Source: an uncultured Ruminobacter sp.
GTDB lineage: Bacteria > Pseudomonadota > Gammaproteobacteria > Enterobacterales > Succinivibrionaceae
Direction: 5' to 3'
Length of the DNA stretch: 64,000 bases
Assembly (NCBI GenBank): GCA_902776415.1
Contig: CACYPY010000005.1
Span: 1-64,000, forward strand
Shown here: piece by piece, positions 1 to 64,000 of the stretch
Layout of the letters: each line of letters opens with the position of its first letter
Position numbering within the stretch: the stretch's first letter is position 1
The notes under the pieces: model-generated
What the model was told of the DNA's origin: nothing
The model's input: the letters and a program-made list of their open reading frames with translations, nothing else
Databases searched by the model: none
Position numbers and translations under genes: made by a program

Positions 1-12
1 AAGGAGATCAAT

Positions 13-519
13 ATGATCACAACATATGAAGAGCTGGAAAATACCCTCAGGGAAATCATGTTAAGCACAAAACCTAATAATATTGATGTTGTTTTTGATG
101 TTATTTCTGATAACGGCCATACCGAAGAGGAAATCCGTGAAATGGAAGAAATTATGGGCACTCCCCTTTTTAAGGACTACCGGGAGTTTGTGAAGCATTA
201 TCGTTCATTTGAAGTTCGGGGGGACTGCTACGTTCAGTACGATCTGAGAGACACGGCAGAAATGACCGTTATTCATCATAATAACAGCAAGGAGCTGGAT
301 CTTGATTTTCCTCAGGACTGCTACTGTATCGGCAGTTTCGAGACCGACCTTCCCATATTTATCCAAAGCAGCACCACCGGAATCGTATATTCCTGCAATG
401 CGCACAGACCCAAAGGCACCATGAAAAAAATTGCCGATAACTTCTGGGAATTTATGAATTCCGAAGTTGAATACTGGAGGAATTTTGCCGCAAATCAAAA
501 CGCCAAAGGCCTTCAGTAA
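13..519 (+). CDS. SMI1/KNR4 (SUKH) family protein
   Basis: A 168-residue soluble protein with no signal peptide or membrane segment. The segment EEEIREMEEIMG followed by FKDYREFVKHY fits the SUKH/SMI1-KNR4 opening, where an acidic helix precedes the 'LP..Y..FL' element; the middle is rich in beta-strand-forming residues and ends with a WEFM helix. In bacteria this family mostly supplies immunity proteins against contact-dependent or polymorphic toxins, but also stand-alone cytosolic proteins. The start has an AAGGAG ribosome-binding site at 1-6. No toxin gene is visible, although anything upstream lies outside the window. The immunity role is inference; the fold assignment rests on a few motifs. 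Confidence 0.6.
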   Translation: MITTYEELENTLREIMLSTKPNNIDVVFDVISDNGHTEEEIREMEEIMGTPLFKDYREFVKHYRSFEVRGDCYVQYDLRDTAEMTVIHHNNSKELDLDFPQDCYCIGSFETDLPIFIQSSTTGIVYSCNAHRPKGTMKKIADNFWEFMNSEVEYWRNFAANQNAKGLQ

Positions 520-1156
520 TCGAATGCAGTGGAAATGGAGATGAGGAGGAGGGGAACCCGAACGGTCCTCTGATTTAAAGATTAACGGGATAATCGACAT
601 TTTCTGTTTCCTGACAACCATGTAAGGTAAGTTTTCATAAAAGCCGTTACTGTTCTCCCCCTCAAAGCTCCTGCAAATGGTTAAAAAATGCACAGTGTTC
701 AAGATGCTGAATGATGCACTAATCTCACGAGGACGATCTCTGAGAGACCGTCCGTACAGGAGGTATAATTCTGCCAGTTATGTGGTTAGTAACTTTGTCC
801 AAACAACCATAAGATTAAAACCTCAATTATGTAAGCGAAGTCCCCTTCCCTTCTTTCTCTGTTCTTTTTTCTCTGTTCTTCTTTTTTTCCGGCCTCCCTT
901 CATCTCCTCCCGGTCATCCCGCTCCTCTGCCACGTCCGCTCTCCGCCCTTTTCTGCCGGAATCCGTGAGGCCGCGGACCTCCCGGTCTCCCAAATTGAAA
1001 TCCCTTTCCCGAAAAGCTATAATCGACATTGCGGATCCCCTGGTACCAGAGGCCTTCACCGGTTTTGAACCGTTTCCCGGTGTTCTCCGCCCGTCCCCCT
1101 TCCGCTGTCCGGAATCATTCCGGATGTCCCGGAACAAACAGAAAGAGATTTGAGGC
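520..1156. other. Intergenic region upstream of menF
   Basis: No convincing gene lies in this 637-bp gap; open frames here lack ribosome-binding sites and overlap low-complexity sequence. It holds a pyrimidine-rich tract at about 838-890, an isolated TATAAT at 764-769 without a good -35 element, and the menF promoter listed separately. Confidence 0.6.
995..1023 (+). promoter_or_regulatory. Sigma-70-type promoter of the menFDH operon
   Basis: TTGAAA at 995-1000, a 17-bp spacer and a perfect TATAAT at 1018-1023. Transcription would start near 1030, giving an untranslated leader of about 125 nt before menF. Confidence 0.7.
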
Positions 1157-2509
1157 ATGGATTCCTTTTTTCAAAGCCCGGAACCGGAGCCAACCGGCAT
1201 TTCCGGAGCAAACTCCACGGGAGACATGGAACTTTCACCGGAAGCCCTTCCCCGCATCATGCGAATTCTCCCGGGAGAGAGCCTCCGAAAATCTTTTCCG
1301 AAAAGAACCATTCGGGCCTTTTCGGCTCCCGGTGACGGACTCTTTCTGGGTTTCTTCCGTTCCCGGGATTCCGGAAGGAAGGAAAATGTCTCCGCTGTTA
1401 CCGACTCCCGGGAGTTTTATTTTGCGGAGGCGCCATTTTCCTGTCCGGCGGACATTTCCCTTTTCAGACCGGATATTCTTCTGGAGATTTCGGAATCCTC
1501 CGCCGCCTCCGTAAATCTCTCCTTTTCTCCGGAATGCCCGGGGCACCTCCGGGAGGAATTTCTGAAGGCCCTCCGGGAAGAACCGGAATTTCCGGAATCC
1601 GGAAATCCGCTCCGTTCCGGCAGTCTTTTAATGACCCCGGACTACCCGACATTCCGGGATATTGTTTTCCGGGCCCGGGATAACATGCGAAACACCGATC
1701 TTCGAAAGATCGTGATCTCCAGAAAGGCTGAGATCATCCTTCAGGAGCCTGCCGATGTCTCCGGCATTTTCAGGAAACTTCTCACAAAACAGCTCCGAAA
1801 GCCCCCGGTGTCCCGGGAATCCTATTTCTACTCCATGCTGTCGGGACAGGACGACTCCCTGTTTTTTTCCCTCACTCCGGAAACCCTCATAAAAGCCGCA
1901 GGACGCGAAATCCGCACCGAGGCCCTGGCGGGATCCTGTCCTCCCGGACGGGGGCAGGAGCTTCTCCGGGACGGCAAGAACCTTCTGGAAAACAGCATTG
2001 TAGCAAAGGAAATAGAAGCTGAACTCCGGGAATGCACCGTCTCTCTCCGTACAGAATCCCTGACCCTGAAGCGTCTCGGCTACATTGAGCACCTGAAGAC
2101 CCCGATCTCAGGCATTCTCAGGGAGGGCATCTCCCCCCTGGATGTTTCCCGTCGGCTCCATCCCACCCCGGCGGTACTGGGTTTTCCCCGGGAGGAGGCA
2201 CTCCGGTTTCTTTCAGAGGAGGGGATCTTCCCGGAATCTCTGTACGGCGGACTCGGCGGGGTTCTGAAAAGGGATGGTCCGGATAACTCCGGAGATTCAC
2301 TTAATCTGGCCGTGCTGCTCCGCCCGGCCCTGGCGGAGTCCCGGAGAATCACTCTTTACGGAGGCGCCGGAATTCTCCCGGAGTCGCTTCCCGAAAGCGA
2401 ATGGCGGGAAACCGGGATTAAAATGCAGGCAGCCCTGAACGCTCTCGATCTTCCGAAGGATCTCCCGGAGCGGATTGCCGCACTCCCGTCCGTATTCTCC
2501 GCCTGCTGA
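1157..2509 (+). CDS. menF: Isochorismate synthase MenF
   Basis: Converts chorismate to isochorismate, the committed step of menaquinone synthesis, in the cytosol with Mg2+. The C-terminal chorismate-binding domain (roughly residues 180-440) has the family signatures: HPTPAVLG around residue 335 and LYGGAGILPESLPESEW around residue 400, where the GAGI and E-W elements line the active site. The 450-residue length is close to E. coli MenF (431); the N-terminal part is proline- and serine-rich and poorly conserved, so the exact start is uncertain. The chosen ATG has AAAGAGA upstream. It is followed by menD after 16 bp and is first gene of the operon. Confidence 0.93.
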   Translation: MDSFFQSPEPEPTGISGANSTGDMELSPEALPRIMRILPGESLRKSFPKRTIRAFSAPGDGLFLGFFRSRDSGRKENVSAVTDSREFYFAEAPFSCPADISLFRPDILLEISESSAASVNLSFSPECPGHLREEFLKALREEPEFPESGNPLRSGSLLMTPDYPTFRDIVFRARDNMRNTDLRKIVISRKAEIILQEPADVSGIFRKLLTKQLRKPPVSRESYFYSMLSGQDDSLFFSLTPETLIKAAGREIRTEALAGSCPPGRGQELLRDGKNLLENSIVAKEIEAELRECTVSLRTESLTLKRLGYIEHLKTPISGILREGISPLDVSRRLHPTPAVLGFPREEALRFLSEEGIFPESLYGGLGGVLKRDGPDNSGDSLNLAVLLRPALAESRRITLYGGAGILPESLPESEWRETGIKMQAALNALDLPKDLPERIAALPSVFSAC

Positions 2510-2525
2510 ACACGAGGTTATTGCC

Positions 2526-4319
2526 ATGCCTGACAGCATTCTTACCGCCTTCTGCATTCTTTCCCTGCTTTCCGACTGTGATGTGCAGGATATCTGCATT
2601 GCTCCGGGATCCCGGAATGCTCCCTTTGCCCTCCTTCGGGAACGCTTTCCAACGCTGCGCTGGCACGTGCATTTCGATGAAAGAGATCTGGGCTTTCTGG
2701 CACTGGGAATGGCACTGGGAAACCGAAAACCGGTGGCGGTAATCACCACCTCCGGAACTGCCGCCGGGAACCTTCTGCCTGCGGTTATGGAGTCCAGAAA
2801 CAGTCATATTCCCCTGATCCTGATAACTGCCGACCGGCCGTGGGAGCTTCTGGAAACCGGATCCAACCAGACCTGTGAACAGGATCGGCTCTACGGCAGC
2901 TATGCCAGATTCATGCATGTGCCGGTGCTTTCCGACGCCACCCTGACTGCCGCCGCCCGCCGGAAAATTCTTACCGCTCTTTCCGAAGCCGCATTCTCCG
3001 GAATTCCGCTGCACCTGAACGTTGAACTCCGGGAACCGCTTTACGGGGATATTAGGCGTCCGGAGGAAGATGAGGATCCCTTCACCGCACTGAAAGGCTT
3101 CCCTGCCGACGGGGAAATTCCGGGGTTCAGAAAACGGAGCGACTTCCCGGATATTTTTCCCGGTGCTCCTTTTGCAGCAAAACTCCGGGAATTTTTCAGC
3201 GGGGACGGAAAAACCCTGGTGGCAGCTGGAGCGATACACCCGGATGACGCGGAAATCCTGGCGGATTTTCTCGGCTGCTCCGGCTGTCCGGTGCTTGCCG
3301 ACATCCAAAGCAATCTCCGGGGCCGGCAGTCCGTTCTTCCTCCCTTCGATATCCTGACCGTCCGGAGCCCCGGGCTTACCGAAAGACTCCGGGAGTTTCC
3401 GCGCATGGCCGTCATCGGCGGCCGCTTCATCTCGAAAAAGATCCTGGCCTTTATCAGGGATTTTCCGGGAGAAGTGATTTTCATAACCGCATACGGGGAC
3501 GGCATCAATGCCACCAGCCGTCCGGGACTTACAGTCCGGATAACACCGCGGGCTCTCACGCAAATGTTCCCCGAGTTCTCCTCCGGACATTCCCCCGATT
3601 ATTCCCCGGTCTCGACTCCGGCATACCCGGATCAAAATATTGCCGCCGCTGCAAAGGAAATCGCGGAGGAAATGGCAGAGGAAATGGCAGAAAAGACGCT
3701 CCCGGAAAATTTGTCCGAAGAAGCCCGGCTTACCGAGATTTCCGCAACCGCCATTTTGTCCCGGATTAATACACCGCTTCTGGTCGGAAACAGTCTCCCG
3801 GCCCGGCTGGCGGACTGCCTCCTCTTTCCGCAAAACAGCATGCGCATCTTTTCCCTGCGCGGAGTATCGGGAATCGACGGACTTATTGCCGCTGCCGCAG
3901 GACTTTCCCGGACATCTCCGGATTCCGGAATCACGGCAGTAATCGGAGACATGAGTGCCCTCTACGGACTTACCGGCATCGCCCTCCTTAAGAAGTACCG
4001 GGTTCGGCTTATTATCTTCAATAACAACGGCGGCAACATCTTTATGAAATTCCCGATAAACTCCCCTGCTGTCCGAAACGACCTTTTTGTAAATCCCCAG
4101 AATACGGATTTTTCCCGTGCGGCCGCCATGTTCGGGATTCCCTGGCGCCGGGTAACCCGGATTCGGGAACTCCGGGAGATCCTGAAAACTCCGGTCGGGA
4201 GCGACCATTCCGGGGACAAGCCTGCCGGGGAAATCATTGAAATTCCGTTTCCGCAGGGAGAAGGTCTGGATCTGCTCCAAAAACTTATTGCCCCGAAAAC
4301 AGAGACCGGAAAACAATGA
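2526..4319 (+). CDS. menD: SEPHCHC synthase MenD (thiamine-diphosphate dependent)
   Basis: Joins isochorismate with the succinyl semialdehyde unit from 2-oxoglutarate to give SEPHCHC. The N-terminus reads DICIAPGSRNAPF at about residues 20-32, the MenD signature that includes substrate-binding Ser/Arg. The C-terminal ThDP domain has GDMSALYGL near residue 473 and NNNGGNIF near 500, the GDG...NN-type cofactor motif. The frame stays open from 2475, but ATG 2526 has GAGG eight bases upstream and places the motif where other MenD proteins have it, giving 597 residues (E. coli 556). Its stop overlaps the menH start by four bases, so translation is probably coupled. Confidence 0.95.
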   Translation: MPDSILTAFCILSLLSDCDVQDICIAPGSRNAPFALLRERFPTLRWHVHFDERDLGFLALGMALGNRKPVAVITTSGTAAGNLLPAVMESRNSHIPLILITADRPWELLETGSNQTCEQDRLYGSYARFMHVPVLSDATLTAAARRKILTALSEAAFSGIPLHLNVELREPLYGDIRRPEEDEDPFTALKGFPADGEIPGFRKRSDFPDIFPGAPFAAKLREFFSGDGKTLVAAGAIHPDDAEILADFLGCSGCPVLADIQSNLRGRQSVLPPFDILTVRSPGLTERLREFPRMAVIGGRFISKKILAFIRDFPGEVIFITAYGDGINATSRPGLTVRITPRALTQMFPEFSSGHSPDYSPVSTPAYPDQNIAAAAKEIAEEMAEEMAEKTLPENLSEEARLTEISATAILSRINTPLLVGNSLPARLADCLLFPQNSMRIFSLRGVSGIDGLIAAAAGLSRTSPDSGITAVIGDMSALYGLTGIALLKKYRVRLIIFNNNGGNIFMKFPINSPAVRNDLFVNPQNTDFSRAAAMFGIPWRRVTRIRELREILKTPVGSDHSGDKPAGEIIEIPFPQGEGLDLLQKLIAPKTETGKQ

Positions 4320-5134
4320 ACAGAGACAGTGCTTCTTCCCGGGAGACCGCGGTAATCTTCCTGGCCGGTTTTCTGGGAGTGCCCGGCGAATTTGACGCGG
4401 TCAGGAAACGGCTTCCCGTGCCATCCCTGGAAATTCTCCCCGAGGCTCTCCTGCCCGGAACGCCGCCGGACAGGGGCTCCCACCCCCCGGACTTCTGTTT
4501 TCGGGAGGCCCGGCGGAAGCTCCGGGAAATCATCGGTGGCTGCGGCTTCCCCCGGGTATGCGTCTATGGCTACTCCCTGGGCGGACGCCTGGCTCTTTAT
4601 GCTCTTTTCGGGGAAACTCCGGACGGAGGCATTCCCGATCCCCGGGAATTCCGGAAGGACTGGCCGAATGTCACCTCTCTTGTTCTGGAAAGCGCCGGAA
4701 CAGGAATCCGGGATCCTGAAGAAAGATCCCGCCGCTATCTTCATGACGCGGAGCTGGCCCGGAAATTCGAGAGAGATTTTTCTCCGGAGCTTCTGGATCT
4801 CTGGTACCGGCAGCCGGTGTTTGCCGGGCTCTCCCCCGCACTCAGGGAAAACCTGCTCCGAAAACGCCGGAATCTTCAGGGATCCATAGCCGCATCAGTG
4901 CTTCTGGGATTCAGCACGGGAGTCATGCCCTGGCTTCTTCCGGCCCTTTCACGGCCCCCCGTTCCGGTGCTGCTTCTCTCCGGAGACCGGGATCCGAAAT
5001 ACACAGCGCTCTTTCAGAGTATTCGGAGTCCCGGTATCACTCATGTCACGGTTTCCGGAGCCGGACACAACATTCATGACGAGCTTCCGGAAAAGATCGC
5101 CGCCCTGATTCCGGACTTTTTTTCCGGTATCTGA
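4316..5134 (+). CDS. menH: SHCHC synthase MenH (alpha/beta hydrolase fold)
   Basis: Eliminates pyruvate from SEPHCHC to form SHCHC. The 272-residue protein shows an alpha/beta-hydrolase triad: nucleophile Ser in GYSLGG near residue 86, Asp in SGDRDP near 223 and His in GAGHN near 249. Overlap with menD by ATGA supports both the start and the assignment. By fold alone it could be a generic hydrolase, so operon position is a major part of the argument. Confidence 0.88.
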   Translation: MNRDSASSRETAVIFLAGFLGVPGEFDAVRKRLPVPSLEILPEALLPGTPPDRGSHPPDFCFREARRKLREIIGGCGFPRVCVYGYSLGGRLALYALFGETPDGGIPDPREFRKDWPNVTSLVLESAGTGIRDPEERSRRYLHDAELARKFERDFSPELLDLWYRQPVFAGLSPALRENLLRKRRNLQGSIAASVLLGFSTGVMPWLLPALSRPPVPVLLLSGDRDPKYTALFQSIRSPGITHVTVSGAGHNIHDELPEKIAALIPDFFSGI

Positions 5135-5222
5135 CCTTCCTTCGGGCTTCCCTGTTGATCTCCATGGCCGGATTCCCGCTGAAGGGGGCCGGAGATGTCT
5201 CCGGAGTTTCCGGGGACAGGAG

Positions 5223-5228
5223 TATAAT
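5223..5228 (+). promoter_or_regulatory. Possible -10 element upstream of menB
   Basis: A perfect TATAAT 42 bases before the menB ATG, in the 135-bp gap after menH. No good -35 hexamer lies 16-18 bases upstream, so any promoter would be weak or activator-dependent. Confidence 0.35.
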
Positions 5229-5269
5229 AGCGGGTATCACCTAAGCTCTCAGCATTGAAGGAATATACC

Positions 5270-6130
5270 ATGCTTAAAGAAGATCCCTCTCTTTACGCCC
5301 CGGTCGAATGGCAGGACCTGACCCGGGAAATGAATTTTACCGACATTCTTTACCACAAGACTCCGGACGGCATCGCCAAAATAACCATTAACCGTCCCGA
5401 GGTGCGCAACGCCTTCCGCCCCAGGACTGTCATGGAAATGGAAGAGGCTCTTCGGGATGCCCGCTTTGATCCCAAAACAGGCACGGTAATCTTCACCGGG
5501 GCCGGTGATCTGGCCTTCTGCTCCGGCGGCGACCAGAAGGTGCGGGGAGATTACGGCGGATATCAGGACGAATCCGGAGTGCATCATCTGAACGTCCTGG
5601 ATCTCCAGCGCCAGATCCGCACCTGTCCCAAGCCGGTAATCGCCATGGTGGCCGGATATGCCATCGGGGGCGGCCATGTGCTGCATCTCGTATGCGACCT
5701 CACCATTGCCGCCGACAATGCGGTATTCGGACAGACCGGCCCTCGGGTGGGATCCTTTGACGGCGGCTTCGGAGCCTCCTACATGGCCCGGATCGTGGGA
5801 CAGAAGAAAGCCCGCGAAATCTGGTTCCTGTGCCGGCAGTACAATGCCGCCGAAGCTCTGGAAATGGGACTGGTGAATACCGTGGTTCCCCTGAAGGACC
5901 TGGAAAAGGAAACCGTAAGATGGTGCCGCGAAATACTCCGAAACAGCCCAATAGCCCTGAGATGCATGAAGGCGGCTCTCAATGCGGACTGCGACGGTCA
6001 GACCGGACTTCAGGAGCTGGCCGGAGACGCCACCATGCTTTTCTACATGACCGAGGAGGGACAGGAGGGCCGGAACGCCTTTAACGAAAAGCGCCGCCCG
6101 GACTTCTCCCGCTTTGTCAGAAATCCCTGA
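5270..6130 (+). CDS. menB: 1,4-dihydroxy-2-naphthoyl-CoA synthase MenB
   Basis: Crotonase-family enzyme that cyclises o-succinylbenzoyl-CoA to DHNA-CoA. It shows [14 protein letters not shown] near residue 45, the [11 protein letters not shown] oxyanion-hole segment near 85, and [11 protein letters not shown] near 155, characteristic of MenB rather than general enoyl-CoA hydratases. A TTG at 5255 keeps the frame open, but ATG 5270 follows GAAGGA at the right distance and gives 286 residues, essentially the E. coli length of 285. It is followed closely by menC. Confidence 0.96.
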
Positions 6131-6142
6131 TACGATTCTCTC

Positions 6143-7093
6143 ATGAAAATCCGCCGTATCCTGAAATACCGGATTCCTCTGGATCCCCCGCTCCTCCAGA
6201 ACGGCTTCGAAATCCGGGAGCGCCGGGGCTGTATCCTGATATCCGAATCCGGAGATCCGGGAGAATTTGCCCCGCTTCCCGGGTTTTCCCCATCCCGGGA
6301 AGCGGATATCCTCCGGGATCTCGGAATTTTCCGTTCCTGCCGGGATTCCGGGACGGATATTCCGGAGCCCGATTTAAAAACCCCCGAGGCCCGATTTGCC
6401 GCGGCCATGCTGAACACCCCCCTGAACACCCTTCCCGAAAAGCCTCCGGTACGGAGTCTTTTCGGGAATCCTGACGCAGTTTTGGCCGCACTGCCGAAAC
6501 TCCTGGACAGTATTTCCGAAGAAGCCCGGCTGTTCCCGGGAAAAATCTCCGGCATTAAAATAAAGGCCGGAATTTTCCCCGAAACCAGTGAGATTGCCCT
6601 GATCCGGGAGATCATCGGGGCGTGCGAAGCCCGTAGGCTCCGGGGACAGATCCTGATAAACCCGGACGGCAACAAAAGCCTTTCCCCCGAAACCGCCCGG
6701 CGCTATATAGCCGCCCTGGGGGGGTATCTGGGGTACTTCGAGGATCCGACGGCATCCCTGAACGACTGTCTGGGTCTCGGAGTTCCCGTCGGTTTCGACA
6801 TGCTGTGGCCGGAATTTTTCGCGAAATTCAGGGACTCTGATATCCCGGGAGAAATCCGGAAACACCGGGCGGTTCCGGTAATAAAGCCGGCGCTGACTCC
6901 AGGCTTTATGAAGCTCGGGAATCTCAGGCCGGTACTGTCCTCCGCCTTTGAAAGTCCCCCGGGCATCAGCTGGATCCGGAGACTGGCAACGTTCCTCGAT
7001 ACCGAATCGGGAACCGATACCCTGAAATACTTTCCCCCCGGAGCCCGGGAAAGCGAAACCTTTATCCGGGACTTCACGGAGGAACTGGAATGA
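6143..7093 (+). CDS. menC: o-Succinylbenzoate synthase MenC
   Basis: Enolase-superfamily dehydratase that turns SHCHC into o-succinylbenzoate. Visible elements are the K-x-K motif in GIKIKAGIF near residue 135, the first metal ligand in NPDGNKS near 173, EDP near 198, GFDMLW near 218 and the second catalytic lysine in VIKPAL near 245. The length of 316 residues matches E. coli MenC (320). It starts 12 bases after menB, and its stop overlaps the menE ATG by four bases. Confidence 0.93.
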   Translation: MKIRRILKYRIPLDPPLLQNGFEIRERRGCILISESGDPGEFAPLPGFSPSREADILRDLGIFRSCRDSGTDIPEPDLKTPEARFAAAMLNTPLNTLPEKPPVRSLFGNPDAVLAALPKLLDSISEEARLFPGKISGIKIKAGIFPETSEIALIREIIGACEARRLRGQILINPDGNKSLSPETARRYIAALGGYLGYFEDPTASLNDCLGLGVPVGFDMLWPEFFAKFRDSDIPGEIRKHRAVPVIKPALTPGFMKLGNLRPVLSSAFESPPGISWIRRLATFLDTESGTDTLKYFPPGARESETFIRDFTEELE

Positions 7094-8676
7094 ACGATGC
7101 GGACAGAATGAACGGACAGAATGGAATAGACGGGAATAACGTGATAAACGAAAAAGCCGTGTTTTCCGGGGATCTCCCAGCCCGGACTGCCGCAGCCGGG
7201 GGCATAATCTCCTTAAGAAAGCGGGCGGTGCTCACCCCGAATCTCCCGGCGCTCATCACCGCCTCCGGAATTCTGTCCTGGAGGGATCTTATGATGGAAG
7301 CAGCCCGGTTTCAGACCTTCATCCGGGAAATCCCCGAACGTACGCTCATCATGACCGCCCGGGCGGATCCGGACTATCTGGCGGCCTTTGTCGCCGCCGT
7401 GCATCTTGGCAAAATCGTGCTCCCCTGTTCTCCCCGGGAATGCCCGGTCCGGCTCAGGGAACTCTCGGAATTCGTATCGGGAAGGATTCTGGAGCCCGGA
7501 CACCTGGCGGAAATCCTGCCGCCCCGGGACATCGCCGGGGAATTTCAGGATACCGTTTCGGAATACGCTCCGGACACCCCGGTCAACTGTCTAATGAGTT
7601 CCGGATCCACCGGAAATCCGAAGCTCATTGTCCATACCCTGAAAAACCATCAAACGAGTGCCGTAAACGCCGTCTGGGCTCTTTCCCTGGAAAACGGGGA
7701 TCGCTACGCCCTGAGCCTCCCCCTTAATCATGCCGGCGGGCAGGCGGTAATTTTCCGGGCTATTCAGTCGGGATGCGCCATGACGGTTCCCGAAAAGGAG
7801 CTTGCGCTCCCGGACGGTATCGCCAGATACGGTATTACCGCCATCTCACTGGTACCGACTCAGCTGGTGCGGCTTATTGATGCCGGAAATCAGGATCCGA
7901 AAGCCGCCCGGGAAAAGCTGAGAACCCTGAAATGGATTTTGGCCGGCGGAGCGCCCCTGGCTCCGGAAACGGTGCGGGAGTTCCGGAGCCTTTATCCCGG
8001 AGTGCGCCTCCTGGTATCCTACGCCATGACCGAAACGGCCTCCCTGGCCTTTCTGGGGGAGCTCCGGGGAACTGCCGCCGACTATTCCGGCGTTCCCCTT
8101 CCGGGCTGGAACTTCCGGATTTCGAATGAGGTTACGGGAGAACAGCCGGGGACAGGGGAGGTGCTGATCCGGGGGCCGTCCCTGACTCCGGGATATCTCG
8201 GCGCCGGAGGCCACATTGTCCCCCTGCCCCTCCGGGACGGCCGGTTTGCCACCGGGGATCTGGGGACTAAAACTCCGACAGGCCTGAAAATACTGGGACG
8301 ACGGGACAATATGTTTATTTCCGGGGGAGAAAATATTGTTCCGGAAGGCATTGAACGTGAGCTTCTCCGTATCCCGGGGATCCGGGAGGCGGTCGTGGCC
8401 CCGCTGCCGGATCGGGAATGGGGGTCAGTCATTGCCGCCGTGGTGAAAACGGACTCCGAAATGCCCGGAAGTCCCCGGTCCCGGGGCAGGGAATTTTCTC
8501 CGGAAACCCGGGAATACTTCAAAAAAGAGGCGGAAAAGCTTCTGGATCGCATCCGGATCCCGAAAATCTGGCTTCCCTGGAATCCGGAATGGGATCAGGG
8601 AATGAAAATAAAGAGAACTCTGGTGGCGGAATATGTGAAGAAGTCCTGCCGGAGGAAAGAAAAAACCGGGGAATGA
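7090..8676 (+). CDS. menE: o-Succinylbenzoate-CoA ligase MenE
   Basis: ATP-dependent acyl-CoA ligase of the ANL superfamily that activates o-succinylbenzoate for MenB. The ATP-binding loop MSSGSTGNPK lies near residue 168, the adenylate motif YAMTETASL near 308, and the hinge/C-terminal segment with GDLG and GRRDNMFISGGEN around 390-415. The length of 528 residues is somewhat above E. coli (451), through a longer N-terminus and a proline- and arginine-rich insertion near residue 460. It ends the men block; sfsA is convergent downstream. Confidence 0.93.
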   Translation: MNDADRMNGQNGIDGNNVINEKAVFSGDLPARTAAAGGIISLRKRAVLTPNLPALITASGILSWRDLMMEAARFQTFIREIPERTLIMTARADPDYLAAFVAAVHLGKIVLPCSPRECPVRLRELSEFVSGRILEPGHLAEILPPRDIAGEFQDTVSEYAPDTPVNCLMSSGSTGNPKLIVHTLKNHQTSAVNAVWALSLENGDRYALSLPLNHAGGQAVIFRAIQSGCAMTVPEKELALPDGIARYGITAISLVPTQLVRLIDAGNQDPKAAREKLRTLKWILAGGAPLAPETVREFRSLYPGVRLLVSYAMTETASLAFLGELRGTAADYSGVPLPGWNFRISNEVTGEQPGTGEVLIRGPSLTPGYLGAGGHIVPLPLRDGRFATGDLGTKTPTGLKILGRRDNMFISGGENIVPEGIERELLRIPGIREAVVAPLPDREWGSVIAAVVKTDSEMPGSPRSRGREFSPETREYFKKEAEKLLDRIRIPKIWLPWNPEWDQGMKIKRTLVAEYVKKSCRRKEKTGE

Positions 8677-8754
8677 CCGGGGTCAGTAACAAACAGAAAC
8701 CGGAAAACACATCCTGAGCAAAGACATTACCAGACCGCTGTCTGCCTCGGCACC

Positions 8755-9423
8755 TCAGAACTCCCCGGAAGCTCCGATGCAGGTCAGGGAATCCGGGGTT
8801 ACCTGACACCGGAGAAAGGCAATGCGCACCCCCGCCCTTTCGGCATCCTCCCAGGCTCTGGCAAATTCCGGGTGTGTCTCCCCGTCGGGACGCACCTCCG
8901 TAACGCCGTTAATCTGAATCACAAAAAGGAGCGTGGCATCGTAGCCGCTCTCCCGGGCTCTGATAAGCTCCCGGATATGACGCACCCCGCGGTCGGTGGG
9001 GGCATCGGGGAAATAGCCTATGCCGTCCTTCTCCAGGGTGCAGCCCTTGACCTCCATAAGATAGTTCCGCTCCCCCCGGCGCATGAAGAAATCCAGCCGG
9101 GACTTCCCGAAGGAATATTCCGGCCTGACCTCGTCAAACCCCCGGGAAACCAGCCACTCACCGGCCACCAGGTTCGGAGCCTGACTGTCCATGTTAATCA
9201 TGAGACGTTCATCCCGGAACACACTTACAAGATCCCAGGAGGTTTTTCTTAACGGCGCCTCGGATCTGACAAGATACACCCGGGCTCCGGGAACCAGGAG
9301 CTCCCGGCAGCGTCCGGTATTCTTGACATGCACATCCACAGGATTCCCGTCAATTTCCACCCGGGCCGCAAAACGGTTCAGCCTGGTAATAAATCGGGCT
9401 TCCTGAATATCAGGATACTTCAT
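8755..9423 (-). CDS. sfsA: SfsA family protein (sugar fermentation stimulation protein A)
   Basis: A 222-residue cytosolic protein. The N-terminal part has the SfsA OB-like region with VHVKNTGRCRELL and later ERNYLMEVKGCTLEKDG, the PD-(D/E)XK-like acidic/lysine signature conserved in the family, followed by FPDAPTDRGVRHIREL. The family is named for its effect on maltose metabolism in E. coli and has been described as nucleic-acid binding; its biochemical role remains unsettled. It lies downstream of the glutaredoxin-like gene, with a terminator between them. Confidence 0.93.
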   Translation of the reverse strand: MKYPDIQEARFITRLNRFAARVEIDGNPVDVHVKNTGRCRELLVPGARVYLVRSEAPLRKTSWDLVSVFRDERLMINMDSQAPNLVAGEWLVSRGFDEVRPEYSFGKSRLDFFMRRGERNYLMEVKGCTLEKDGIGYFPDAPTDRGVRHIRELIRARESGYDATLLFVIQINGVTEVRPDGETHPEFARAWEDAERAGVRIAFLRCQVTPDSLTCIGASGEF

Positions 9424-9465
9424 ATTGCCTGACCTGCCACAAATACTCGCTATCAGAGAAATAAC

Positions 9466-9488
9466 AAAAAACGCCCCGGAACGCCGGG
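9466..9488 (-). terminator. Intrinsic terminator after the glutaredoxin-like gene
   Basis: Read on the minus strand, a CCCGG-CGTT-CCGGG hairpin is followed by GCGTTTTTT. It sits 17 bases beyond the stop codon of the upstream minus-strand gene. Confidence 0.7.
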
Positions 9489-9504
9489 TTAAACCTCGGA
9501 GGTT

Positions 9505-9828
9505 TCAGCAACCGCTCCCGTCAATGCTGCAGGCCGGACCGGAAACGGAAACCTCGGTTACCTTCCAGCCCTGCTCCCGGAAATACTCCCGCCAGTCCAG
9601 CCGGGGCGTGCCGTCCTCGGTGACTATGCAGGGGATACCGATCTCCCCGTTTTTCCTGGCTGCATCAAACGCCGGAGAGGCATCGCGGATCGCCATGAAC
9701 TCGTGAAGATCCTGAAGCTGGCTGATATCATGGCCCTCAAAGGGTACCCGGCCCTCATTGGCCATAATGCTGGCCCTGAGAGATGCACAGTCGGGACACC
9801 GGGGATGTCCGAAAATTCTGATGGTCAT
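9505..9828 (-). CDS. Glutaredoxin/thioredoxin-like small protein
   Basis: A 107-residue protein opening with MTIRIFGHPRCPDCASLR: a beta strand followed by a CPDC redox motif at residues 11-14, the classical glutaredoxin position. A cis-proline candidate lies in GIGIPCIVTEDG-like sequence near residue 68. It ends with two further cysteines in GPACSIDGSGC, unusual for glutaredoxins and possibly a metal- or disulfide-bearing tail. The frame is open from 9924, but ATG 9828 has AGGAG six bases upstream. Substrate unknown. Confidence 0.8.
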   Translation of the reverse strand: MTIRIFGHPRCPDCASLRASIMANEGRVPFEGHDISQLQDLHEFMAIRDASPAFDAARKNGEIGIPCIVTEDGTPRLDWREYFREQGWKVTEVSVSGPACSIDGSGC

Positions 9829-10440
9829 ATAAACTCCTGATAAAATCCGCAACAAAACAGCCTGCCGCATAAAACCGGCATCCCGGAACTGCGGCCGTGC
9901 CCGGGAATCCAGTTCCGGTTTCACATCATTATTCCGGAAAAAGCCCCTTCGGACATTCCTTTTATCCTAAAAAGCCGCCGAACGGCACAAAATAATCTCA
10001 GAATCAAACCGCGATCCCAAAAAACCGCAACCCTGCGGAAATATCCGGCAGGCGAAACATTTTCAGGAGAAGAAGAGCCCCCGACAAAACGTGACAAAAT
10101 CTCAATACGCGCACGATTTTATAAGCGCACCTGTGGTCAGTTCGGCAAAAACATGTGATAATTATCCGGCTTTTGTTTGGGCTGAGATGCCCTCCCGAAA
10201 ATGAGGCATCGCAAAACATGAAGCTGGTTTTGTTATTATTGTTTTAATGGCAGGGTATCCTCATTTGCAAAGGACGCCCTTTTCGCTTTTTACCTGTTTC
10301 TGTACAGTTTGAGCTGAATGTCAATCGTGCTCACAACTGCGCTCCCGGCCTCAGGGTAAGACTTGCGGCAGCAATGCCGGACATGCAAGCTCCGGGTCGG
10401 CGGGCTCAAGCAGTGCTGTACCGATAAGTTGAGCATTTTA
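9829..10440. other. Divergent intergenic region and rne leader
   Basis: A 612-bp region without a supportable gene, between the divergent glutaredoxin-like gene and rne. It includes the candidate rne promoter near 10134-10162 and, after it, roughly 270 nt of transcribed but untranslated leader. The frame reading into rne from 10363 has no ribosome-binding site or family match before residue 27. Confidence 0.55.
10134..10162 (+). promoter_or_regulatory. Candidate extended -10 promoter for rne
   Basis: TGGTCA (four of six matches to TTGACA) at 10134-10139, a 17-bp spacer, and TGTGATAAT with GATAAT at 10157-10162. It would give a long rne leader, as in E. coli where the 5' untranslated region mediates autoregulation. 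Confidence 0.4.
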
Positions 10441-13191
10441 ATGAAAAGAATGTTAATAAACGCAACTCAGGAAGAGGAGATGCGTGTTGCACTTGTTGAC
10501 GGCCAGAAGATCTATGACCTGGATATCGAAGCTGTCGGCCACGAGCAGAAAAAAGCCAACATCTACAAGGGAATCATCACCCGCATCGAGCCCAGCCTCG
10601 AGGCGGCTTTTGTTGATTACGGCGTGGATCGGCACGGTTTTCTGCCCCTGAAGGAAATCGCCCGGGAGTACTTCCAGCCGGGATACTCCTTCACCGACCG
10701 GCAGAGTCTTAAGGACGCCATCCGGGAAGGTCAGGAAGTCATCGTTCAGATTGAAAAGGAGGAACGCGGGCTCAAGGGCGCCGCTCTGACCACCTACGTT
10801 TCCCTTGCCGGTTCCTATATTGTTCTGATGCCGAACAATCCGCACGCCGGCGGAATTTCCCATCGCATTGACGGAGATGATCGCATCGAGCTCAAACAGG
10901 CTCTGAATTCCCTGACCATTCCCGACGGCATGGGGGTTATCGTCCGCACGGCCGGTGTCGGCAAGACCGCCGAGGAGCTCAACTGGGATCTCCAGATCCT
11001 GGTAAAGCAGTGGGAAATGATTCAGATGGCCGCGGAGAGCCGTCCGGCTCCTTTCCTGATCCATCAGGAAAGCAATATTGTCCATCGGGCAATCCGCGAT
11101 TACCTCCGTCCCGACATCGGGGAAATTCTCATCGACAACCGTGAAGTCTACGAGCATGTTCTGAAGCAGGTCACCATTGTGCGTCCCGATTTTGTAAACA
11201 AGGTCAGGATGTATGACGGCGAGGATCCGCTTTTCAACCACTTCCAGATTGAATCCCAAATCGAATCGGCCTACCACCGCGAGGTGAAACTGCCCTCCGG
11301 CGGTTCCATCGTCATCGACCCCACCGAGGCCCTGACATCCATCGACGTCAACTCGGCCAAGGCCACCAAGGGCGGCGATATCGAGGAGACGGCACTGCTC
11401 ACCAACATCGAGGCCGCCGAGGAAATCGCAAGACAGCTCCGGCTTCGCGACGTGGGCGGTCTTATCGTCATCGACTTTATCGACATGACCCCGGTCAAAA
11501 ACCAGCGGGAAATCGAAAACAGAATGCGGGAGGCCACCAGACAGGATCGGGCCCGGATTCAGTTTGCCAAGATTTCCCGGTTCGGACTTCTGGAAATGTC
11601 CCGTCAGAGACTCCGTCCATCCCTAGGCGAGTCCACCTCTCACGTCTGTCCCCGCTGCGGCGGACAGGGTGCCATCCGTGACAACGGATCCCTGGCGCTC
11701 TCCATTCTCCGCATCATCGAGGAAGAGGCCATGAAGGAAAACACGGCATCTGTATATGCCAGCGTTCCGGTGGAACTGGCCGCCTTCCTTATCAACGAGA
11801 AGCGCAATGCTGTTCAGGCCGTGGAGAAGAGGCACGACGTCCGGGTATACATTCTTCCGGATGAAAGACTGGAAACTCCGCACTTCGAGATCACCCGCGC
11901 CCGGGAAGGCGAGGCGGATGAGAACCCCAGCACCTTCATGCTGATGAAGCGCCGCCAGGAACAGGGCACCCCCGCTCCCAGCAACTTCCCGGCCGCGGCT
12001 CAGGATCAGTCAGTGAGCCGGCACACTGTCCGGAGAAGTGCCCCCATGATCCCGGCTGTGGACTTCAGCACCATCCAGGCCGGGATGACCCCGCCGGCGC
12101 CCCGTGCCGAAAAGATCGACTCCACCGAGTCCGTGGGCATCTTCAAGAAGATGATGCGGACCATTGTCGGGTTCTTCAGAGGCAGCGAGACTCCGGAAAC
12201 CATCCCGGAATCCCCGAAGGAGCTCCAGCCCAGGACCCGGACCAACAGCAGAAAGCGTCCGGATCCGGCAACCCGGGGCCGTGTCAGAGATGCCGCCCAG
12301 AACGGGAAGCCGCGCCAGCAGCGCCGGAACCCGCATGACGCCGAATTCCAGAATCAGAAGTCCCGGAAGCCGTACCGGAATGCGGGACAGGACGAGGGAT
12401 TTACCGAAGAGAACGGTTCCGAAAAGACTTCACGGCCGGTAATCGAGGAAAAGGTTCAGGTCAGGGGACGCAAGAACCGTTCCGAAACCCAGAAGGGACG
12501 TAATGCTCCCGACGGGCGTCCTGCCCGGAAGAAGCGGCACGACAGTTCCGCTCCGGCTCAGGAGACCCCGAATGTCCGCGAGAGCGCCGAAAAGACCGCC
12601 GTTCCGGAAAAGCAGGCCAAACCGTTTGTATATACGGCTCCCGACAGGATCGGCTGTATCGGCAACGTGACCTTCTCCGGCGTGGCCGCCACGGAACCTG
12701 CTTCCTGCGATCTTCCGGAAGCCCCGGCCAGCCGTGGCCGCGAAACTCCGGATTTTGCTCCGGAAGCCGGCCATGCCGGATTCAGTACCATCGGGAATCT
12801 GTTCCATGCGGATGCAGCGGAACCGGCCTCCTGCGACCTTCCGGAGGCACCGGCCAGTTTCGGCCGCGAAGCTCCGGAATTCGCCCCGGATGCCGGTCAC
12901 GCCGGATTCAGCGCCATCAGAAATCTTTATGAGGTTCCCATGACCGAACCGGAGGAGGAAGCTCCGAAGTCCACTCCCGCAGAGGAAGCTCCGAAGTCCA
13001 CTCCCGCAGAGGAAGCTCCGGAGGCTGCTCCGGCAACGGACACTCCTGCGACTCAGCCGGAAAACATCCCTCAGGAAGATAGTGTCCCGGAAAGTGCCGC
13101 TCAGGAACCAAACGTTCCGGAAAGCACTCCTCAGGAAGCTCAGGGAGAAAATGCTCCCCGGGAAGAGCCTTCTGACGGGCAGAAAGCCTGA
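10441..13191 (+). CDS. rne: Ribonuclease E
   Basis: Endoribonuclease for mRNA turnover and rRNA/tRNA processing, scaffold of the degradosome at the inner membrane. ATG 10441 gives [13 protein letters not shown], the canonical start. The S1 domain spans about residues 35-125, with [20 protein letters not shown]; the DNase I-like catalytic part carries the metal-binding aspartates in TSIDVNS (D302) and IVIDFIDM; the zinc link is CPRC at 403-406. From about residue 520 the 916-residue protein becomes low-complexity and Arg/Lys-rich (600-720), then acidic, proline-rich and repetitive. The tail is shorter than in E. coli (1061 residues) and I cannot place enolase- or PNPase-binding sites in it. 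Confidence 0.97.
12694..13050 (+). repeat. Intragenic repeats in the RNase E tail
   Basis: Two imperfect copies of a roughly 40-residue unit ([13 protein letters not shown] ... GHAGFS.I.NL) at about 12694-12804 and 12820-12933, followed by short EEAPKSTPA repeats at about 12955-13020. They lie inside the coding sequence and keep frame. Confidence 0.8.
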
Positions 13192-13218
13192 TAGCGAACC
13201 CCGCTGAAACCCTGAAAA

Positions 13219-13245
13219 GGCCCCGGACTCCGGGGTCTTTTTTTA
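13219..13245 (+). terminator. Intrinsic terminator of rne
   Basis: CCCCGG-ACT-CCGGGG hairpin at 13221-13235 followed by TCTTTTTTT, 30 bases after the rne stop. Confidence 0.85.
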
Positions 13246-13354
13246 TGGACGGGCTCCGGTTCCGGAGGATCCGGCACTTCTGCTAATTTTTATCAGAAAG
13301 GACCTGTTCCCCCTTCCCTCATACTGCCGCTCTGTAAAAACAGCCGAAGGAGTG

Positions 13355-13360
13355 TATAAT
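13355..13360 (+). promoter_or_regulatory. Possible -10 element for rnfB
   Basis: TATAAT about 105 bases before the rnfB ATG; the -35 region is poor (CTGTAA at the right spacing). Confidence 0.35.
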
Positions 13361-13465
13361 ACCCGCGCTGTCCGGCAGAATAATCCCGATGCCTCAGATT
13401 TCCTGCCGGCGTTTCGTTTTTGCGCCTGAGACACCTTTGCCTTCGGCATCAGGAATACCGATCCC

Positions 13466-14035
13466 ATGCTTCACTTGCTAATTGTTGTTGCGATATTTTC
13501 AGGAGCGGCCTTTGCTCTCGGCGGCTGCCTGAGCTTTTTTGCCGCCAGGTTCGCCGACAAAAATCAGAATCCCCTGGTTGACGAGCTCGAAAAGGCCCTG
13601 CCCGGCGCCCAGTGCGGCCAGTGCGGCTTTATAGGCTGTCGGGAATACGCCGGGGCCATTGCCCGGGGCGAAGCTCCGGTAAACCTCTGCACGCCCGGCG
13701 GAGATTCCTGCACCCGATCCCTGGCGGACCTCATGCATGTTCCGGTACCGGCCCGGGGTGTCAGGGCCTCGGAGGAGCTGGTGGCCCTTATCGACCAGTC
13801 CCGGTGCATCGGCTGCACGAAATGCTCCAAGATCTGTCCCTATGATTCCATTTCAGGAAAACTCAAGGAAAAGCACTGGGTGGATCCGGCTCTCTGCATG
13901 GGCTGCGAGAAGTGCATTGCCGCCTGTCCTGCCAAATGCATTACCATGAAGCCCCTGGAGCCCACCACCGCCACCTGGAACTGGCAGATCTCCGGAGAAC
14001 TCCTGGAAATCAGAAACCGCGAACCGGAATTCTGA
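13466..14035 (+). CDS. rnfB: Electron transport complex subunit RsxB/RnfB
   Basis: Iron-sulfur subunit of the membrane Rnf/Rsx complex, passing electrons between NADH/ferredoxin partners and other subunits. An N-terminal hydrophobic helix (residues 1-27) anchors it. Next comes the 4Fe-4S motif CGQCGFIGC with a later Cys in NLCTPGG, then two ferredoxin clusters, CIGCTKCSKICP and CMGCEKCIAACP. The length of 189 residues agrees with E. coli RsxB (192). No rnfA, C, D, G or E gene is adjacent; this copy is alone between rne and a tandem pair of unknown genes. Confidence 0.93.
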   Translation: MLHLLIVVAIFSGAAFALGGCLSFFAARFADKNQNPLVDELEKALPGAQCGQCGFIGCREYAGAIARGEAPVNLCTPGGDSCTRSLADLMHVPVPARGVRASEELVALIDQSRCIGCTKCSKICPYDSISGKLKEKHWVDPALCMGCEKCIAACPAKCITMKPLEPTTATWNWQISGELLEIRNREPEF

Positions 14036-14478
14036 AGCCGGCTGATTTTCCACTCCCTTTTTAATTCTCTTTTCCTGAATGCCGGGTTTCCCCGGCATCT
14101 CACGGGCCGCCCCGGTCTTCCTGCTGCTGCCGCCTTTTCCGCTTTGAGTTTCAGGAGTCTCCGTCCTGCGCATTACGGCTGCCAGAAATTCCGGAGCTTA
14201 AAAAGTATTTTTATACCGCAGATATCAGAAGGTGATGCAACTCATAAAATCTGCTTAGTCGGAATAATATTTTTAAAATATATTGACTTTAACTATACTG
14301 ATTTAATATACTTTAACTGTTGAAGCACCGGATGTTCTTTCCGGTCTCCGACAGAAAGCCTGTCCTGATAACAGCTTTCCTTTCCCGGGATCCCTCCCCT
14401 TTCGGGTTCTTCCGAAATCCCGCCGCGCGCTGCCCCGGCCCGGCATTCACAAAGTCACCATAATGCGAGGATACTGAA
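14036..14478. other. Intergenic region after rnfB
   Basis: No gene is visible. A perfect ATGCCGGG-TTTC-CCCGGCAT hairpin lies at 14079-14098, without a T-run, 43 bases after rnfB. The stretch 14200-14330 is strongly AT-rich and contains the promoter described separately. Confidence 0.55.
14283..14312 (+). promoter_or_regulatory. Promoter of the tandem paralogue pair
   Basis: TTGACT at 14283-14288, an 18-bp spacer and TATACT at 14307-14312 in an AT-rich island. Start point near 14320, about 160 bases before the first gene. Confidence 0.6.
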
Positions 14479-15303
14479 ATGAAAGAGTGTGAATTCAAGA
14501 ATGTGAAAAACGGCATCCTGATCACTTACTCGGCCAGCCCGTTACTTTTCAATGATCTGCTGGCTGCTCTCCGGGACTATGCCGGCAAGGCCAAAGCCGC
14601 CCCCGCGCCCCGGAAATTCCGCCTTTCGGCCGTGGAAAGCTATGAGGAATTCAATGAAAAGCACCTGGGCGATGACATGCCGAACTACGTTCTGGACTTC
14701 AGGTTTGTTCTGGTCTTTGAGGGCGAAGGCATTATGGAAAACGAAGACATCGACTTCCCGCCGGACAGTCTCTTTGATAACCGGGTCCAGATGGACCGTT
14801 GTTATGAATGGCTGAACGAATACTGGCTGAACCGGGAGCTTCCCGTATCAAACCTGTTTTACGGGAATCAAAGCTCCGACATCGCAAAGCTGAGGCAGGC
14901 ATTTCAAAAATGTCCCCCGGACAACTTAAAGGATGTGGAGAATCTTGGGTGGTTTCACGACATTCCGGAAGAAAAGAGAGGGGCGGCTGCCGTTTATCAT
15001 TACTATGATTGTGATGAAAAAACTACCTTCCTGAAAATAACGGACAGACACGGCGATCCCGAAAAGCCGACCGTGGTTTTCAGCGTGGCAAATAATCCTC
15101 ATGGCATTCCGCGGCTCTGCTGTCATCTCTGGTATAACGGCAAAATCAACCGGGGCCTTTTGGCTGCGGATAACCTTCTGGAATCCAATGCGGCCTTTGA
15201 TGCTCTGCCCTTCGCGGAAAAGTCCCGGCTTCTGAACTATGCCCTCGATAAATACCGGGACTGGCTGGAGTGGGAGGACCAGCTGATGGCCTGGGGCTAC
15301 TGA
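14479..15303 (+). CDS. Uncharacterised protein, first of a tandem paralogous pair
   Basis: I do not recognise a family. The 274-residue product is soluble and acidic, with no signal peptide, membrane segment or obvious catalytic motif. It opens with FKNVKNGILITY and contains RKFRLSAVESYEEFNE near residue 45, a WLNEYWLNRELP segment near 115 and a C-terminal helix around SRLLNYALDKYRDWLEWEDQ. The neighbour starting at 15389 keeps the same order of motifs and nearly the same length. The start has GCGAGG ten bases upstream, repeated before the second gene. Tandem, diverged, stand-alone paralogues occur among immunity proteins, but nothing else supports that here. Confidence 0.75.
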   Translation: MKECEFKNVKNGILITYSASPLLFNDLLAALRDYAGKAKAAPAPRKFRLSAVESYEEFNEKHLGDDMPNYVLDFRFVLVFEGEGIMENEDIDFPPDSLFDNRVQMDRCYEWLNEYWLNRELPVSNLFYGNQSSDIAKLRQAFQKCPPDNLKDVENLGWFHDIPEEKRGAAAVYHYYDCDEKTTFLKITDRHGDPEKPTVVFSVANNPHGIPRLCCHLWYNGKINRGLLAADNLLESNAAFDALPFAEKSRLLNYALDKYRDWLEWEDQLMAWGY

Positions 15304-15388
15304 CCCCGTCTCCCGAAGCCGGGAGGACAGCCCCGTGGTGCTGCGGCCCCGGCATTCATAAGCGGTTATGTTACACGAGGATACTGAG

Positions 15389-16192
15389 ATGAAACAGAGC
15401 GAATTCATAAATGTGAAGAACGGAATTCTGGTGGATTATGAAACCTGGCCAAAGCTTTTCGGGAAACTCCTTGACGCTCTCCGGGATTATGCCGCCAAAT
15501 CCGAACCGGTTCCCGGGAAATTCCGCCTTTCGGCCGTGGAAAGCCATGAGGAATTCAATGCCGAATCCCTCTGCGACGAGTTCGGACTCTATGTGCGGAC
15601 CTTCCGGTTTGTCTGCATCTATGAAGGCACCGGCATGATGGAGCGCAGCGACTTTGCGCTGCCGCCGCAGTTTCTTCTGGGAAACCGGGCCCGGAACGCC
15701 TTTAACACCTTTTCCTGGATAAACGACTACTGGATGAACCGGGAGCTTCCGATCTCATGTCTCCTGGACCGCACTGACAGACCTGAAAGAACCGAAAAGG
15801 GCCTGGCCCGGGAGGTATTTAAACAATGCGATCTCCGGGATTTCTATGATGCGGATTCTGCAATTTCACACTATTTCGGGCCGGCAGACAAAAGCACCCC
15901 GATAGCGGTTTTGATTCACAGAGAAAGCCAGCGGTTTATCTATCTGAAGGCGCAGGATCGCTACGGTGATCCCGAAAAACCGGCCGTAACCTTTACCGTG
16001 GATGACAAATCGCAAGAGATGCACCGTCTCTGCCCCGGTGTCAGGTACATGTATCGCAACATGGTGCCGACGGAAATAATTGAAACCAATGCAGCCTTTG
16101 ATGCCCTGCCACTGGGAGAAAAGGCCCGGCTCCTTACATATGCCATCGACAGACTGTGCCGGCTGTGGAACGCGGCAGACAAGTACTGTTAA
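15389..16192 (+). CDS. Uncharacterised protein, second of a tandem paralogous pair
   Basis: A 267-residue paralogue of the gene ending at 15303; family not recognised. Shared blocks are FINVKNGILVDY at the start, KFRLSAVESHEEFN near 45, YWMNRELPIS near 115, DRYGDPEKPAVTFTV near 195 and the end IETNAAFDALPLGEKARLLTYA. An upstream in-frame ATG exists at 15368, but ATG 15389 follows ACGAGGATACTGAG, which matches the first copy's leader (GCGAGGATACTGAA), so duplication included the ribosome-binding site. The 85-bp gap has no terminator; the two are probably co-transcribed. Confidence 0.75.
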   Translation: MKQSEFINVKNGILVDYETWPKLFGKLLDALRDYAAKSEPVPGKFRLSAVESHEEFNAESLCDEFGLYVRTFRFVCIYEGTGMMERSDFALPPQFLLGNRARNAFNTFSWINDYWMNRELPISCLLDRTDRPERTEKGLAREVFKQCDLRDFYDADSAISHYFGPADKSTPIAVLIHRESQRFIYLKAQDRYGDPEKPAVTFTVDDKSQEMHRLCPGVRYMYRNMVPTEIIETNAAFDALPLGEKARLLTYAIDRLCRLWNAADKYC

Positions 16193-16424
16193 AGGCACAG
16201 AACGGAGTACGGGAAATCAGAGCCGCATCTCCGCACGCTTCATAATCGGAAAACCGGAAAACGCGATTTTTTGCAGGAGTTCTTCCGTAATGATAAAATT
16301 TCAGAAGAACCGGCCGGGCTGTTTTTATCCGGCCTGACACCGTTACCCCTGTCGCGACTGCCTCTCCCGGAATGGCCCTGACGCCTTTCCCGGATGCTTT
16401 CTGACACAGATGAGGAAGCCCCGC

Positions 16425-17210
16425 ATGCCTGTCTTCCATACCGCCTCCGGACTTTTCCGGAAGATCCTTCCCGTCCTTGTCCTTGGCGCTTTTCTGGCCT
16501 CCGGCCTGGCTCCTGCTTCAGAACTTCCGGATCCCGGAGCGGTTCCGGCACCGGCAGGAAACTCCGTCGATCCTGCAAGAGATCTGTACCGGGATCCCCC
16601 GAAGCCCGCAGATGCCGGAAATGTTTCCGGAACTCCGGATCCGGAAACTGCGTCTCCTGTTTCTGCCCCCGAAAAGCCTGCTGTCCTTCCGGAAGCATCG
16701 GCCGTAACGGCACCTGCCGCCGCTCCCGCCTCCAAAGACACCGGTTCTCCGGGACTCCGGCTTTCGGGAACCGCGGGACAGGATCACGATTACGGAGTTT
16801 CCGACAAAAACTCCCGTGGCGGATCCTCCCTCCTGGAATTCACCATGAGCTGTTTCTTCGTTATCGGGTTTATTTTTGTGCTGGCCTGGCTTCTTAAGAA
16901 GACCCGGCTCGTGCCAAATTCCAAAAACAGCAGGCTCAGACTGATTTCCGTCCTGCCCACCGGCCCGAAAACCAAGCTTCTCCTGGTACAGGCGGGGGAT
17001 GATGAAATTCTGGTGGGAGTCACTCCGACATCCCTGAACATGGTGTACAAGCTTCCGGGAAAGGCGGCTCAGGAGGAGGAAAAGAAGCTTGCCGAAAAGA
17101 GTGCCTTCTTCAGAAACCTTTTAGACAGGAATATCGGAGACTGCGGCTCCCCGGAGGATGCATCCGGAGAAAAGGAAAGCCCGGATCGCAATCCGCCTTC
17201 CCGGGGCTGA
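16425..17210 (+). CDS. fliO: FliO-like flagellar export apparatus protein
   Basis: FliO is a bitopic inner-membrane protein that helps assemble the FliP ring of the flagellar type III export gate. The protein has an N-terminal signal/anchor (residues 1-32), a Pro/Ala-rich linker to about 125, one transmembrane helix (MSCFFVIGFIFVLAWLLKK near residues 135-155), then RLRLISVLPTGPKTKLLLVQ and ILVGVTPTSLNMVYKL, the conserved cytoplasmic FliO domain. ATG 16425 is preferred because TGAGGAAG precedes it; ATG 16410 is alternative. No fliN, fliP, fliQ or fliR gene is adjacent, which is unusual. Confidence 0.82.
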   Translation: MPVFHTASGLFRKILPVLVLGAFLASGLAPASELPDPGAVPAPAGNSVDPARDLYRDPPKPADAGNVSGTPDPETASPVSAPEKPAVLPEASAVTAPAAAPASKDTGSPGLRLSGTAGQDHDYGVSDKNSRGGSSLLEFTMSCFFVIGFIFVLAWLLKKTRLVPNSKNSRLRLISVLPTGPKTKLLLVQAGDDEILVGVTPTSLNMVYKLPGKAAQEEEKKLAEKSAFFRNLLDRNIGDCGSPEDASGEKESPDRNPPSRG

Positions 17211-17254
17211 AATCCCGGGAGCCGGCAAAGGTCCGGTTCGGATCCCGGAAGGGA

Positions 17255-18799
17255 TCAGGACGGAACATTTTCCGGAGGCGGATCCGGAATGGATTCCGAA
17301 ACGCTGTCAGAAGCCTTCTCAGCCACTTCCTCTGCAGCTTCCTCTGCTATTTTCCCTCCCGGGGATGCCTGCTCCCGGAATTTCCGGATCCAGCGGTCTC
17401 CCAGAAGTCTCCTGAGAAACAGGACTCCCCGCACGCAGAGCTCAAACGCCATGGCAAACCATACTCCGGGAAGACCGAAGCCACCGGACAGAAGCGCTGC
17501 CAGAGGCAGTCTGACCAGCCAGATGCTGCCAAAGCTGAAAATACTGGGAATCAGAGTATCCCCCACCCCGCGGAACACCCCGTTAGCCACAATGGCCACC
17601 GCAAACATGGGTTCGGCAAAGGCCTCGATTCTGAGAACCCGGGTTCCCAGCTCGCGAATTTCCGGATCCGGGGACATGACTCCGATAATCACCGGAGCCA
17701 GAATATAAAGAAGCGCCCCCATGACGGCCATCACCAGCATTCCCATGGCAACGCACATCCTGCCAAGTCTTCTTGCCGTGTCAAAAAGGCCGGCTCCGGC
17801 CACCTGTCCGATAATGGCCGTGGCGGCCACCGCAATCCCGTATCCCGGCATATAGCAGAGACTCTCCGCCGTGATGGCAAAGGAATTGGCAGCCAGCGCC
17901 ACGGTTCCCAGGGGAGCCACGATTACTGTAAACGAGATATACGCACCGCTCATCAGCATCTGCTCCAAAGCCACCGGAACCGCGATACGCACCGCCGATC
18001 GCAGATTACCGGACCTGAAGCGCGTTCGCTCCTCCGGATGCTTTTTGAGGACGGGAGATTTTCTTAAAAGATAAAAAAGCAGAATTCCGGCAATAACAAG
18101 CTCCGCAAGTCCGGTGCCCAGAGCGGCCCCCGCCACCCCGAGACCGGCTCCGGGAAGATGCAGGGGGCCCCAGGGCAGTTCCAGGTCCCGTCCCGGAAAA
18201 ATCAGCACGGCATTGAAAACCACGTCCAGAACGCACATGACTATATGAAGAAAGCTCGGGAAAGCCATATTCCCCGAGGACTGAATCATTCCCGTGGCCG
18301 CCACGTTAAGCTGCACTGCCGGAAAGAAAAGTGCGAAAATCAGAAAATACCAGGCGGCATTGAGGTTAATTTCCGGATTGCCTCCCAGAATCTCCGGAAG
18401 AAAGGGGCTCAGGACTGCTCCCAGCGCTCCCGTGACGATGCTGAAAACAAAGGTCAGCCGGAGTCCCTGCCCCACAATGTTTCGGGCCTCGCCAAAGGAT
18501 CCCGCTCCGATTTTCTGGGCGGTCTGCACGGAAAAACCCACCCCGGCTGCCATGGCAAGGCCGTAGAAAAGCCAGGTGCTGCTGGCCACAAGCCCGATGG
18601 AGGCCGAATCTCCGGCTCCCAGCTGCCCCACCATGGCGGCATCGATGTACTGCATCACCGTGGAGGAAATCTGAGCCAGCACCGCAGGTACGCTGAGAAA
18701 GAGCAGCATTTTAAGCTGCTGACCGAAGGAAAGCTGCTCGCCCCGGGTCAGCCGGGCCAGCAGGGTCTCCTTTGCAGGCGGGGTACCCGGAGCAGTCAT
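17255..18799 (-). CDS. MATE family multidrug/toxic compound exporter
   Basis: A 514-residue polytopic membrane protein with about twelve hydrophobic helices in two halves. The first half begins LLFLSVPAVLAQISSTVMQYIDAAMVGQLG, with the MATE-typical VD..MVG..G element, and the second half contains ALEQMLMSGAYISFTVIVAPLG and later LRIEAFAEPMFAVAIVANGVFRGVGDT. The family exports cationic drugs or lipid-linked molecules using H+ or Na+; the substrate is unknown. Its start overlaps the stop of the menI-like gene by four bases, so the two are translated together. A hydrophilic Ala/Glu-rich tail ends the protein. Confidence 0.9.
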   Translation of the reverse strand: MTAPGTPPAKETLLARLTRGEQLSFGQQLKMLLFLSVPAVLAQISSTVMQYIDAAMVGQLGAGDSASIGLVASSTWLFYGLAMAAGVGFSVQTAQKIGAGSFGEARNIVGQGLRLTFVFSIVTGALGAVLSPFLPEILGGNPEINLNAAWYFLIFALFFPAVQLNVAATGMIQSSGNMAFPSFLHIVMCVLDVVFNAVLIFPGRDLELPWGPLHLPGAGLGVAGAALGTGLAELVIAGILLFYLLRKSPVLKKHPEERTRFRSGNLRSAVRIAVPVALEQMLMSGAYISFTVIVAPLGTVALAANSFAITAESLCYMPGYGIAVAATAIIGQVAGAGLFDTARRLGRMCVAMGMLVMAVMGALLYILAPVIIGVMSPDPEIRELGTRVLRIEAFAEPMFAVAIVANGVFRGVGDTLIPSIFSFGSIWLVRLPLAALLSGGFGLPGVWFAMAFELCVRGVLFLRRLLGDRWIRKFREQASPGGKIAEEAAEEVAEKASDSVSESIPDPPPENVPS

Positions 18800-19251
18800 C
18801 GGGACTCCGGAGCTTCCCGGGGAAGATTCATGTGCCGCCGCACGGCCAGAGTCATATGACCTTCCGCGATCAGACGTCCGGTCTCGTCTCTGACCGTGAC
18901 CAGCCAGACCTGGGTTCCCGCACCCAGATGCCGGGGCTCGGCCCGGGCAATGACAAAGCCGGAACGCACCGCTCTGAGATGATGCACCTCGATACTGAGG
19001 CCCATGCAGGAATGCTCCCCGTCCGCGGCATAGTTGCCGGCCACCGATGCCAGGGTTTCCGCCAGGGCCGCAGTGGCACCGCCGTGCAGATAGCCGTACG
19101 GCTGCCGGGTGCGGTCATCCACGGGCATCCGGGCCTCCATCCAGTCATCCCCGTAGGCGGTGAAGGATATTCCCAGCCCCGCGGAGAGTCCCTTCTGACA
19201 GATGGAATTCAGAATCTCCGTTGAAAGCGGCTTTTTCCAGACAGCAGTCAT
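18796..19251 (-). CDS. menI: Hotdog-fold acyl-CoA thioesterase, MenI/YdiI-like
   Basis: Probably 1,4-dihydroxy-2-naphthoyl-CoA hydrolase, the step after MenB. The 151-residue protein aligns with E. coli MenI along its length: ARMPVDDRTRQPYGYLHGG near residue 43, then ALAETLASVAG with the catalytic Glu, and HHLRAVRSG near 95. ATG 19251 has GGAGGAG six bases upstream; the ATG two codons earlier abuts the ribosome-binding site. A related PaaI-type thioesterase with another substrate cannot be excluded. It is outside the main men cluster. A truncated copy of its 5' end lies at 21384-21506. Confidence 0.8.
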   Translation of the reverse strand: MTAVWKKPLSTEILNSICQKGLSAGLGISFTAYGDDWMEARMPVDDRTRQPYGYLHGGATAALAETLASVAGNYAADGEHSCMGLSIEVHHLRAVRSGFVIARAEPRHLGAGTQVWLVTVRDETGRLIAEGHMTLAVRRHMNLPREAPESR

Positions 19252-19434
19252 AATCATCTCCTCCGGGATTGAGGCCTGCCACGGCGCTTAGGATTCATTA
19301 TACGGGAGTTTTTGATTCCGGGCATGACTAAAAAAAGAACCGGATGTTTCCGGATAACCAGTACCGGTATCGCCTGCCGAATCTCAGCAGTGTTACCCTC
19401 TGCCGGAACTTAAGCCCGGAGGTACTATTCAGAT

Positions 19435-19467
19435 TTCGCAAAATTGAAAAGCTATCAATTTTGCGAA
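19435..19467. repeat. Perfect 13-bp inverted repeat over the DUF4143 gene stop codon
   Basis: TTCGCAAAATTGA and its exact complement flank a 7-base loop; the stop codon of the minus-strand gene lies in one arm. There is no T-run, so it is not a classical terminator. The same 33 bases recur unchanged at 21688-21720. Confidence 0.75.
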
Positions 19468-20651
19468 CCAACAAGCCATCTTGAAATATCCGCAATTTCT
19501 ATTCCTTCATGATGCATAATCTCATGCCTGGTTCTGGCGATAATCATCTTGGGAAACGCATCACGGATCGACAGCAAAGGAGAGATTTCTCTCTTAAAGG
19601 TATCCTCATTTGACAGATCATCTGATACCTGAATATATGTTTTCAGGCCATTTCTGACAGCAACAAAATCAACTTCCTTGGTGTACAGCTTTCCGACATA
19701 TACTTCATATCCCCGTCTTAGCAGCTCCAGTGCGACAATATTCTCATACAGATGACCATAATCAGACCTTTTAGTGCCTAATTCTGCAAATCTGAATGAC
19801 AAATCCGCCAGATAGTATTTTTTATCAGACTCCAGATATTTTTTCCCCTTTATATCATATCGCTGAAGAGGATAAAACATAAACGATTTACACAGATAAT
19901 CAATATAGGAGCCCACTGTTTTATCATTGGTTTTATATGTACTGGAAGTAAGTTTATTGGCCACATTTCTTATGGATGTTTCACTTCCGACATTATCCAT
20001 GAGGAAGTTACTGATCATAATCAGCAGATTGTCATTTTCTATCCGATATTTTGTAACAATATCCCTGACAATCGTTGTCTTGAATATTCCGGAAATATAT
20101 TTTTTTGCATCTTCCTCCTTTCTGTAAAGATATGCGCCTGCCATTCCGCCGGTTTTAAGGTAGCTATCAAAGGCCGCATCCAGGTCTTCTGTCTCAAAAT
20201 AGTCCAGATACTCCTTGAATGAAAACGGATAGAGACTGATTTCACAAACCCGTCCTCCGAACAGCGTGGCCAAATCACTTGAAAGCAAAAATGCATTTGA
20301 ACCGGTTATATAAATATCATAGAGTTCTTCCTCATAAATACTATTAATGACTCTTTCAAACCCTTTGCATAACTGAATTTCATCTATAAAAAGATAATTA
20401 ACGCAATTCTCATCAAAATTTGCATGAATGTAGTCATACAGAGCATCTGCATTAAGAAGTTTCTCATATTTCTTTTGATTCAGATTTATTCTCACAACAT
20501 GAGAATTTTTCTCATGTTCGACTATTGATGAAAATGCATCCATTAATTTTGATTTTCCGCACCTGCGAATCCCTGTAATAACTTTTATATCAGGTATATT
20601 CTTAACATCAGCAAGTCTTTGTAAATAATAATTTCGTTCTATTAATTTCAT
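19455..20651 (-). CDS. AAA ATPase with DUF4143 (archaeal-type ATPase family)
   Basis: A 398-residue P-loop protein starting MKLIERNYYLQRL. Walker A is GIRRCGKSK near residue 30 and Walker B is NYLFIDEIQ near 85, followed by ITGSNAFLLSSDLATLFGGR, the sensor region. The C-terminal half is DUF4143, a nuclease-like fold, with YLADLSFRFA and KEVDFVAVR. The family is widespread, mobile, and of poorly known function, often suggested as toxin-antitoxin-like or DNA-handling. The start at 20651 has GAGGTG nine bases upstream; in-frame sequence back to 20789 lacks family similarity. Its AT-rich composition differs from neighbours and suggests acquisition by transfer. Confidence 0.85.
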   Translation of the reverse strand: MKLIERNYYLQRLADVKNIPDIKVITGIRRCGKSKLMDAFSSIVEHEKNSHVVRINLNQKKYEKLLNADALYDYIHANFDENCVNYLFIDEIQLCKGFERVINSIYEEELYDIYITGSNAFLLSSDLATLFGGRVCEISLYPFSFKEYLDYFETEDLDAAFDSYLKTGGMAGAYLYRKEEDAKKYISGIFKTTIVRDIVTKYRIENDNLLIMISNFLMDNVGSETSIRNVANKLTSSTYKTNDKTVGSYIDYLCKSFMFYPLQRYDIKGKKYLESDKKYYLADLSFRFAELGTKRSDYGHLYENIVALELLRRGYEVYVGKLYTKEVDFVAVRNGLKTYIQVSDDLSNEDTFKREISPLLSIRDAFPKMIIARTRHEIMHHEGIEIADISRWLVGSQN

Positions 20652-20826
20652 TTTATTCATCACCTCGGACACATTGTATGTCGTTTCGCATTTTGAAACA
20701 ATTATAAATTTTGAGAAACAACAGCAATTCTTCCGGCAGCTGTCTCTCCCTGGGAGCCCCGGAATCCGGTCGGGAGAGACCTCAGTCACCTAACTGTTGC
20801 CTGCAAGATGCCGGATAATTCCCGGA

Positions 20827-21070
20827 CCGGAAAACTCGGAAATCTTCTTGAATCCGGACTTCAGACTGTTTCAGGGATTCCGCCATGGACTTCAGCGCCG
20901 CCAGATACCACTCCCTGATGGTTGTCAGACCTTCGGAGGCTGTGGAAATCACGGCGGAAACCGCGGATCATGTACCCATGGCTCTGAAAATTGCCGGAAA
21001 AAGCATTTACGGCGTACGGTCCTTACGGAACACGGCCCTGATATTTTTAAAAATTTCATCGAACTCTGCC
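20827..21070 (+). pseudogene. Decayed fragment of pabA (3' half)
   Basis: Closely resembles 28750-29011, the 3' half of intact pabA. The copy carries a 16-nt deletion that removes the catalytic His-Pro-Glu codons and shifts frame, and its stop codon has changed from TAA to CAG. The similarity continues without a break through the pabA-nudC spacer into the next fragment, showing a single duplicated block. Confidence 0.88.
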
Positions 21071-21183
21071 AGGATATCGGAAGAACAGAGTTTTTACGGA
21101 CGGCACCCCGGATTTCCCGGGTGCTGATCCCGTCGGAATTCTGATTTCTCCGGTTCTTTACCTGATTGCAAGGTGTTTTTAAA

Positions 21184-21391
21184 ATGCGGCAGAATTAGCG
21201 GTCCCCATGTTTTCAGAAACGAATTCTCCCTGAAACGCCCGCCCCGGGCTTCTGACCGGGTAATGGCCTTCCGGGATCGGAACATTCTCGTCAGCGGGAA
21301 CGGAAAGGATATCCCGCCGGGGGGCTTCCCGAAGTCTCCTCCTTTGACGGGGAAAAGCATCTTTATCTGTTTTCCGCGGACAGCCGGGCCT
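21184..21391 (+). pseudogene. Decayed fragment of nudC (5' end)
   Basis: Matches the first ~200 bases of intact nudC (29116-29320) but has an in-frame TAG five codons after the ATG, then indels. It stops abruptly at the 8-bp motif CCGGGCCT (21384-21391), where sequence switches to a copy of the menI region. Confidence 0.88.
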
Positions 21392-21506
21392 CCATCCGGT
21401 CATCCCCGCAGGCGGAGAAGGATATTCCCAGCCCCACGGAGAGTCCCTTCTGACAGATGGAATTCAGAATCTCCGTCGAAAGCGGCTTTTTCCAGACAGC
21501 AGTCAT
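21384..21506 (-). pseudogene. Truncated copy of menI (5' end)
   Basis: Corresponds to 19129-19251, the first ~40 codons of the menI-like gene plus its GGAGGAG ribosome-binding site. It is cut by the junction with the nudC fragment, so no functional thioesterase can be made. The intergenic stretch that follows in the original (19252-19454) is also present in the copy. Confidence 0.88.
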
Positions 21507-21687
21507 AATCATCTCCTCCGGGATTGAGGCCGGCCACGGCACTTCGGATTCATTAGACGGGAGTTTTTGATTCCGGGCATGACCAAAAAAAGAACCGGAT
21601 GTTTCCGGATAACCAGTACCGGTATCGCCTGCCGAATCTCAACAGTGTTACCCTCTGCCGGACCTTAACCGGAGGTACTGTTCATAT

Positions 21688-21720
21688 TTCGCAAAATTGA
21701 AAAGCTATCAATTTTGCGAA
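21688..21720. repeat. Second copy of the 13-bp inverted repeat
   Basis: Both arms and the 7-base loop are identical to 19435-19467, although the sequence around has diverged. Confidence 0.75.
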
Positions 21721-21810
21721 CCAATAAACCATCTTGAAATATCCGCAATTTCTGTTCCTTCATGATGCATAATCTCATGTCCGGTTCTGGCGATAATCAT
21801 CCTGGGGATC
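21708..21810 (-). pseudogene. 3' remnant of a DUF4143 ATPase gene
   Basis: Corresponds to the last ~100 bases of the ATPase gene (19455-19554), ending where the sequence changes to the pabBC upstream region. The rest of this second copy is missing. Confidence 0.85.
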
Positions 21811-22015
21811 GCAGCTCATCATTCCGTGCCCCAGAAAATCCCGGGGAGAGCAGATTTTCGGCCGGACGTTCCTGAGGGATACCTCCCTCATTCCTTCGGA
21901 TCCGCTGTTTTTAAAAACATCCCGGCCCCGATATCCTTTCTTCCTCATTGTTGTAAAATACCGGCACTCCCGCAAACGGGAATCCGATTCCGCAAGACCC
22001 ATGGAAGAAGCCAGC

Positions 22016-23433
22016 ATGCAGATATTCGCCGATAATGTCTTTGATAACCCCGCCGAGATTATCGAGGTTTTTAGTCCTGATGATGTGAAAAAGGGAATTG
22101 ACCGGGTGGAACACCTCCGGGATGCCGGATTCCACCTTACGGGCTACATCCGGTACGACCTTTCCAAACCTGCCGGAAACGGCATGCCTCTCATATATTT
22201 CGAGGCTTTCCGCGAAATTGCCGGACATTTCCCGGAGGAGTATTCCGGATCATCCCCGAATCTCCCGAATACCGCCGGAGGTTCGGGAACCATGCCCTTC
22301 GGCTCCTTTCTCATCCCGCTCATCAGTAGAGAGGAATACTGCCGCAACATCGACTGTATCCGGGAACGCATCCGTGACGGCATAACCTACGAGGTGAACT
22401 ATACCTACCCCTCAATTCTGAAATCCAGCCTGACAGGAGAGGAGCTCTACCGGCAGCTTCTGCCCCGGCAGAAAACCCCCTATAACGCCTTTATTCAGAA
22501 CCGTCACGAAACCGTGATGTCATTTTCGCCCGAACTGTTCTTCAGACTGGACGGCCGCAAAATTCTGACCCGGCCGATGAAAGGCACCATCCGCCGCGGC
22601 AATACCCCGGAAGAGGATACCGGCAACAGAAACTTTCTCATGAACGATCCCAAAAACCGTGCGGAAAATCTGATGATTACGGATCTCCTCCGGAATGATC
22701 TTGGCATCATAGCCAAAGACGGTACCGTCAGGGCCGATCGGCTTTTTGAAATCGAGGAGCACCCCCTACCGTGTTCCAGATGACCTCGGATATTTCGGCA
22801 GAGCTCAGAGACGACGTGTCTCTCTGTGAGATTATCAGGGCGCTCCATCCCTGCGGTTCCATCACCGGAGCTCCCAAGCTGTCAACCATGAGGGTGATCG
22901 CGGAACTCGAACCCTGGAATCGGGAAATCTACTGCGGAGCCATCGGTTACCTGCACGGAAACGAAACGGTGTTTTCCGTTGCCATCAGAATCCTGCAGAA
23001 ACGGCATGACGAACAGGATTACCGTTATTATGCGGGAGGGGCCGTTACCTATGACTCCAATGCCACCGCCGAATGGGAGGAAACCCTTGCCAAGACCCGA
23101 TTTCTGGAAAGCGGATTTTCTCTTATCGAAACCGGAGCCGGGGATTGGGAGCGCCATCTGGCACGCCTCAGAAATTCGGCACGGGAACTCGGTTTTGCAT
23201 GGAATCCCGAACTTGATTCCTTTGACTTTCCCGAAGACCGGGTTTCCCGCATCGAGCTCTTCAGGGACGGTCACTTCAAAGTGACCACAAGAAAGCTTCC
23301 GGATCCTGCAATTAAACCCCGGGTCAGAATTGCCGGAAAGACAGATTCCCATAATCCCTTTCTCTATCACAAAACCACCGTAAGAAGCCCGGCTCCCCGC
23401 GATTATTTTGAGGAAATCCGCACCAACGAAAGA
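22016..23433 (+). pseudogene. pabB: Bifunctional aminodeoxychorismate synthase/lyase (PabB-PabC), 5' part; frameshifted and transposon-split
   Basis: The intact ancestor would make p-aminobenzoate for folate: PabB turns chorismate into aminodeoxychorismate and the PabC domain releases pyruvate. PabB signatures are present: YEVNYTYPS, RPMKGTIRRG, NLMITDLLRNDLG and, after the shift, GSITGAPK. Around 22763-22771 a run of five C's breaks the frame; removing two C's or adding one restores EHPTVFQMTSD. The PabC-like part starts near 23140 (WERHLARLRNSARELGF) and continues to ...IRTNER at 23433, where the IS21-like element begins. ATG 22016 follows GGAAGAAG; ATG 22001 is alternative. Confidence 0.9.
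23425..23433. repeat. Target-site duplication, left copy
   Basis: AACGAAAGA immediately before the element's TGATAAACG end; repeated at 28224-28232. Joining the two copies restores the pabBC reading frame. Confidence 0.92.
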
Positions 23434-23531
23434 TGATAAACGTCAACTAAATGCCACCCCACGACAAGCCTGTGTCATACGTGACGACAATACTTGTGCC
23501 ACCGTATATTTTCAATAGCTTTCCCGACTCC

Positions 23532-23582
23532 TATATTAAAGCGTGATGCGTGCGTTTTTGTGCGCCGTTTTTCTTTAATATA
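23532..23582 (+). promoter_or_regulatory. Inverted repeat before the istA ribosome-binding site
   Basis: TATATTAAAG at 23532-23541 and its perfect complement at 23573-23582, directly followed by AAGGAG and ATG 23593. In a read-through transcript this stem would adjoin the ribosome-binding site and could limit transposase translation. Confidence 0.55.
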
Positions 23583-23592
23583 AGGAGTTTTT

Positions 23593-25305
23593 ATGTCAAA
23601 TTTGACAAAACTTGCTGAGAACATTGTTGCTGTATGTTCCCAGCTTAATCAAGGCGTGTCTAATCGACAGGTTGCCACCAGTTTTAATATATCAAGGAAT
23701 GTAATCAATACCTTTGTCAGACAGGTTGAAGATCTCGGCATTTCCTTCGATGATGTCGTTGTCATGCCTGAAGAAGAAAGAACCCGGAAATTCTTTGCTG
23801 ATTCTGGCAAGACTGTCAATTCCAATTTCATTGAACCCGATATGCTGAAGGTTTGGGAATACCTGAATAAGCCTAATGCTTTCAACATCAGGCATAACAT
23901 TAAGTCAGCCTATACGAGGATATATTTGGCAGATAACAAAGATGCCACGCCTGATCAGTTAATGTCCTTAAGGACTTTTGAACGCAGGTTTCACGATTAC
24001 TGCAAAAGCAGTCAGCACCCGGACAACGTTAAGGAAGCCAGTTGTTGTACTCTTACCTTTTACCCCGGGCAGTGTATGGAAATTGACTATGTCGGAAATG
24101 AGCTGAAGTGGATCTCTCCGGACAAAGTAATTCGCAAGGCGAAGGTTTTTACAGCCACCCTGAAGTATTCCGGGTATCTGTATGCCAGAGCAGTTCCCGA
24201 CGGTACCACAGACAGCTGGCTGACTTCCATAGTGGAGGCCTGCAAATTCTTTGGCGGTGTACCCGAGGTAATTCGCATGGATAATGACGCCGCACTGACT
24301 GTTCATGGCAGTAAAAAGAATAATACCCGGACGGAACTGCTCTTCAAAGTCAGGAATCTTCTTGATTCTCTGGGAACTGTTGGAGATTTGGCCCCCTGTC
24401 GAAGTCCGAAATATAAGGCATCAGATGAAAGAAATAACTATTCTGTGGAAAGCTTTTTTGCAGCTCAGGAGTATGTCAATGGCGTGCCTGCCCGTGATTA
24501 TACTCATCTGAACGAACAGCTTCTTCAGGAGGTTGCAACGTTCAATATAACACCAAGACAGTCAGACGGATTAAGCCGATCCTACGTTTTTGAACAGTAT
24601 GAGAAAAAGGCTTTGAAGCCTTTGCCGGCATTTCTGCCCGGTGTTGGCGATACGGATATAATCACAGTTCCTCCCGATGGCTATGTTTATTACAAAGGGA
24701 ATCGTTATCATGCCGGCAATGAGCAGCGAAGCCTTAACATTATCCAAAAGATTGAGAATGGCCAATATATTGTATTCCTCAAGCAAGACATGAAAGAAAT
24801 TGTGCGATACAAGATCAATCCATTGTCTCAGGGCATTCGTTACAAGGATGATCGGTTTAAATCTCCGGCTGAAAAGAGTGTCACCCGAAACAGGAGTTGG
24901 TTCCTGGATTATTTCAGAACCCACAATGAATCACCGGAGGCCATCATCTCTCTGTTTAACATAATGTGGGGAAACAGAGAGGTGAATACAATTAACAGCC
25001 GTAAGTTCTCTGCCATTATTGCGCATTCAATAGCCCGTGGTGACAGTGATCTTCGGATTTTGTCCCTTGTCTGTCAGATGCTCCTGCTGTTCAAACCCAA
25101 AACACTAAGCATCACCAATCTGGATATCGAGTACAAACTCAGTGTTGGCTGGCCGGAAAAACAGGAAGCCATAAAACAATTTTTGGCAAGCATGGCAAAC
25201 AATCCTGCTTCCGGTACATCTGCAAATCTCTCCTTACCGGCAGTAAAAGAATCTCATCTCACTTCAGAAGAAATTGCCGCAGAATACAGGAGATACTTCA
25301 AATGA
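23593..25305 (+). CDS. istA: IS21-family transposase (IstA-like, DDE)
   Basis: A 570-residue DDE-type integrase/transposase. An N-terminal HTH (VSNRQVATSFNISRNVINTFVRQ, about residues 20-42) precedes the RNase H-like core: first Asp in GQCMEIDYVG near 162, second Asp in FGGVPEVIRMDND near 232 (the IS21 'GGVP..I..DN' signature), and the Glu probably in NYSVESFF near 285. A C-terminal beta-rich domain follows with VPPDGYVYYKGNRYHAGNEQ. AAGGAG precedes the ATG. Its stop overlaps the istB ATG by four bases. Composition is AT-richer than the chromosome around it. Confidence 0.9.
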   Translation: MSNLTKLAENIVAVCSQLNQGVSNRQVATSFNISRNVINTFVRQVEDLGISFDDVVVMPEEERTRKFFADSGKTVNSNFIEPDMLKVWEYLNKPNAFNIRHNIKSAYTRIYLADNKDATPDQLMSLRTFERRFHDYCKSSQHPDNVKEASCCTLTFYPGQCMEIDYVGNELKWISPDKVIRKAKVFTATLKYSGYLYARAVPDGTTDSWLTSIVEACKFFGGVPEVIRMDNDAALTVHGSKKNNTRTELLFKVRNLLDSLGTVGDLAPCRSPKYKASDERNNYSVESFFAAQEYVNGVPARDYTHLNEQLLQEVATFNITPRQSDGLSRSYVFEQYEKKALKPLPAFLPGVGDTDIITVPPDGYVYYKGNRYHAGNEQRSLNIIQKIENGQYIVFLKQDMKEIVRYKINPLSQGIRYKDDRFKSPAEKSVTRNRSWFLDYFRTHNESPEAIISLFNIMWGNREVNTINSRKFSAIIAHSIARGDSDLRILSLVCQMLLLFKPKTLSITNLDIEYKLSVGWPEKQEAIKQFLASMANNPASGTSANLSLPAVKESHLTSEEIAAEYRRYFK

Positions 25306-26204
25306 GTAAAAAAAACATATCTGCTGCGATCGAGGATATTCTGGACAGAATTGGAGAACCTGCCACTTCTGTTCCCTCCTCGGCAGATGATCTTGGCATG
25401 ATCCCGGCAAACGCTGAAACCATTCAGGAGTTCAGCAAAAGGTTCCGGGCAATGAGAATGTCGACAGTTGCCGCAATGCTTCAGGCTCTTCATGAAAAGG
25501 GACTTATTGGAAAAATCTCCAACATGAATCTTCTGGATATGATTCTGAAAAGCTGTGAGGCATCCCGCAGGAATAACAAAGCCAAAAGGCTTCTTATAAA
25601 AAGCGGTCTCAGAAGTTCTGCTGATGTTTCCGATATCAGGAAGCGTCTGATGGGGTATCAGATCAGCGAATCAGAGTATGAGTCTCTTATTGGCATGGAT
25701 TGGATCAGGGGTGGTGGTCTTCTGATTACGGGGGTGTCCGGCTGCGGCAAAACGGACTTCGCCAGTGCATTATGCCAATATGCCTGTCTGAACGGATTGT
25801 CCGTCCTGGTTATGGATTATTGCATGTTTATCAACCAGGGGCTGGCGTTTAAATGCAGTAACTTCCAAGAATATCAGACATACCTGAAAAATATTGCTGG
25901 TCACAATCTGGTAATGCTGGATGACTGTTTCCTGTCAGCGCTTCAGAATGACGAGCCATGGTGTCTGAAGAGTCTGCTTGATGAATTGGCGGATCATAAG
26001 CATGGTCTCATTCTGATCTCTCAGAAAACAATGCCCCGAATGGTGGAATGCTTTGCAAAATCCGAAGCCGGTATTACCGTAATTGACAGGTTCTCTGACA
26101 GTACCAAGTTCATGCAGATCAAGCTTAAAGGAAAATCATTCCGCATGAATGCCGGCGGCATAAAAATACTGGGAGGGAATGATGAAGCCCAACAGGACAA
26201 ATGA
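25302..26204 (+). CDS. istB: IstB-like ATPase, transposition helper
   Basis: A 300-residue AAA+ ATPase of the IstB/DnaC type that assembles on DNA and stimulates IstA. Walker A is GVSGCGKTDFA near residue 145, Walker B is NLVMLDDCF near 205 and a sensor motif lies in HGLILISQK near 230. The N-terminal ~100 residues contain FRAMRMSTVAAMLQALHEKG, similar to the IstB start. Length is slightly above usual (about 250-270). It overlaps istA upstream and the small Cys-rich gene downstream. Confidence 0.9.
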   Translation: MSKKNISAAIEDILDRIGEPATSVPSSADDLGMIPANAETIQEFSKRFRAMRMSTVAAMLQALHEKGLIGKISNMNLLDMILKSCEASRRNNKAKRLLIKSGLRSSADVSDIRKRLMGYQISESEYESLIGMDWIRGGGLLITGVSGCGKTDFASALCQYACLNGLSVLVMDYCMFINQGLAFKCSNFQEYQTYLKNIAGHNLVMLDDCFLSALQNDEPWCLKSLLDELADHKHGLILISQKTMPRMVECFAKSEAGITVIDRFSDSTKFMQIKLKGKSFRMNAGGIKILGGNDEAQQDK

Positions 26205-26424
26205 GAAAGTCGCAGCAAAATCGTTATGGCCAATGATTTGCTGCGTTTGCAAGCTATCAGAAAATGATTCTGACTCTGCCAATGATAGTGGAAATCAGCT
26301 GACTCCTCAAATCATTAGTAACCGAGCCTGTCAGTTTTGCCTCCAACTTCACTCGCATGGAAGCATATTGATTAAAAAGGGATGCGGCAGTATCAGTATC
26401 GGGGATAGCCATCATGCCTGCTAA
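26179..26424 (+). CDS. Small Cys-rich protein in the IS21-like operon
   Basis: An 81-residue frame overlapping the 3' end of istB by 26 bases and the next gene by 11, with GGGAGGGA directly before tandem ATGs at 26179 and 26182. It contains CCVC and CQFC about 35 residues apart, a spacing compatible with a zinc ribbon. The overlap on both sides and the good ribosome-binding site argue that it is translated; function unknown and no family recognised. Confidence 0.55.
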   Translation: MMKPNRTNEKVAAKSLWPMICCVCKLSENDSDSANDSGNQLTPQIISNRACQFCLQLHSHGSILIKKGCGSISIGDSHHAC

Positions 26425-26992
26425 GAAGACGAAAAACATTACCCCTGAACAGTTTCAGAAAGCTCTCAGGGAAATTGAGGAAAGTCATCCCGGACGCAAG
26501 GCTACCTACAGGGAACTTCATGAAAAACTATCCTGCTCAAATTCCACCATTAAAAAGTTGATGGAAACGGTGAAGGCTTCTCACGGCTTGATCAACTCCT
26601 ATCCCGTGGAACAGACTGAACAGGCTTGCAAGGTGTTTACAGCCAATCTTACGAGCATGATCGCCAATGTTTGTCAGAATATTGAAGAGAAGGCAAATAC
26701 AAGGATTCTGGAATCAGAGAAAATCTGGCATGAGTCCATCTCCAAATGCAATCAGCAAATCTCCGAAAATCAACAGGTAATCAGTAAACAAAAGCTTGAT
26801 ATCAGAACTCTGAGCAAGCAAGTGTCTGAATACCAGATGATGTATCAGAAGATTGAGGTGATGGAAAAGCAAATCTCTGAACTTCTGGAAGCTAATACTC
26901 GTATGGAACAGCTGATGACAGGCATTCTCAGGACTGTAAAGAATACCGGCAGCACCTCAGGATCGAAAGACTCCAATCAGGTTGCCGGATAA
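26414..26992 (+). CDS. KfrA-like DNA-binding coiled-coil protein
   Basis: A 192-residue protein. Residues 9-60 (PEQFQKALREIEES...YRELHEKLSCSNSTIKKLM) resemble the KfrA N-terminal winged-helix domain, with the 'T..ELH..L..S..TI...L' pattern. From about residue 85 to 175 it is a long Glu/Gln/Lys/Ile helix with heptad spacing, i.e. coiled coil. KfrA proteins of plasmids bind palindromic operator arrays and help plasmid maintenance. Here the gene is followed at once by a palindrome array, so it is the obvious candidate to bind it; that link is inference. Not a known part of IS21 elements. Confidence 0.7.
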   Translation: MPAKKTKNITPEQFQKALREIEESHPGRKATYRELHEKLSCSNSTIKKLMETVKASHGLINSYPVEQTEQACKVFTANLTSMIANVCQNIEEKANTRILESEKIWHESISKCNQQISENQQVISKQKLDIRTLSKQVSEYQMMYQKIEVMEKQISELLEANTRMEQLMTGILRTVKNTGSTSGSKDSNQVAG

Positions 26993-27024
26993 CATCTTGC
27001 TACAGGTATGACAGATGCTATAGT

Positions 27025-27050
27025 TAAGCCGGAATCATTCCGGCTTTTTT
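27025..27050 (+). terminator. Intrinsic terminator of the IS21-like operon
   Basis: AGCCGGAAT-C-ATTCCGGCT at 27027-27045, running into TTTTTT, 35 bases after the KfrA-like gene. Confidence 0.88.
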
Positions 27051-27153
27051 GGAATACAAAACACACACACCGTTTAAAAGACTGTCTATACTTTATACTG
27101 AAAAGACAGTGAATATTAAAAGATGCGTTCATAATCACCAGATTCAGGAAAAT

Positions 27154-27943
27154 GAGTAGCACGCTACTCAATACAATGAAGGCCTTATTATATAAGACTT
27201 AGAAGGTGTGTAACACCTGTAAATTCCGTTCCGTTTTGAAGAAAAAACAAAAAAATGAGTAGCATGCTACTCGTTTTGAGTAGCACCGTTTAAACCTTGT
27301 ATATCAAGCCTTAGCAGTCATTTTTAACAGTCGGTATAAGTAGCATTGTGTCAGTGCTACTCAAATGCTACGGTAACATTGCAAAGTGCCTTAACATAAG
27401 GGTTAAACAGTGTTTTTTTACCCTTATGAGTAGCGTTTGCTACTCTACTCCACGTTACTCAAATGCTACTCTGTTTTAAAGAAAAAACTCACTCTACCCC
27501 TTGTTTTATAAAGGCTGAATGGCGCTACTCATACATACCGACAGGCAGTTTAATACAAAAGTCTTATAAAGACTTATGTCATAAGTGGTGAAAGCACTAC
27601 TTCCCCTCCTGAAACACTACGGTAGCGCTACCGTAGCATTGCCAAAATGCTACTCAAATGCTACTCGTTATTAACGATAAAAAACACTCAATTCCTTATT
27701 TTATAAGGCTTTAGGCACTACCAAAATGCTACCGTAGCGTTACTCAGTTTAAAAGAAAAACATGTCTCAGGCCTGATCCCATAATACCTCAGGTGCTCCT
27801 CACAGAGCATAAAAATCGCTGTTCCTTTTTAATAAAAAAAACAAGATCAAACCCTGATAATATAAGGATTTGAATGTTATTTGATCCTAATACGGAAGAA
27901 TCTCAAATGCTACTCTGGCGCTACTCATAATGCTACTCATAAA
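27154..27943. repeat. Array of GAGTAGC/GCTACTC palindromes in the element's noncoding part
   Basis: About 800 bp holds many copies of GCTACTC or GAGTAGC, often as facing pairs: 27154-27169 (2-bp gap), 27257-27272 (perfect 16-bp palindrome), 27428-27445 (4-bp gap), plus a related perfect 20-bp palindrome CTACGGTAGCGCTACCGTAG at 27617-27636 and direct runs of ATGCTACTC near 27648, 27658 and 27906-27936. Interspersed are AT-rich motifs of the type CCTT..TTATAAGG (near 27182, 27500, 27694, 27855) and A-rich tracts (AAAGAAAAAA), suggesting decayed units of roughly 100 bp. No open frame explains them. Confidence 0.85.
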
Positions 27944-28223
27944 TCCTCATAAGCGATGAAAAAAAATTGTCAGAAGATCTCCTTTTGAAAAGAACTTCAG
28001 AATGAAAATAAAATGAACGATATTGAAGAGAAGGGGAAATGTTTATAAAATCAGGGACGATGGGGGTTGGGAAAGAAAAATTTGAAAAGCAGCAATGTTT
28101 TTAGGCTGTGAGGTTAAGCCTCCTGAAAACGGGGATACATTGGCACAAAAAGCTGTCGTGACTGGAACAAGTAGTAATGGCAAAAAGTTTGTCGTCAGTG
28201 GGTGGCATAGCTGTCGTTTATCA

Positions 28224-28460
28224 AACGAAAGAAATGAAATCACCGAGGGAACCTTTACCAATGTGGCCGTCAGGACAGGAGACCGGATATTCACGCCTCC
28301 CGTATCCGCCGGACTTCTTAACGGAATCATGCGCCAGAAGCTCATAGAAGAGGGAGTGTTGCAGGAAAGAACCCTGTACCCCCGGGATCTGAAAAATGCC
28401 GACGCGGTATACTGTCTCAATTCCGTACGGGGAATGTTCGAGGTGGAACTATGCTTCTGA
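28224..28460 (+). pseudogene. pabC: pabBC 3' part (PabC-like domain end)
   Basis: Continues the split gene after the element: NERNEITEGTFTNVAVR, then TPPVSAGLLNGIMRQKLIEEG and the family end VYCLNSVRGMFEVEL, the PLP-enzyme fold-class IV signature of aminodeoxychorismate lyase. The first nine bases are the right target-site duplication (28224-28232). Its last ten bases overlap the pabA start. No start codon or ribosome-binding site of its own is evident, so it is probably not expressed as a protein. Confidence 0.9.
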
Positions 28461-29011
28461 TTGACAACTATGACTCCTTTACCTACAACATTGTCCAGTA
28501 TCTCAGAATGCTCGGAGTCTCTCCTCTGGTCATTAAGAATGATGAGCTCACCCCGGAACAGGTCAAGAAGCTGGATTTTGACAGAATCATCATCTCTCCG
28601 GGCTGGGGTTCCCCGGAAAACTCCGGAATCAGCATGGACGTAATCGCCTGTTATCAGGACAGGAAGCCCATCCTCGGCATCTGTCTCGGAATGCAGTGCA
28701 TCGCCCGGTACTTCGGGGCGGAAATTGTCCGGGCCCCCTGTCCCTGCCACGGGAAAAACTCGGACATCTTCTTCAGACCGGACTTCAGGCTTTTTCAGGG
28801 ATTCCGCCAGGGCTTCGGCGCCACCAGATACCACTCCCTGATGGTTGCCAGACCTCCGGAGGCTGTGGAAATCACGGCGGAAACCGCGGATCATATTCCC
28901 ATGGCCCTGAAAATCTCCGGGAAACGCATCTACGGCGTGCAGTTCCATCCGGAAGCCGTCCTTACGGAACACGGCCTTGATATTTTTAAAAATTTCATCG
29001 AACTCTGCTAA
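28451..29011 (+). CDS. pabA: Aminodeoxychorismate synthase amidotransferase subunit PabA
   Basis: Class I glutamine amidotransferase that feeds ammonia to PabB (or to anthranilate synthase if shared). The 186-residue protein opens MLLIDNYDSFTYNIVQYL, has the oxyanion strand SPGWGSPENSG near residue 45, the catalytic Cys in GICLGMQ near 79 and the His/Glu of the triad in GVQFHPEAVLTEHG near 165. It is intact although its partner gene upstream is destroyed, so it either serves another synthase or is awaiting decay. It overlaps the pabBC stop by ten bases. Confidence 0.92.
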   Translation: MLLIDNYDSFTYNIVQYLRMLGVSPLVIKNDELTPEQVKKLDFDRIIISPGWGSPENSGISMDVIACYQDRKPILGICLGMQCIARYFGAEIVRAPCPCHGKNSDIFFRPDFRLFQGFRQGFGATRYHSLMVARPPEAVEITAETADHIPMALKISGKRIYGVQFHPEAVLTEHGLDIFKNFIELC

Positions 29012-29115
29012 GATATCGGAAGAACAGAGTTTTTACGGACGGCCCCGGATTTGCCGGGTGCTGATCCCGTCGGAATTCTGATTTCTCCGTTTTTTCCCTG
29101 ATTACGAGGTGTTAA

Positions 29116-29982
29116 ATGCTGCAGGATATCGGTCCCCACGTTTTCAGAAACGAATTCTCCCTGAAACGCCCGCCCCGGGCTTCAGACTGGGTAATGGCCT
29201 TCCGTGACCGGAACATCCTTGTCAGCGGGAACGGAAAGGATGTCCCGCTGAGGCTTCCCGAAGTCTCTTCATTTGACAAGGGGAAGCTTCTGTACCTTTT
29301 TTCCGCGGACAGCCGGGCCTGTTATCTTTATACCGGGGATCCGGATGCGCTAGGTATCCCGGGTTTCTCCTGGCAGAGCACTGTGACGCTCCGTTCCGAA
29401 AACCCCCGGCTTATCTGCTTTGCCGGCTTCACAGCCTGGCACCTCCACAGCTGGTACATCACTAACCGGTTCTGCGGAAAATGCGGTGCCGAAACCGCGC
29501 ATTCCGAAAACGAAAGAGCTCTCTTCTGCCCCCGCTGCGGGAATATAATATACCCCCGCATCGCCCCGGCGGTTATCGTCGGCATTACCGACGGAGACAG
29601 ACTTCTGATTACCCGTTACCGGGATCGGCCGTACCGGGGACCTGCTCTGATTGCCGGCTTCTGCGAAATCGGAGAAACCCCGGAACAGACGGCCTCCCGG
29701 GAAGCCATGGAGGAGGTCGGTATCCGAATCAGGGATTTAACCTATGCGGGGTCCCAGCCCTGGGGACTGGACGGCAATCTGCTCATGGGCTTTATGGCCA
29801 AAGCTGACGGCAACACCAGGATCATCCGCGACGAAAACGAGCTCGCCGAAGCTGTCTGGCTTTCCCGGGAGGAGATTCCGGAACCGGATACCGTAATCTC
29901 CCTTACCAGAACCATGATAAGCAACTTTAAAAGGCACGGCTTCAATTTCGGGAACGGGAACGGCATTACAGGCGGAAATTAA
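29116..29982 (+). CDS. nudC: NAD(H) pyrophosphatase / deNADding hydrolase NudC
   Basis: Nudix hydrolase that cleaves NADH and removes NAD caps from RNA. The 288-residue protein has a zinc ribbon, CGKCGAET...FCPRCGN, around residues 120-145, then the Nudix box GFCEIGETPEQTASREAMEEVGI around 180-202 (pattern GX5EX7REUXEEXGU) and the NudC-specific SQPWGLDGNLLMGF after it. AGGTGTT precedes the ATG. It follows pabA by about 100 bases and may share its transcript. Confidence 0.93.
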   Translation: MLQDIGPHVFRNEFSLKRPPRASDWVMAFRDRNILVSGNGKDVPLRLPEVSSFDKGKLLYLFSADSRACYLYTGDPDALGIPGFSWQSTVTLRSENPRLICFAGFTAWHLHSWYITNRFCGKCGAETAHSENERALFCPRCGNIIYPRIAPAVIVGITDGDRLLITRYRDRPYRGPALIAGFCEIGETPEQTASREAMEEVGIRIRDLTYAGSQPWGLDGNLLMGFMAKADGNTRIIRDENELAEAVWLSREEIPEPDTVISLTRTMISNFKRHGFNFGNGNGITGGN

Positions 29983-30018
29983 GACGGGACTGCCGGAAAT
30001 TCAAGGCTTGAAAATAAT

Positions 30019-32445
30019 ATGAACAGATACCTGATAATTACCAACGATACCGAAGCCCTGCCAAACCGGGCAACAGAGGATCATGTCCGGCGCCTCATGT
30101 GGGGAGAACATGAAAACGGCACTGCCGGTGTCAGGGAAATGGCGGACATTGCCCGGGAATTTCACGGCAAAATCACCTTCTTCGTGGATATCTGCGGCGC
30201 TCTGGACCGCAAGGACGAGGTACTGGAGGTAGCCCGCTGGCTGAATGATAACGGACAGGACGTGGAGCTGCATCTGCATCCGGAATACCTCCCGGAAACC
30301 TTCTGGAAATCCCGGGGCCTTCAGAATAACCCCAGATGGCTGAATCAGTACCTGGAAAGCGATCGGGACCGGCTTCGGCTTCTGATAAAAACCTTCGGAG
30401 GCGAGCTTGAAAGAGTCCTGGGCAGAAAATTAAACGCCTACCGGGCCGGCTCCTTCCGGTGGAACTCTCTCACTCCGGAGGTGCTCCGGGAATGCGGGAT
30501 TCCCCTGGCCTTCAACAACACCCGGGCCTCAGTGGCAGAGGGACAGTGTCCCTATGCCGCGGGAGAACAGTATCCGTTCAGGTGGTCAAACGGCATTATC
30601 GAGGTGCCGGTAACCGAGCGCATTTTCCCGCCCCGATCCCGACACAACTGGTGGATTCGCTACCAGTACCCGCTCTGCAGCCTGGTGCGCTACAGAACCG
30701 GACTCGGCTCCTTCATTCCCTGCAGCATAAGCCCCCGGGATGAATTTGTGGTGCTGCTCATGCATTCCTGGTCATTCCTGTACCGCGACAGCGAGGGCTA
30801 TGAATACTACCGGGACGACCAAAGGCTGGAGGGCTTCCGGAAGCTGCTCCGGAAAATGAGCCGGGATTTTGATATCATCGATTCCCGTGATTTAAAGTCT
30901 CTTATCGATTCCGGCAAATTTGAAATAAGGCACACCGAGGATCTCTCAAAAGCCGTGTATGTTCCGGAAACCCTGAAATTCAGGAATATCTCCCGGCAGA
31001 AGAACCTCCGGTTTAACAGCAGAATTCTTAAAAACCGGAATACTCCGGAAAAACCGCACGGGATTCATGCTCCGGGACGGTTCCTGGGCGGCCTTCAGAA
31101 CTGTCTCCTGCCGGAAACTCTTTTTAAGTATCTCCGTTCCGAACACAACACCGGGCTTTATCACCTTTCCCTGACCAAAAAGGACGGCAGAACGGCAGTT
31201 GTCATCAGAAACAGAAGCTCCAACAAAATTGAAAAGAAACAGTATATCCCTCTGAACATCATTCATAACGTCAGCGATTTCAGGATCGGGGAGTATCTTC
31301 CGTTGCATATTGCGGCATCCGGAGCCATGGAGATTCTGGCCGGACTGATCTTCTACGACGGGCAAGGACAGCACATCGCAAGCTCGGTTCAGAAATGCAA
31401 CTCCGACATCGTTGCCAGAATTCCCCGGAACGCGGCCCTGTTTTCCATAATGCTGCGGGTTCCGGAAGACTTCCGGGAGACAGAGCTGGCCTTTATCGCC
31501 CTGACTCCGGCGGATCCGGTCTCCGATTTCCTGTTTCCGATAACCGGAGCCTCCGGAAACCGGGACTCTCGTCTCAGTCTGACATTCCCCCGGGCTTCGA
31601 AATTCCCCGAAAAACCGCATCCGGATGCCACAGCCCCCGGGGATTATCTCAGACTGGCGGTTTTCCGTCCGGAAAACAGAAAGCACGGAGCCGTGATTGT
31701 TCTTCCGGAAAACGGCAGCCTGATAAGAAACCGGATCGCGGATTTCCCGGGATACAGCCGTTATCTTGCGGAAAAGCTTCATGATGAACTGACCGAATAT
31801 ACGGTTATCTATGCGGCAGAGCCCTTTCCGGACAGGAAGAACGGCTATGGCGGAAGCTGGTTCTTTGACAGAAACGGCGCAAGCGTCATTCCCGAACTGG
31901 CCGCAAGAATCAGGGAAATCCTGGGTGAGGATTGCCGGAACATCGTCTGCGCCGGCCATGGCATGGGAGCCACCGCGGCGCTCCAGCTTTCCCTGATCCT
32001 GAAGGCCGGACACTGCCTGTGCGACTTCATACAGGCGGATCTTCTCAAAAATGCGAATTTCGCAAAATTACGCGGAGATATTCTGAAGCTTAACGGGGCG
32101 AATCCGGAAGAGCAGGCATCAGGAGAGACGGATCCGGGAGACCATGACATTTCAAAGCTTCATGCCCTGATGAACCTGTTTCCGGAAAACTGCCCCCGGG
32201 CAATTCACTTCAATTTTGAAGGCAATAACTCCGCCATTGCGGATCTGGGGGCGGAGCAGGAAAAGCTGGATATCCGGATTAAAAAGTCCTGCTTTATGGC
32301 AGTCATTACCAAAAACGTAAAGGATCCGGTGTCAGACACGCCCTGTACCGCCATTCCTGTTAAGGAAGCGGCTTCCCTGCTCAGGATGATGCTAAAGGGC
32401 AACTACACAAACATGCTCTTAAGCAGGCAGCGGAACGGAACCTGA
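30019..32445 (+). CDS. Two-domain protein: NodB-like deacetylase and alpha/beta-hydrolase-like domain
   Basis: An 808-residue cytosolic protein (no signal peptide). Residues 1-300 look like a polysaccharide deacetylase fold: TNDTEALP near the start could supply the metal/catalytic Asp and VELHLHPEYLP near 90 the two His ligands; AYRAGSFRWN and EVPVTERIFP also fit. The C-terminal third (about 530-800) resembles an alpha/beta-hydrolase of the Asp2 or XcbB/CpsF type, but the nucleophile elbow reads CAGHGMGA, with Gly at the usual Ser position. A role in cell-surface glycan synthesis or modification is plausible from the domains only. Confidence 0.6.
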   Translation: MNRYLIITNDTEALPNRATEDHVRRLMWGEHENGTAGVREMADIAREFHGKITFFVDICGALDRKDEVLEVARWLNDNGQDVELHLHPEYLPETFWKSRGLQNNPRWLNQYLESDRDRLRLLIKTFGGELERVLGRKLNAYRAGSFRWNSLTPEVLRECGIPLAFNNTRASVAEGQCPYAAGEQYPFRWSNGIIEVPVTERIFPPRSRHNWWIRYQYPLCSLVRYRTGLGSFIPCSISPRDEFVVLLMHSWSFLYRDSEGYEYYRDDQRLEGFRKLLRKMSRDFDIIDSRDLKSLIDSGKFEIRHTEDLSKAVYVPETLKFRNISRQKNLRFNSRILKNRNTPEKPHGIHAPGRFLGGLQNCLLPETLFKYLRSEHNTGLYHLSLTKKDGRTAVVIRNRSSNKIEKKQYIPLNIIHNVSDFRIGEYLPLHIAASGAMEILAGLIFYDGQGQHIASSVQKCNSDIVARIPRNAALFSIMLRVPEDFRETELAFIALTPADPVSDFLFPITGASGNRDSRLSLTFPRASKFPEKPHPDATAPGDYLRLAVFRPENRKHGAVIVLPENGSLIRNRIADFPGYSRYLAEKLHDELTEYTVIYAAEPFPDRKNGYGGSWFFDRNGASVIPELAARIREILGEDCRNIVCAGHGMGATAALQLSLILKAGHCLCDFIQADLLKNANFAKLRGDILKLNGANPEEQASGETDPGDHDISKLHALMNLFPENCPRAIHFNFEGNNSAIADLGAEQEKLDIRIKKSCFMAVITKNVKDPVSDTPCTAIPVKEAASLLRMMLKGNYTNMLLSRQRNGT

Positions 32446-32465
32446 TTCCATCGGGAAACGGCAGG

Positions 32466-32485
32466 AAAAACCCCGGGATACCGGG
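32466..32485 (-). terminator. Intrinsic terminator of the hybrid kinase operon
   Basis: On the minus strand a CCCGG-TATC-CCGGG hairpin is followed by GTTTTT, 13 bases past the kinase stop. Confidence 0.7.
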
Positions 32486-32497
32486 CTGTTCTCCGAG

Positions 32498-34855
32498 CTA
32501 TTCGATGGTCTCGATGCGCTGATTTCCGGTTCCGTCGCCCCGGTGGCTCTTCTTTACAATATCGGCAATAAGCCCCAGGTTGCTTTCCTCAGCTGACGAG
32601 GAGAAGCTCCCCACGCTCCCGTCGTCGGATCCGGTATCATTGCTGCCGTGATGCACCAGCCGGTTTTCCCGGATTTCCTCCCTGAGCTCCCGGTTCTTCT
32701 CCATGATGATTTCCGACAGATCCTGCAGCTTGTTTTTCAGGGTCTCGGAATTCACCGGCTTTGAAAGCAGATCAATCATTCCGGCAACATGGCAGTCATG
32801 CCGCTCCTCGTCTGAGCTGTTGGCGGTCAGTGCCACTATCGGCATGCTGCGATAGCACGAAAGAATCTTTCTGGTGGCCTGAATGCCGTCCATCACCGGC
32901 ATCCGGATATCCATCAGGATAAGCTCCGGAGGCTCCTGAAGCACCGCGGCCACCGCCTCTTCTCCGTTGGAAGCCACTCTGACACTGTGCCCCAGGTTTT
33001 CCAGCATGGTTTTTAGAACAAACTGGTTGATGCGGGAATCCTCCACCAGCAGGATACTGAAATGAACGTCGTAAAGCTTCCCGATCTTGCGGACCGAAGT
33101 GGCTCCGATAAGATCATTCCGGGCCACCAGACACGGAATTTCAAACCAGAAGGTAGACCCCTTTCCCAGCTCGGTTTTTATGCCGATTTTGCCGTCCATG
33201 CATTCCACCAGCCGTTTTGAAATGGCCAGCCCCAGTCCGGATCCGCCGTACTTTCTGGAAATCGAGCCGTCAAGCTGCTGGAACGGAGTAAACAGATTCC
33301 TGAGCTTGGCCCTGGGAATTCCGGGACCGGAATCCTGCACGGAAAACTTCAGCCGGTTTTCAAAGCGCTCCGCCAGAACCTTTACCCCGCCCTTTGCGGT
33401 AAATTTGACGGCATTGTTGATAAGGTTGTAAAAAATCTGGGACAGCCGGTGCGAATCTCCCACCACCATGACCGGGAAACTGTCTCCGAACTTCAGGGAA
33501 AGCTCAAGCCCCTTGTCATGAGCCCGGCCCTCCATCTGTCTCACCACCGAGCTTATGGTGTCTCTGATGTTGTACTTGCTCTTCTCCATAATCATGGTCT
33601 GGGACGATATATGGGAAAAATCCAGCACATCGTGAAGAATATTCTGCAGCACCGAAGCACTCTGAGACACACTCCTGAGATAGCCGCGCTGCTCCTCGGT
33701 GATGTTCTCGGAACTGCCGACGATCTCGATAAGTCCCATGATGGCCTGCAACGGGGTTTTGATTTCATGGGAGATCTCCGCCAGATAACGGGTGGAGGCG
33801 GAGCTTGCCTTTTCGGCATTTTCCTTGGCCTTGCGCAGAATCTGATTCTGACTGTGGCTTTTGGTGATATTGAGAAAGTTGCCCCGGTAGCCCGCAAAGC
33901 TGCCGTCAGCATTGTAGTAGGGTTCGCCGTTTACCAGCACCCAGATAATCCGGTCATTGTAGGAGCTCGGTACCTCCAGATTCACGATCAGATTGTGATT
34001 GGCGGCAATGTCGTGGTAGATTTTCTTTTTCAGATCCCTGGGGGAATCGTGAACATCCCACCGGATAAGATCCAGAAGCCGGGTTCCCACCAGACTCTGA
34101 TACGGTGGCAGATCATTGTACTGATTCTGCATCAGTTCGGTATGGTCACCGGCAAAAACATGAATAAGCCGGAAATGATCATCCGTCTGCCATAACATCT
34201 CATATGACAGCCTTCGGAAGGTTTTTACCTTGTCCTGATAATCCAGAAGAGATCTGGTTCTGGCCCGCACCATCTGCTCCAGCTGGTTCCGGTACCGGAG
34301 ATTAATCATGGCCTGGGTAAATACCGGAAGCACCTCCGTGACATCCCGGCGACTCCTGAGATTCATGGCGAACCGTTCTCTGCTCAGGCAGACAAACAGA
34401 AACTTTTCATCATGAAGCAGGAGCGGAATCAGCATGGCGCTTCTGAAAAGCTCCCGGAATGCCGGATCCCCGTTACGGAAATCCGGGGAGCTGACAGGGT
34501 CATAAAGCACCTGAATCCCGCCCCGGAAGCATTTTTGAAGGACGGCAGAATTGGTCCAGGCCATGTTTTTAAGAGCAGGATCGGAAACATACACTACCGA
34601 AAAGTCAGCGGAATCCTCCGTCCTGGAAAGAACCGCCACCTCGTTAAAACTGACAAAGGTGTGCATGGAGCGGATCAGCACCTCGTACTGCTCCTCCTCC
34701 CCGAAAACATGTTCCAGATCCTTCAGCATCCCGAACAGGCTTTTCTGGGAGGCATGCTGCCATGTTTCCCGATCTTCGGAAAGGGCATGCAGCAGAAAAC
34801 GGATTTTGTTCCGCTCTTCCAGAGAGTATGTGGAAAAAAACTCCTCGCCATTCAT
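32498..34855 (-). CDS. Soluble hybrid sensor histidine kinase
   Basis: A 785-residue kinase with no transmembrane helix. In order: a GAF-like region (about 35-190), a short coiled coil, a PAS/PAC region (about 215-340), HisKA with the phospho-acceptor His in AEISHEIKTPLQ near 363, an HATPase domain with NNAVKFT and GSGLGLAISKRL (470-585), and a receiver domain with the phospho-acceptor Asp in LILMDIRMPVMDG near 648. Being a hybrid, it needs an Hpt partner, and one lies two genes upstream. The gene between encodes a FIST protein, so cytosolic sensing through that protein is likely. It resembles Vibrio VpsS or Pseudomonas NahK in design. Confidence 0.92.
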   Translation of the reverse strand: MNGEEFFSTYSLEERNKIRFLLHALSEDRETWQHASQKSLFGMLKDLEHVFGEEEQYEVLIRSMHTFVSFNEVAVLSRTEDSADFSVVYVSDPALKNMAWTNSAVLQKCFRGGIQVLYDPVSSPDFRNGDPAFRELFRSAMLIPLLLHDEKFLFVCLSRERFAMNLRSRRDVTEVLPVFTQAMINLRYRNQLEQMVRARTRSLLDYQDKVKTFRRLSYEMLWQTDDHFRLIHVFAGDHTELMQNQYNDLPPYQSLVGTRLLDLIRWDVHDSPRDLKKKIYHDIAANHNLIVNLEVPSSYNDRIIWVLVNGEPYYNADGSFAGYRGNFLNITKSHSQNQILRKAKENAEKASSASTRYLAEISHEIKTPLQAIMGLIEIVGSSENITEEQRGYLRSVSQSASVLQNILHDVLDFSHISSQTMIMEKSKYNIRDTISSVVRQMEGRAHDKGLELSLKFGDSFPVMVVGDSHRLSQIFYNLINNAVKFTAKGGVKVLAERFENRLKFSVQDSGPGIPRAKLRNLFTPFQQLDGSISRKYGGSGLGLAISKRLVECMDGKIGIKTELGKGSTFWFEIPCLVARNDLIGATSVRKIGKLYDVHFSILLVEDSRINQFVLKTMLENLGHSVRVASNGEEAVAAVLQEPPELILMDIRMPVMDGIQATRKILSCYRSMPIVALTANSSDEERHDCHVAGMIDLLSKPVNSETLKNKLQDLSEIIMEKNRELREEIRENRLVHHGSNDTGSDDGSVGSFSSSAEESNLGLIADIVKKSHRGDGTGNQRIETIE

Positions 34856-34867
34856 AAGCAGTTCCCT

Positions 34868-36145
34868 TTAACCGAGGTCCTTTTCCAGAAACCACACCGA
34901 GGATATCACGTAATTGCACATTATGTATTCCATGTTATCCATATCCTTGGCAAACTCTCCGTGCTGGGGGGTTGTAACGAACGGAAAGTTCTCGCTGGCC
35001 CTGACCTGGGAAACGACGCTGTCTGCATATCCGGATTCCCGTTCCCCCGTGGAGTAGCTGTCGCACATATAATGCAGAGCTCCCAGAACTGCCCGGTCCG
35101 AAGGACACCTCACCCTGCCGAAATACCGCACAATGTCATTGGAATTTACGGACATGAGACAGACCCGCATCCCTTTTTCCCAGATATTGGAGATTCTGAG
35201 GGAGCGATCCGGATTAACCTGCACCGGATAAGTGATATTAAAGCGTACGGTTCCCCTGATGTCGGCAGTCTGCCTGGCGATGGTCCACCGGCTGCGCAGT
35301 TTGAAAAGCTCCTGATTGATCTTGTCAGGACTCCAGGAGGAACTGTCCCGGTCCAGCCACCTGAAAAGCACGTCTGCCGCCGGCTGATTGTCAATTTCGG
35401 AAATGACATCCCCGAAAGCCTCGGTAACCACGCCGTGATGACCTTCCGGCTCACAGCTGCTTTCGCCGGTCACCAGAACATCGCAGTCCGTGTACAGAAA
35501 CGTCATCACATAAAGACTTTTTCCGGTCAGAATCCCCTCTTCGGTGAAGACCGTCACGTCTCCTTCCGATATATCAAACATTCCGCCGGCAACCTGTACC
35601 GAATCACCCATATATTCGGCCAGCGCATGCGCAAAAGGCAACTGGGCATTCTCGGTGCAGTGAAACATGATGAGATCCGGGAACACCCCGCATAATCCGG
35701 CTTTCTCGGATATTACGTTGAACACCCGTTCGGAATCAATACCACTGTCCCCGGCATAAATTCCGGCAAGGCTTCCCAGTGATACATCATCGCCGGAAAA
35801 GGCCAGAGCTATAACGCCTCCGCTGCCGGATACCTTCGGCTCCCTGAATCTGTTTACCGAAAACCGGCTTCTGGAAACTCCGCCGGCAGAAAGAGCGGAT
35901 TCCGCATTTAAATTTCCGATGAGCACATTCCTGTCAAAAGCCCCGTTTTTCACACTCATTCCAACAACGGGAATCCCCGGGAAGAACTCCAGAGCGGCAG
36001 TCCTGAGCCTGGCGGGAGACAGCGATTTCTGAAAATAAAGACACACCCCTGCCGGCTTCCGGCCGTCCTTAAGAATTTCCCGGGCCAGATGCTCCACGGC
36101 ATCTCTTTCATCGGAAAGCATGGAACCGGCAGTAACAATCTGCAT
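34868..36145 (-). CDS. FIST domain signal protein (NosP-like)
   Basis: A 425-residue soluble protein. The FIST_N domain spans about residues 15-210 (FFPGIPVVGMSVKNGAF near 55, then GVIALAFSG), and FIST_C about 225-390 (NPDRSLRISN, RCPSDRAVLGALHY). FIST proteins bind small ligands; the NosP subgroup binds haem and senses nitric oxide, regulating an adjacent hybrid kinase. Adjacency to a cytosolic hybrid kinase (12 bp) and to an Hpt gene (4 bp) is the NosP arrangement. Haem binding cannot be judged from the sequence alone. Confidence 0.85.
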   Translation of the reverse strand: MQIVTAGSMLSDERDAVEHLAREILKDGRKPAGVCLYFQKSLSPARLRTAALEFFPGIPVVGMSVKNGAFDRNVLIGNLNAESALSAGGVSRSRFSVNRFREPKVSGSGGVIALAFSGDDVSLGSLAGIYAGDSGIDSERVFNVISEKAGLCGVFPDLIMFHCTENAQLPFAHALAEYMGDSVQVAGGMFDISEGDVTVFTEEGILTGKSLYVMTFLYTDCDVLVTGESSCEPEGHHGVVTEAFGDVISEIDNQPAADVLFRWLDRDSSSWSPDKINQELFKLRSRWTIARQTADIRGTVRFNITYPVQVNPDRSLRISNIWEKGMRVCLMSVNSNDIVRYFGRVRCPSDRAVLGALHYMCDSYSTGERESGYADSVVSQVRASENFPFVTTPQHGEFAKDMDNMEYIMCNYVISSVWFLEKDLG

Positions 36146-36149
36146 ATGC

Positions 36150-36506
36150 TCAGAATTCCTTAAGATCTTCCGCCGTGAGTCTGGAAACGGCGTCCCTGGT
36201 TTCCGCCAGAGTGCTTATGAATTTTCTGATTTCGGCATCCATGTCTCCGACAGCCACCCCGGACTTGCATTTTTTGTCAAGACTGAGAGCCTGTTCCAGA
36301 GCGTCGGCGGCACCGTAGGTCTCCAGAACCGACTTCTGGGTATGAATGTCGCGTGCCAGAGTCTCAAAATCTCCGGACGCCAGCGATTTCTGAAGACGCT
36401 CAATGGTTTCCGTGGATTCCTGAACATAGACATCCCGGATCCCCGGAAACATCTCCGTTCCCACATCGTTAACCATGGCGCGCAGGATGGTCATATCTAT
36501 AATCAT
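36150..36506 (-). CDS. LuxU-like histidine phosphotransfer (Hpt) protein
   Basis: A 118-residue, mostly helical protein. His55 in RDIHTQKSVLETYGA matches the Hpt phospho-acceptor motif (H.LKG....G) in relaxed form; LuxU proteins of Vibrio are 114 residues with His58. It would carry phosphate from the hybrid kinase receiver to the LuxO-like regulator encoded next upstream. First gene of the Hpt-FIST-kinase operon; spacing to the FIST gene is four bases. Confidence 0.8.
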   Translation of the reverse strand: MIIDMTILRAMVNDVGTEMFPGIRDVYVQESTETIERLQKSLASGDFETLARDIHTQKSVLETYGAADALEQALSLDKKCKSGVAVGDMDAEIRKFISTLAETRDAVSRLTAEDLKEF

Positions 36507-36769
36507 TTTTAATCCGTCCTGATGTCCTCTTGTATAAAAATCCGGGACATCTTAATCACTCAAAAAATCAGGAACTGCGCGAACAATTCCCAAGACCGCA
36601 TAATAACAAGAGTTGCGCAAAAAAAATGCAATAGCTGTCAAAAACGCCGCACGTTCGGAAAGCGAAAATCTCAAAAACCGACATACTCCAAACTTTAGAC
36701 ACTTTTTCTGACCGCTCCCGGAATTCCGGCATGAAATTACGCCGTTCCGTCCTGAAAAACGGCCGAAAT

Positions 36770-38467
36770 TCAGTCAGTGCTTTTGAAGTACACTTCTCCG
36801 GTTTTAACAATTTCTCCGGACTTCTGCCACCGGGAGATCTTGCGGTAAAGCGTGGAGGGCACCAGTCCCAGCTCCTCGGCTGTCCGGGACACCGATCCGG
36901 AATTCCGCCTGAGAATCTCCAGAATATAAAGCTTCTCCACCTCGTCCAGCGGAAGAGCCCCGCCGCTGATATCCACCGAAAAGCTGTCGGTGCCGCGGGA
37001 CGTCGTCGGAGGTGGCAGAACTTCGGGAATCTTCGGGGAAGACGCGGCAGACCTGTTCTCCGGTCTGTTATCTGATATGTCCTGAGAAAATCCGGTATCG
37101 GCCTCCTGCACGGAATGCCCGTCATTGCGGGATTCCGCGGAAACGATATCCGGCGCACCGGATATCCGGTATCCGTCTATGATTCCGAAACCTCCCGCGG
37201 ATCTGAAAAACCTGGCGGGAGTGCTGTAGATGCTGCCGGTATTTCTCATAAAGGTATCCGAGGTAACGGCATTCTCGTTTGCCGGGGCATCTCCCTGCAT
37301 CATGTCCCTTGGCAGCATGTCCCGGGTCATCACCTCTCCGGTGTTCAGCACCACCGCCTGATGCACCATATTCTGGAGCTGCCGGACATTTCCGGGCCAT
37401 GGGCGGCTCATGAGATACGCCTCGGCATCCTTTGAAAAACCGATAAAGCCTTTCTTTTCCTCATCGGAATACTTCTTAAGAAAGTATCTGGCAATCAGGA
37501 CCACGTCAAAACCCCGCTGCCTCAGCGGCGGGAGGTGGATATGAATCACATAAAGGCGATAGAACAGATCCTCACGAAAACGCCCCTTCTTAATCTCCTC
37601 CATGGGATTTCTGTTGGTGGCGCAGATAATCCGGACATCCACCTTTTCATCCTTTAGGGATCCCACCTTATGGAAAACAGAGCTCTGAAGGAAGCGCAAC
37701 AGTTTTGACTGCAAATCAATACTCATTTCGCACAGCTCATCCAGAAACAGCGTGCCCCCGTCCGCCTGCGACACGGCTCCCTGATGATCCTGAGTGGCTC
37801 CGGTAAAAGCCCCCTTAACATGTCCGAAGATTTCGCTTTCCATAAGCTCCCGGGGGATGGCCGCGCAGTTGATGGCCACAAAGGGGCCCTTTCGGGAGGT
37901 ATTCATTTCATGAAGAACATTGGCAGTTACATCCTTGCCGGTGCCGCTTTCGCCGGTAATAAACACCGAAGCATTGGAATACCGGACTCTGCTTATCCTG
38001 TCAAAAACCGCCTTGATGGCGGGAGATTCCCCGATAAAGCCCCCGGGAATACTGTTTCCCGGAATAAAAGGCTCCGCCAGGGCCGACAGCTTGATCTTTT
38101 CGATGGTGTTGTTCAGGGTAGTACGGAGACGGTCGGTACTGATGGGCTTTTCCAGAAAATCATAGGCTCCCAGTCTCATGGATTCCACCGCATAATCCAC
38201 GGAGCCGTTGGCCGTCATGACGATGGTTACAATTTTAAGTTCCTGCTTCTGAATGTATCTCAGGATGTCCATCCCCTTCACATCCGGAAGCCAGAGATCC
38301 AGAAGAATGATTTCCGGCTGAAACTCATTAATGATCTCCATGGCCCGAACTCCGGTTTCGGCTACGCGTACCGCAGCATCAAGCTGCCTGGCCACGGCGG
38401 CATAAACCATCCCCAGCGATTTTGAATCCTCGACGATTAAAATTCTGACCTTGTAATTCTCCAGCAT
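36770..38467 (-). CDS. luxO: LuxO-like sigma-54-dependent response regulator
   Basis: A 565-residue NtrC-class activator. The receiver domain has its acceptor Asp in IILLDLWLPDVKG near 57 and the switch in IVMTANGS. The AAA+ domain (about 145-385) has Walker A GESGTGKD, the sigma-54 contact loop GAFTGA and FLDELCEM, a DELCEM variant shared with Vibrio LuxO, then RFREDLFYRLYVI and WPGNVRQLQN. The C-terminal Fis-type HTH is SRTAEELGLVPSTLYRKI. A ~130-residue Ser/Pro-rich linker between AAA+ and HTH makes it about 110 residues longer than Vibrio LuxO. It lies upstream of the Hpt operon with a 263-bp gap and no clear terminator. Confidence 0.88.
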   Translation of the reverse strand: MLENYKVRILIVEDSKSLGMVYAAVARQLDAAVRVAETGVRAMEIINEFQPEIILLDLWLPDVKGMDILRYIQKQELKIVTIVMTANGSVDYAVESMRLGAYDFLEKPISTDRLRTTLNNTIEKIKLSALAEPFIPGNSIPGGFIGESPAIKAVFDRISRVRYSNASVFITGESGTGKDVTANVLHEMNTSRKGPFVAINCAAIPRELMESEIFGHVKGAFTGATQDHQGAVSQADGGTLFLDELCEMSIDLQSKLLRFLQSSVFHKVGSLKDEKVDVRIICATNRNPMEEIKKGRFREDLFYRLYVIHIHLPPLRQRGFDVVLIARYFLKKYSDEEKKGFIGFSKDAEAYLMSRPWPGNVRQLQNMVHQAVVLNTGEVMTRDMLPRDMMQGDAPANENAVTSDTFMRNTGSIYSTPARFFRSAGGFGIIDGYRISGAPDIVSAESRNDGHSVQEADTGFSQDISDNRPENRSAASSPKIPEVLPPPTTSRGTDSFSVDISGGALPLDEVEKLYILEILRRNSGSVSRTAEELGLVPSTLYRKISRWQKSGEIVKTGEVYFKSTD

Positions 38468-38686
38468 AGTCGGCTATCAGAATCCCCTTTAACTCCGGAA
38501 CAATACAGTACCGCCCTCCGGGAAAATCCCCGCCGGCGAAACAGATCGATTCTACCCCATTACCGTCCGGCATTGTTTGACAGGAGTTATGCTTTTGAAC
38601 CCGCGTTTTCCGGAAATCTCAGGTCTTCTGCCCGTTCGCGAACAATGCCGTTTTCCTGCGGCTCCCGCGGTCTCATCTGAAATCCG

Positions 38687-38719
38687 CAAGATTGCATAAC
38701 GTCGCAATCTTGGTAAAAT
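38687..38719 (+). promoter_or_regulatory. Palindrome overlapping the purU promoter region
   Basis: CAAGATTGC at 38687-38695 and its perfect complement at 38704-38712, followed by TAAAAT at 38714-38719, a plausible -10 element 40 bases before purU. The palindrome lies where the spacer and -35 should be, suggesting an operator. It does not clearly match the PurR consensus. Confidence 0.45.
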
Positions 38720-38758
38720 AGCTCAGCTTTAACGATTATCAGAGGTCAGAGTCAGGAA

Positions 38759-39604
38759 ATGGAACGCAGAATTCTCCTTACCGAATGCCCGGATGCCAAG
38801 GGGCTTATCGCAATGATTACCGGAGCCTGCTTCAGGCATCAGTTCAACATCATCAAAAACGATCAGTTCGTATCCGAAGCTGACAGCCGCTTCTTTATGA
38901 GAACCGAAATCGAAGGCGATTTCGAAAACGGAAACGGCGACCGCATGGTGGACGAAATTTTAAGCTCCATACCGGCCGGCGGCCGCTGCCGTCTTGAACC
39001 TGAAACCCGGAAGAAAATTCTCATTCTGGTCACCAAGGAACCGCATGTTCTCGGGGATCTGCTTATGAAGAGCTACTCCGGTGCCATGCCAATCGATATC
39101 GTGGGGGTTATCGGGAACTACAGCGTTCTAGAGGATCTGACCGCCAAATTCAATATTCCCTACGTCACGGTAAGTCATGAAGGAATTTCCCGCAAAGAGC
39201 ATGAAAAACGCATGCTGGAGGCCATTTCAAAGTTTGAAAGCGACTATATCGTGCTGGCCAAGTACATGAGAATTCTCTCTCCGGAATTCGTAAACCATTT
39301 TCCGAAGGGCAAGATGATCAATATCCATCACTCCTTCCTGCCGGCCTTCATGGGGGCCAAACCCTATCAGCAGGCCTTTGACCGGGGGGTGAAGATCATC
39401 GGGGCCACCGCTCATTTTGTGACCGAAAGCCTCGACGAAGGGCCGATCATTGCCCAGGATGTCATCAAGGTTAATCACAACTATTCGGCCGAAAGCATGG
39501 CCAGGGCCGGACGGGATGTGGAAAGAATGGTGCTGGATCGGGCTCTCGGCAGAGTTATTGCCGACAAGGTGTTTATTCACGGCAACAAGACCGTGGTGTT
39601 CTGA
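38759..39604 (+). CDS. purU: Formyltetrahydrofolate deformylase PurU
   Basis: Hydrolyses 10-formyl-THF to THF and formate, balancing one-carbon pools and supplying formate for PurT. The 281-residue protein (E. coli 280) has an N-terminal ACT domain (residues 4-80, LLTECPDAKGLIAMIT) and a formyltransferase domain with the catalytic set in KMINIHHSFLPAF near 198 and ATAHFVTESLDEGPII near 225. AGGAA precedes the ATG closely. Confidence 0.95.
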   Translation: MERRILLTECPDAKGLIAMITGACFRHQFNIIKNDQFVSEADSRFFMRTEIEGDFENGNGDRMVDEILSSIPAGGRCRLEPETRKKILILVTKEPHVLGDLLMKSYSGAMPIDIVGVIGNYSVLEDLTAKFNIPYVTVSHEGISRKEHEKRMLEAISKFESDYIVLAKYMRILSPEFVNHFPKGKMINIHHSFLPAFMGAKPYQQAFDRGVKIIGATAHFVTESLDEGPIIAQDVIKVNHNYSAESMARAGRDVERMVLDRALGRVIADKVFIHGNKTVVF

Positions 39605-39637
39605 TAATACCCGGCTTTCCGAAGATCAGGAAAACTC

Positions 39638-39676
39638 CGCCGTTCCGAGTAAGGTTTTCGGGACGGCGTTTTTTTT
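39638..39676 (+). terminator. Intrinsic terminator of purU
   Basis: CGCCGTTCCGA at 39638-39648 pairs (one wobble) with TCGGGACGGCG at 39658-39668, followed by eight T's. Confidence 0.88.
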
Positions 39677-39807
39677 GGCAGAATATCTCCGTCCCAAGGC
39701 AGCTCCGTGTTCCGGAACGGAATCCGGGGGATTGATCCGCCATCCTTTAAACAGTGCGTTCCCGGTAATGACATGCTGTATTGAGTGCAGCAGATGCGGC
39801 AGCAGCT

Positions 39808-39847
39808 CAAAAAAAACACCAGCCCCCGCTTTTGAAGACTGGTGTTC
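39808..39847 (-). terminator. Intrinsic terminator of the small minus-strand gene
   Basis: On the minus strand, AACACCAG and CTGGTGTT form a stem followed by a T-run (A-run on + at 39808-39816). It lies 35 bases beyond the stop of the 47-codon frame at 39882, indicating a minus-strand transcript. Confidence 0.75.
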
Positions 39848-39881
39848 CTTTCATGTGAGCTTTACAGCTTCAGTACCTTGA

Positions 39882-40025
39882 TTAATCCTCCCTGGGCTTC
39901 GCGAGAATGGTGATGGAAGGTCCCTGGATAACGCTGAGTTCAGTGGTGCATTCATCAACTCCCGGCAGAACCAGGGGAGCGGTACCTTCATCCGCCTCGA
40001 CCGCAAAAACCGTGACCATTGTCAT
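39882..40025 (-). CDS. Small hypothetical protein (47 residues)
   Basis: The frame begins MTMVTVFAVEADEGTAPLV and ends ILAKPRED; it is acidic and has one Cys. No family recognised. Support comes from the intrinsic terminator 35 bases downstream on the same strand; against it, no Shine-Dalgarno sequence is visible before ATG 40025, and the frame also extends upstream to 40115. It is divergent from the YjfB-like gene. Confidence 0.45.
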   Translation of the reverse strand: MTMVTVFAVEADEGTAPLVLPGVDECTTELSVIQGPSITILAKPRED

Positions 40026-40132
40026 AAACAGGAGATTCCCGGCACGGTTCCGAGGGACTTTTATGAGCAGAAATGCTAAAATATAAGGTGTTGGGTTGTA
40101 CCCAAAAGATATCAATATCGGAGGATGCTGTT

Positions 40133-40360
40133 ATGGACGCATCATCAATCAGTTCAGACAATTACGGCATGGAGGCCATGCAGGTCGCCCTTGCCAAGAA
40201 GGCTCAGGAAGCTGACGGTCAGATGGCTCTCAAGCTGATTCAGGATACTGCGCAGACCAACCCGGGAACCCTGGCTTCCGGCGGTTCCAGAGTTCATATA
40301 AACGCTGCGGGTGCCGTTCCTTCGGATCGTCTGGGCTCCAATATCAACATCGTAGCCTGA
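40133..40360 (+). CDS. YjfB-like putative motility protein
   Basis: A 75-residue protein whose ATG 40133 has GGAGG eight bases upstream. It fits the YjfB family (putative motility protein): an N-terminal MDASSIS, a helix with AMQVALAKKAQEADGQMALKLI, and a short tail ending LGSNINIVA, comparable to the family's 'LG.NIDV.A' end. Function is unknown; members are often found in flagellated bacteria. Monocistronic, with its own terminator. Confidence 0.6.
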   Translation: MDASSISSDNYGMEAMQVALAKKAQEADGQMALKLIQDTAQTNPGTLASGGSRVHINAAGAVPSDRLGSNINIVA

Positions 40361-40857
40361 TTTCGAGGTTTGCCGGTTCAAAAGCAAGAGGAGTGCGAAA
40401 GTGCTCCTTTTGTTTTTTTATATCATTTTTGAACCAGTTATCATTTATTAATTTTTGTGTTTCATTAATCATTTTCTTGCTGTCTGATCTTTGGAATCCC
40501 GGTCGCTCTTTTTCCATAAATCCCGTTCCGATAACGTTTTTTGTCTGGAAGAAGGTCACACCAGACACACAATATCTGAGACTTTGATAATTACACCACC
40601 GCCATATATTGTGTTTTTGTTATTAATTATCTTTGATAATTAATAATTAAGAAATACTTTACATAATTGCACTGATTTTATTAACAACGGATTCGCAATG
40701 TGCCACAATTCAGCTCATAAGGGGATTTTTCTCCGTATAACTGAATATGCTTTAACCACACACGGAATTTAAACACAGTAACACCGCAGGCTCCTCACGG
40801 ATGCACTTACGGAATACAGGTCTTCATATTTGCCTTATAACAAAGAGAGGTACTATC
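40361..40857. other. AT-rich intergenic region
   Basis: After the YjfB-gene terminator nothing gene-like is supportable. The frame at 40393-40587 begins over the terminator and lacks a ribosome-binding site. The stretch 40580-40690 is AT-rich with a direct repeat CTTTGATAATTA (near 40582 and 40631), perhaps regulatory for the next small gene. Confidence 0.5.
40385..40418 (+). terminator. Intrinsic terminator of the YjfB-like gene
   Basis: A 12-bp stem with wobbles, CAAGAGGAGTGC-GAAA-GTGCTCCTTTTG at 40385-40412, then TTTTTTT. Confidence 0.8.
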
Positions 40858-40968
40858 ATGAACGATGCCAATTCTGATGTTTTTTTCACAGTACTTGAAT
40901 ACTCAGGCGATTTTCTGGTTTTTGCAGCTCTGATGGCCATGATGATTCTGGGGATTGTTTCCCTGTAA
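40858..40968 (+). CDS. Small single-pass membrane peptide (36 residues)
   Basis: ATG 40858 follows AGAGAGG seven bases upstream. The product has a short acidic N-terminus (MNDANSDVFFTVLEYSGD) and one hydrophobic helix, FLVFAALMAMMILGIVSL, so it would sit in the inner membrane. A strong intrinsic terminator 46 bases downstream shows it is a transcription unit of its own. Family not recognised; small single-helix proteins usually modulate a larger membrane complex. Confidence 0.6.
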   Translation: MNDANSDVFFTVLEYSGDFLVFAALMAMMILGIVSL

Positions 40969-41013
40969 TAGCAGCCGTTTTCTGCCCCGACTGATTTTCC
41001 GTTTTGTTTCTCT

Positions 41014-41037
41014 TAACCGGGGACTTCCCCGGTTTTG
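41014..41037 (+). terminator. Intrinsic terminator after the small membrane peptide
   Basis: AACCGGGG-ACTT-CCCCGGTT at 41015-41034, then TT. Confidence 0.75.
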
Positions 41038-41141
41038 CATTTCTCCCCGGAGACACTTTTTTCTTGCCCTCATTCCTCGCGGACGGTCATAACACCCCGG
41101 ACACTTCGGAGTTCCCGTGCCCGGATTTTTCCTGATTCGGA

Positions 41142-41183
41142 AAAATAAAAAGAGCCTGCGGAAACCGGTTCCGGAGGCTCTTT
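41142..41183 (-). terminator. Intrinsic terminator of the alpha-2-macroglobulin gene
   Basis: AAAGAGCCT (41149-41157) and AGGCTCTTT (41175-41183) form a long stem; on the minus strand it runs into TTTTTATTTTT. It lies 55 bases past the gene's stop. Confidence 0.85.
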
Positions 41184-41237
41184 GGTACAGGGCTTTAAAA
41201 TCAGAATCCCGAAAATAAAGCCCCGGAGTTAACTGCC

Positions 41238-44200
41238 TTACCTGACAGTAATGGAGGCTGTCTCGTTATAGGCATTGAAGGTTCTGTCCGTCAGCCTGGA
41301 GATATACCCGCTGCTCATCAGAGGCACGGACACACCCTTGTGAGCGGCCTTGACGACATAGGCAAAGGAAACAACCTTGGCGTTATTTACTGACTGATGC
41401 ACTACCAGTCCGGCATCGCCCCTGGTGATATCAGGATAGCCGAACTGATCCGCCTTCAGACTCGGATAGCGCTTCTTGATGTCCCCCTTGGTAAGGGTGT
41501 TGACCAGGATGGTGTTGGACGGGATCTTGCTCTCAAATGCCAGATTGCCGCTGAAGGCAGTCTTGAAGGTGAACTCGTTAACCACCAGAAGATCATCGTT
41601 TACCTTCAGGCTGATCGGTCCCTTGATCTCCTTGCCGTTACGATCATAATAGCGCTGCGTGAAACGAACGATGCCGTTAAAGGGGGTCTCGGCAGCCACG
41701 TAGTCGTTAACGGAAACGGTAGCCACAGCCAGCTCTGAGGAAGAATTGGAAACCATTACGGAATTATTCTTCAGAGTATAAGTGGCACTGGCCTCGGGAG
41801 TCTTGCTGTGAGCAGACATGTCAATCACAATCGCCTTGCTGGCATCGCTGAGATAACCTCCGGCAGAGAGGAATCCGAAGAGCCCGTTAAGCTTCTTTGA
41901 CACTCCGGCATTTATGGAGGATCTAATCAGAGCCAGGGCATCGTGGTGCACGCTGTTAATCCGGTAAGGGAAGTACAGCAGGAGCTCCTTGTAGAAGTTC
42001 ACGTCATCGTACACCCGGTAGGTATTGGCCACAATGTTGTACTTGTCGTTAACGGCCTTGAGAACATCGGCACCTCTTTCAACCGCCATCTTCTGTCTCT
42101 CGGTATCACCGTACATTCCGAAGATGTCGGCATAGTACGCCAGGGACTCGATTTCCGGCTTCTCCTTCTCGAAGGTACTGTCAAACTTGTAAATGGCGTT
42201 GGTCTTGACATTTACCCCCATTTTCGCAAGCGCGTACATGGAGAGTGCGGCAGTGTTGTCGCTGTCATCGCTCTGCATGTCAATGAGGGTATTCTTCAGG
42301 TTGCCCATGATGGTCTTGTTGACATTGAAGCCGGAATTGTTGGCCTCGGCCAGGAAAAGCGCAATATATGCCAGAGCATACCGCTGCTCCTTCCAGGACT
42401 GGAAGTAGCCGGTAACGTTGCCGTACATGTCAAGCTTTGACTGTACCAGGCCCACGGTATCGTTAATGTACTTCTTCATCCTGTTGAGCTCCTTCGGATC
42501 CCCCTTCTTGCTCTTTTCCATTTCGGAAAGAACGGAGAGAATCGCGAGGCCGGCGGCACTGTTGTCAAACACGCTGCCGTACATGCTTTCGGAATCCAGG
42601 AATCCGGAGACAATCTTGCTGACATCGGAAAGCGGATACTTGCCGAATCTGGCCGTAGCCTGCGCCCCGTCCGCAAAGACATTGTCAAAGGTCACCTTCT
42701 CGCTCTTGCCGGGGTTTATGGCCACAATGCGGTTTTCCTGCATTTTGGACATCGGATTCAGCACGGCGATTTCCTTGCGGGTACTGAAGCTGTAGCCGTC
42801 GGAGGTCACCTTAATGTCGATAAAGCCGTCACCGGACTTAATGGCATCAACGGTTACCGGAGTTTTGGCCACTGCCTTGTCCGCCACATCAATCTTGCCC
42901 CTGTCGGCGCACTTCAAAGTACCGGAGCAGGTGATCTCATAGCTGTAGGCCGCTTTCTTTCCGGAAATGTTATTAATGGAGAAATCAGCCTTCAGGGTGT
43001 CCCCCTGATGCAGATAGTACGGCATGTTCATTCTGGCCACCGCGGAATCCCGGATTTTGACATCCTGAGAATAGGATCCCAGCTTGTCGGGAGACCAGGC
43101 GCTTACCATCAGGGAAGCGGTGCTGCTTATGGCGTTAAGATCATAATGAACCGTGGCATAGCCGTTTTCCACCTTTATCTTCGGAGAATAATGGGAAAGG
43201 AGCTCCCTGGTGATATTGCTGAGCGACGGGGTCTCCGCAGGCAGGTCTTCGGCACCGTCGTCACCATAACCCTGACCGTTGTGATCCACACTCTTCATAA
43301 TGTATGAATAGGGATCATAGATCTGGGATCTGAAATTCTTCTGATTGTAGATGGCCTTGTCAGGAGAAGGTGCCTTCTGATTGTTGAGGCTCAGAATTCC
43401 CCTGTCAACAAGAGCAGTCGTCAGGTAGGTGTTCGCATCGGCATTGTCAACCTTAATTCTGATATCCACGCCGCTGTTAGGCTTAACCTCCGGAACCTCC
43501 GCGGAAATCTTCAGAGTGTCGGCACTCTTGTCCATGGCAAGATAAGCCACGCCGATGGATCTCTGGGAGCCCAGATACTTGTTCTCGGTGGCGGCATAGG
43601 TGGTCAGAATGGCATAGGTACCGTTCACGAAGTCGGGGGTTATCTTCAGAGGAAGCTTGTTGTGCCCCTTTTTGACTTCGTAGTGGTACATGTTGTTGGC
43701 ACCGAGACCGTCCAGCACCAGATCGGCATATCCGCTGTAGGAGCTGTCAAACTCAAAGTAGGCAGTATCGTTAACCTTGTAGGTTTCCCTGTCCGTAAAA
43801 AGCTCGAATCTGTCCGGATATTTCGGGTTTTCGCAGGACATGGAGCCCACATAGAAATTGACGGAGGTTTCCAGATCGCCGTGGGTCAGTCTGGCAACAT
43901 AGCTCCCGTCCTGGAAGGTATAGGCAATCCGGCCACTGGTATCGGCTCCGAGATCCATCACCCCGGCGGTTACCGGACTCAGATATTCGTTTTGGAAATA
44001 ATTCCACGAGCCGTTGTTGTAAACAAACTGATAGGTGATGTTTCTCTTGTAGATGGCATAGTCCACCTTGCCGCTGTGAAGCTTGCCGGACTGATCCGCC
44101 AGAATCACCCTGAAGTCGGACTTATGGGGATCATCCTTGCTGAAATCGGTTTTGATACCGGCCATGGGTTCCGGGAAGCTGAGCTTGTAGCTCTGCGCCT

Positions 44201-45977
44201 TGGAAATCAGCTTGGAATTCGGGTCGGTGAAATTAAGACTGAGATCAATCACCTGCGGATACTCAGAAGCCGTTTCCAGAGAACTGAGGTTAATGGTTAT
44301 GTCACCGGCACTCCCGGATTCCACCTCATTAAGGCCGCCGTAGTTCTTCAGGTTCTCGAACTCCTTCTGATTGGGGCCGAAGTAGTAGTCCTTGTATTTC
44401 TCCACCGGGTGATTGTCAGGCTTGAGAATATAGTTTCCCGACATGGTGATTCCCGGAGCCGGGGCATCATAGATATATTTGGTCCTGATCTCGATAAGTT
44501 CGTCCTTCGAAATCACCGGCTTTTTGGTGACAATTACCGGATCAATACTGGAAGGAATGAAGTTATCCACAGTCACTCTGGTGGTACTCAGTACGTTGTT
44601 CCTGTCAAAACCCAGCACGAACCTCCAGGTGCCGGTCACGGAATTGCTGTCAAACTCGAACTCGTAATCGAAGGCGCCACTGGCCGGATTGGAAAGAGTG
44701 GCCTCCTTGTACAGAAGCCCGTCCGGACGGTAGACCATCAACTTGAGAGCCTTGACGGAGGCCGCTCTGAGCTTGCTGTCCCGTACAATTGCCTCGTAGT
44801 ACACCTTTTCGCCCGGACGCACCAGGGTTCTGTTGGTATATGCATATACATTGAAATCAGGATTCAGCTGCACGGCAGATGAGGTCTTGACGTTTTCGAT
44901 TACCAGCGGACTTACGCGGAGATCCTGACTGTAGAAATCCCCGTCCCTGACCACATTGAGGAGCACCGGCTCCTGAGAGTTTTTGCCGGTAATGGCATCC
45001 CTTGAGAAATGCGCATAGCCGTCCTTGCCGGTCATGGCCGTGGCGATAACCTCGTTGGCAGCATTGATGAGAGTGGCTTTGGCATTGGCCAGAGGCTTTG
45101 CGGTGCCGATGGATCTTACCGCAATGTCAATGCCGCTGTTCTTCTGATAAGTGGTAAGGCCGATATCGGAAATCACCACCGATTTGGCCACCATCAGGGC
45201 GCTGTACTTGTCCTGAAGCTCGGAAAGACAGGCTCCGGTGCTGTCGCACGGCACCAGATCCGGAGAGGTGACGAGCAGGGTGTAAACTCCGGAATCACCG
45301 CTGCCTCCCAGGTCCCTGAGATCCACCATGGTAATCTGCCGGCTGTTTACCTTGCCGCCGGCATCGTACTGCTTTGTCCCCAGAAACTTGCCATGGGACA
45401 TTATGTAATTAATGGTGTCCCAGCGATCGTCAAGAGAATCGGTGGCCCGGGAGGTATAGCTGGCCAGATCGCTGGAAGACATCCGGTAGAGGGAGACCCG
45501 GAACTTGTCCATATTGACGCTCTCCAGGGCCACCTTCTTTTCGGCGGAAGCCCTGGAAATAATGTTGCCGGGCAGGAAATTCACCGTGGGCTGATGATCG
45601 ATGGTGGTGAAATCTACGGAAACATCCTTCGGAAGTCTGGTATTGTTGGCGGCCTTGAGTCCCTCCTTCAGAGTCACCTGATACTGGGTTCCGAACTGAA
45701 GACCTGAAAGACAGAGCGACCTGTCGTTAATGAGAGCTTCCGGCTCCTCGGTCTTGTTTGTGGATTTGTTAAGTACCTTTATATAAGACGCCAGCACCTT
45801 CGGGGTGTTGTCAGGATTGTCCATGCCCTGATTCATTATCAGACATGAGGTGGCGGCGCCGGTCTGATTTTCATCTATAACCCTGAGCACTTCAATACCG
45901 CCGGCAGCCATGCTGAGCGAGGCATACCCGGTACCGGAAATGGCAATTAGCGATAATGCCAGTTTGGATAGTTTCAT
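41238..45977 (-). CDS. Bacterial alpha-2-macroglobulin family protein, thioester motif absent
   Basis: A 1579-residue secreted protein. The signal peptide is MKLSKLALSLIAISGTGYAS with likely cleavage after SMA; there is no lipobox Cys, so it is probably soluble in the periplasm. The N-terminal half contains repeated beta-sandwich (MG) units, e.g. VYAYTNRTLVRPGEKVYYEAIV near residue 410; the A2M core reads VENGYATVHYDLN near 1010, and an all-helical domain follows (FDNSAAGLAILSVLSE). At the place of the CxEQ thioester there is MYGSVFDNS, so no thioester can form, as in E. coli YfaS rather than YfhM. Start 45977 follows AGGGA; upstream ATGs (46019) would mask the signal peptide. Confidence 0.9.
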   Translation of the reverse strand: MKLSKLALSLIAISGTGYASLSMAAGGIEVLRVIDENQTGAATSCLIMNQGMDNPDNTPKVLASYIKVLNKSTNKTEEPEALINDRSLCLSGLQFGTQYQVTLKEGLKAANNTRLPKDVSVDFTTIDHQPTVNFLPGNIISRASAEKKVALESVNMDKFRVSLYRMSSSDLASYTSRATDSLDDRWDTINYIMSHGKFLGTKQYDAGGKVNSRQITMVDLRDLGGSGDSGVYTLLVTSPDLVPCDSTGACLSELQDKYSALMVAKSVVISDIGLTTYQKNSGIDIAVRSIGTAKPLANAKATLINAANEVIATAMTGKDGYAHFSRDAITGKNSQEPVLLNVVRDGDFYSQDLRVSPLVIENVKTSSAVQLNPDFNVYAYTNRTLVRPGEKVYYEAIVRDSKLRAASVKALKLMVYRPDGLLYKEATLSNPASGAFDYEFEFDSNSVTGTWRFVLGFDRNNVLSTTRVTVDNFIPSSIDPVIVTKKPVISKDELIEIRTKYIYDAPAPGITMSGNYILKPDNHPVEKYKDYYFGPNQKEFENLKNYGGLNEVESGSAGDITINLSSLETASEYPQVIDLSLNFTDPNSKLISKAQSYKLSFPEPMAGIKTDFSKDDPHKSDFRVILADQSGKLHSGKVDYAIYKRNITYQFVYNNGSWNYFQNEYLSPVTAGVMDLGADTSGRIAYTFQDGSYVARLTHGDLETSVNFYVGSMSCENPKYPDRFELFTDRETYKVNDTAYFEFDSSYSGYADLVLDGLGANNMYHYEVKKGHNKLPLKITPDFVNGTYAILTTYAATENKYLGSQRSIGVAYLAMDKSADTLKISAEVPEVKPNSGVDIRIKVDNADANTYLTTALVDRGILSLNNQKAPSPDKAIYNQKNFRSQIYDPYSYIMKSVDHNGQGYGDDGAEDLPAETPSLSNITRELLSHYSPKIKVENGYATVHYDLNAISSTASLMVSAWSPDKLGSYSQDVKIRDSAVARMNMPYYLHQGDTLKADFSINNISGKKAAYSYEITCSGTLKCADRGKIDVADKAVAKTPVTVDAIKSGDGFIDIKVTSDGYSFSTRKEIAVLNPMSKMQENRIVAINPGKSEKVTFDNVFADGAQATARFGKYPLSDVSKIVSGFLDSESMYGSVFDNSAAGLAILSVLSEMEKSKKGDPKELNRMKKYINDTVGLVQSKLDMYGNVTGYFQSWKEQRYALAYIALFLAEANNSGFNVNKTIMGNLKNTLIDMQSDDSDNTAALSMYALAKMGVNVKTNAIYKFDSTFEKEKPEIESLAYYADIFGMYGDTERQKMAVERGADVLKAVNDKYNIVANTYRVYDDVNFYKELLLYFPYRINSVHHDALALIRSSINAGVSKKLNGLFGFLSAGGYLSDASKAIVIDMSAHSKTPEASATYTLKNNSVMVSNSSSELAVATVSVNDYVAAETPFNGIVRFTQRYYDRNGKEIKGPISLKVNDDLLVVNEFTFKTAFSGNLAFESKIPSNTILVNTLTKGDIKKRYPSLKADQFGYPDITRGDAGLVVHQSVNNAKVVSFAYVVKAAHKGVSVPLMSSGYISRLTDRTFNAYNETASITVR

Positions 45978-46466
45978 CGTCGTAAATCCCTGTATGATAA
46001 ACATTTTAGGTTTCATCATGCTTCAGTCCCGGGATCGCCCGAATCCCGCACAGCCGCGGAAGCGATGGCTTCAGGAGACGGATGATGCACCGATAAGACT
46101 GAATTATGAACAAAAACCGCCGAGTTCTGAAAATATCAATTTTATTCCCTCACCGGACTTTTTTAAAGCATGTCATCCCCCTTTTCCCGAAGCTCAGAAA
46201 TACAGGCACGGTATCCCGAATCATGCGCAATGGGACTTCAGAACTTCCGGCACGGCCGTAATCCCCTCCTGCCGGAATAAACCGCCATGTAAAATATTTT
46301 GATTAATGTCAAAAAAATTACCACCTGTTACAGTTCAATCGGCTATAATTACGCACGATTTCGCAGCACCGGGAATCAACAAGGCATCTCAGGATGTGTG
46401 CACTGCATTTTACGGGGATCCCGTAATCCGACATTAACCAAACTTTTAAAGAGGAAGGCAGCATAA
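45978..46466. other. Divergent intergenic region between the A2M gene and panD
   Basis: No gene is supportable. The right part (46285-46360) is AT-rich and holds an FNR-like site and a TATAAT -10 element upstream of panD. Confidence 0.55.
46299..46349 (+). promoter_or_regulatory. FNR-like site and -10 element upstream of panD
   Basis: TTGATTAATGTCAA at 46299-46312 matches TTGAT-N4-ATCAA at nine of ten positions. TATAAT at 46344-46349 lacks a good -35, consistent with an activator-dependent promoter; the site centre would be about 50 bases before the start point. The A2M gene on the other strand could be the target instead. Confidence 0.4.
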
Positions 46467-46847
46467 ATGCAGAGAATTTTACTCAGATGTAAGCTTCACC
46501 AGGCCAGGGTAACCCACTCCGTACTGAATTATGAAGGCTCCTGCAGCATCGACATGGATCTTCTGGACGCCGCCGGCATTGCGGAGCACGAACAGATTGA
46601 CATCTACGTCGTGGAAAACGGGGCCCGTTTTCACACCTATGCCATTGCCGCCGAAAGGGGCTCAAAAATAATCTCTCTTAACGGAGCAGCTGCCAGGATG
46701 GCCGCCGTGGGTGATCGGGTAATCATCTGCGCCTACGGAATTTTTGACGAAAGCGAGGTTGCCGCGCACAAGCCCAGCCTGGTTTATCTCAACGAAAAGA
46801 ACGAAATCGTCCGTACCAGCAAGGACCTTCCGGTTCAGCTGGGCTAG
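46467..46847 (+). CDS. panD: Aspartate 1-decarboxylase PanD
   Basis: Makes beta-alanine for pantothenate/CoA. The 126-residue proenzyme self-cleaves at Gly24-Ser25 in YEGSCSID, creating the pyruvoyl group. Other invariant parts are LRCKLHQARVT at the start, Tyr/Thr in HTYAIAAERGS near 55 and SLNGAAAR near 70. Length equals that of E. coli PanD. GAGGAAGG precedes the start; panB and panC are not adjacent. Confidence 0.97.
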   Translation: MQRILLRCKLHQARVTHSVLNYEGSCSIDMDLLDAAGIAEHEQIDIYVVENGARFHTYAIAAERGSKIISLNGAAARMAAVGDRVIICAYGIFDESEVAAHKPSLVYLNEKNEIVRTSKDLPVQLG

Positions 46848-46865
46848 CGGATAATCTGAAATATG

Positions 46866-46896
46866 AACAGGAATACCGGGGTATTCCTGTTTTTTG
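46866..46896 (+). terminator. Intrinsic terminator of panD
   Basis: AACAGGAATACC pairs with GGTATTCCTGTT (46866-46891), followed by TTTT. Confidence 0.88.
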
Positions 46897-46908
46897 CAAT
46901 TTTAAAGA

Positions 46909-47508
46909 ATGACTGAAAACACCATCAAACTGATTGTCGGACTGGGAAATCCCGGAACGGAATACGCCAGATCCCGGCACAATCTCGGATGCGATCTTCT
47001 GAACATGGTAGCCGAACGGCACCGCATATCACTCCGGGAAGAATCGAAATTCTTCGGACTCGCCGGCCGCGGCAGTATCGGCGGCCATGAAGTAAGAATG
47101 CTTTTTCCGACTACCTTCATGAATCTGAGCGGCAAAAGCGTTTCCGCCCTGGCAGGCTTTTATAAAATTGCTCCGGAGGAGATTCTGGTGCTTCACGACG
47201 AACTGGATCTTCTGCCGGGCACTGCCAGACTCAAGATCGGCGGCGGGACCGGTGGCCACAACGGTCTCAAAAGCATCGTGTCGTGTCTGGGCAATTCCCA
47301 GAACTTCTGCCGGCTCAGAATCGGCATCGGAAAACCGGCAGGTCACGGCGAGGTTATAAATTTTGTGCTGGGAGCTCCGGCCCCGGCGGAAAAAAAGCTT
47401 ATTGACGCCGCCCTGAACGAAGCTCTGGAATGCATTGAAATCATCTTCAATCAGAATCTGGCCCGGGCCACCAACCGTCTCAACAGTTTTAAAGCTAGCA
47501 AGGAGTAA
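46909..47508 (+). CDS. pth: Peptidyl-tRNA hydrolase
   Basis: Releases peptides from prematurely dropped peptidyl-tRNA. The 199-residue protein has [17 protein letters not shown] with the catalytic His near residue 24, FMNLSGKSV near 70, and the HDELDL and [11 protein letters not shown] segments near 97-120. It starts 13 bases after the panD terminator and precedes ychF, the usual pth-ychF pairing. Confidence 0.96.
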
Positions 47509-47511
47509 GAA

Positions 47512-48603
47512 ATGGGTTTTAACTGCGGCATTGTAGGTCTTCCTAACGTTGGCAAATCAACACTGTTCAATGCTCTTACCAAGGCGGGGATCGCCGCTGA
47601 GAACTTTCCGTTCTGCACCATTGAGCCGAATACCGGCATTGTTCCGGTACCGGATCCCCGGCTGGACGCCCTGGCTGAAATCGATCACCCCCAGAAAATT
47701 GTTCCCGCCGCCATGGAATTTGTGGATATTGCCGGACTGGTAAAGGGAGCCTCCCGGGGCGAGGGACTCGGCAACCAGTTTCTGATGAACATCCGGGAAA
47801 CCGACGCCATTGCTCATGTGGTGCGCTGCTTCGAGGATCCCAATGTGATTCACGTCAGCAACAAAATCGACCCGGCCGCCGATATTGACGTCATCAACAC
47901 CGAGCTGGCCCTGGCCGACCTGGATTCCTGCGAAAAGGCTCTTAAAAGACTTGAAAGAAAGGCCAAGGGCGGCGACAAGGCAGCCATCAAAGAAACCGAA
48001 GTGCTCAAAAAATGCCTCCCGGCTCTTAATGAGGGCAAAAAGCTCAGCACCCTGGGACTGACCGCCGAGGAAAAGCTCCTGGTCCGGGAATGCGGTTTCC
48101 TGACTCTGAAGCCCACCATGTATATCGCCAATGTGGCTGAGGACGGATTTACCGATAATCCGCATCTCGACACGGTTACCGAAATCGCCAAAAAGGAAGG
48201 CTCGGTGGTAGTACCGGTATGCGCCGCCATCGAAGCCGATCTGGCCACCATGGACGATGCCGACCGGAAGGAATTCATGGACAGTCTCGGCATTGCCGAA
48301 CCCGGCCTCAACAGGGTAATCAGAGCCGGCTACAGTCTTCTGGGACTGCAGACCTTCTTTACCGGCGGACCGAAGGAGGTCAGAGCCTGGACCATTCCGG
48401 TGGGTGCCACTGCCCCGAAGGCCGCAGGAAAGATTCACACCGATTTCGAAAGAGGCTTTATCAGAGCGCAGACCATCAGCTATGAGGATTACATCAGGTA
48501 CCACGGCGAACAGGGCGCGAAGGAAGCCGGCAGAATGCGGGCCGAAGGCAAGGACTATGTCGTTAAAGACGGCGATGTCATAACCTTCCTGTTCAATGTC
48601 TAA
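47512..48603 (+). CDS. ychF: Redox-regulated ATPase YchF (Obg-like)
   Basis: Universally conserved P-loop protein with ATPase rather than GTPase preference, ribosome-associated. The 363-residue protein has the G1 loop GLPNVGKST at residues 8-16, G3 [19 protein letters not shown] near 70, a coiled-coil insertion ([17 protein letters not shown]), then a C-terminal TGS domain ([14 protein letters not shown] and [22 protein letters not shown]). AAGGAG lies seven bases before the ATG, three bases after pth. Confidence 0.97.
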
Positions 48604-48659
48604 CGCAGGTTCCCTGCCCTGAGGCAGATCCTGAACACCGGCATGCCCGACAGACAGTA

Positions 48660-48690
48660 GCCCCGGAAAGCAGTTTCCGGGGTTCTTGTT
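48660..48690 (+). terminator. Intrinsic terminator of pth-ychF
   Basis: CCCCGGAAA-GCAG-TTTCCGGGG at 48661-48682 followed by TTCTTGTTT. Confidence 0.85.
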
Positions 48691-48857
48691 TAAGAGGGCC
48701 GGATAATCAGTTTTCAGTACCGGACCGAAAAAATTCCCCAGCACTGCTTCAGAGCCTCAGTAATCCGGGTTGTCATTGACCTTTGCTCGTAAAACAGACA
48801 TTTTTTGTTCAAAAAGTAAGCAATTACCAAATTTTTCAATTTTTTTGAAAAAAAGTG

Positions 48858-48886
48858 TTGACTAATATCCCTTTAAACCCGATAAT
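48858..48886 (+). promoter_or_regulatory. Promoter of the tRNA operon
   Basis: TTGACT at 48858-48863, 17-bp spacer, GATAAT at 48881-48886, then a GC-rich TCACCCCGC discriminator typical of stringently controlled stable-RNA promoters; AT-rich sequence upstream resembles an UP element. Confidence 0.85.
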
Positions 48887-48916
48887 TCACCCCGCTTTCA
48901 CAAGCAAATTAACTTC

Positions 48917-48993
48917 GGCTACGTAGCTCAGTTGGTTAGAGCATCGCACTCATAATGCGGGGGTCACTAGTTCAATTCTAGTCGTAGCTACCA
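48917..48993 (+). tRNA. tRNA-Met (CAT), elongator type
   Basis: 77-nt cloverleaf with the D-arm AGCTCAGTTGGTTAGAGC, anticodon loop CTCATAA and encoded CCA. Similar to E. coli metT/metU. The acceptor stem GGCTACG/CGTAGCT gives a G1-U72 wobble instead of G-C. A tRNA-Ile (CAU) is less likely from the overall sequence. Confidence 0.93.
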
Positions 48994-49005
48994 AATTTGC
49001 TGTGT

Positions 49006-49080
49006 AGGGGTATCGCCAAGTGGTAAGGCAACGGGTTTTGATCTCGTCACACGCTAGTTCGATCCTAGCTACCCCTGCCA
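49006..49080 (+). tRNA. tRNA-Gln (TTG)
   Basis: 75-nt cloverleaf, acceptor AGGGGTA/TACCCCT, anticodon loop TTTTGAT, encoded GCCA end. Reads CAA. Confidence 0.95.
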
Positions 49081-49096
49081 GGAGCAAAGAGTGAAT

Positions 49097-49171
49097 AGGG
49101 GTATCGCCAAGTGGTAAGGCAGTGGATTCTGATTCCACCATCCCCAGGTTCGATCCCTGGTACCCCTGCCA
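49097..49171 (+). tRNA. tRNA-Gln (CTG), first copy
   Basis: 75-nt cloverleaf with anticodon loop TTCTGAT and the same acceptor stem as the TTG isoacceptor. Reads CAG. Encoded CCA. Confidence 0.95.
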
Positions 49172-49184
49172 TATTTTTCTAGTT

Positions 49185-49261
49185 GGCTACGTAGCTCAGT
49201 TGGTTAGAGCATCGCACTCATAATGCGGGGGTCACTAGTTCGATTCTAGTCGTAGCTACCA
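49185..49261 (+). tRNA. tRNA-Met (CAT), second copy
   Basis: Differs from the first copy by a single base in the T loop (TTCGATT instead of TTCAATT) and has the same G1-U72 acceptor wobble. Encoded CCA. Confidence 0.93.
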
Positions 49262-49294
49262 TCGGATATGGCTTTGTTCACGTACATCATGCAT

Positions 49295-49369
49295 AGGGGT
49301 ATCGCCAAGTGGTAAGGCAGTGGATTCTGATTCCACCATCCCCAGGTTCGATCCCTGGTACCCCTGCCA
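49295..49369 (+). tRNA. tRNA-Gln (CTG), second copy
   Basis: Identical to the first CTG copy over the mature 75 nt; the Met-Gln pair appears duplicated, as in the E. coli metT operon. Confidence 0.95.
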
Positions 49370-49615
49370 CTCTTCTTCTCTCAGTCTGATTTTTTCCGTA
49401 GCGTTATTTTGGGTTAGCTTTTGCTGGCTGTTCCAGTTTTTGCGGCATAACTGTCCCCCTTTTCCGTTTCGCCCTGTCTTCCCAGCCTGTTCCGGCAGCC
49501 CTTCCGACACCGGAAGCCGGACCGCAGAACCCGGGACAGCATTCTCAAATACCCGTTTTTCCGGAAATCTGCGATAATATGACATCCCAAGAATCCAGCA
49601 ATTATTGATAATCAA

Positions 49616-50941
49616 ATGACTACATTCTTTATCCAGACCTGGGGCTGTCAGATGAACGAGTATGATTCCGACCGCATCCGGGATCTTCTGAAATCGCAGA
49701 ACTGGCAGGAAACCCCGGAAATCGCGGAAGCCGACATCGTGGTTCTGGTAACCTGCGCCGTCCGCAAAAAGGCCGAGGACAAGGTATACAATCAGCTCTT
49801 CAGCTGGAAGCACAAAAAGATGCTGAAGGAAAAGGCCATCATCTGCTTTGGCGGCTGCGTGGCCTCCGAGGACGGCAGAAAGGTGCTTTCCGAAGCTCCC
49901 ATGGTAAGCGTGGTTTTCGGGCCGCAGACCATCCATCGTCTGGTAACCATGATAAATGAGGTTCGGGAAACCGGCAGAAAGGTGGTGGACGTTTCCTTCC
50001 CCGATATCGAAAAATTTGATTTTCTGCCCTCCCCTTCCGGCAGAAACGGCTCCTCCGCCTTCGTAACCATCATGGAGGGCTGTTCCAACTTCTGCACGTA
50101 CTGCATTGTGCCCTACACCCGGGGGCAGGAAATGAGCCGATCCCCCGAAGCGGTGCTTAATGAAATCCGGATTCTGACAGCCCAGGGCATCCGGGAAATC
50201 AATCTTCTGGGACAGAATGTAAACTCCTACAGCGGAGTTTATGCCTCGGGAGAACAGTGCAACTTTGCCGAACTGCTCTACCTCGTGGCGGAAATCCCCG
50301 GAGTGGAACGTATCCGCTTTACCACCTCCAATCCCCACGACCTTTCGGACGAAATCATCACCGCCTTCCGGGATCTGCCGCAGATTGCCGGATCGCTGCA
50401 TCTTCCGGTACAGTCCGGCTCTGACAGAATTCTCAGGCTTATGGGCCGGAAATACGACCGGGAAAGATATTTCGAGGTAGTGACAAAGCTCCGGGAGGCC
50501 CGGCCGGGAATCTCCATAAGCTCGGACTTTATTGTGGGCTTCCCGGGAGAGACCGCCGCCGACTTCCGGGACACCATGGATCTTGTGGACCGGGTACGCT
50601 TTGATCAGAGCTTCAGCTTTATCTACTCACCCCGCCCCGGAACCCCTGCTGCCGCCCTGGAGGACAATGTTTCCCTGGATGAAAAAAAAGAACGGCTTTA
50701 CGAGCTTCAGAACCGCATAAACTTCTTTGCCCAGACCTACAGCCGCGAGATGCTGGACACCGTGCAGAACGTGCTGGTGGACGGCCTCTCCGTAAAAAAC
50801 ACCCAGGAACTGAGGGGGCGTACCGACAATAACCGCACTGTAAACTTCCCGGGGGATCCGGCTCTTATCGGAACCTTCCGCAATGTTAAAATCACCTACG
50901 TTATGGCTCATACCCTTCGGGGAGAGCTTGTCAGGGAGTAA
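49616..50941 (+). CDS. miaB: tRNA-2-methylthio-N6-dimethylallyladenosine synthase MiaB
   Basis: Radical-SAM methylthiotransferase acting on i6A37 of tRNAs. The 441-residue protein has the auxiliary-cluster Cys residues in TWGCQMNEYDS (C11), VLVTCAVRKKAE and FGGCVAS, the radical-SAM motif CSNFCTYC near residue 157, and a C-terminal TRAM domain (LVDGL...GRTDNNRTVNF). ATG 49616 has no Shine-Dalgarno sequence, but the TWGCQMN motif fixes the start to within a few residues. GATAAT at 49573-49578 may be the -10 element. ybeY follows after six bases. Confidence 0.95.
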   Translation: MTTFFIQTWGCQMNEYDSDRIRDLLKSQNWQETPEIAEADIVVLVTCAVRKKAEDKVYNQLFSWKHKKMLKEKAIICFGGCVASEDGRKVLSEAPMVSVVFGPQTIHRLVTMINEVRETGRKVVDVSFPDIEKFDFLPSPSGRNGSSAFVTIMEGCSNFCTYCIVPYTRGQEMSRSPEAVLNEIRILTAQGIREINLLGQNVNSYSGVYASGEQCNFAELLYLVAEIPGVERIRFTTSNPHDLSDEIITAFRDLPQIAGSLHLPVQSGSDRILRLMGRKYDRERYFEVVTKLREARPGISISSDFIVGFPGETAADFRDTMDLVDRVRFDQSFSFIYSPRPGTPAAALEDNVSLDEKKERLYELQNRINFFAQTYSREMLDTVQNVLVDGLSVKNTQELRGRTDNNRTVNFPGDPALIGTFRNVKITYVMAHTLRGELVRE

Positions 50942-50947
50942 TCCATC

Positions 50948-51460
50948 ATGTTTCTCATAGACTATCAGATTGCAGTTGCCGATACCGCCGGACTGCCGGA
51001 CGAGGACGATATCGTCAGGTATGCCGAAACCGCCGCCCGGGGCATCCGGGACAAGGAGGCCGGCATGACCGTCAGAATCGTGGAGGAGGAGGAAAGCCAG
51101 GATCTTAACTCTTCCTTCAGGAAGGTCAATCGTCCCACCAATGTGCTTTCGTTTCCCGCAGAAGTTCCCGAAGAACTCCCGCCGGAACTTATAGAGGAAC
51201 TGCACTGCGGGACATATATCGGCGATCTGGTAATCTGCAAAAGCGTGGTGGAGCGGGAAGCCCGGGAACAGCACAAAACTCCCGCGGAGCACTGGGCCCA
51301 CATGGTTGTGCACGGAACCTTGCATCTTCTTGGCTTCGATCACATTACGGACGAGGAGGCCCGGGTAATGGAGTCCCGGGAAACCGCCGTGCTTCAGGAG
51401 CTGGGCTTCCCGGATCCGTACCGGGATGACGAACAGGACCCCGATAATCCGCAATCCTGA
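50948..51460 (+). CDS. ybeY: Endoribonuclease YbeY
   Basis: Zinc-dependent RNase for 16S rRNA maturation and ribosome quality control. The 170-residue protein carries NRPTNVLSFP near residue 60 and the metal motif HGTLHLLGFDH (H121, H125, H131). In E. coli the PhoH-like ATPase gene ybeZ lies between miaB and ybeY; here there are only six bases between them. Confidence 0.95.
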   Translation: MFLIDYQIAVADTAGLPDEDDIVRYAETAARGIRDKEAGMTVRIVEEEESQDLNSSFRKVNRPTNVLSFPAEVPEELPPELIEELHCGTYIGDLVICKSVVEREAREQHKTPAEHWAHMVVHGTLHLLGFDHITDEEARVMESRETAVLQELGFPDPYRDDEQDPDNPQS

Positions 51461-51514
51461 GGCAGGATCCGGAACAAATCCCCATTTTTCAGGATAAAAA
51501 CCTCAGAAAGGGTT

Positions 51515-51520
51515 TATAAT
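51515..51520 (+). promoter_or_regulatory. Possible -10 element upstream of corC
   Basis: TATAAT 56 bases before the corC ATG in the 115-bp gap after ybeY; no clear -35. Confidence 0.3.
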
Positions 51521-51575
51521 ACCCGGACATTTTTTATGAATTATCACAGGGAGCGGTATTTCCGTTAAATATAAT

Positions 51576-52454
51576 ATGAGCGACGAGCGTAGCGTAGAGC
51601 ACTCCGCCACAGCACATCAGCATCCTCAGAAACGCAGCAACTGGCTTAACCGCCTGGGACACCTGCTCAAGGGCGAACCCAACGACCGGGACGAACTGGC
51701 AGATATCATCACCGAAGCTGGCGAACGGGATATCATTGACGAAGACACCCAGGACATGCTTGAAGGGGTTTTTGAAATCTCCGAGCTCCGTGTCCGGGAC
51801 ATTATGATTCCCAGATCCCAGATGAACACTCTGCCGTCAGATGCCTGCATTAACGACGTGATACCCAAAATCATCGAATCGGGCAATTCCCGCTATCCGG
51901 TAATCCACGAGGACAAGGATCATATCGAGGGCATTCTGCTGGTAAAGGATCTTCTTAAGTACATCGTCACCAGGGAAAACGCTCCCGTTACCGACATTAT
52001 CAGGCCGGCGGTGGTGGTTCCCGAGAGCAAGCGTGTCGACAAGCTGCTCAAGGAATTTCAGCAGTGCCGCTACCACATGGCCATTGTAGTGGACGAATAC
52101 GGCGGCGTTTCCGGACTGGTTACCATCGAGGACATCCTGGAGCTTATCGTGGGCGAAATCGAAGACGAATATGACGACGAGGACAACGCCCCGGCAAACA
52201 TTACCGAAATAAACAGCAACCTGTACCACGTGCTGAGCCTGACCCCGATTGCGGATTTCAACGAAAAATTCGGAACCTGCTTCACCAATGACGAGTATGA
52301 CACCATCGGCGGGCTGGTGCTTCACGCCTTCGGACATCTTCCGGCCAAGGGAGACTCCATCTCCGTTGAAAATTTTGACTTCAAGGTGCTGTCAGCGGAC
52401 AAGAGAAGCATCCATCTCCTGCAGCTGACGGTCAACCCCCGGGAAGAGGAGTAG
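51576..52454 (+). CDS. corC: CorC/YbeX family CBS-domain protein
   Basis: Cytosolic 292-residue protein linked to Mg2+/Co2+ efflux and ribosome metabolism. Two CBS domains run from about residue 70 to 190 (VRDIMIPRSQMNTLP, GISRYPV-like NSRYPVIHEDKDHIEGILLVKDLL, and VVDEYGGVSGLVTIEDILELIVGEIEDEYD), followed by the CorC_HlyC transporter-associated domain (FNEKFGTCFTNDEYDTIGGLV). No membrane helices, as in E. coli YbeX. Lnt follows, as in many gammaproteobacteria. Confidence 0.93.
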   Translation: MSDERSVEHSATAHQHPQKRSNWLNRLGHLLKGEPNDRDELADIITEAGERDIIDEDTQDMLEGVFEISELRVRDIMIPRSQMNTLPSDACINDVIPKIIESGNSRYPVIHEDKDHIEGILLVKDLLKYIVTRENAPVTDIIRPAVVVPESKRVDKLLKEFQQCRYHMAIVVDEYGGVSGLVTIEDILELIVGEIEDEYDDEDNAPANITEINSNLYHVLSLTPIADFNEKFGTCFTNDEYDTIGGLVLHAFGHLPAKGDSISVENFDFKVLSADKRSIHLLQLTVNPREEE

Positions 52455-52554
52455 CCACGCCGCATTCCTCTGATTTTATGAAACCATGTTCCCGGAATGC
52501 CGTCCGGGATATTCTCTCTGGCACATCTTGCTCCGACCTGCGGATTTTTCTGGT

Positions 52555-54357
52555 ATGAACATTCTGAAGCTTTTACAGAGCAGCGACAGCGAAGGAAACG
52601 CTCGCAAGTATTCGGCGGAAAAGCTGGCAATTCTCATAGGATGCCCCCCGGCGGCAGTGCTGACCAGTCTGGGTTTTGTGCCCTCCGTGCCACTCCATTA
52701 TCTCTGCTCCATGCTGGGACTTGTGATATTCGGTATCATTCTGATCTCGGAATCCACCCCGAAAAGGGCCTTTATGGCCACGGGTATCTTCGGCACCATC
52801 TGTCATTCCCTTGCCCTGGGCTGGATCATGAATGTCATGACCACCTTCGGGGAAATGCCGGCGCTCCTGGCCGGCGTCATCATTGTGCTTTTCGGGATGT
52901 ACCTGACACTGCTGCCGGCTCTGGGATCCTGGGCGGCCGCCAGACTGGTTCCCAATAATCTGTTCCTCAGACATCTGGTGCTGATACCGGTATTCTGGAG
53001 CATGTCCGACGTGTTTTACGCCTGGTTTCTCAGCGGGTTCCCCTGGGACTGGCTCTGCTATACCCAGACAGACAGCCTTCTCTCCGGTTTTGCGCCCCTT
53101 CTGGGCGGAGAAGGTGTCACGCTGCTGCTCCTGATTATTACCATGAGCGTCAGCCTCTCCCTGGCCAAAAGAAACCCGGTATTCCTGACTGCGGGGATTT
53201 TTATTGTGACTCTGGCTTTTGTCGTCAGGGATCTTTCGTTCGTAACCCCGCTTAACCCCGTAAAAACCACGCTGATCCAGGGAAATATCAAAACCGAAAC
53301 CAAATGGCGTCCGGAAAATGTCATCCCCATTATCGAGACCTATTACAGTCTTTCGGCAGAAGCAATCGACACGGACATCATGGTCTGGCCGGAATCCGCG
53401 GTGCCGGCCTTTGAAAACGATCTGGAAAATCCGGAACGCGGGCTTCATATAATTTCGGAACTGCACCGCTACATGAAGAATCATGGCGTGGGTTTTATCA
53501 CCGGAATCCAGTATTACGAAAATTCCCCGCTGGGCTTCGAAGACCCCGAAGCCACTCACGGTCTCAGATTCTATAACTCCATGATCGCCATGGGGGTTAC
53601 GGATGCTCAGGGCAGGGCCGATTATGAGCTTCTTAACCACAACCGCTATCAGAAAAAGCATCTGGTGCCGGTGGGAGAATTCATCCCCTATCAGATAAGA
53701 CAGCTGACCAGAAGCCTGGGGCCCATCTTCAACATGCCCATGAACTCCTTCAATCCCGGAAGCCCGGAACAGCAAAATATTGAAGTGCGGGGACTTAATG
53801 CCGCCAGCGCCATCTGTTACGAAATAATTTTCGGAAACGAACTCCGGGAGCAGATAAAGCCCCATACCAATTTCATTGTGACACTGTCCAATGACGGATG
53901 GTTCACCGGCACCCAGGGACCAATACAGCACCTTAACATTGCGAGAATGCGGGCCATGGAATTTCAGAAACCCGTACTTCGGGCCACCAATAACGGCATC
54001 AGTGCCATTATTGACAGGAACGGCAACATTCTGGGCTCATTGGGAGAAAACGTTGCCGGACATCTTTCCGGAATCATGACTCCCAATCAGGGCCTTACCC
54101 CGTTTGCCAGGTATGGCAGACTGCCGCTGTACCTGATTTATGTTCTCTCCCTGGTATTCTGTCTTGCCAGGGTTATAAACCTTCTGAGACTGGCAAGCAC
54201 CGAAAAAATGCGCCTGAGAGCTGCAAAGGATAATCCTGAGAGCGACACCAGTCTATCCCGGGAAAGCCGGGATGCCGTTCCCGACTCCGGCAACAGCGGG
54301 AAACCCCTGCGGCAGCTCGAAATGATGCTGAAAAGATTCACAAATTCCGATAAATAG
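52555..54357 (+). CDS. lnt: Apolipoprotein N-acyltransferase Lnt
   Basis: Adds the third acyl chain to lipoproteins at the inner membrane. About eight hydrophobic helices at the N-terminus precede a nitrilase domain whose triad is visible: Glu in MVWPESAVPAFE (about 280), Lys in KKHLVPVGEF (about 367) and Cys in AICYEIIFG (about 421). A last helix and a hydrophilic tail of some 60 residues follow, making it 600 residues against 512 in E. coli. ATG 52555 is preferred; the frame is open upstream to 52486, and neither has a strong ribosome-binding site. Confidence 0.94.
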   Translation: MNILKLLQSSDSEGNARKYSAEKLAILIGCPPAAVLTSLGFVPSVPLHYLCSMLGLVIFGIILISESTPKRAFMATGIFGTICHSLALGWIMNVMTTFGEMPALLAGVIIVLFGMYLTLLPALGSWAAARLVPNNLFLRHLVLIPVFWSMSDVFYAWFLSGFPWDWLCYTQTDSLLSGFAPLLGGEGVTLLLLIITMSVSLSLAKRNPVFLTAGIFIVTLAFVVRDLSFVTPLNPVKTTLIQGNIKTETKWRPENVIPIIETYYSLSAEAIDTDIMVWPESAVPAFENDLENPERGLHIISELHRYMKNHGVGFITGIQYYENSPLGFEDPEATHGLRFYNSMIAMGVTDAQGRADYELLNHNRYQKKHLVPVGEFIPYQIRQLTRSLGPIFNMPMNSFNPGSPEQQNIEVRGLNAASAICYEIIFGNELREQIKPHTNFIVTLSNDGWFTGTQGPIQHLNIARMRAMEFQKPVLRATNNGISAIIDRNGNILGSLGENVAGHLSGIMTPNQGLTPFARYGRLPLYLIYVLSLVFCLARVINLLRLASTEKMRLRAAKDNPESDTSLSRESRDAVPDSGNSGKPLRQLEMMLKRFTNSDK

Positions 54358-54876
54358 AGCCCGGGGAGGGTTTCGGACTCCGGATATCTCCCCATATCTC
54401 AAGCCTTCATGCCTGCCTTATCAGAGTGATCCCGACATTCTCAGGGCAATCCCGGCATTCTCCCCGGCCCCTTAATCCTTCTCAGACTCAGATCTTTCTG
54501 AGATTCCCGTTTCCCGTCTTGAAAGACTCCGGGATATTTCCGGGAATACGGGAGGCCCGGCTCTGCCGGTGTTGTTTTCCATGTGAGATATTGCACAAAA
54601 ACTCGCCAGTTTATGTAATTTTATTCCCGTGATTCTTTCGTTGTTTTTGAGAATATTTTTCAAATTTCACGTCCTGAAATTTCACAAACATTGAAAACTA
54701 AGCTTTTACGGGCATTGCAGCTCTGAAAACTGAAAACCATTTCATATTCATGAAAGTATTTTCATGTAAAAATTCTGTAACATTTTTACATTTTGCTATT
54801 GCCTTTTGTGCGGTATATCACTATCATAAAAATGTGCTCAGGGAGATGAGCGGAGAAAATTTCGGAGGAAAACGAA
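54358..54876. other. Regulatory region upstream of the micropeptide array
   Basis: A 519-bp gap without a gene. The first half is unremarkable GC-rich DNA. The second half is AT-rich and dense in symmetric elements: AAATTTCAC twice (54662-54670 and 54677-54685), TTTCAT-ATTC-ATGAAA at 54740-54755, and TGTAAAAAT with its complement ATTTTTACA at 54765-54773 and 54782-54790, just upstream of the promoter. Confidence 0.65.
54799..54827 (+). promoter_or_regulatory. Promoter of the micropeptide array
   Basis: TTGCCT at 54799-54804, 17-bp spacer and TATCAT at 54822-54827; start point near 54834, about 43 bases before the first peptide. The TGTAAAAAT inverted repeat ends nine bases upstream of the -35. 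Confidence 0.7.
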
Positions 54877-54960
54877 ATGAAAAGATTATTTAACAGATAT
54901 GTTACAGACAATCGTCTGGCTCCGGTAACCCGTGCTTACTTCTTCAGCTATGTGAAGTGA
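54877..54960 (+). CDS. Micropeptide 1 of tandem family (27 residues)
   Basis: ATG 54877 follows GGAGG (54864-54868). The peptide starts MKRLFNRYVTDNRLA and ends with the family core PVTRAYFFSYVK. It is basic and aromatic, without a signal peptide or a membrane helix. The other three copies (55030, 55167, 55302) share order, length and core, and differ largely by synonymous or conservative changes, which argues for selection on the peptide. Function and family unknown; candidates are a secreted or modified peptide, a small toxin or a leader peptide. Confidence 0.8.
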   Translation: MKRLFNRYVTDNRLAPVTRAYFFSYVK

Positions 54961-55029
54961 TTTCGGGAAGATTAGTAAATTTAAGATCAGTGTAAAGTTC
55001 AAGACCAGGAAACAAACAGAGGCAGTACC

Positions 55030-55116
55030 ATGAAGAGATTATTTACAAGACGTATCGCTGACAGCATCCAGCAGCCCCCGGTAACCCGCGCCTACTTCTT
55101 CACCTATGTGAAGTAA
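55030..55116 (+). CDS. Micropeptide 2 of tandem family (28 residues)
   Basis: ATG 55030 follows AGAGGCAG. The most diverged copy: MKRLFTRRIADSIQQP then PVTRAYFFTYVK, with one extra residue in the variable middle and Ser changed to Thr in the core. The spacer before it (69 bp) is the longest in the array. Confidence 0.8.
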   Translation: MKRLFTRRIADSIQQPPVTRAYFFTYVK

Positions 55117-55166
55117 TCCGGAAGATATCCGGTCAATGCCTTAAGAGAAAATACGAGGTAAGCAAA

Positions 55167-55250
55167 ATGAAGAGATTGTTTAACAAACACGTTGCAGGCA
55201 GCCATCTGGCCCCGGTAACCCGTGCCTACTATTTCAGCTATGTAAAGTAA
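55167..55250 (+). CDS. Micropeptide 3 of tandem family (27 residues)
   Basis: ATG 55167 follows CGAGGTAAGC. Reads MKRLFNKHVAGSHLA then PVTRAYYFSYVK. The 5' context GAGGTAAGCAAAATG is nearly that of copy 4, so these two arose most recently or are under the same translational constraint. Confidence 0.8.
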   Translation: MKRLFNKHVAGSHLAPVTRAYYFSYVK

Positions 55251-55301
55251 TTCGGGAACCGTTGTTAATCTGACACCTGATAAATTAAAGAGGCAAGCAA
55301 A

Positions 55302-55397
55302 ATGAGAAGATTGTTTAACAGATACGTTGCAGAAAATCGCCTGGCTCCGGTAACCCGCGCCTACTATTTCAGCTACGTGAGCGGCGAATACTGCTAA
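55302..55397 (+). CDS. Micropeptide 4 of tandem family (31 residues)
   Basis: ATG 55302 follows AGAGGCAAGC. Starts MRRLFNRYVAENRLA and keeps PVTRAYYFSYV, but instead of the terminal Lys has a SGEYC extension: the only Cys in the family, at the C-terminus. The stop lies 68 bases before the operon terminator. Confidence 0.8.
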   Translation: MRRLFNRYVAENRLAPVTRAYYFSYVSGEYC

Positions 55398-55729
55398 AAG
55401 ATTGTGGGAAGGACATACAGGAATAATTTCAAGGACTTCCCCGTTCAGTTTATTTTCCTCTCGTGCCGGTATTGAAAAATGCCGGATTTTTTATTTCCGG
55501 CAAAAACTCCGGACTGTTCAGTCCTTCTGTTTCGAAGGAAAACAGCTTCCGGATCGTAAATACCGCTTCCGGCTCTTCCGCCTTTCGGAGTTTTCGTGCT
55601 ACAACTTACCTGTGTCATTCCCGGAGCCCTCTTCTGTATTTCTCCGGACGGCGCACCCGATCCCTGAACTGCGTAACATGGACAGAATTCCGCCTTTTCC
55701 CGCCAACCGGGACACCTGCAGGAGGCAGC
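55398..55729. other. Gap between the micropeptide array and the AGE-like gene
   Basis: Contains the array terminator at 55465-55492. An open frame continues into the next gene from 55463, but it starts inside the terminator and lacks similarity or a ribosome-binding site, so I treat it as leader. I see no clear promoter. Confidence 0.5.
55465..55492 (+). terminator. Intrinsic terminator of the micropeptide array
   Basis: CCGGTATT-GAAA-AATGCCGG at 55466-55485 (one wobble), followed by ATTTTTT. Confidence 0.8.
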
Positions 55730-57232
55730 ATGAACAGCATGAAATTTTCAGACAAACTTACCGCACTGGCATTTGCCATGCTCCTGGCAGTGCCGGGATT
55801 CTCAGCAGCCGGGACTCCCGCAGAAAAGTCTCCTGCTGCCGGAAAAAGCTATATTCCGGCATATGAAGAATGGCTGGATCATGCCGGAATTCTGGAAAAA
55901 TACTGGCTTAATCCCACAGCCTTCGGAACCCCCGCAGGAAAATTCCCCACCTGGCGCTGCAATGACGGCAGCCTGATAACTCCGGAGCATTTTGTCTGTC
56001 CTGATGAAGCTCCTCCGAAGGGTGATGCAAAGATGCCGGAAATCTTCAGACTGGATTTTGTGAGAATGATGTCCCGGCAGACCTTTGCCTACGGCGCCCT
56101 GTTCAATCTCACCGGAAATCCCGAATGTCTCAGACTTCATCAGGCCGGGGTGCGTTACCTTCTGGAATATGCCCGGGATCCCGACGGAGTATTCTACACC
56201 GTCATTGACAGTTCAGGACACGGGGGCCCTGCCAGAAAGCAAAGGAACGCCCAGGACCTCTCCTATGCCCTGGTGGGACTGGCCATGAACGCCTATCTTA
56301 CCCATGATCCCCGGGTCATTGACACCATTGTCCGAACGGAACGCTATATCTTCGATAACTATTACGATCGGGAAACGCAGCTTATGAAGTGGGTGCTGGA
56401 GAACAGCGCCAGCGACAAAGCCGATCAGAAGGAGCTGGTGGCTGTTCTGGATCAGCTCAACGCCTACATGCTGCTGGTCTGGAGACTGGTGCCGGAATCG
56501 GAAATACCGGCCTTCAGCGACGACATCACCGCCGCTCTGAAAAGCATGAACCGGCATTATCTCAGTGAAGACGGTCTCTGCTTCCGGGGGTGCCTGGAAA
56601 GACCGGAATGCTCCGGAGACAACGCCAGACATTCCGACTACGGACACACCGTAAAGGGTTTTACCATGGAGCTTCTGGCCGCCTCCCGCCTGGGAGACCG
56701 GGATATCCGGGAACAGGCCCTCCGGGGCATGCTGGCCACGGTGAACCGGGCTGCCACTCCGGACGGAAGGGAATGGTACGAGAATTCCCGGAACAGCGGT
56801 GCCAGCTGGTGGGTCTACGCCGAACTGGATCAGGCGGCCCTCACCCTGAATCTGGAAGGAGAATACGAAATTCAGGAACAGCTCCGGCTGTGGCTTAATA
56901 AATACACCGACAGAAAATACGGCGAATTGCGTTTCGGGCGGAAGCAGCATCTCTGGAGGAACGGCATGCACTCATCGGAGCATGCCCTCTGGGGATACCT
57001 CATGAGTCAGGGCATCCGTGAAAGAAAATGTCTCCGGGATCGAAAATGCTCCCGGACGGAAGCCGGCACTCCGGTCATGAACACCGTGCTTTACTTCAGC
57101 GAAACGGCAAATCCGGCAAAAGTGTTTCCCTATCAGTTTTCTGGAGATGTGGCGGATACCAAAAAGCTTCCCGGAGGAATAACCAGAGTCTCCTTCAGAA
57201 ACATCAGACTTCCGGACCCGATGACAAAATAA
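55730..57232 (+). CDS. Secreted AGE-like (alpha/alpha)6-barrel protein
   Basis: A 500-residue protein with an Sec signal peptide (DKLTALAFAMLLAVPGFSA, cleavage near residue 26). The mature part is helical with repeated short helices and aromatic clusters: FAYGALFNLTGNPECLRLHQAGVRYL near 115, DLSYALVGLAMNAYL near 180, DYGHTVKGFTMELLAASRLG near 305, SWWVYAELDQAALTL near 360, MHSSEHALWGYL near 415. This resembles the N-acylglucosamine 2-epimerase/mannose isomerase superfamily, but periplasmic location suggests an unusual substrate or a glycosidase-type activity. GGAGG precedes ATG 55730 by four bases; ATG 55739 is alternative. Confidence 0.75.
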   Translation: MNSMKFSDKLTALAFAMLLAVPGFSAAGTPAEKSPAAGKSYIPAYEEWLDHAGILEKYWLNPTAFGTPAGKFPTWRCNDGSLITPEHFVCPDEAPPKGDAKMPEIFRLDFVRMMSRQTFAYGALFNLTGNPECLRLHQAGVRYLLEYARDPDGVFYTVIDSSGHGGPARKQRNAQDLSYALVGLAMNAYLTHDPRVIDTIVRTERYIFDNYYDRETQLMKWVLENSASDKADQKELVAVLDQLNAYMLLVWRLVPESEIPAFSDDITAALKSMNRHYLSEDGLCFRGCLERPECSGDNARHSDYGHTVKGFTMELLAASRLGDRDIREQALRGMLATVNRAATPDGREWYENSRNSGASWWVYAELDQAALTLNLEGEYEIQEQLRLWLNKYTDRKYGELRFGRKQHLWRNGMHSSEHALWGYLMSQGIRERKCLRDRKCSRTEAGTPVMNTVLYFSETANPAKVFPYQFSGDVADTKKLPGGITRVSFRNIRLPDPMTK

Positions 57233-57247
57233 CTCTCCTGAAATGAA

Positions 57248-57277
57248 AAACCCCGCAGAATATGGGACGCGGGGGTT
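57248..57277. terminator. Convergent terminator between the AGE-like and L,D-transpeptidase genes
   Basis: AACCCCGC at 57249-57256 and GCGGGGGTT at 57269-57277, with an A-run on the left that becomes a T-run on the minus strand. It therefore best serves the minus-strand L,D-transpeptidase gene, and may also stop + strand transcripts. Confidence 0.6.
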
Positions 57278-57288
57278 ATAAACAAGCT

Positions 57289-57331
57289 TATGCATAAGTT
57301 AATAACAGCTTATGCACAGCATGTTATTAAC
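57289..57331. repeat. Nested inverted repeats downstream of the L,D-transpeptidase gene
   Basis: TTATGCATAA palindrome at 57289-57298, then GTTAATAACA at 57298-57307 with a perfect complement at 57322-57331. AGCTTATGCA occurs twice. No T-run; role unknown. Confidence 0.6.
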
Positions 57332-57371
57332 CTGATTTATTGACAGCAAGGTCGTATCCGGCACTCTTCCG

Positions 57372-58283
57372 TCAGAAATCCACCGGGTTCAGCATCACCG
57401 GAATGCCGCTTCTCTCATTAAATTCCTGATCCAGAATGGCGGTATTTACTTCGTTATTCTGAAAGAATTCCCGGATTTTCGGTTTTAGAACAATGGGAGA
57501 ATAGTTGTCGGAATTAATCTGCTCGAAGGTTGTGGACAGTGGCTGATGGATTTCGGCATAAATGCCGCCGTCAGGTTCCCGGGTAACCTTCACCGGTTCG
57601 TTTATAAACTCCACCCTGGTACCCACCGGCACGTTTTCAAAAAGATACTTGATATCCGGATCCCGGAGACGTACACAGCCGTGACTGACCCGAAGGCCGA
57701 TTCCGAAATTGGCGTTGGTACCGTGAATGGCGAACAGGCGCCCCACATACAGCGCATAAAGCCCCATGGGATTGTCGGGGCCGGCCGGAACCACCGCAGG
57801 AAGATACTCGCCCTTGTCAGCATATTCCTTGCGGGTGGCGGCGGTGGGAGTCCAGGTGGGCCCGTCCTTCTTGCGCTCCACCTTTGTCACCCAGCCGGCG
57901 GGAGTATCCTTGCCCAGCTGACCGATGCCAATAGGAAGAACGTCCACATATCCGCCATGATAGTAATAAAGCCGCATCTCCGGAGAATTGATGATAATCC
58001 CCTCATGGACGGTATCCGGAAGAATCAGCTGCTGCGGGATAACAATGTTGGTTCCCGGACGCGGCGAATAGGGATCAACCCTGGGATTGGCCTCCAGCAT
58101 GTTGCTGAAGCCCATCTGATAATCGGCCGCAATGGCCTCAAGAGAAACGTTTCCGCCCGGGACTTTGACAATCCTGAGCTCTCCCACCAGCCGGCTGCCG
58201 TTCTCGGGAACCCTGTAGGTTACGGCATGGGCATTCAGAGCCAGAGCCATGACGCCAAGACAAATAACAGAAAAAAACTTCAT
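57372..58283 (-). CDS. Periplasmic L,D-transpeptidase (ErfK/YbiS/YcfS type)
   Basis: Cross-links peptidoglycan or attaches lipoprotein to it. The 303-residue precursor has a signal peptide ([20 protein letters not shown]), a LysM-like domain (about 30-90: [20 protein letters not shown]...IVIPQQ) and a YkuD catalytic domain with [20 protein letters not shown], where Cys near residue 205 is the nucleophile. Start 58283 has GAGGA seven bases upstream; the longer frame from 58310 would spoil the signal peptide. Which of the E. coli paralogues it matches best cannot be decided by eye. Confidence 0.93.
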
Positions 58284-58838
58284 CGGTCCATCCTCGTTAA
58301 AACACCCCACATTATACAGATCCTGCAGGATTTTGACTTAAAAACGGCGATTAAAAAAGACCGGAAGGGTACTTGTTCACACTGCGTCAAAACTGCCGCC
58401 ACCCTTTACAATATCTTGATTTGCGGTGGTAAGCTTCTGATTTTTTACCGAAAAAGCCACATCACCCCATCCCCGCCCACACTCCTTGAAGAAAAATACT
58501 CTGCTTCCCGGGCCCTGCCCGTGACAGGCAGAATTTTGGTATCACGAATTCAAAATTTTTCCCGATTTATGGCACATGTGCATCATTTCCAAAAATAGCG
58601 GCATCGGACAATAATGACATATATCCGGTATCCGCCGCCTGCCGATTTTGTGATTAATCTTGCAGTTCCGACCTCAAATATATATACTCACACTGAATCT
58701 TCAAGGGGCAGCGCACCCTGCGGCTTACGCAGCCCGCGATGCTCCGAAAAACCGGGGCTCAGGAAATCGGAAACCTGACAACACTTTATTTGCGGGGCTC
58801 TCCCGGGAGTTCCGGACAATATCTAAAGGCCACATCAT
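58284..58838. other. Intergenic region before leuS
   Basis: A 555-bp divergent gap. It contains the leuS promoter and a leader of about 145 nt. I see no T-box, Leu-rich leader peptide or other attenuator; the short frame at 58739 contains only scattered Leu codons. Confidence 0.55.
58660..58688 (+). promoter_or_regulatory. Promoter of leuS
   Basis: TTGCAG at 58660-58665, 17-bp spacer, TATACT at 58683-58688; start point near 58695. Confidence 0.7.
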
Positions 58839-61424
58839 ATGACAGTCATTCTCAAGCAATACAATCCTCACGAGCTGGAACCGAAGGTTCAGGAATACTG
58901 GGCGCAGCACAAGACCTTCAGCGCCTCCATGGATACCGGCAGAGAAAAATTCTACTGTCTGTCCATGTTCCCCTACCCCTCCGGGAGACTTCACATGGGG
59001 CATGTCCGCAACTACACCATCGGCGACGTGATATCCCGCTTTCAGAGACTTAACGGCAAGGAGGTCATGCAGCCCATCGGCTGGGACGCCTTCGGACTCC
59101 CTGCCGAAAACGCCGCTGTCAAGAACAAAACCGCCCCGGCCAAATGGACCTATTCCAACATCGATTACATGAAGAACCAGCTCAAGATTCTGGGCTTCTC
59201 CTTCGACTGGGATCGGGAAATCGCCACCTGCCGCCCGGAATACTACAAGTGGGAACAGAAGTTCTTCACCGAACTTTACAAAAAGGGACTGGTGTACAAG
59301 AAGACCTCCACCGTCAACTGGTGTCCCAACGATCAGACCGTTCTGGCCAACGAGCAGGTTCAGGAGGGCCGCTGCTGGCGCTGCGACTGTCCGGTGGAAA
59401 TCAAGGAGGTACCGCAGTGGTTCCTGAAGATCACCGCCTATGCCGAGGAGCTTCTGAACGATCTTGACAATCTGCCGGGGTGGCCGGAAACCGTCAAAAC
59501 CATGCAGCGGAACTGGATCGGAAAATCCGAAGGTCTTAACATCAAACTGAAGGTGGACGGCAGAGACGAGATTCTTGAGGTCTATACCACAAGACCCGAT
59601 ACCTTTATGGGCGTTACCTATGTGGCCATTGCCGCCATGCACCCCCTGGCCCGGGAAGCCGCCAGGGTAAACCCCGCCATTGCCGATTTCATTCAGGAAT
59701 GCCGCAATCTTAAAATCGCCGAGGCCGACATTGCCAGAATGGAGAAGAAGGGCATGGCCACCGGTTTCTATGCCATTCATCCTCTGAATGGCAGAAAAGT
59801 GCCCATCATGGTGGCCAATTTCGTCATCATGGACTACGGCACCGGCGCCGTGATGTCGGTACCGGCTCACGACCAGCGCGATTATGAATTCGCAAAGAAG
59901 TACGGCCTTGACATTATTCCGGTTATCCGTCCGGAGGATCAGGAAGCGCCTGACGTTTCGGAAGCCGCCTATACCGAAAAGGGCATCACCTTTAACAGCG
60001 GCGAGTTTGACGGTCTGGATTTCAGGGGAGCCTTTGACGCCATCGCCGCAAAGCTGGAAAGCATCGGCATGGGGCAGCGCACCGTTAACTACCGGCTCAG
60101 AGACTGGGGCGTGTCAAGACAGCGCTACTGGGGTGCTCCGATACCGATGATCAACCTTCCGGACGGCAGCGTGATCCCGGCTCAGGAATTCCCGGTACTG
60201 CTTCCCGAGGACGTAACCATGGACGGCATCGTAAGCCCCATCAAAGCCGATCCGGAATGGGCAAAGGTTACCGTTGATGGTCAGGAGGGACTCCGGGAAA
60301 CCGACACCTTCGACACCTTCATGGAATCCTCCTGGTACTATGCCCGCTACTGCTGCAACAATTACTCGGAAGGCATGCTTGACAGCAGGGCCACCGGCTT
60401 CTGGCTCCCGGTAGATCAGTATATCGGGGGCATCGAGCACGCCTGCATGCACCTCCTCTATGCCCGCTTCTTCCACAAGCTGCTCCGGGATGCCGGCATG
60501 GTTAACTGCGACGAACCGTTCACCAGACTGCTCTGTCAGGGCATGGTGCTGGCCGACGCCTTCTACTACAAGACCGAAAACGGTTCAAAGGTCTGGGTCA
60601 GCCCTCTTGAGGCCATCTGCGACAAGGATGCCCGGGGAAATATCACCGCCGCCCGGGATCGGGACGGCCACGAGCTCACCCATGCCGGCATGACCAAGAT
60701 GAGCAAATCCAAGAACAACGGCATTGATCCTCAGGAAATGGTGGATCGCTACGGTGCCGATACCGTCCGTCTCTTTATGATGTTCGCCTCTCCGGCCGAG
60801 TTGACCCTGGAATGGAAGGAATCCGGGGTTGAGGGAGCGCAGCGCTTTATAAAGAAGCTCTGGAACAGTGTCCAGGCCCTTTTGGAACACGAACGTCCCG
60901 AGCCGTATCGCCCGGAGGATCTGGATCCTGTCGAAAAGGAAATCAGAAGAGAACTTAACAGGACCATTGCCAAGGTTACTGACGATATCGGCAGAAGACA
61001 GACCTTCAACACCGCCATCGCCGCCATCATGGAATTCCTTAACAGGCTGCCCCGGCTGGATCTCTCCCGCAAAACCGCGGTTTCCCTGGCTTACGAGGCT
61101 TACGACAAGGTGGTGGTAATGCTGGATCCCGTTATTCCGCATACCTCCTTCGCTCTCTGGCAGGATCTGGGACATCAGGATCCGGTGGACAGCGCCTCCT
61201 GGCCCGAGGCCGATTCCGCAGCCCTGGTTCAGGACAGCCGGCTCATTGTGGTACAGGTAAACGGCAAGGTCAGAAACCGGATCACGGTGGCCGCCGATAC
61301 TCCCGAAGAGGATATCAAAAACCAGGCTCTCTCTGACGAAACAGTTAAGAAGTTCACTGACGGAAAGTCTGTTAAAAAGGTAATATATGTAAAGGACAAG
61401 CTGGTTAACATCGTAGCGGTCTAA
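58839..61424 (+). CDS. leuS: Leucyl-tRNA synthetase
   Basis: Class I synthetase, 861 residues (E. coli 860). The HIGH motif is HMGH in [14 protein letters not shown] near residue 48, the zinc-type Cys cluster is CWRCDCPVE near 180, the CP1 editing domain includes [12 protein letters not shown] near 247, and KMSKS is intact in [10 protein letters not shown] near 620. The C-terminal anticodon-binding and Leu-specific domains end with [12 protein letters not shown]. It heads the conserved leuS-lptE-holA-nadD order. Confidence 0.98.
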
Positions 61425-61461
61425 ACCGGTCCCTCGCCATAAATCCTTGATACAAAAGCAC

Positions 61462-61488
61462 AGCCGGGGATATTTCTCCGGCTTTTTC
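61462..61488 (+). terminator. Terminator-like hairpin after leuS
   Basis: AGCCGG at 61462-61467 pairs with CCGGCT at 61478-61483, followed by TTTTT. It may attenuate read-through into lptE rather than end transcription fully. Confidence 0.6.
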
Positions 61489-61516
61489 CGGTTTGTTCCG
61501 GTAAACGGGTACCCAT

Positions 61517-62242
61517 ATGAAAATCTTCCGACATCGCAGTTCCCCGCTTAAAGGGCTTTTCCGGCTCCGTTTTTTTCTGTCAGTAATTCCGCCTGTTCTC
61601 GTCATGATATCCGGGTGCGGGTTTCATCTGCCATCGGACGCAAAGCTGTCCGCCCGGTGTCCGGAACTGATTTTTGCGGGAGACGACAACGATCTTTTCT
61701 ATAAACTGCTGGAGGAACAGCTCCTGCTGAGCGGCATTAAGGTAACGCCCGTAAGCGAGAGCTACAGTGCCTATCTGAACGGTCCCGTCCCGGTACTGTC
61801 CTGCGGTCGCCTGATCGGTAACAGCAAGGTTCTTTCCGTGGCCGGAAATGCCCAGAATCTGGAATACACCTATAAAACAACAGTGGCCTGCAATCTGTTT
61901 GTAAAGGGACACCGGCCCTACCCCATTGTGAATACCCTGAACCGCTCCTTCCTGAATCGCTCCGGTGTCACCATCTCCACCGATGCGGAAAAAAGCGTTA
62001 TCCTGGAGGAATCTGCCCGGAATCATGCCGCCATGGTAATGATCCGGCTTGGCAATGCCTGGGAGGCACTCCCGAAAATCACGGACAGGAGCGCCGGCCC
62101 GGACAAATCCGAAGAGGGGATTCGGGCAGTATTCGACCCCACCTCCGAAAATCCCCGGGAACTGAGCCTGGAGGAGGCATCCGGAATGCCCGAAATGCAG
62201 AATTTCAGCCGGAAACCTGAAAATTCTCCGGATATCCCGTAA
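61517..62242 (+). CDS. lptE: LPS-assembly lipoprotein LptE
   Basis: Outer-membrane lipoprotein that plugs LptD during LPS insertion. A basic N-terminus and hydrophobic stretch lead to the lipobox ISGCGFHL, Cys near residue 34, followed by the LptE 'GFHL' start of the mature protein. The 241-residue precursor is longer than E. coli LptE (193), mainly through an extended C-terminal tail. Position between leuS and holA is typical. Confidence 0.92.
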   Translation: MKIFRHRSSPLKGLFRLRFFLSVIPPVLVMISGCGFHLPSDAKLSARCPELIFAGDDNDLFYKLLEEQLLLSGIKVTPVSESYSAYLNGPVPVLSCGRLIGNSKVLSVAGNAQNLEYTYKTTVACNLFVKGHRPYPIVNTLNRSFLNRSGVTISTDAEKSVILEESARNHAAMVMIRLGNAWEALPKITDRSAGPDKSEEGIRAVFDPTSENPRELSLEEASGMPEMQNFSRKPENSPDIP

Positions 62243-62261
62243 CTCCCGGCAGGAACATCAT

Positions 62262-63317
62262 ATGCAGATCTACGGAAACAAACTGGAACAGCACCTCAGG
62301 GAGCACGGGCTTTCGCCTCTGTACATCATTGCCAGCGACGAACCCTTCTGGCATGAAGACGCCGGCAGGTTTATCGTGAATTTTGCAAAAAGCACCGGCT
62401 TTGCCAGCTATAACTACAACAGTTTCAGCACCGACAGTATTGATCTGGAGCTTCTGGAGGATTCCTGCGGCAGTCCCGGGCTCTTTGCCGAAAACTCCCT
62501 GGTAGTGCTGAACGTCCCGGCCCTCACCAAAAGCAAGGCCCTCCGGGAAGCTCTGGCAATTCTGGAAAGATGCCTGAACCCCTCCCTTCTGGTGATTATC
62601 AACACTCCCAGGCTCTCCAAGGCGGATCTGGCAGCATCCAAACCATTCGGGAAGCTGGCGGCCAAAGGTCTGGCCGTAAGCTTTTATCCCCTGAAGGACT
62701 ATGAGTATCAGAAATTCATCAGCGATCGGGCCGCCGCCTTCGGTCTTTCCCTGGATTCCCAGGGCACGGCGCTGATTCTGTCCGCCTACCAGGGAAACAT
62801 GTTTGCCATGGTGCAGACCCTGGAAAAGATCGCCCTTTCCGGCCTTAAGGGCTTTGTCCCGGCAGATGAAATCCGCCGCCATATCAGCCCGGAGAACCAC
62901 TTTTCCGTATACGATCTTCAGGATGCCCTGATAAATCCCTCCATGACCATCGAAAGACGTCTGGTAATGATAGATTCACTGCGGCAGGAGGGAACCACCG
63001 CCATGGAAATCATCGGACAGTTTGGTCAGGCTCTGCAGGACCTCTACCGTCTGAGAACCCTGATGGATCGGGGACAGCCTCTGAACACCTTTTTCGAGGC
63101 TCACCGGATTCTGAAGTTTCTGCCGCAAAAAAGGACCGTCTATCAGAAGGCGGCGCAGGGACTGGCTCTTCCGGTGCTCCGGCATCTTATGGATCTTCTG
63201 TGCCGGGCGGACCTCGCCGTGCGAAACTTTGACGAGCGTTCCGCAATGATGCTGATCCGGGAAACCGCGGCGGCCCGGAGCTGCCCCTCAAAAATAAGGC
63301 TCAATGCCAATGATTAA
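62262..63317 (+). CDS. holA: DNA polymerase III delta subunit HolA
   Basis: Clamp-loader subunit that opens the beta sliding clamp. The 351-residue protein begins MQIYGNKLEQHLREHGLSPLYIIASDEPFWHEDA, the usual HolA opening, and has the LPALTKSK-type region NVPALTKSKALREAL near 90 and SAYQGNMFAMVQTLEKI near 185. AGGAA lies seven bases before the ATG. It overlaps nadD by 14 bases. Confidence 0.94.
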   Translation: MQIYGNKLEQHLREHGLSPLYIIASDEPFWHEDAGRFIVNFAKSTGFASYNYNSFSTDSIDLELLEDSCGSPGLFAENSLVVLNVPALTKSKALREALAILERCLNPSLLVIINTPRLSKADLAASKPFGKLAAKGLAVSFYPLKDYEYQKFISDRAAAFGLSLDSQGTALILSAYQGNMFAMVQTLEKIALSGLKGFVPADEIRRHISPENHFSVYDLQDALINPSMTIERRLVMIDSLRQEGTTAMEIIGQFGQALQDLYRLRTLMDRGQPLNTFFEAHRILKFLPQKRTVYQKAAQGLALPVLRHLMDLLCRADLAVRNFDERSAMMLIRETAAARSCPSKIRLNAND

Positions 63318-63999
63318 GCTTGGAATACTCGGGGGTACCTTTGACCCCTTTCATCTGGGACATCTTCTGATCCTGCGGGAAAGCATGAAGGCTCTCAGTC
63401 TGGATCGGGCCGTGGTGGAACCAAATTTCGTTCCCTACTACCGGGAACAGCCGGTGCTGTCCGGAGAGGAAAGGCTGGAGATCTGCCGGCTCTCGGTGTC
63501 CGGAATGCCGGGGGTGGAGGTTTCGGATCGGGAGATCCGCCGCGGGGTTTATACCCCGACATACAGCCTGCTCCGGGAACTCAGAGCCCAGGATCCTGAT
63601 ACGGCTCCGGTATTCATCATCGGAATGGATTCCTTTCTGTACCTGCACACCTGGAAGAACGGCCCGAAAATTCCCGAATCCGGAAATCTTGCAGTGCTTA
63701 AAAGACCGGGATACGATCTGAACCCGGAAACACTTCCTCCGGAACTCCGCGCCATCTATGAAAAGTACCGGGCTCCGGACAATGCCGTAACGGCACCTTC
63801 CGGTCAGATCTTCTTTCTGGACACACCGGAAACGGATATCAGCGCCACCCGCATCAGAAATCTGCTCCGAACCGGTAATCTTGCGGAGGCCTCAAAATTT
63901 CTGGCTCCGGCAGCACTGCCCAGAATAGGCGAAATTCTGAAAAGCCGCCAGGCAGCCGGAGACCTCCCCTGGGAACCCGCAACTCCCGGAAAATCTTAA
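63304..63999 (+). CDS. nadD: Nicotinate-nucleotide adenylyltransferase NadD
   Basis: Forms deamido-NAD in NAD synthesis. The nucleotidyltransferase motif GGTFDPFHLGH is at residues 9-19, IGMDSF near 103, WKNGPKI near 117 and the second nucleotide motif SATRIRNLL near 180. It is 231 residues and complete, ending one base before the window edge. Start at 63304 or at the second ATG, 63310. Confidence 0.96.
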   Translation: MPMIKLGILGGTFDPFHLGHLLILRESMKALSLDRAVVEPNFVPYYREQPVLSGEERLEICRLSVSGMPGVEVSDREIRRGVYTPTYSLLRELRAQDPDTAPVFIIGMDSFLYLHTWKNGPKIPESGNLAVLKRPGYDLNPETLPPELRAIYEKYRAPDNAVTAPSGQIFFLDTPETDISATRIRNLLRTGNLAEASKFLAPAALPRIGEILKSRQAAGDLPWEPATPGKS

Positions 64000-64000
64000 C

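Follow-up and report, generated by a model that had tools for sequence, protein, structure and literature searches.

The question raised by this locus is what some 800 bp of repetitive DNA is doing inside a transposon. In the 790 bp from 27154 to 27943, the heptamer GAGTAGC or its complement GCTACTC occurs 15 times, where 500 dinucleotide shuffles average 0.1 and never exceed 2; the other 63 kb of the window (the whole 64-kb stretch of DNA that was analysed) holds four further copies that are not clustered. The shorter core GTAGC/GCTAC is found 22 times where 2.0 would be expected. The original prediction had described saturation with one heptamer in direct and inverted order and proposed a count against shuffled sequence; that count bears it out, and the 16-mer and 20-mer palindromes that it named are both exact (Table 1). 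Half-sites either face each other in 7-2-7 dyads centred on AY or follow one another in direct pairs at 11-12 bp, and this same-strand distance, which is frequent (27356/27367, 27649/27660, 27909/27920/27932), equals one helical turn. The units of ~100 bp that had been proposed are real but loose, with copies of a 27-nt unit spaced at 101, 98, 195, 79 and 181 bp, and they are decayed. AT-rich CCTT..AAGG motifs exist as well, but only three copies of the 31-nt family were found, and they are given less weight. The GC content of the region is 36-37%, compared with 53% for the window. It lies wholly within the element and contains no plausible ORF, as expected of the noncoding DNA first described. 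The exclusion of a CRISPR array also holds: the spacing is irregular, both orientations occur and there is no cas-like ORF in the element.

Table 1. Positions of the element, its genes and its repeated sites in the window
Feature	Position	Strand	Remarks
Complete IS21-like element, 4,790 bp	23434..28223	+	Terminal inverted repeats, 9-bp target duplication, intact genes
Target-site duplication AACGAAAGA, 9 bp, left copy	23425..23433	.	Matches right copy
Target-site duplication AACGAAAGA, right copy	28224..28232	.	Matches left copy
Left end, repeated transposase-type boxes (TGCCACC, CGACAA)	23434..23503	+	Common to right end, inverted order
istA, DDE transposase, 570 aa	23593..25305	+	Pfam rve 2.9e-8 (over cut-off)
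istB, AAA+ helper ATPase, 300 aa	25302..26204	+	Pfam IstB_IS21 1.1e-16
Small ORF (orf81), 81 aa	26179..26424	+	Overlaps both neighbours
KfrA-like protein, 192 aa	26414..26992	+	Winged helix (residues 11-61) and coiled coil (65-179)
Array, 15 heptamers (22 GTAGC cores)	27154..27938	.	Proposed KfrA-like binding array
Dyad GAGTAGC-AC-GCTACTC	27154..27169	.	
Dyad GAGTAGC-AT-GCTACTC, GAGTAGCATGCTACTC	27257..27272	.	Perfect 16-bp palindrome
CTACGGTAGCGCTACCGTAG	27617..27636	.	Perfect 20-bp palindrome, variant half-site GGTAGC
Right end, repeated transposase-type boxes (TTGTCGTC, GGGTGGCA)	28095..28223	-	Unlike array word

The terminal inverted repeats of the surrounding element read TGATAAACG..CA.CTA..TGCCACCC, and its ends, TGATAAACG...CGTTTATCA, are placed at 23434 and 28223. 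Its operon encodes IstA, IstB, the small ORF and the KfrA-like protein. An IstA homologue, an adjacent IstB and inverted repeats with internal repeats and a target duplication place it in the IS21 family, which it resembles in having a DDE transposase and an AAA+ helper in one operon and several boxes per end. IstB scores 61.5 bits against a cut-off of 24.1 for IstB_IS21 and 1.2e-23 for NCBIfam IS21_help_AAA; IstA matches NCBIfam transpos_IS21 at 2.2e-38, which is below the equivalog cut-off. Compared with the known IS21 family, the element has a KfrA-like third gene, an extra noncoding array and a divergent transposase (about 23-34% identical to its nearest relatives, where these can be aligned over a useful length), and its 9-bp target duplication is longer than the 4-8 bp of the family. 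The boxes common to both ends, TGCCACC and CGACAA, are expected to be the transposase sites, and they have no word in common with GAGTAGC. The insertion is clean and interrupts a pabBC fusion gene in its aminotransferase half; joining the flanks without the element restores the reading frame, ...RTNER/NEITEG... across the junction. A decayed duplicate of the pabA/NUDIX region at 28451-29300 is present at 20800-21500, on the opposite side of pabBC.

One copy of the element is known. In the host genome, a 3.04-Mb draft that is ~85% complete, there is no second copy of the array, no GAGTAGC dyad elsewhere and nothing closely related to the array or to any of the three proteins, except for a 33-bp piece of one end. 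Close relatives were also absent from viral contigs, those of IstA from genome contigs and those of KfrA from plasmids, and the phage and plasmid matches considered as such proved to be ordinary IS21 transposases of <30% identity. The solitary 33-bp piece is an exact copy of the right end on contig C57 of the same genome (2842-2874; L033 1500-1534), flanked by CATGAGC direct repeats and downstream of a gene that, named by eye, is methionyl-tRNA synthetase-like; it may be the trace of another insertion or of an abortive event.

The KfrA-like gene had been placed directly upstream of the array, and it does end 161 bp before it, overlapping orf81 at its other side. The encoded protein reaches 20.2 bits (E 0.001) against Pfam KfrA_N, below the 26.1-bit cut-off, while hhalign with KfrA_N proteins from the same position in relatives gives E 2e-5 and a probability of 77. 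A single-sequence AlphaFold model (pLDDT 84) has a winged helix followed by a 115-residue helix; the latter, at residues 65-179, is single and has a pLDDT of about 97 over most of its length, pointing to a long C-terminal coiled coil. Foldseek matches to winged helices in the PDB are weak (E above 0.2). The protein is labelled KfrA-like rather than KfrA.

KfrA homologues have been described on plasmids and in some phages. KfrA of RA3 binds an operator of five 9-bp repeats in mixed orientation, KfrA of R751 also binds iterated motifs, and KfrA proteins oligomerise and form filaments on DNA that carries their cognate sites (PMC7783346). The locus resembles the KfrA-OK system of RA3 (IncU) and the KfrA systems of R751 and pPOP15.9 in its combination of a winged helix with a coiled coil, encoded beside short iterated sites of mixed orientation (PMC7783346). 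However, the RA3 operator, part of a plasmid stability module, comprises five 9-bp repeats at the promoter of kfrA, whereas here 22 cores extend over ~800 bp, downstream of the gene and in a transposon without partition genes, and the 192-aa protein is far smaller than its counterpart of about 350 aa. Of the kinds of protein-binding array first suggested, the KfrA-linked one is well supported by the kfrA-adjacent arrays in relatives and by the binding of RA3 KfrA to such iterons (PMC7783346). A parS-type centromere or replication iteron found no support, since the element is a transposon in which istA, istB, orf81 and the KfrA-like gene are the only genes, without a replication or partition gene.

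Relatives were sought in 57 genomes of the host's bacterial family. At least twelve other divergent IS21-like elements in that family have a KfrA_N gene after istB, either directly or with one small ORF between. Pfam KfrA_N matches in twelve relatives lie between 3e-12 and 1e-5 in nine and between 2e-4 and 4e-3 in three, and several of the proteins pass the cut-off. The carriers are G012 (six copies), G031 (three copies) with a related copy in G046, G014/G015, G017 (two kinds), G018, G019, G022 (two kinds), G043, G045 and G049. In a sample of 395 genomes from the host's order, strong IstA matches came from the host's family alone. An istA relic, 54% identical over residues 1-113, is present in the same genus (G028:C5, L047 ~6790-7900), where it breaks off beside a genuine-looking CRISPR array with a repeat of about GTTTCAATACCGCTAAAGGGTTGGCCCCTTTGCGGC.

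None of these relatives has a GAGTAGC array, and each element has a word of its own: GAGTAGC, AAAGRAC, AAGTGTAAC, AACTGTAAC, ATGGTAGC, AAAGATAAC, GGGTACC, TGGTAAA and others, with different words in different genera. Three elements whose half-sites are unrelated share the AY-centred 7-2-7 dyad. In G012, kfrA is preceded, ~20 bp from its start, by a perfect palindrome, AAAAGAGCATGCTCTTTT, and followed just past the stop by three AAAGRRCATGTTCTTT-type palindromes with half-sites; TGTACA palindromes flank kfrA on both sides in G031. Directly before kfrA in G017:C11 are five AAAGATAAC half-sites, three in one direction and two in the other, which match the RA3 operator in count and orientation (PMC7783346). 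In G018 the 3' end of istB holds nine boxes of the GGGTACCG type. In G022:C37 kfrA is followed by CCGGTCACGTG in an 11-bp tandem and preceded by a matching stretch of 19 bp, and in G049 TGGTAAA boxes precede kfrA. In five further elements (G014, G043, G022:C9, G019 and G017:C149) the boxes lie at the kfrA frame or inside its first ~250 bp, where they encode low-complexity N-terminal extensions. The KfrA_N domain starts at residues 48-123 in these five, and mostly at residues 7-21 where the array is extragenic, as it does in the window element, G012, G031, G017:C11 and G022:C37. Judging from these starts, the array behaves as a conserved DNA feature that would have been overprinted by coding in some lineages.

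The pairing of kfrA with an array is also apparent from a blind scan, in which the best 8-mer with at most one mismatch was sought on both strands in 120-bp windows, excluding 130 bp at each end. The densest repeated-word cluster adjoins kfrA in 11 of 12 complete elements, that of the window included (P 6.6e-8). Windows counted as near kfrA make up 13-33% of each element, and as this definition was fixed after a first inspection, the P values amount to strong support but not to an independent test. When windows of 150 bp are used, 11 of 13 elements have a near-kfrA maximum above that of all istA/istB windows (Wilcoxon P 0.002), although the best windows of G017:C11 and G049 in that run may be end repeats. 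The words found blindly have a common 4-6-base core beyond what is seen in repeated words from istA/istB of these elements (P 0.007, 0.003 and <0.004; P was 0.075 in an earlier version of the test that used different windows). G022:C37 does not pass the blind scan, its repeats having been seen by eye, and no cluster was found in G045, where the contig is incomplete. The longest word common to both kfrA flanks is significant for G031 and G022:C37 only, and plain near-palindrome counts are weak by themselves. A 21-bp repeat 3' of kfrA at a further locus (L138) was considered as an array and rejected, as the sequence is coding.

The kfrA-adjacent clusters of relatives, the common core of their words and the RA3 operator together argue that the array is most likely a binding array for the element's own KfrA-like protein. 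The fuller statement, that it consists of cognate sites and that the protein is a conserved third component of an IS21-like clade, appears probable. From what is observed (the array, the gene order, the arrays beside kfrA in relatives, the common word core and the dyad geometry), we infer that the protein would bind, oligomerise and function on the array. It is unlikely that the array instead represents internal sites for IstA or a transpositional enhancer, for which the internal repeats of Mu and Tn7 ends provide a model. It does adjoin the right end, and an element-end word, AGAAGATC, recurs every 24 bp inside the G017:C11 element, 3' of kfrA; however, the boxes at the ends of the window element are of a different kind, and the clusters in relatives adjoin kfrA on either side or sit within it rather than at the ends. 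The repeats in question (L133, 3985-4190) are seven 24-bp tandem units, separate from the AAAGATAAC boxes upstream of kfrA. As a second, downstream array using the end word, they suggest that some arrays may be transposase sites.

A host-factor operator or centromere, or junk palindromes in a decayed passenger region, would be unrelated to the KfrA-like protein, and the single known copy, the low GC content and the decayed units are compatible with such an origin. It is nevertheless improbable, given the cluster beside kfrA in nearly all complete elements, the lack of clustering of the heptamer elsewhere in the window and of the dyad elsewhere in the genome, and the different words used in different genera. 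Still less can be said for a structured noncoding RNA locus or a string of terminators insulating the element. The folding z is about -8, and two palindromes are followed by T-runs on the minus strand, but both strands show the same excess stability, which is what DNA palindromes would give, there is no Rfam match at the gathering score, direct half-sites at 11-12 bp form no hairpins and the arrays of some relatives lie inside coding sequence. Least credible is guidance of target choice, with the protein bridging the array to the same word at targets. KfrA proteins do oligomerise and form filaments on cognate-site DNA (PMC7783346), but exact boxes are missing for several kb around the window insertion and from the flanks, of roughly 1 kb, of five G012 copies. 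The suggestion that the heptamer might occur at preferred target sites thus failed at the insertions examined, and guidance is unlikely because of these empty flanks.

If the array is a KfrA-like binding array, the clade would have three components, the IstA transposase, the IstB ATPase and a KfrA-like architectural DNA-binding protein. Dimers of the last would recognise half-sites of 7-8 bp, whether these form an AY-centred 7-2-7 dyad or follow each other directly at 9-13 bp, and a larger nucleoprotein would arise as the coiled coil joins the dimers. Since the array of most relatives overlies the 5' part of kfrA, it probably serves there mainly to repress kfrA, perhaps the operon too. In the window element the array would have expanded to ~800 bp and shifted to the 3' side of kfrA, beside the right end. 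Its role in transposition may be autoregulation or formation of a right-end nucleoprotein. Simple autorepression does not explain it, since it lies between kfrA and the right end, solely downstream, and no GAGTAGC boxes occur upstream of the window kfrA or istA. We favour a large, compact KfrA nucleoprotein, probably assembled on the array, that would damp expression of the element or organise its right end for transposition.

A KfrA-like gene paired with an array across divergent relatives suggests that this transposon family has a control part not previously described. A bolder proposal, which we consider a reasonable possibility a little short of probable, is that the clade uses a filament-forming KfrA-type protein and a co-evolving, element-specific array as a dedicated third transposition component. 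It would be an architectural or copy-control module of a sort not described for DDE/AAA+ transposons. Array and protein would then switch specificity together, leaving each element to regulate itself alone. IS21 is the model for control of a transposase by an AAA+ ATPase, and only two proteins have been considered so far; the accessible parts of the literature searched contained no paper linking KfrA to IS21 transposition, and the structural papers on IS21 found there concern IstA and IstB. If the proposal is true, a sequence-specific coiled-coil protein as third partner, with an array of sites of its own, would add a layer of control, and many matched protein/site pairs from elements in a poorly studied bacterial family would be available for studying how KfrA reads DNA. 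A close analogy among transposons is Tn4651 (TnpS/TnpT with the rst site), which likewise has a DNA-binding helper protein and an array of sites for it. TnpT is a putative homologue of KfrA. Unlike Tn4651, the window element has no recombinase.

At three loci (L137, L138 and L139), a KfrA_N gene comes after a different kind of pair, again of a DDE transposase and an AAA ATPase. The transposase in L138, the one tested, is IS481-like, and no box array was seen at the kfrA genes of the three. At least two types of DDE/AAA transposon thus have KfrA_N as a third gene. Apart from these, a tandem pair of KfrA_N matches occurs at G000:C17 29098-29807 and in similar places in at least seven relatives, and is perhaps a chromosomal pair.
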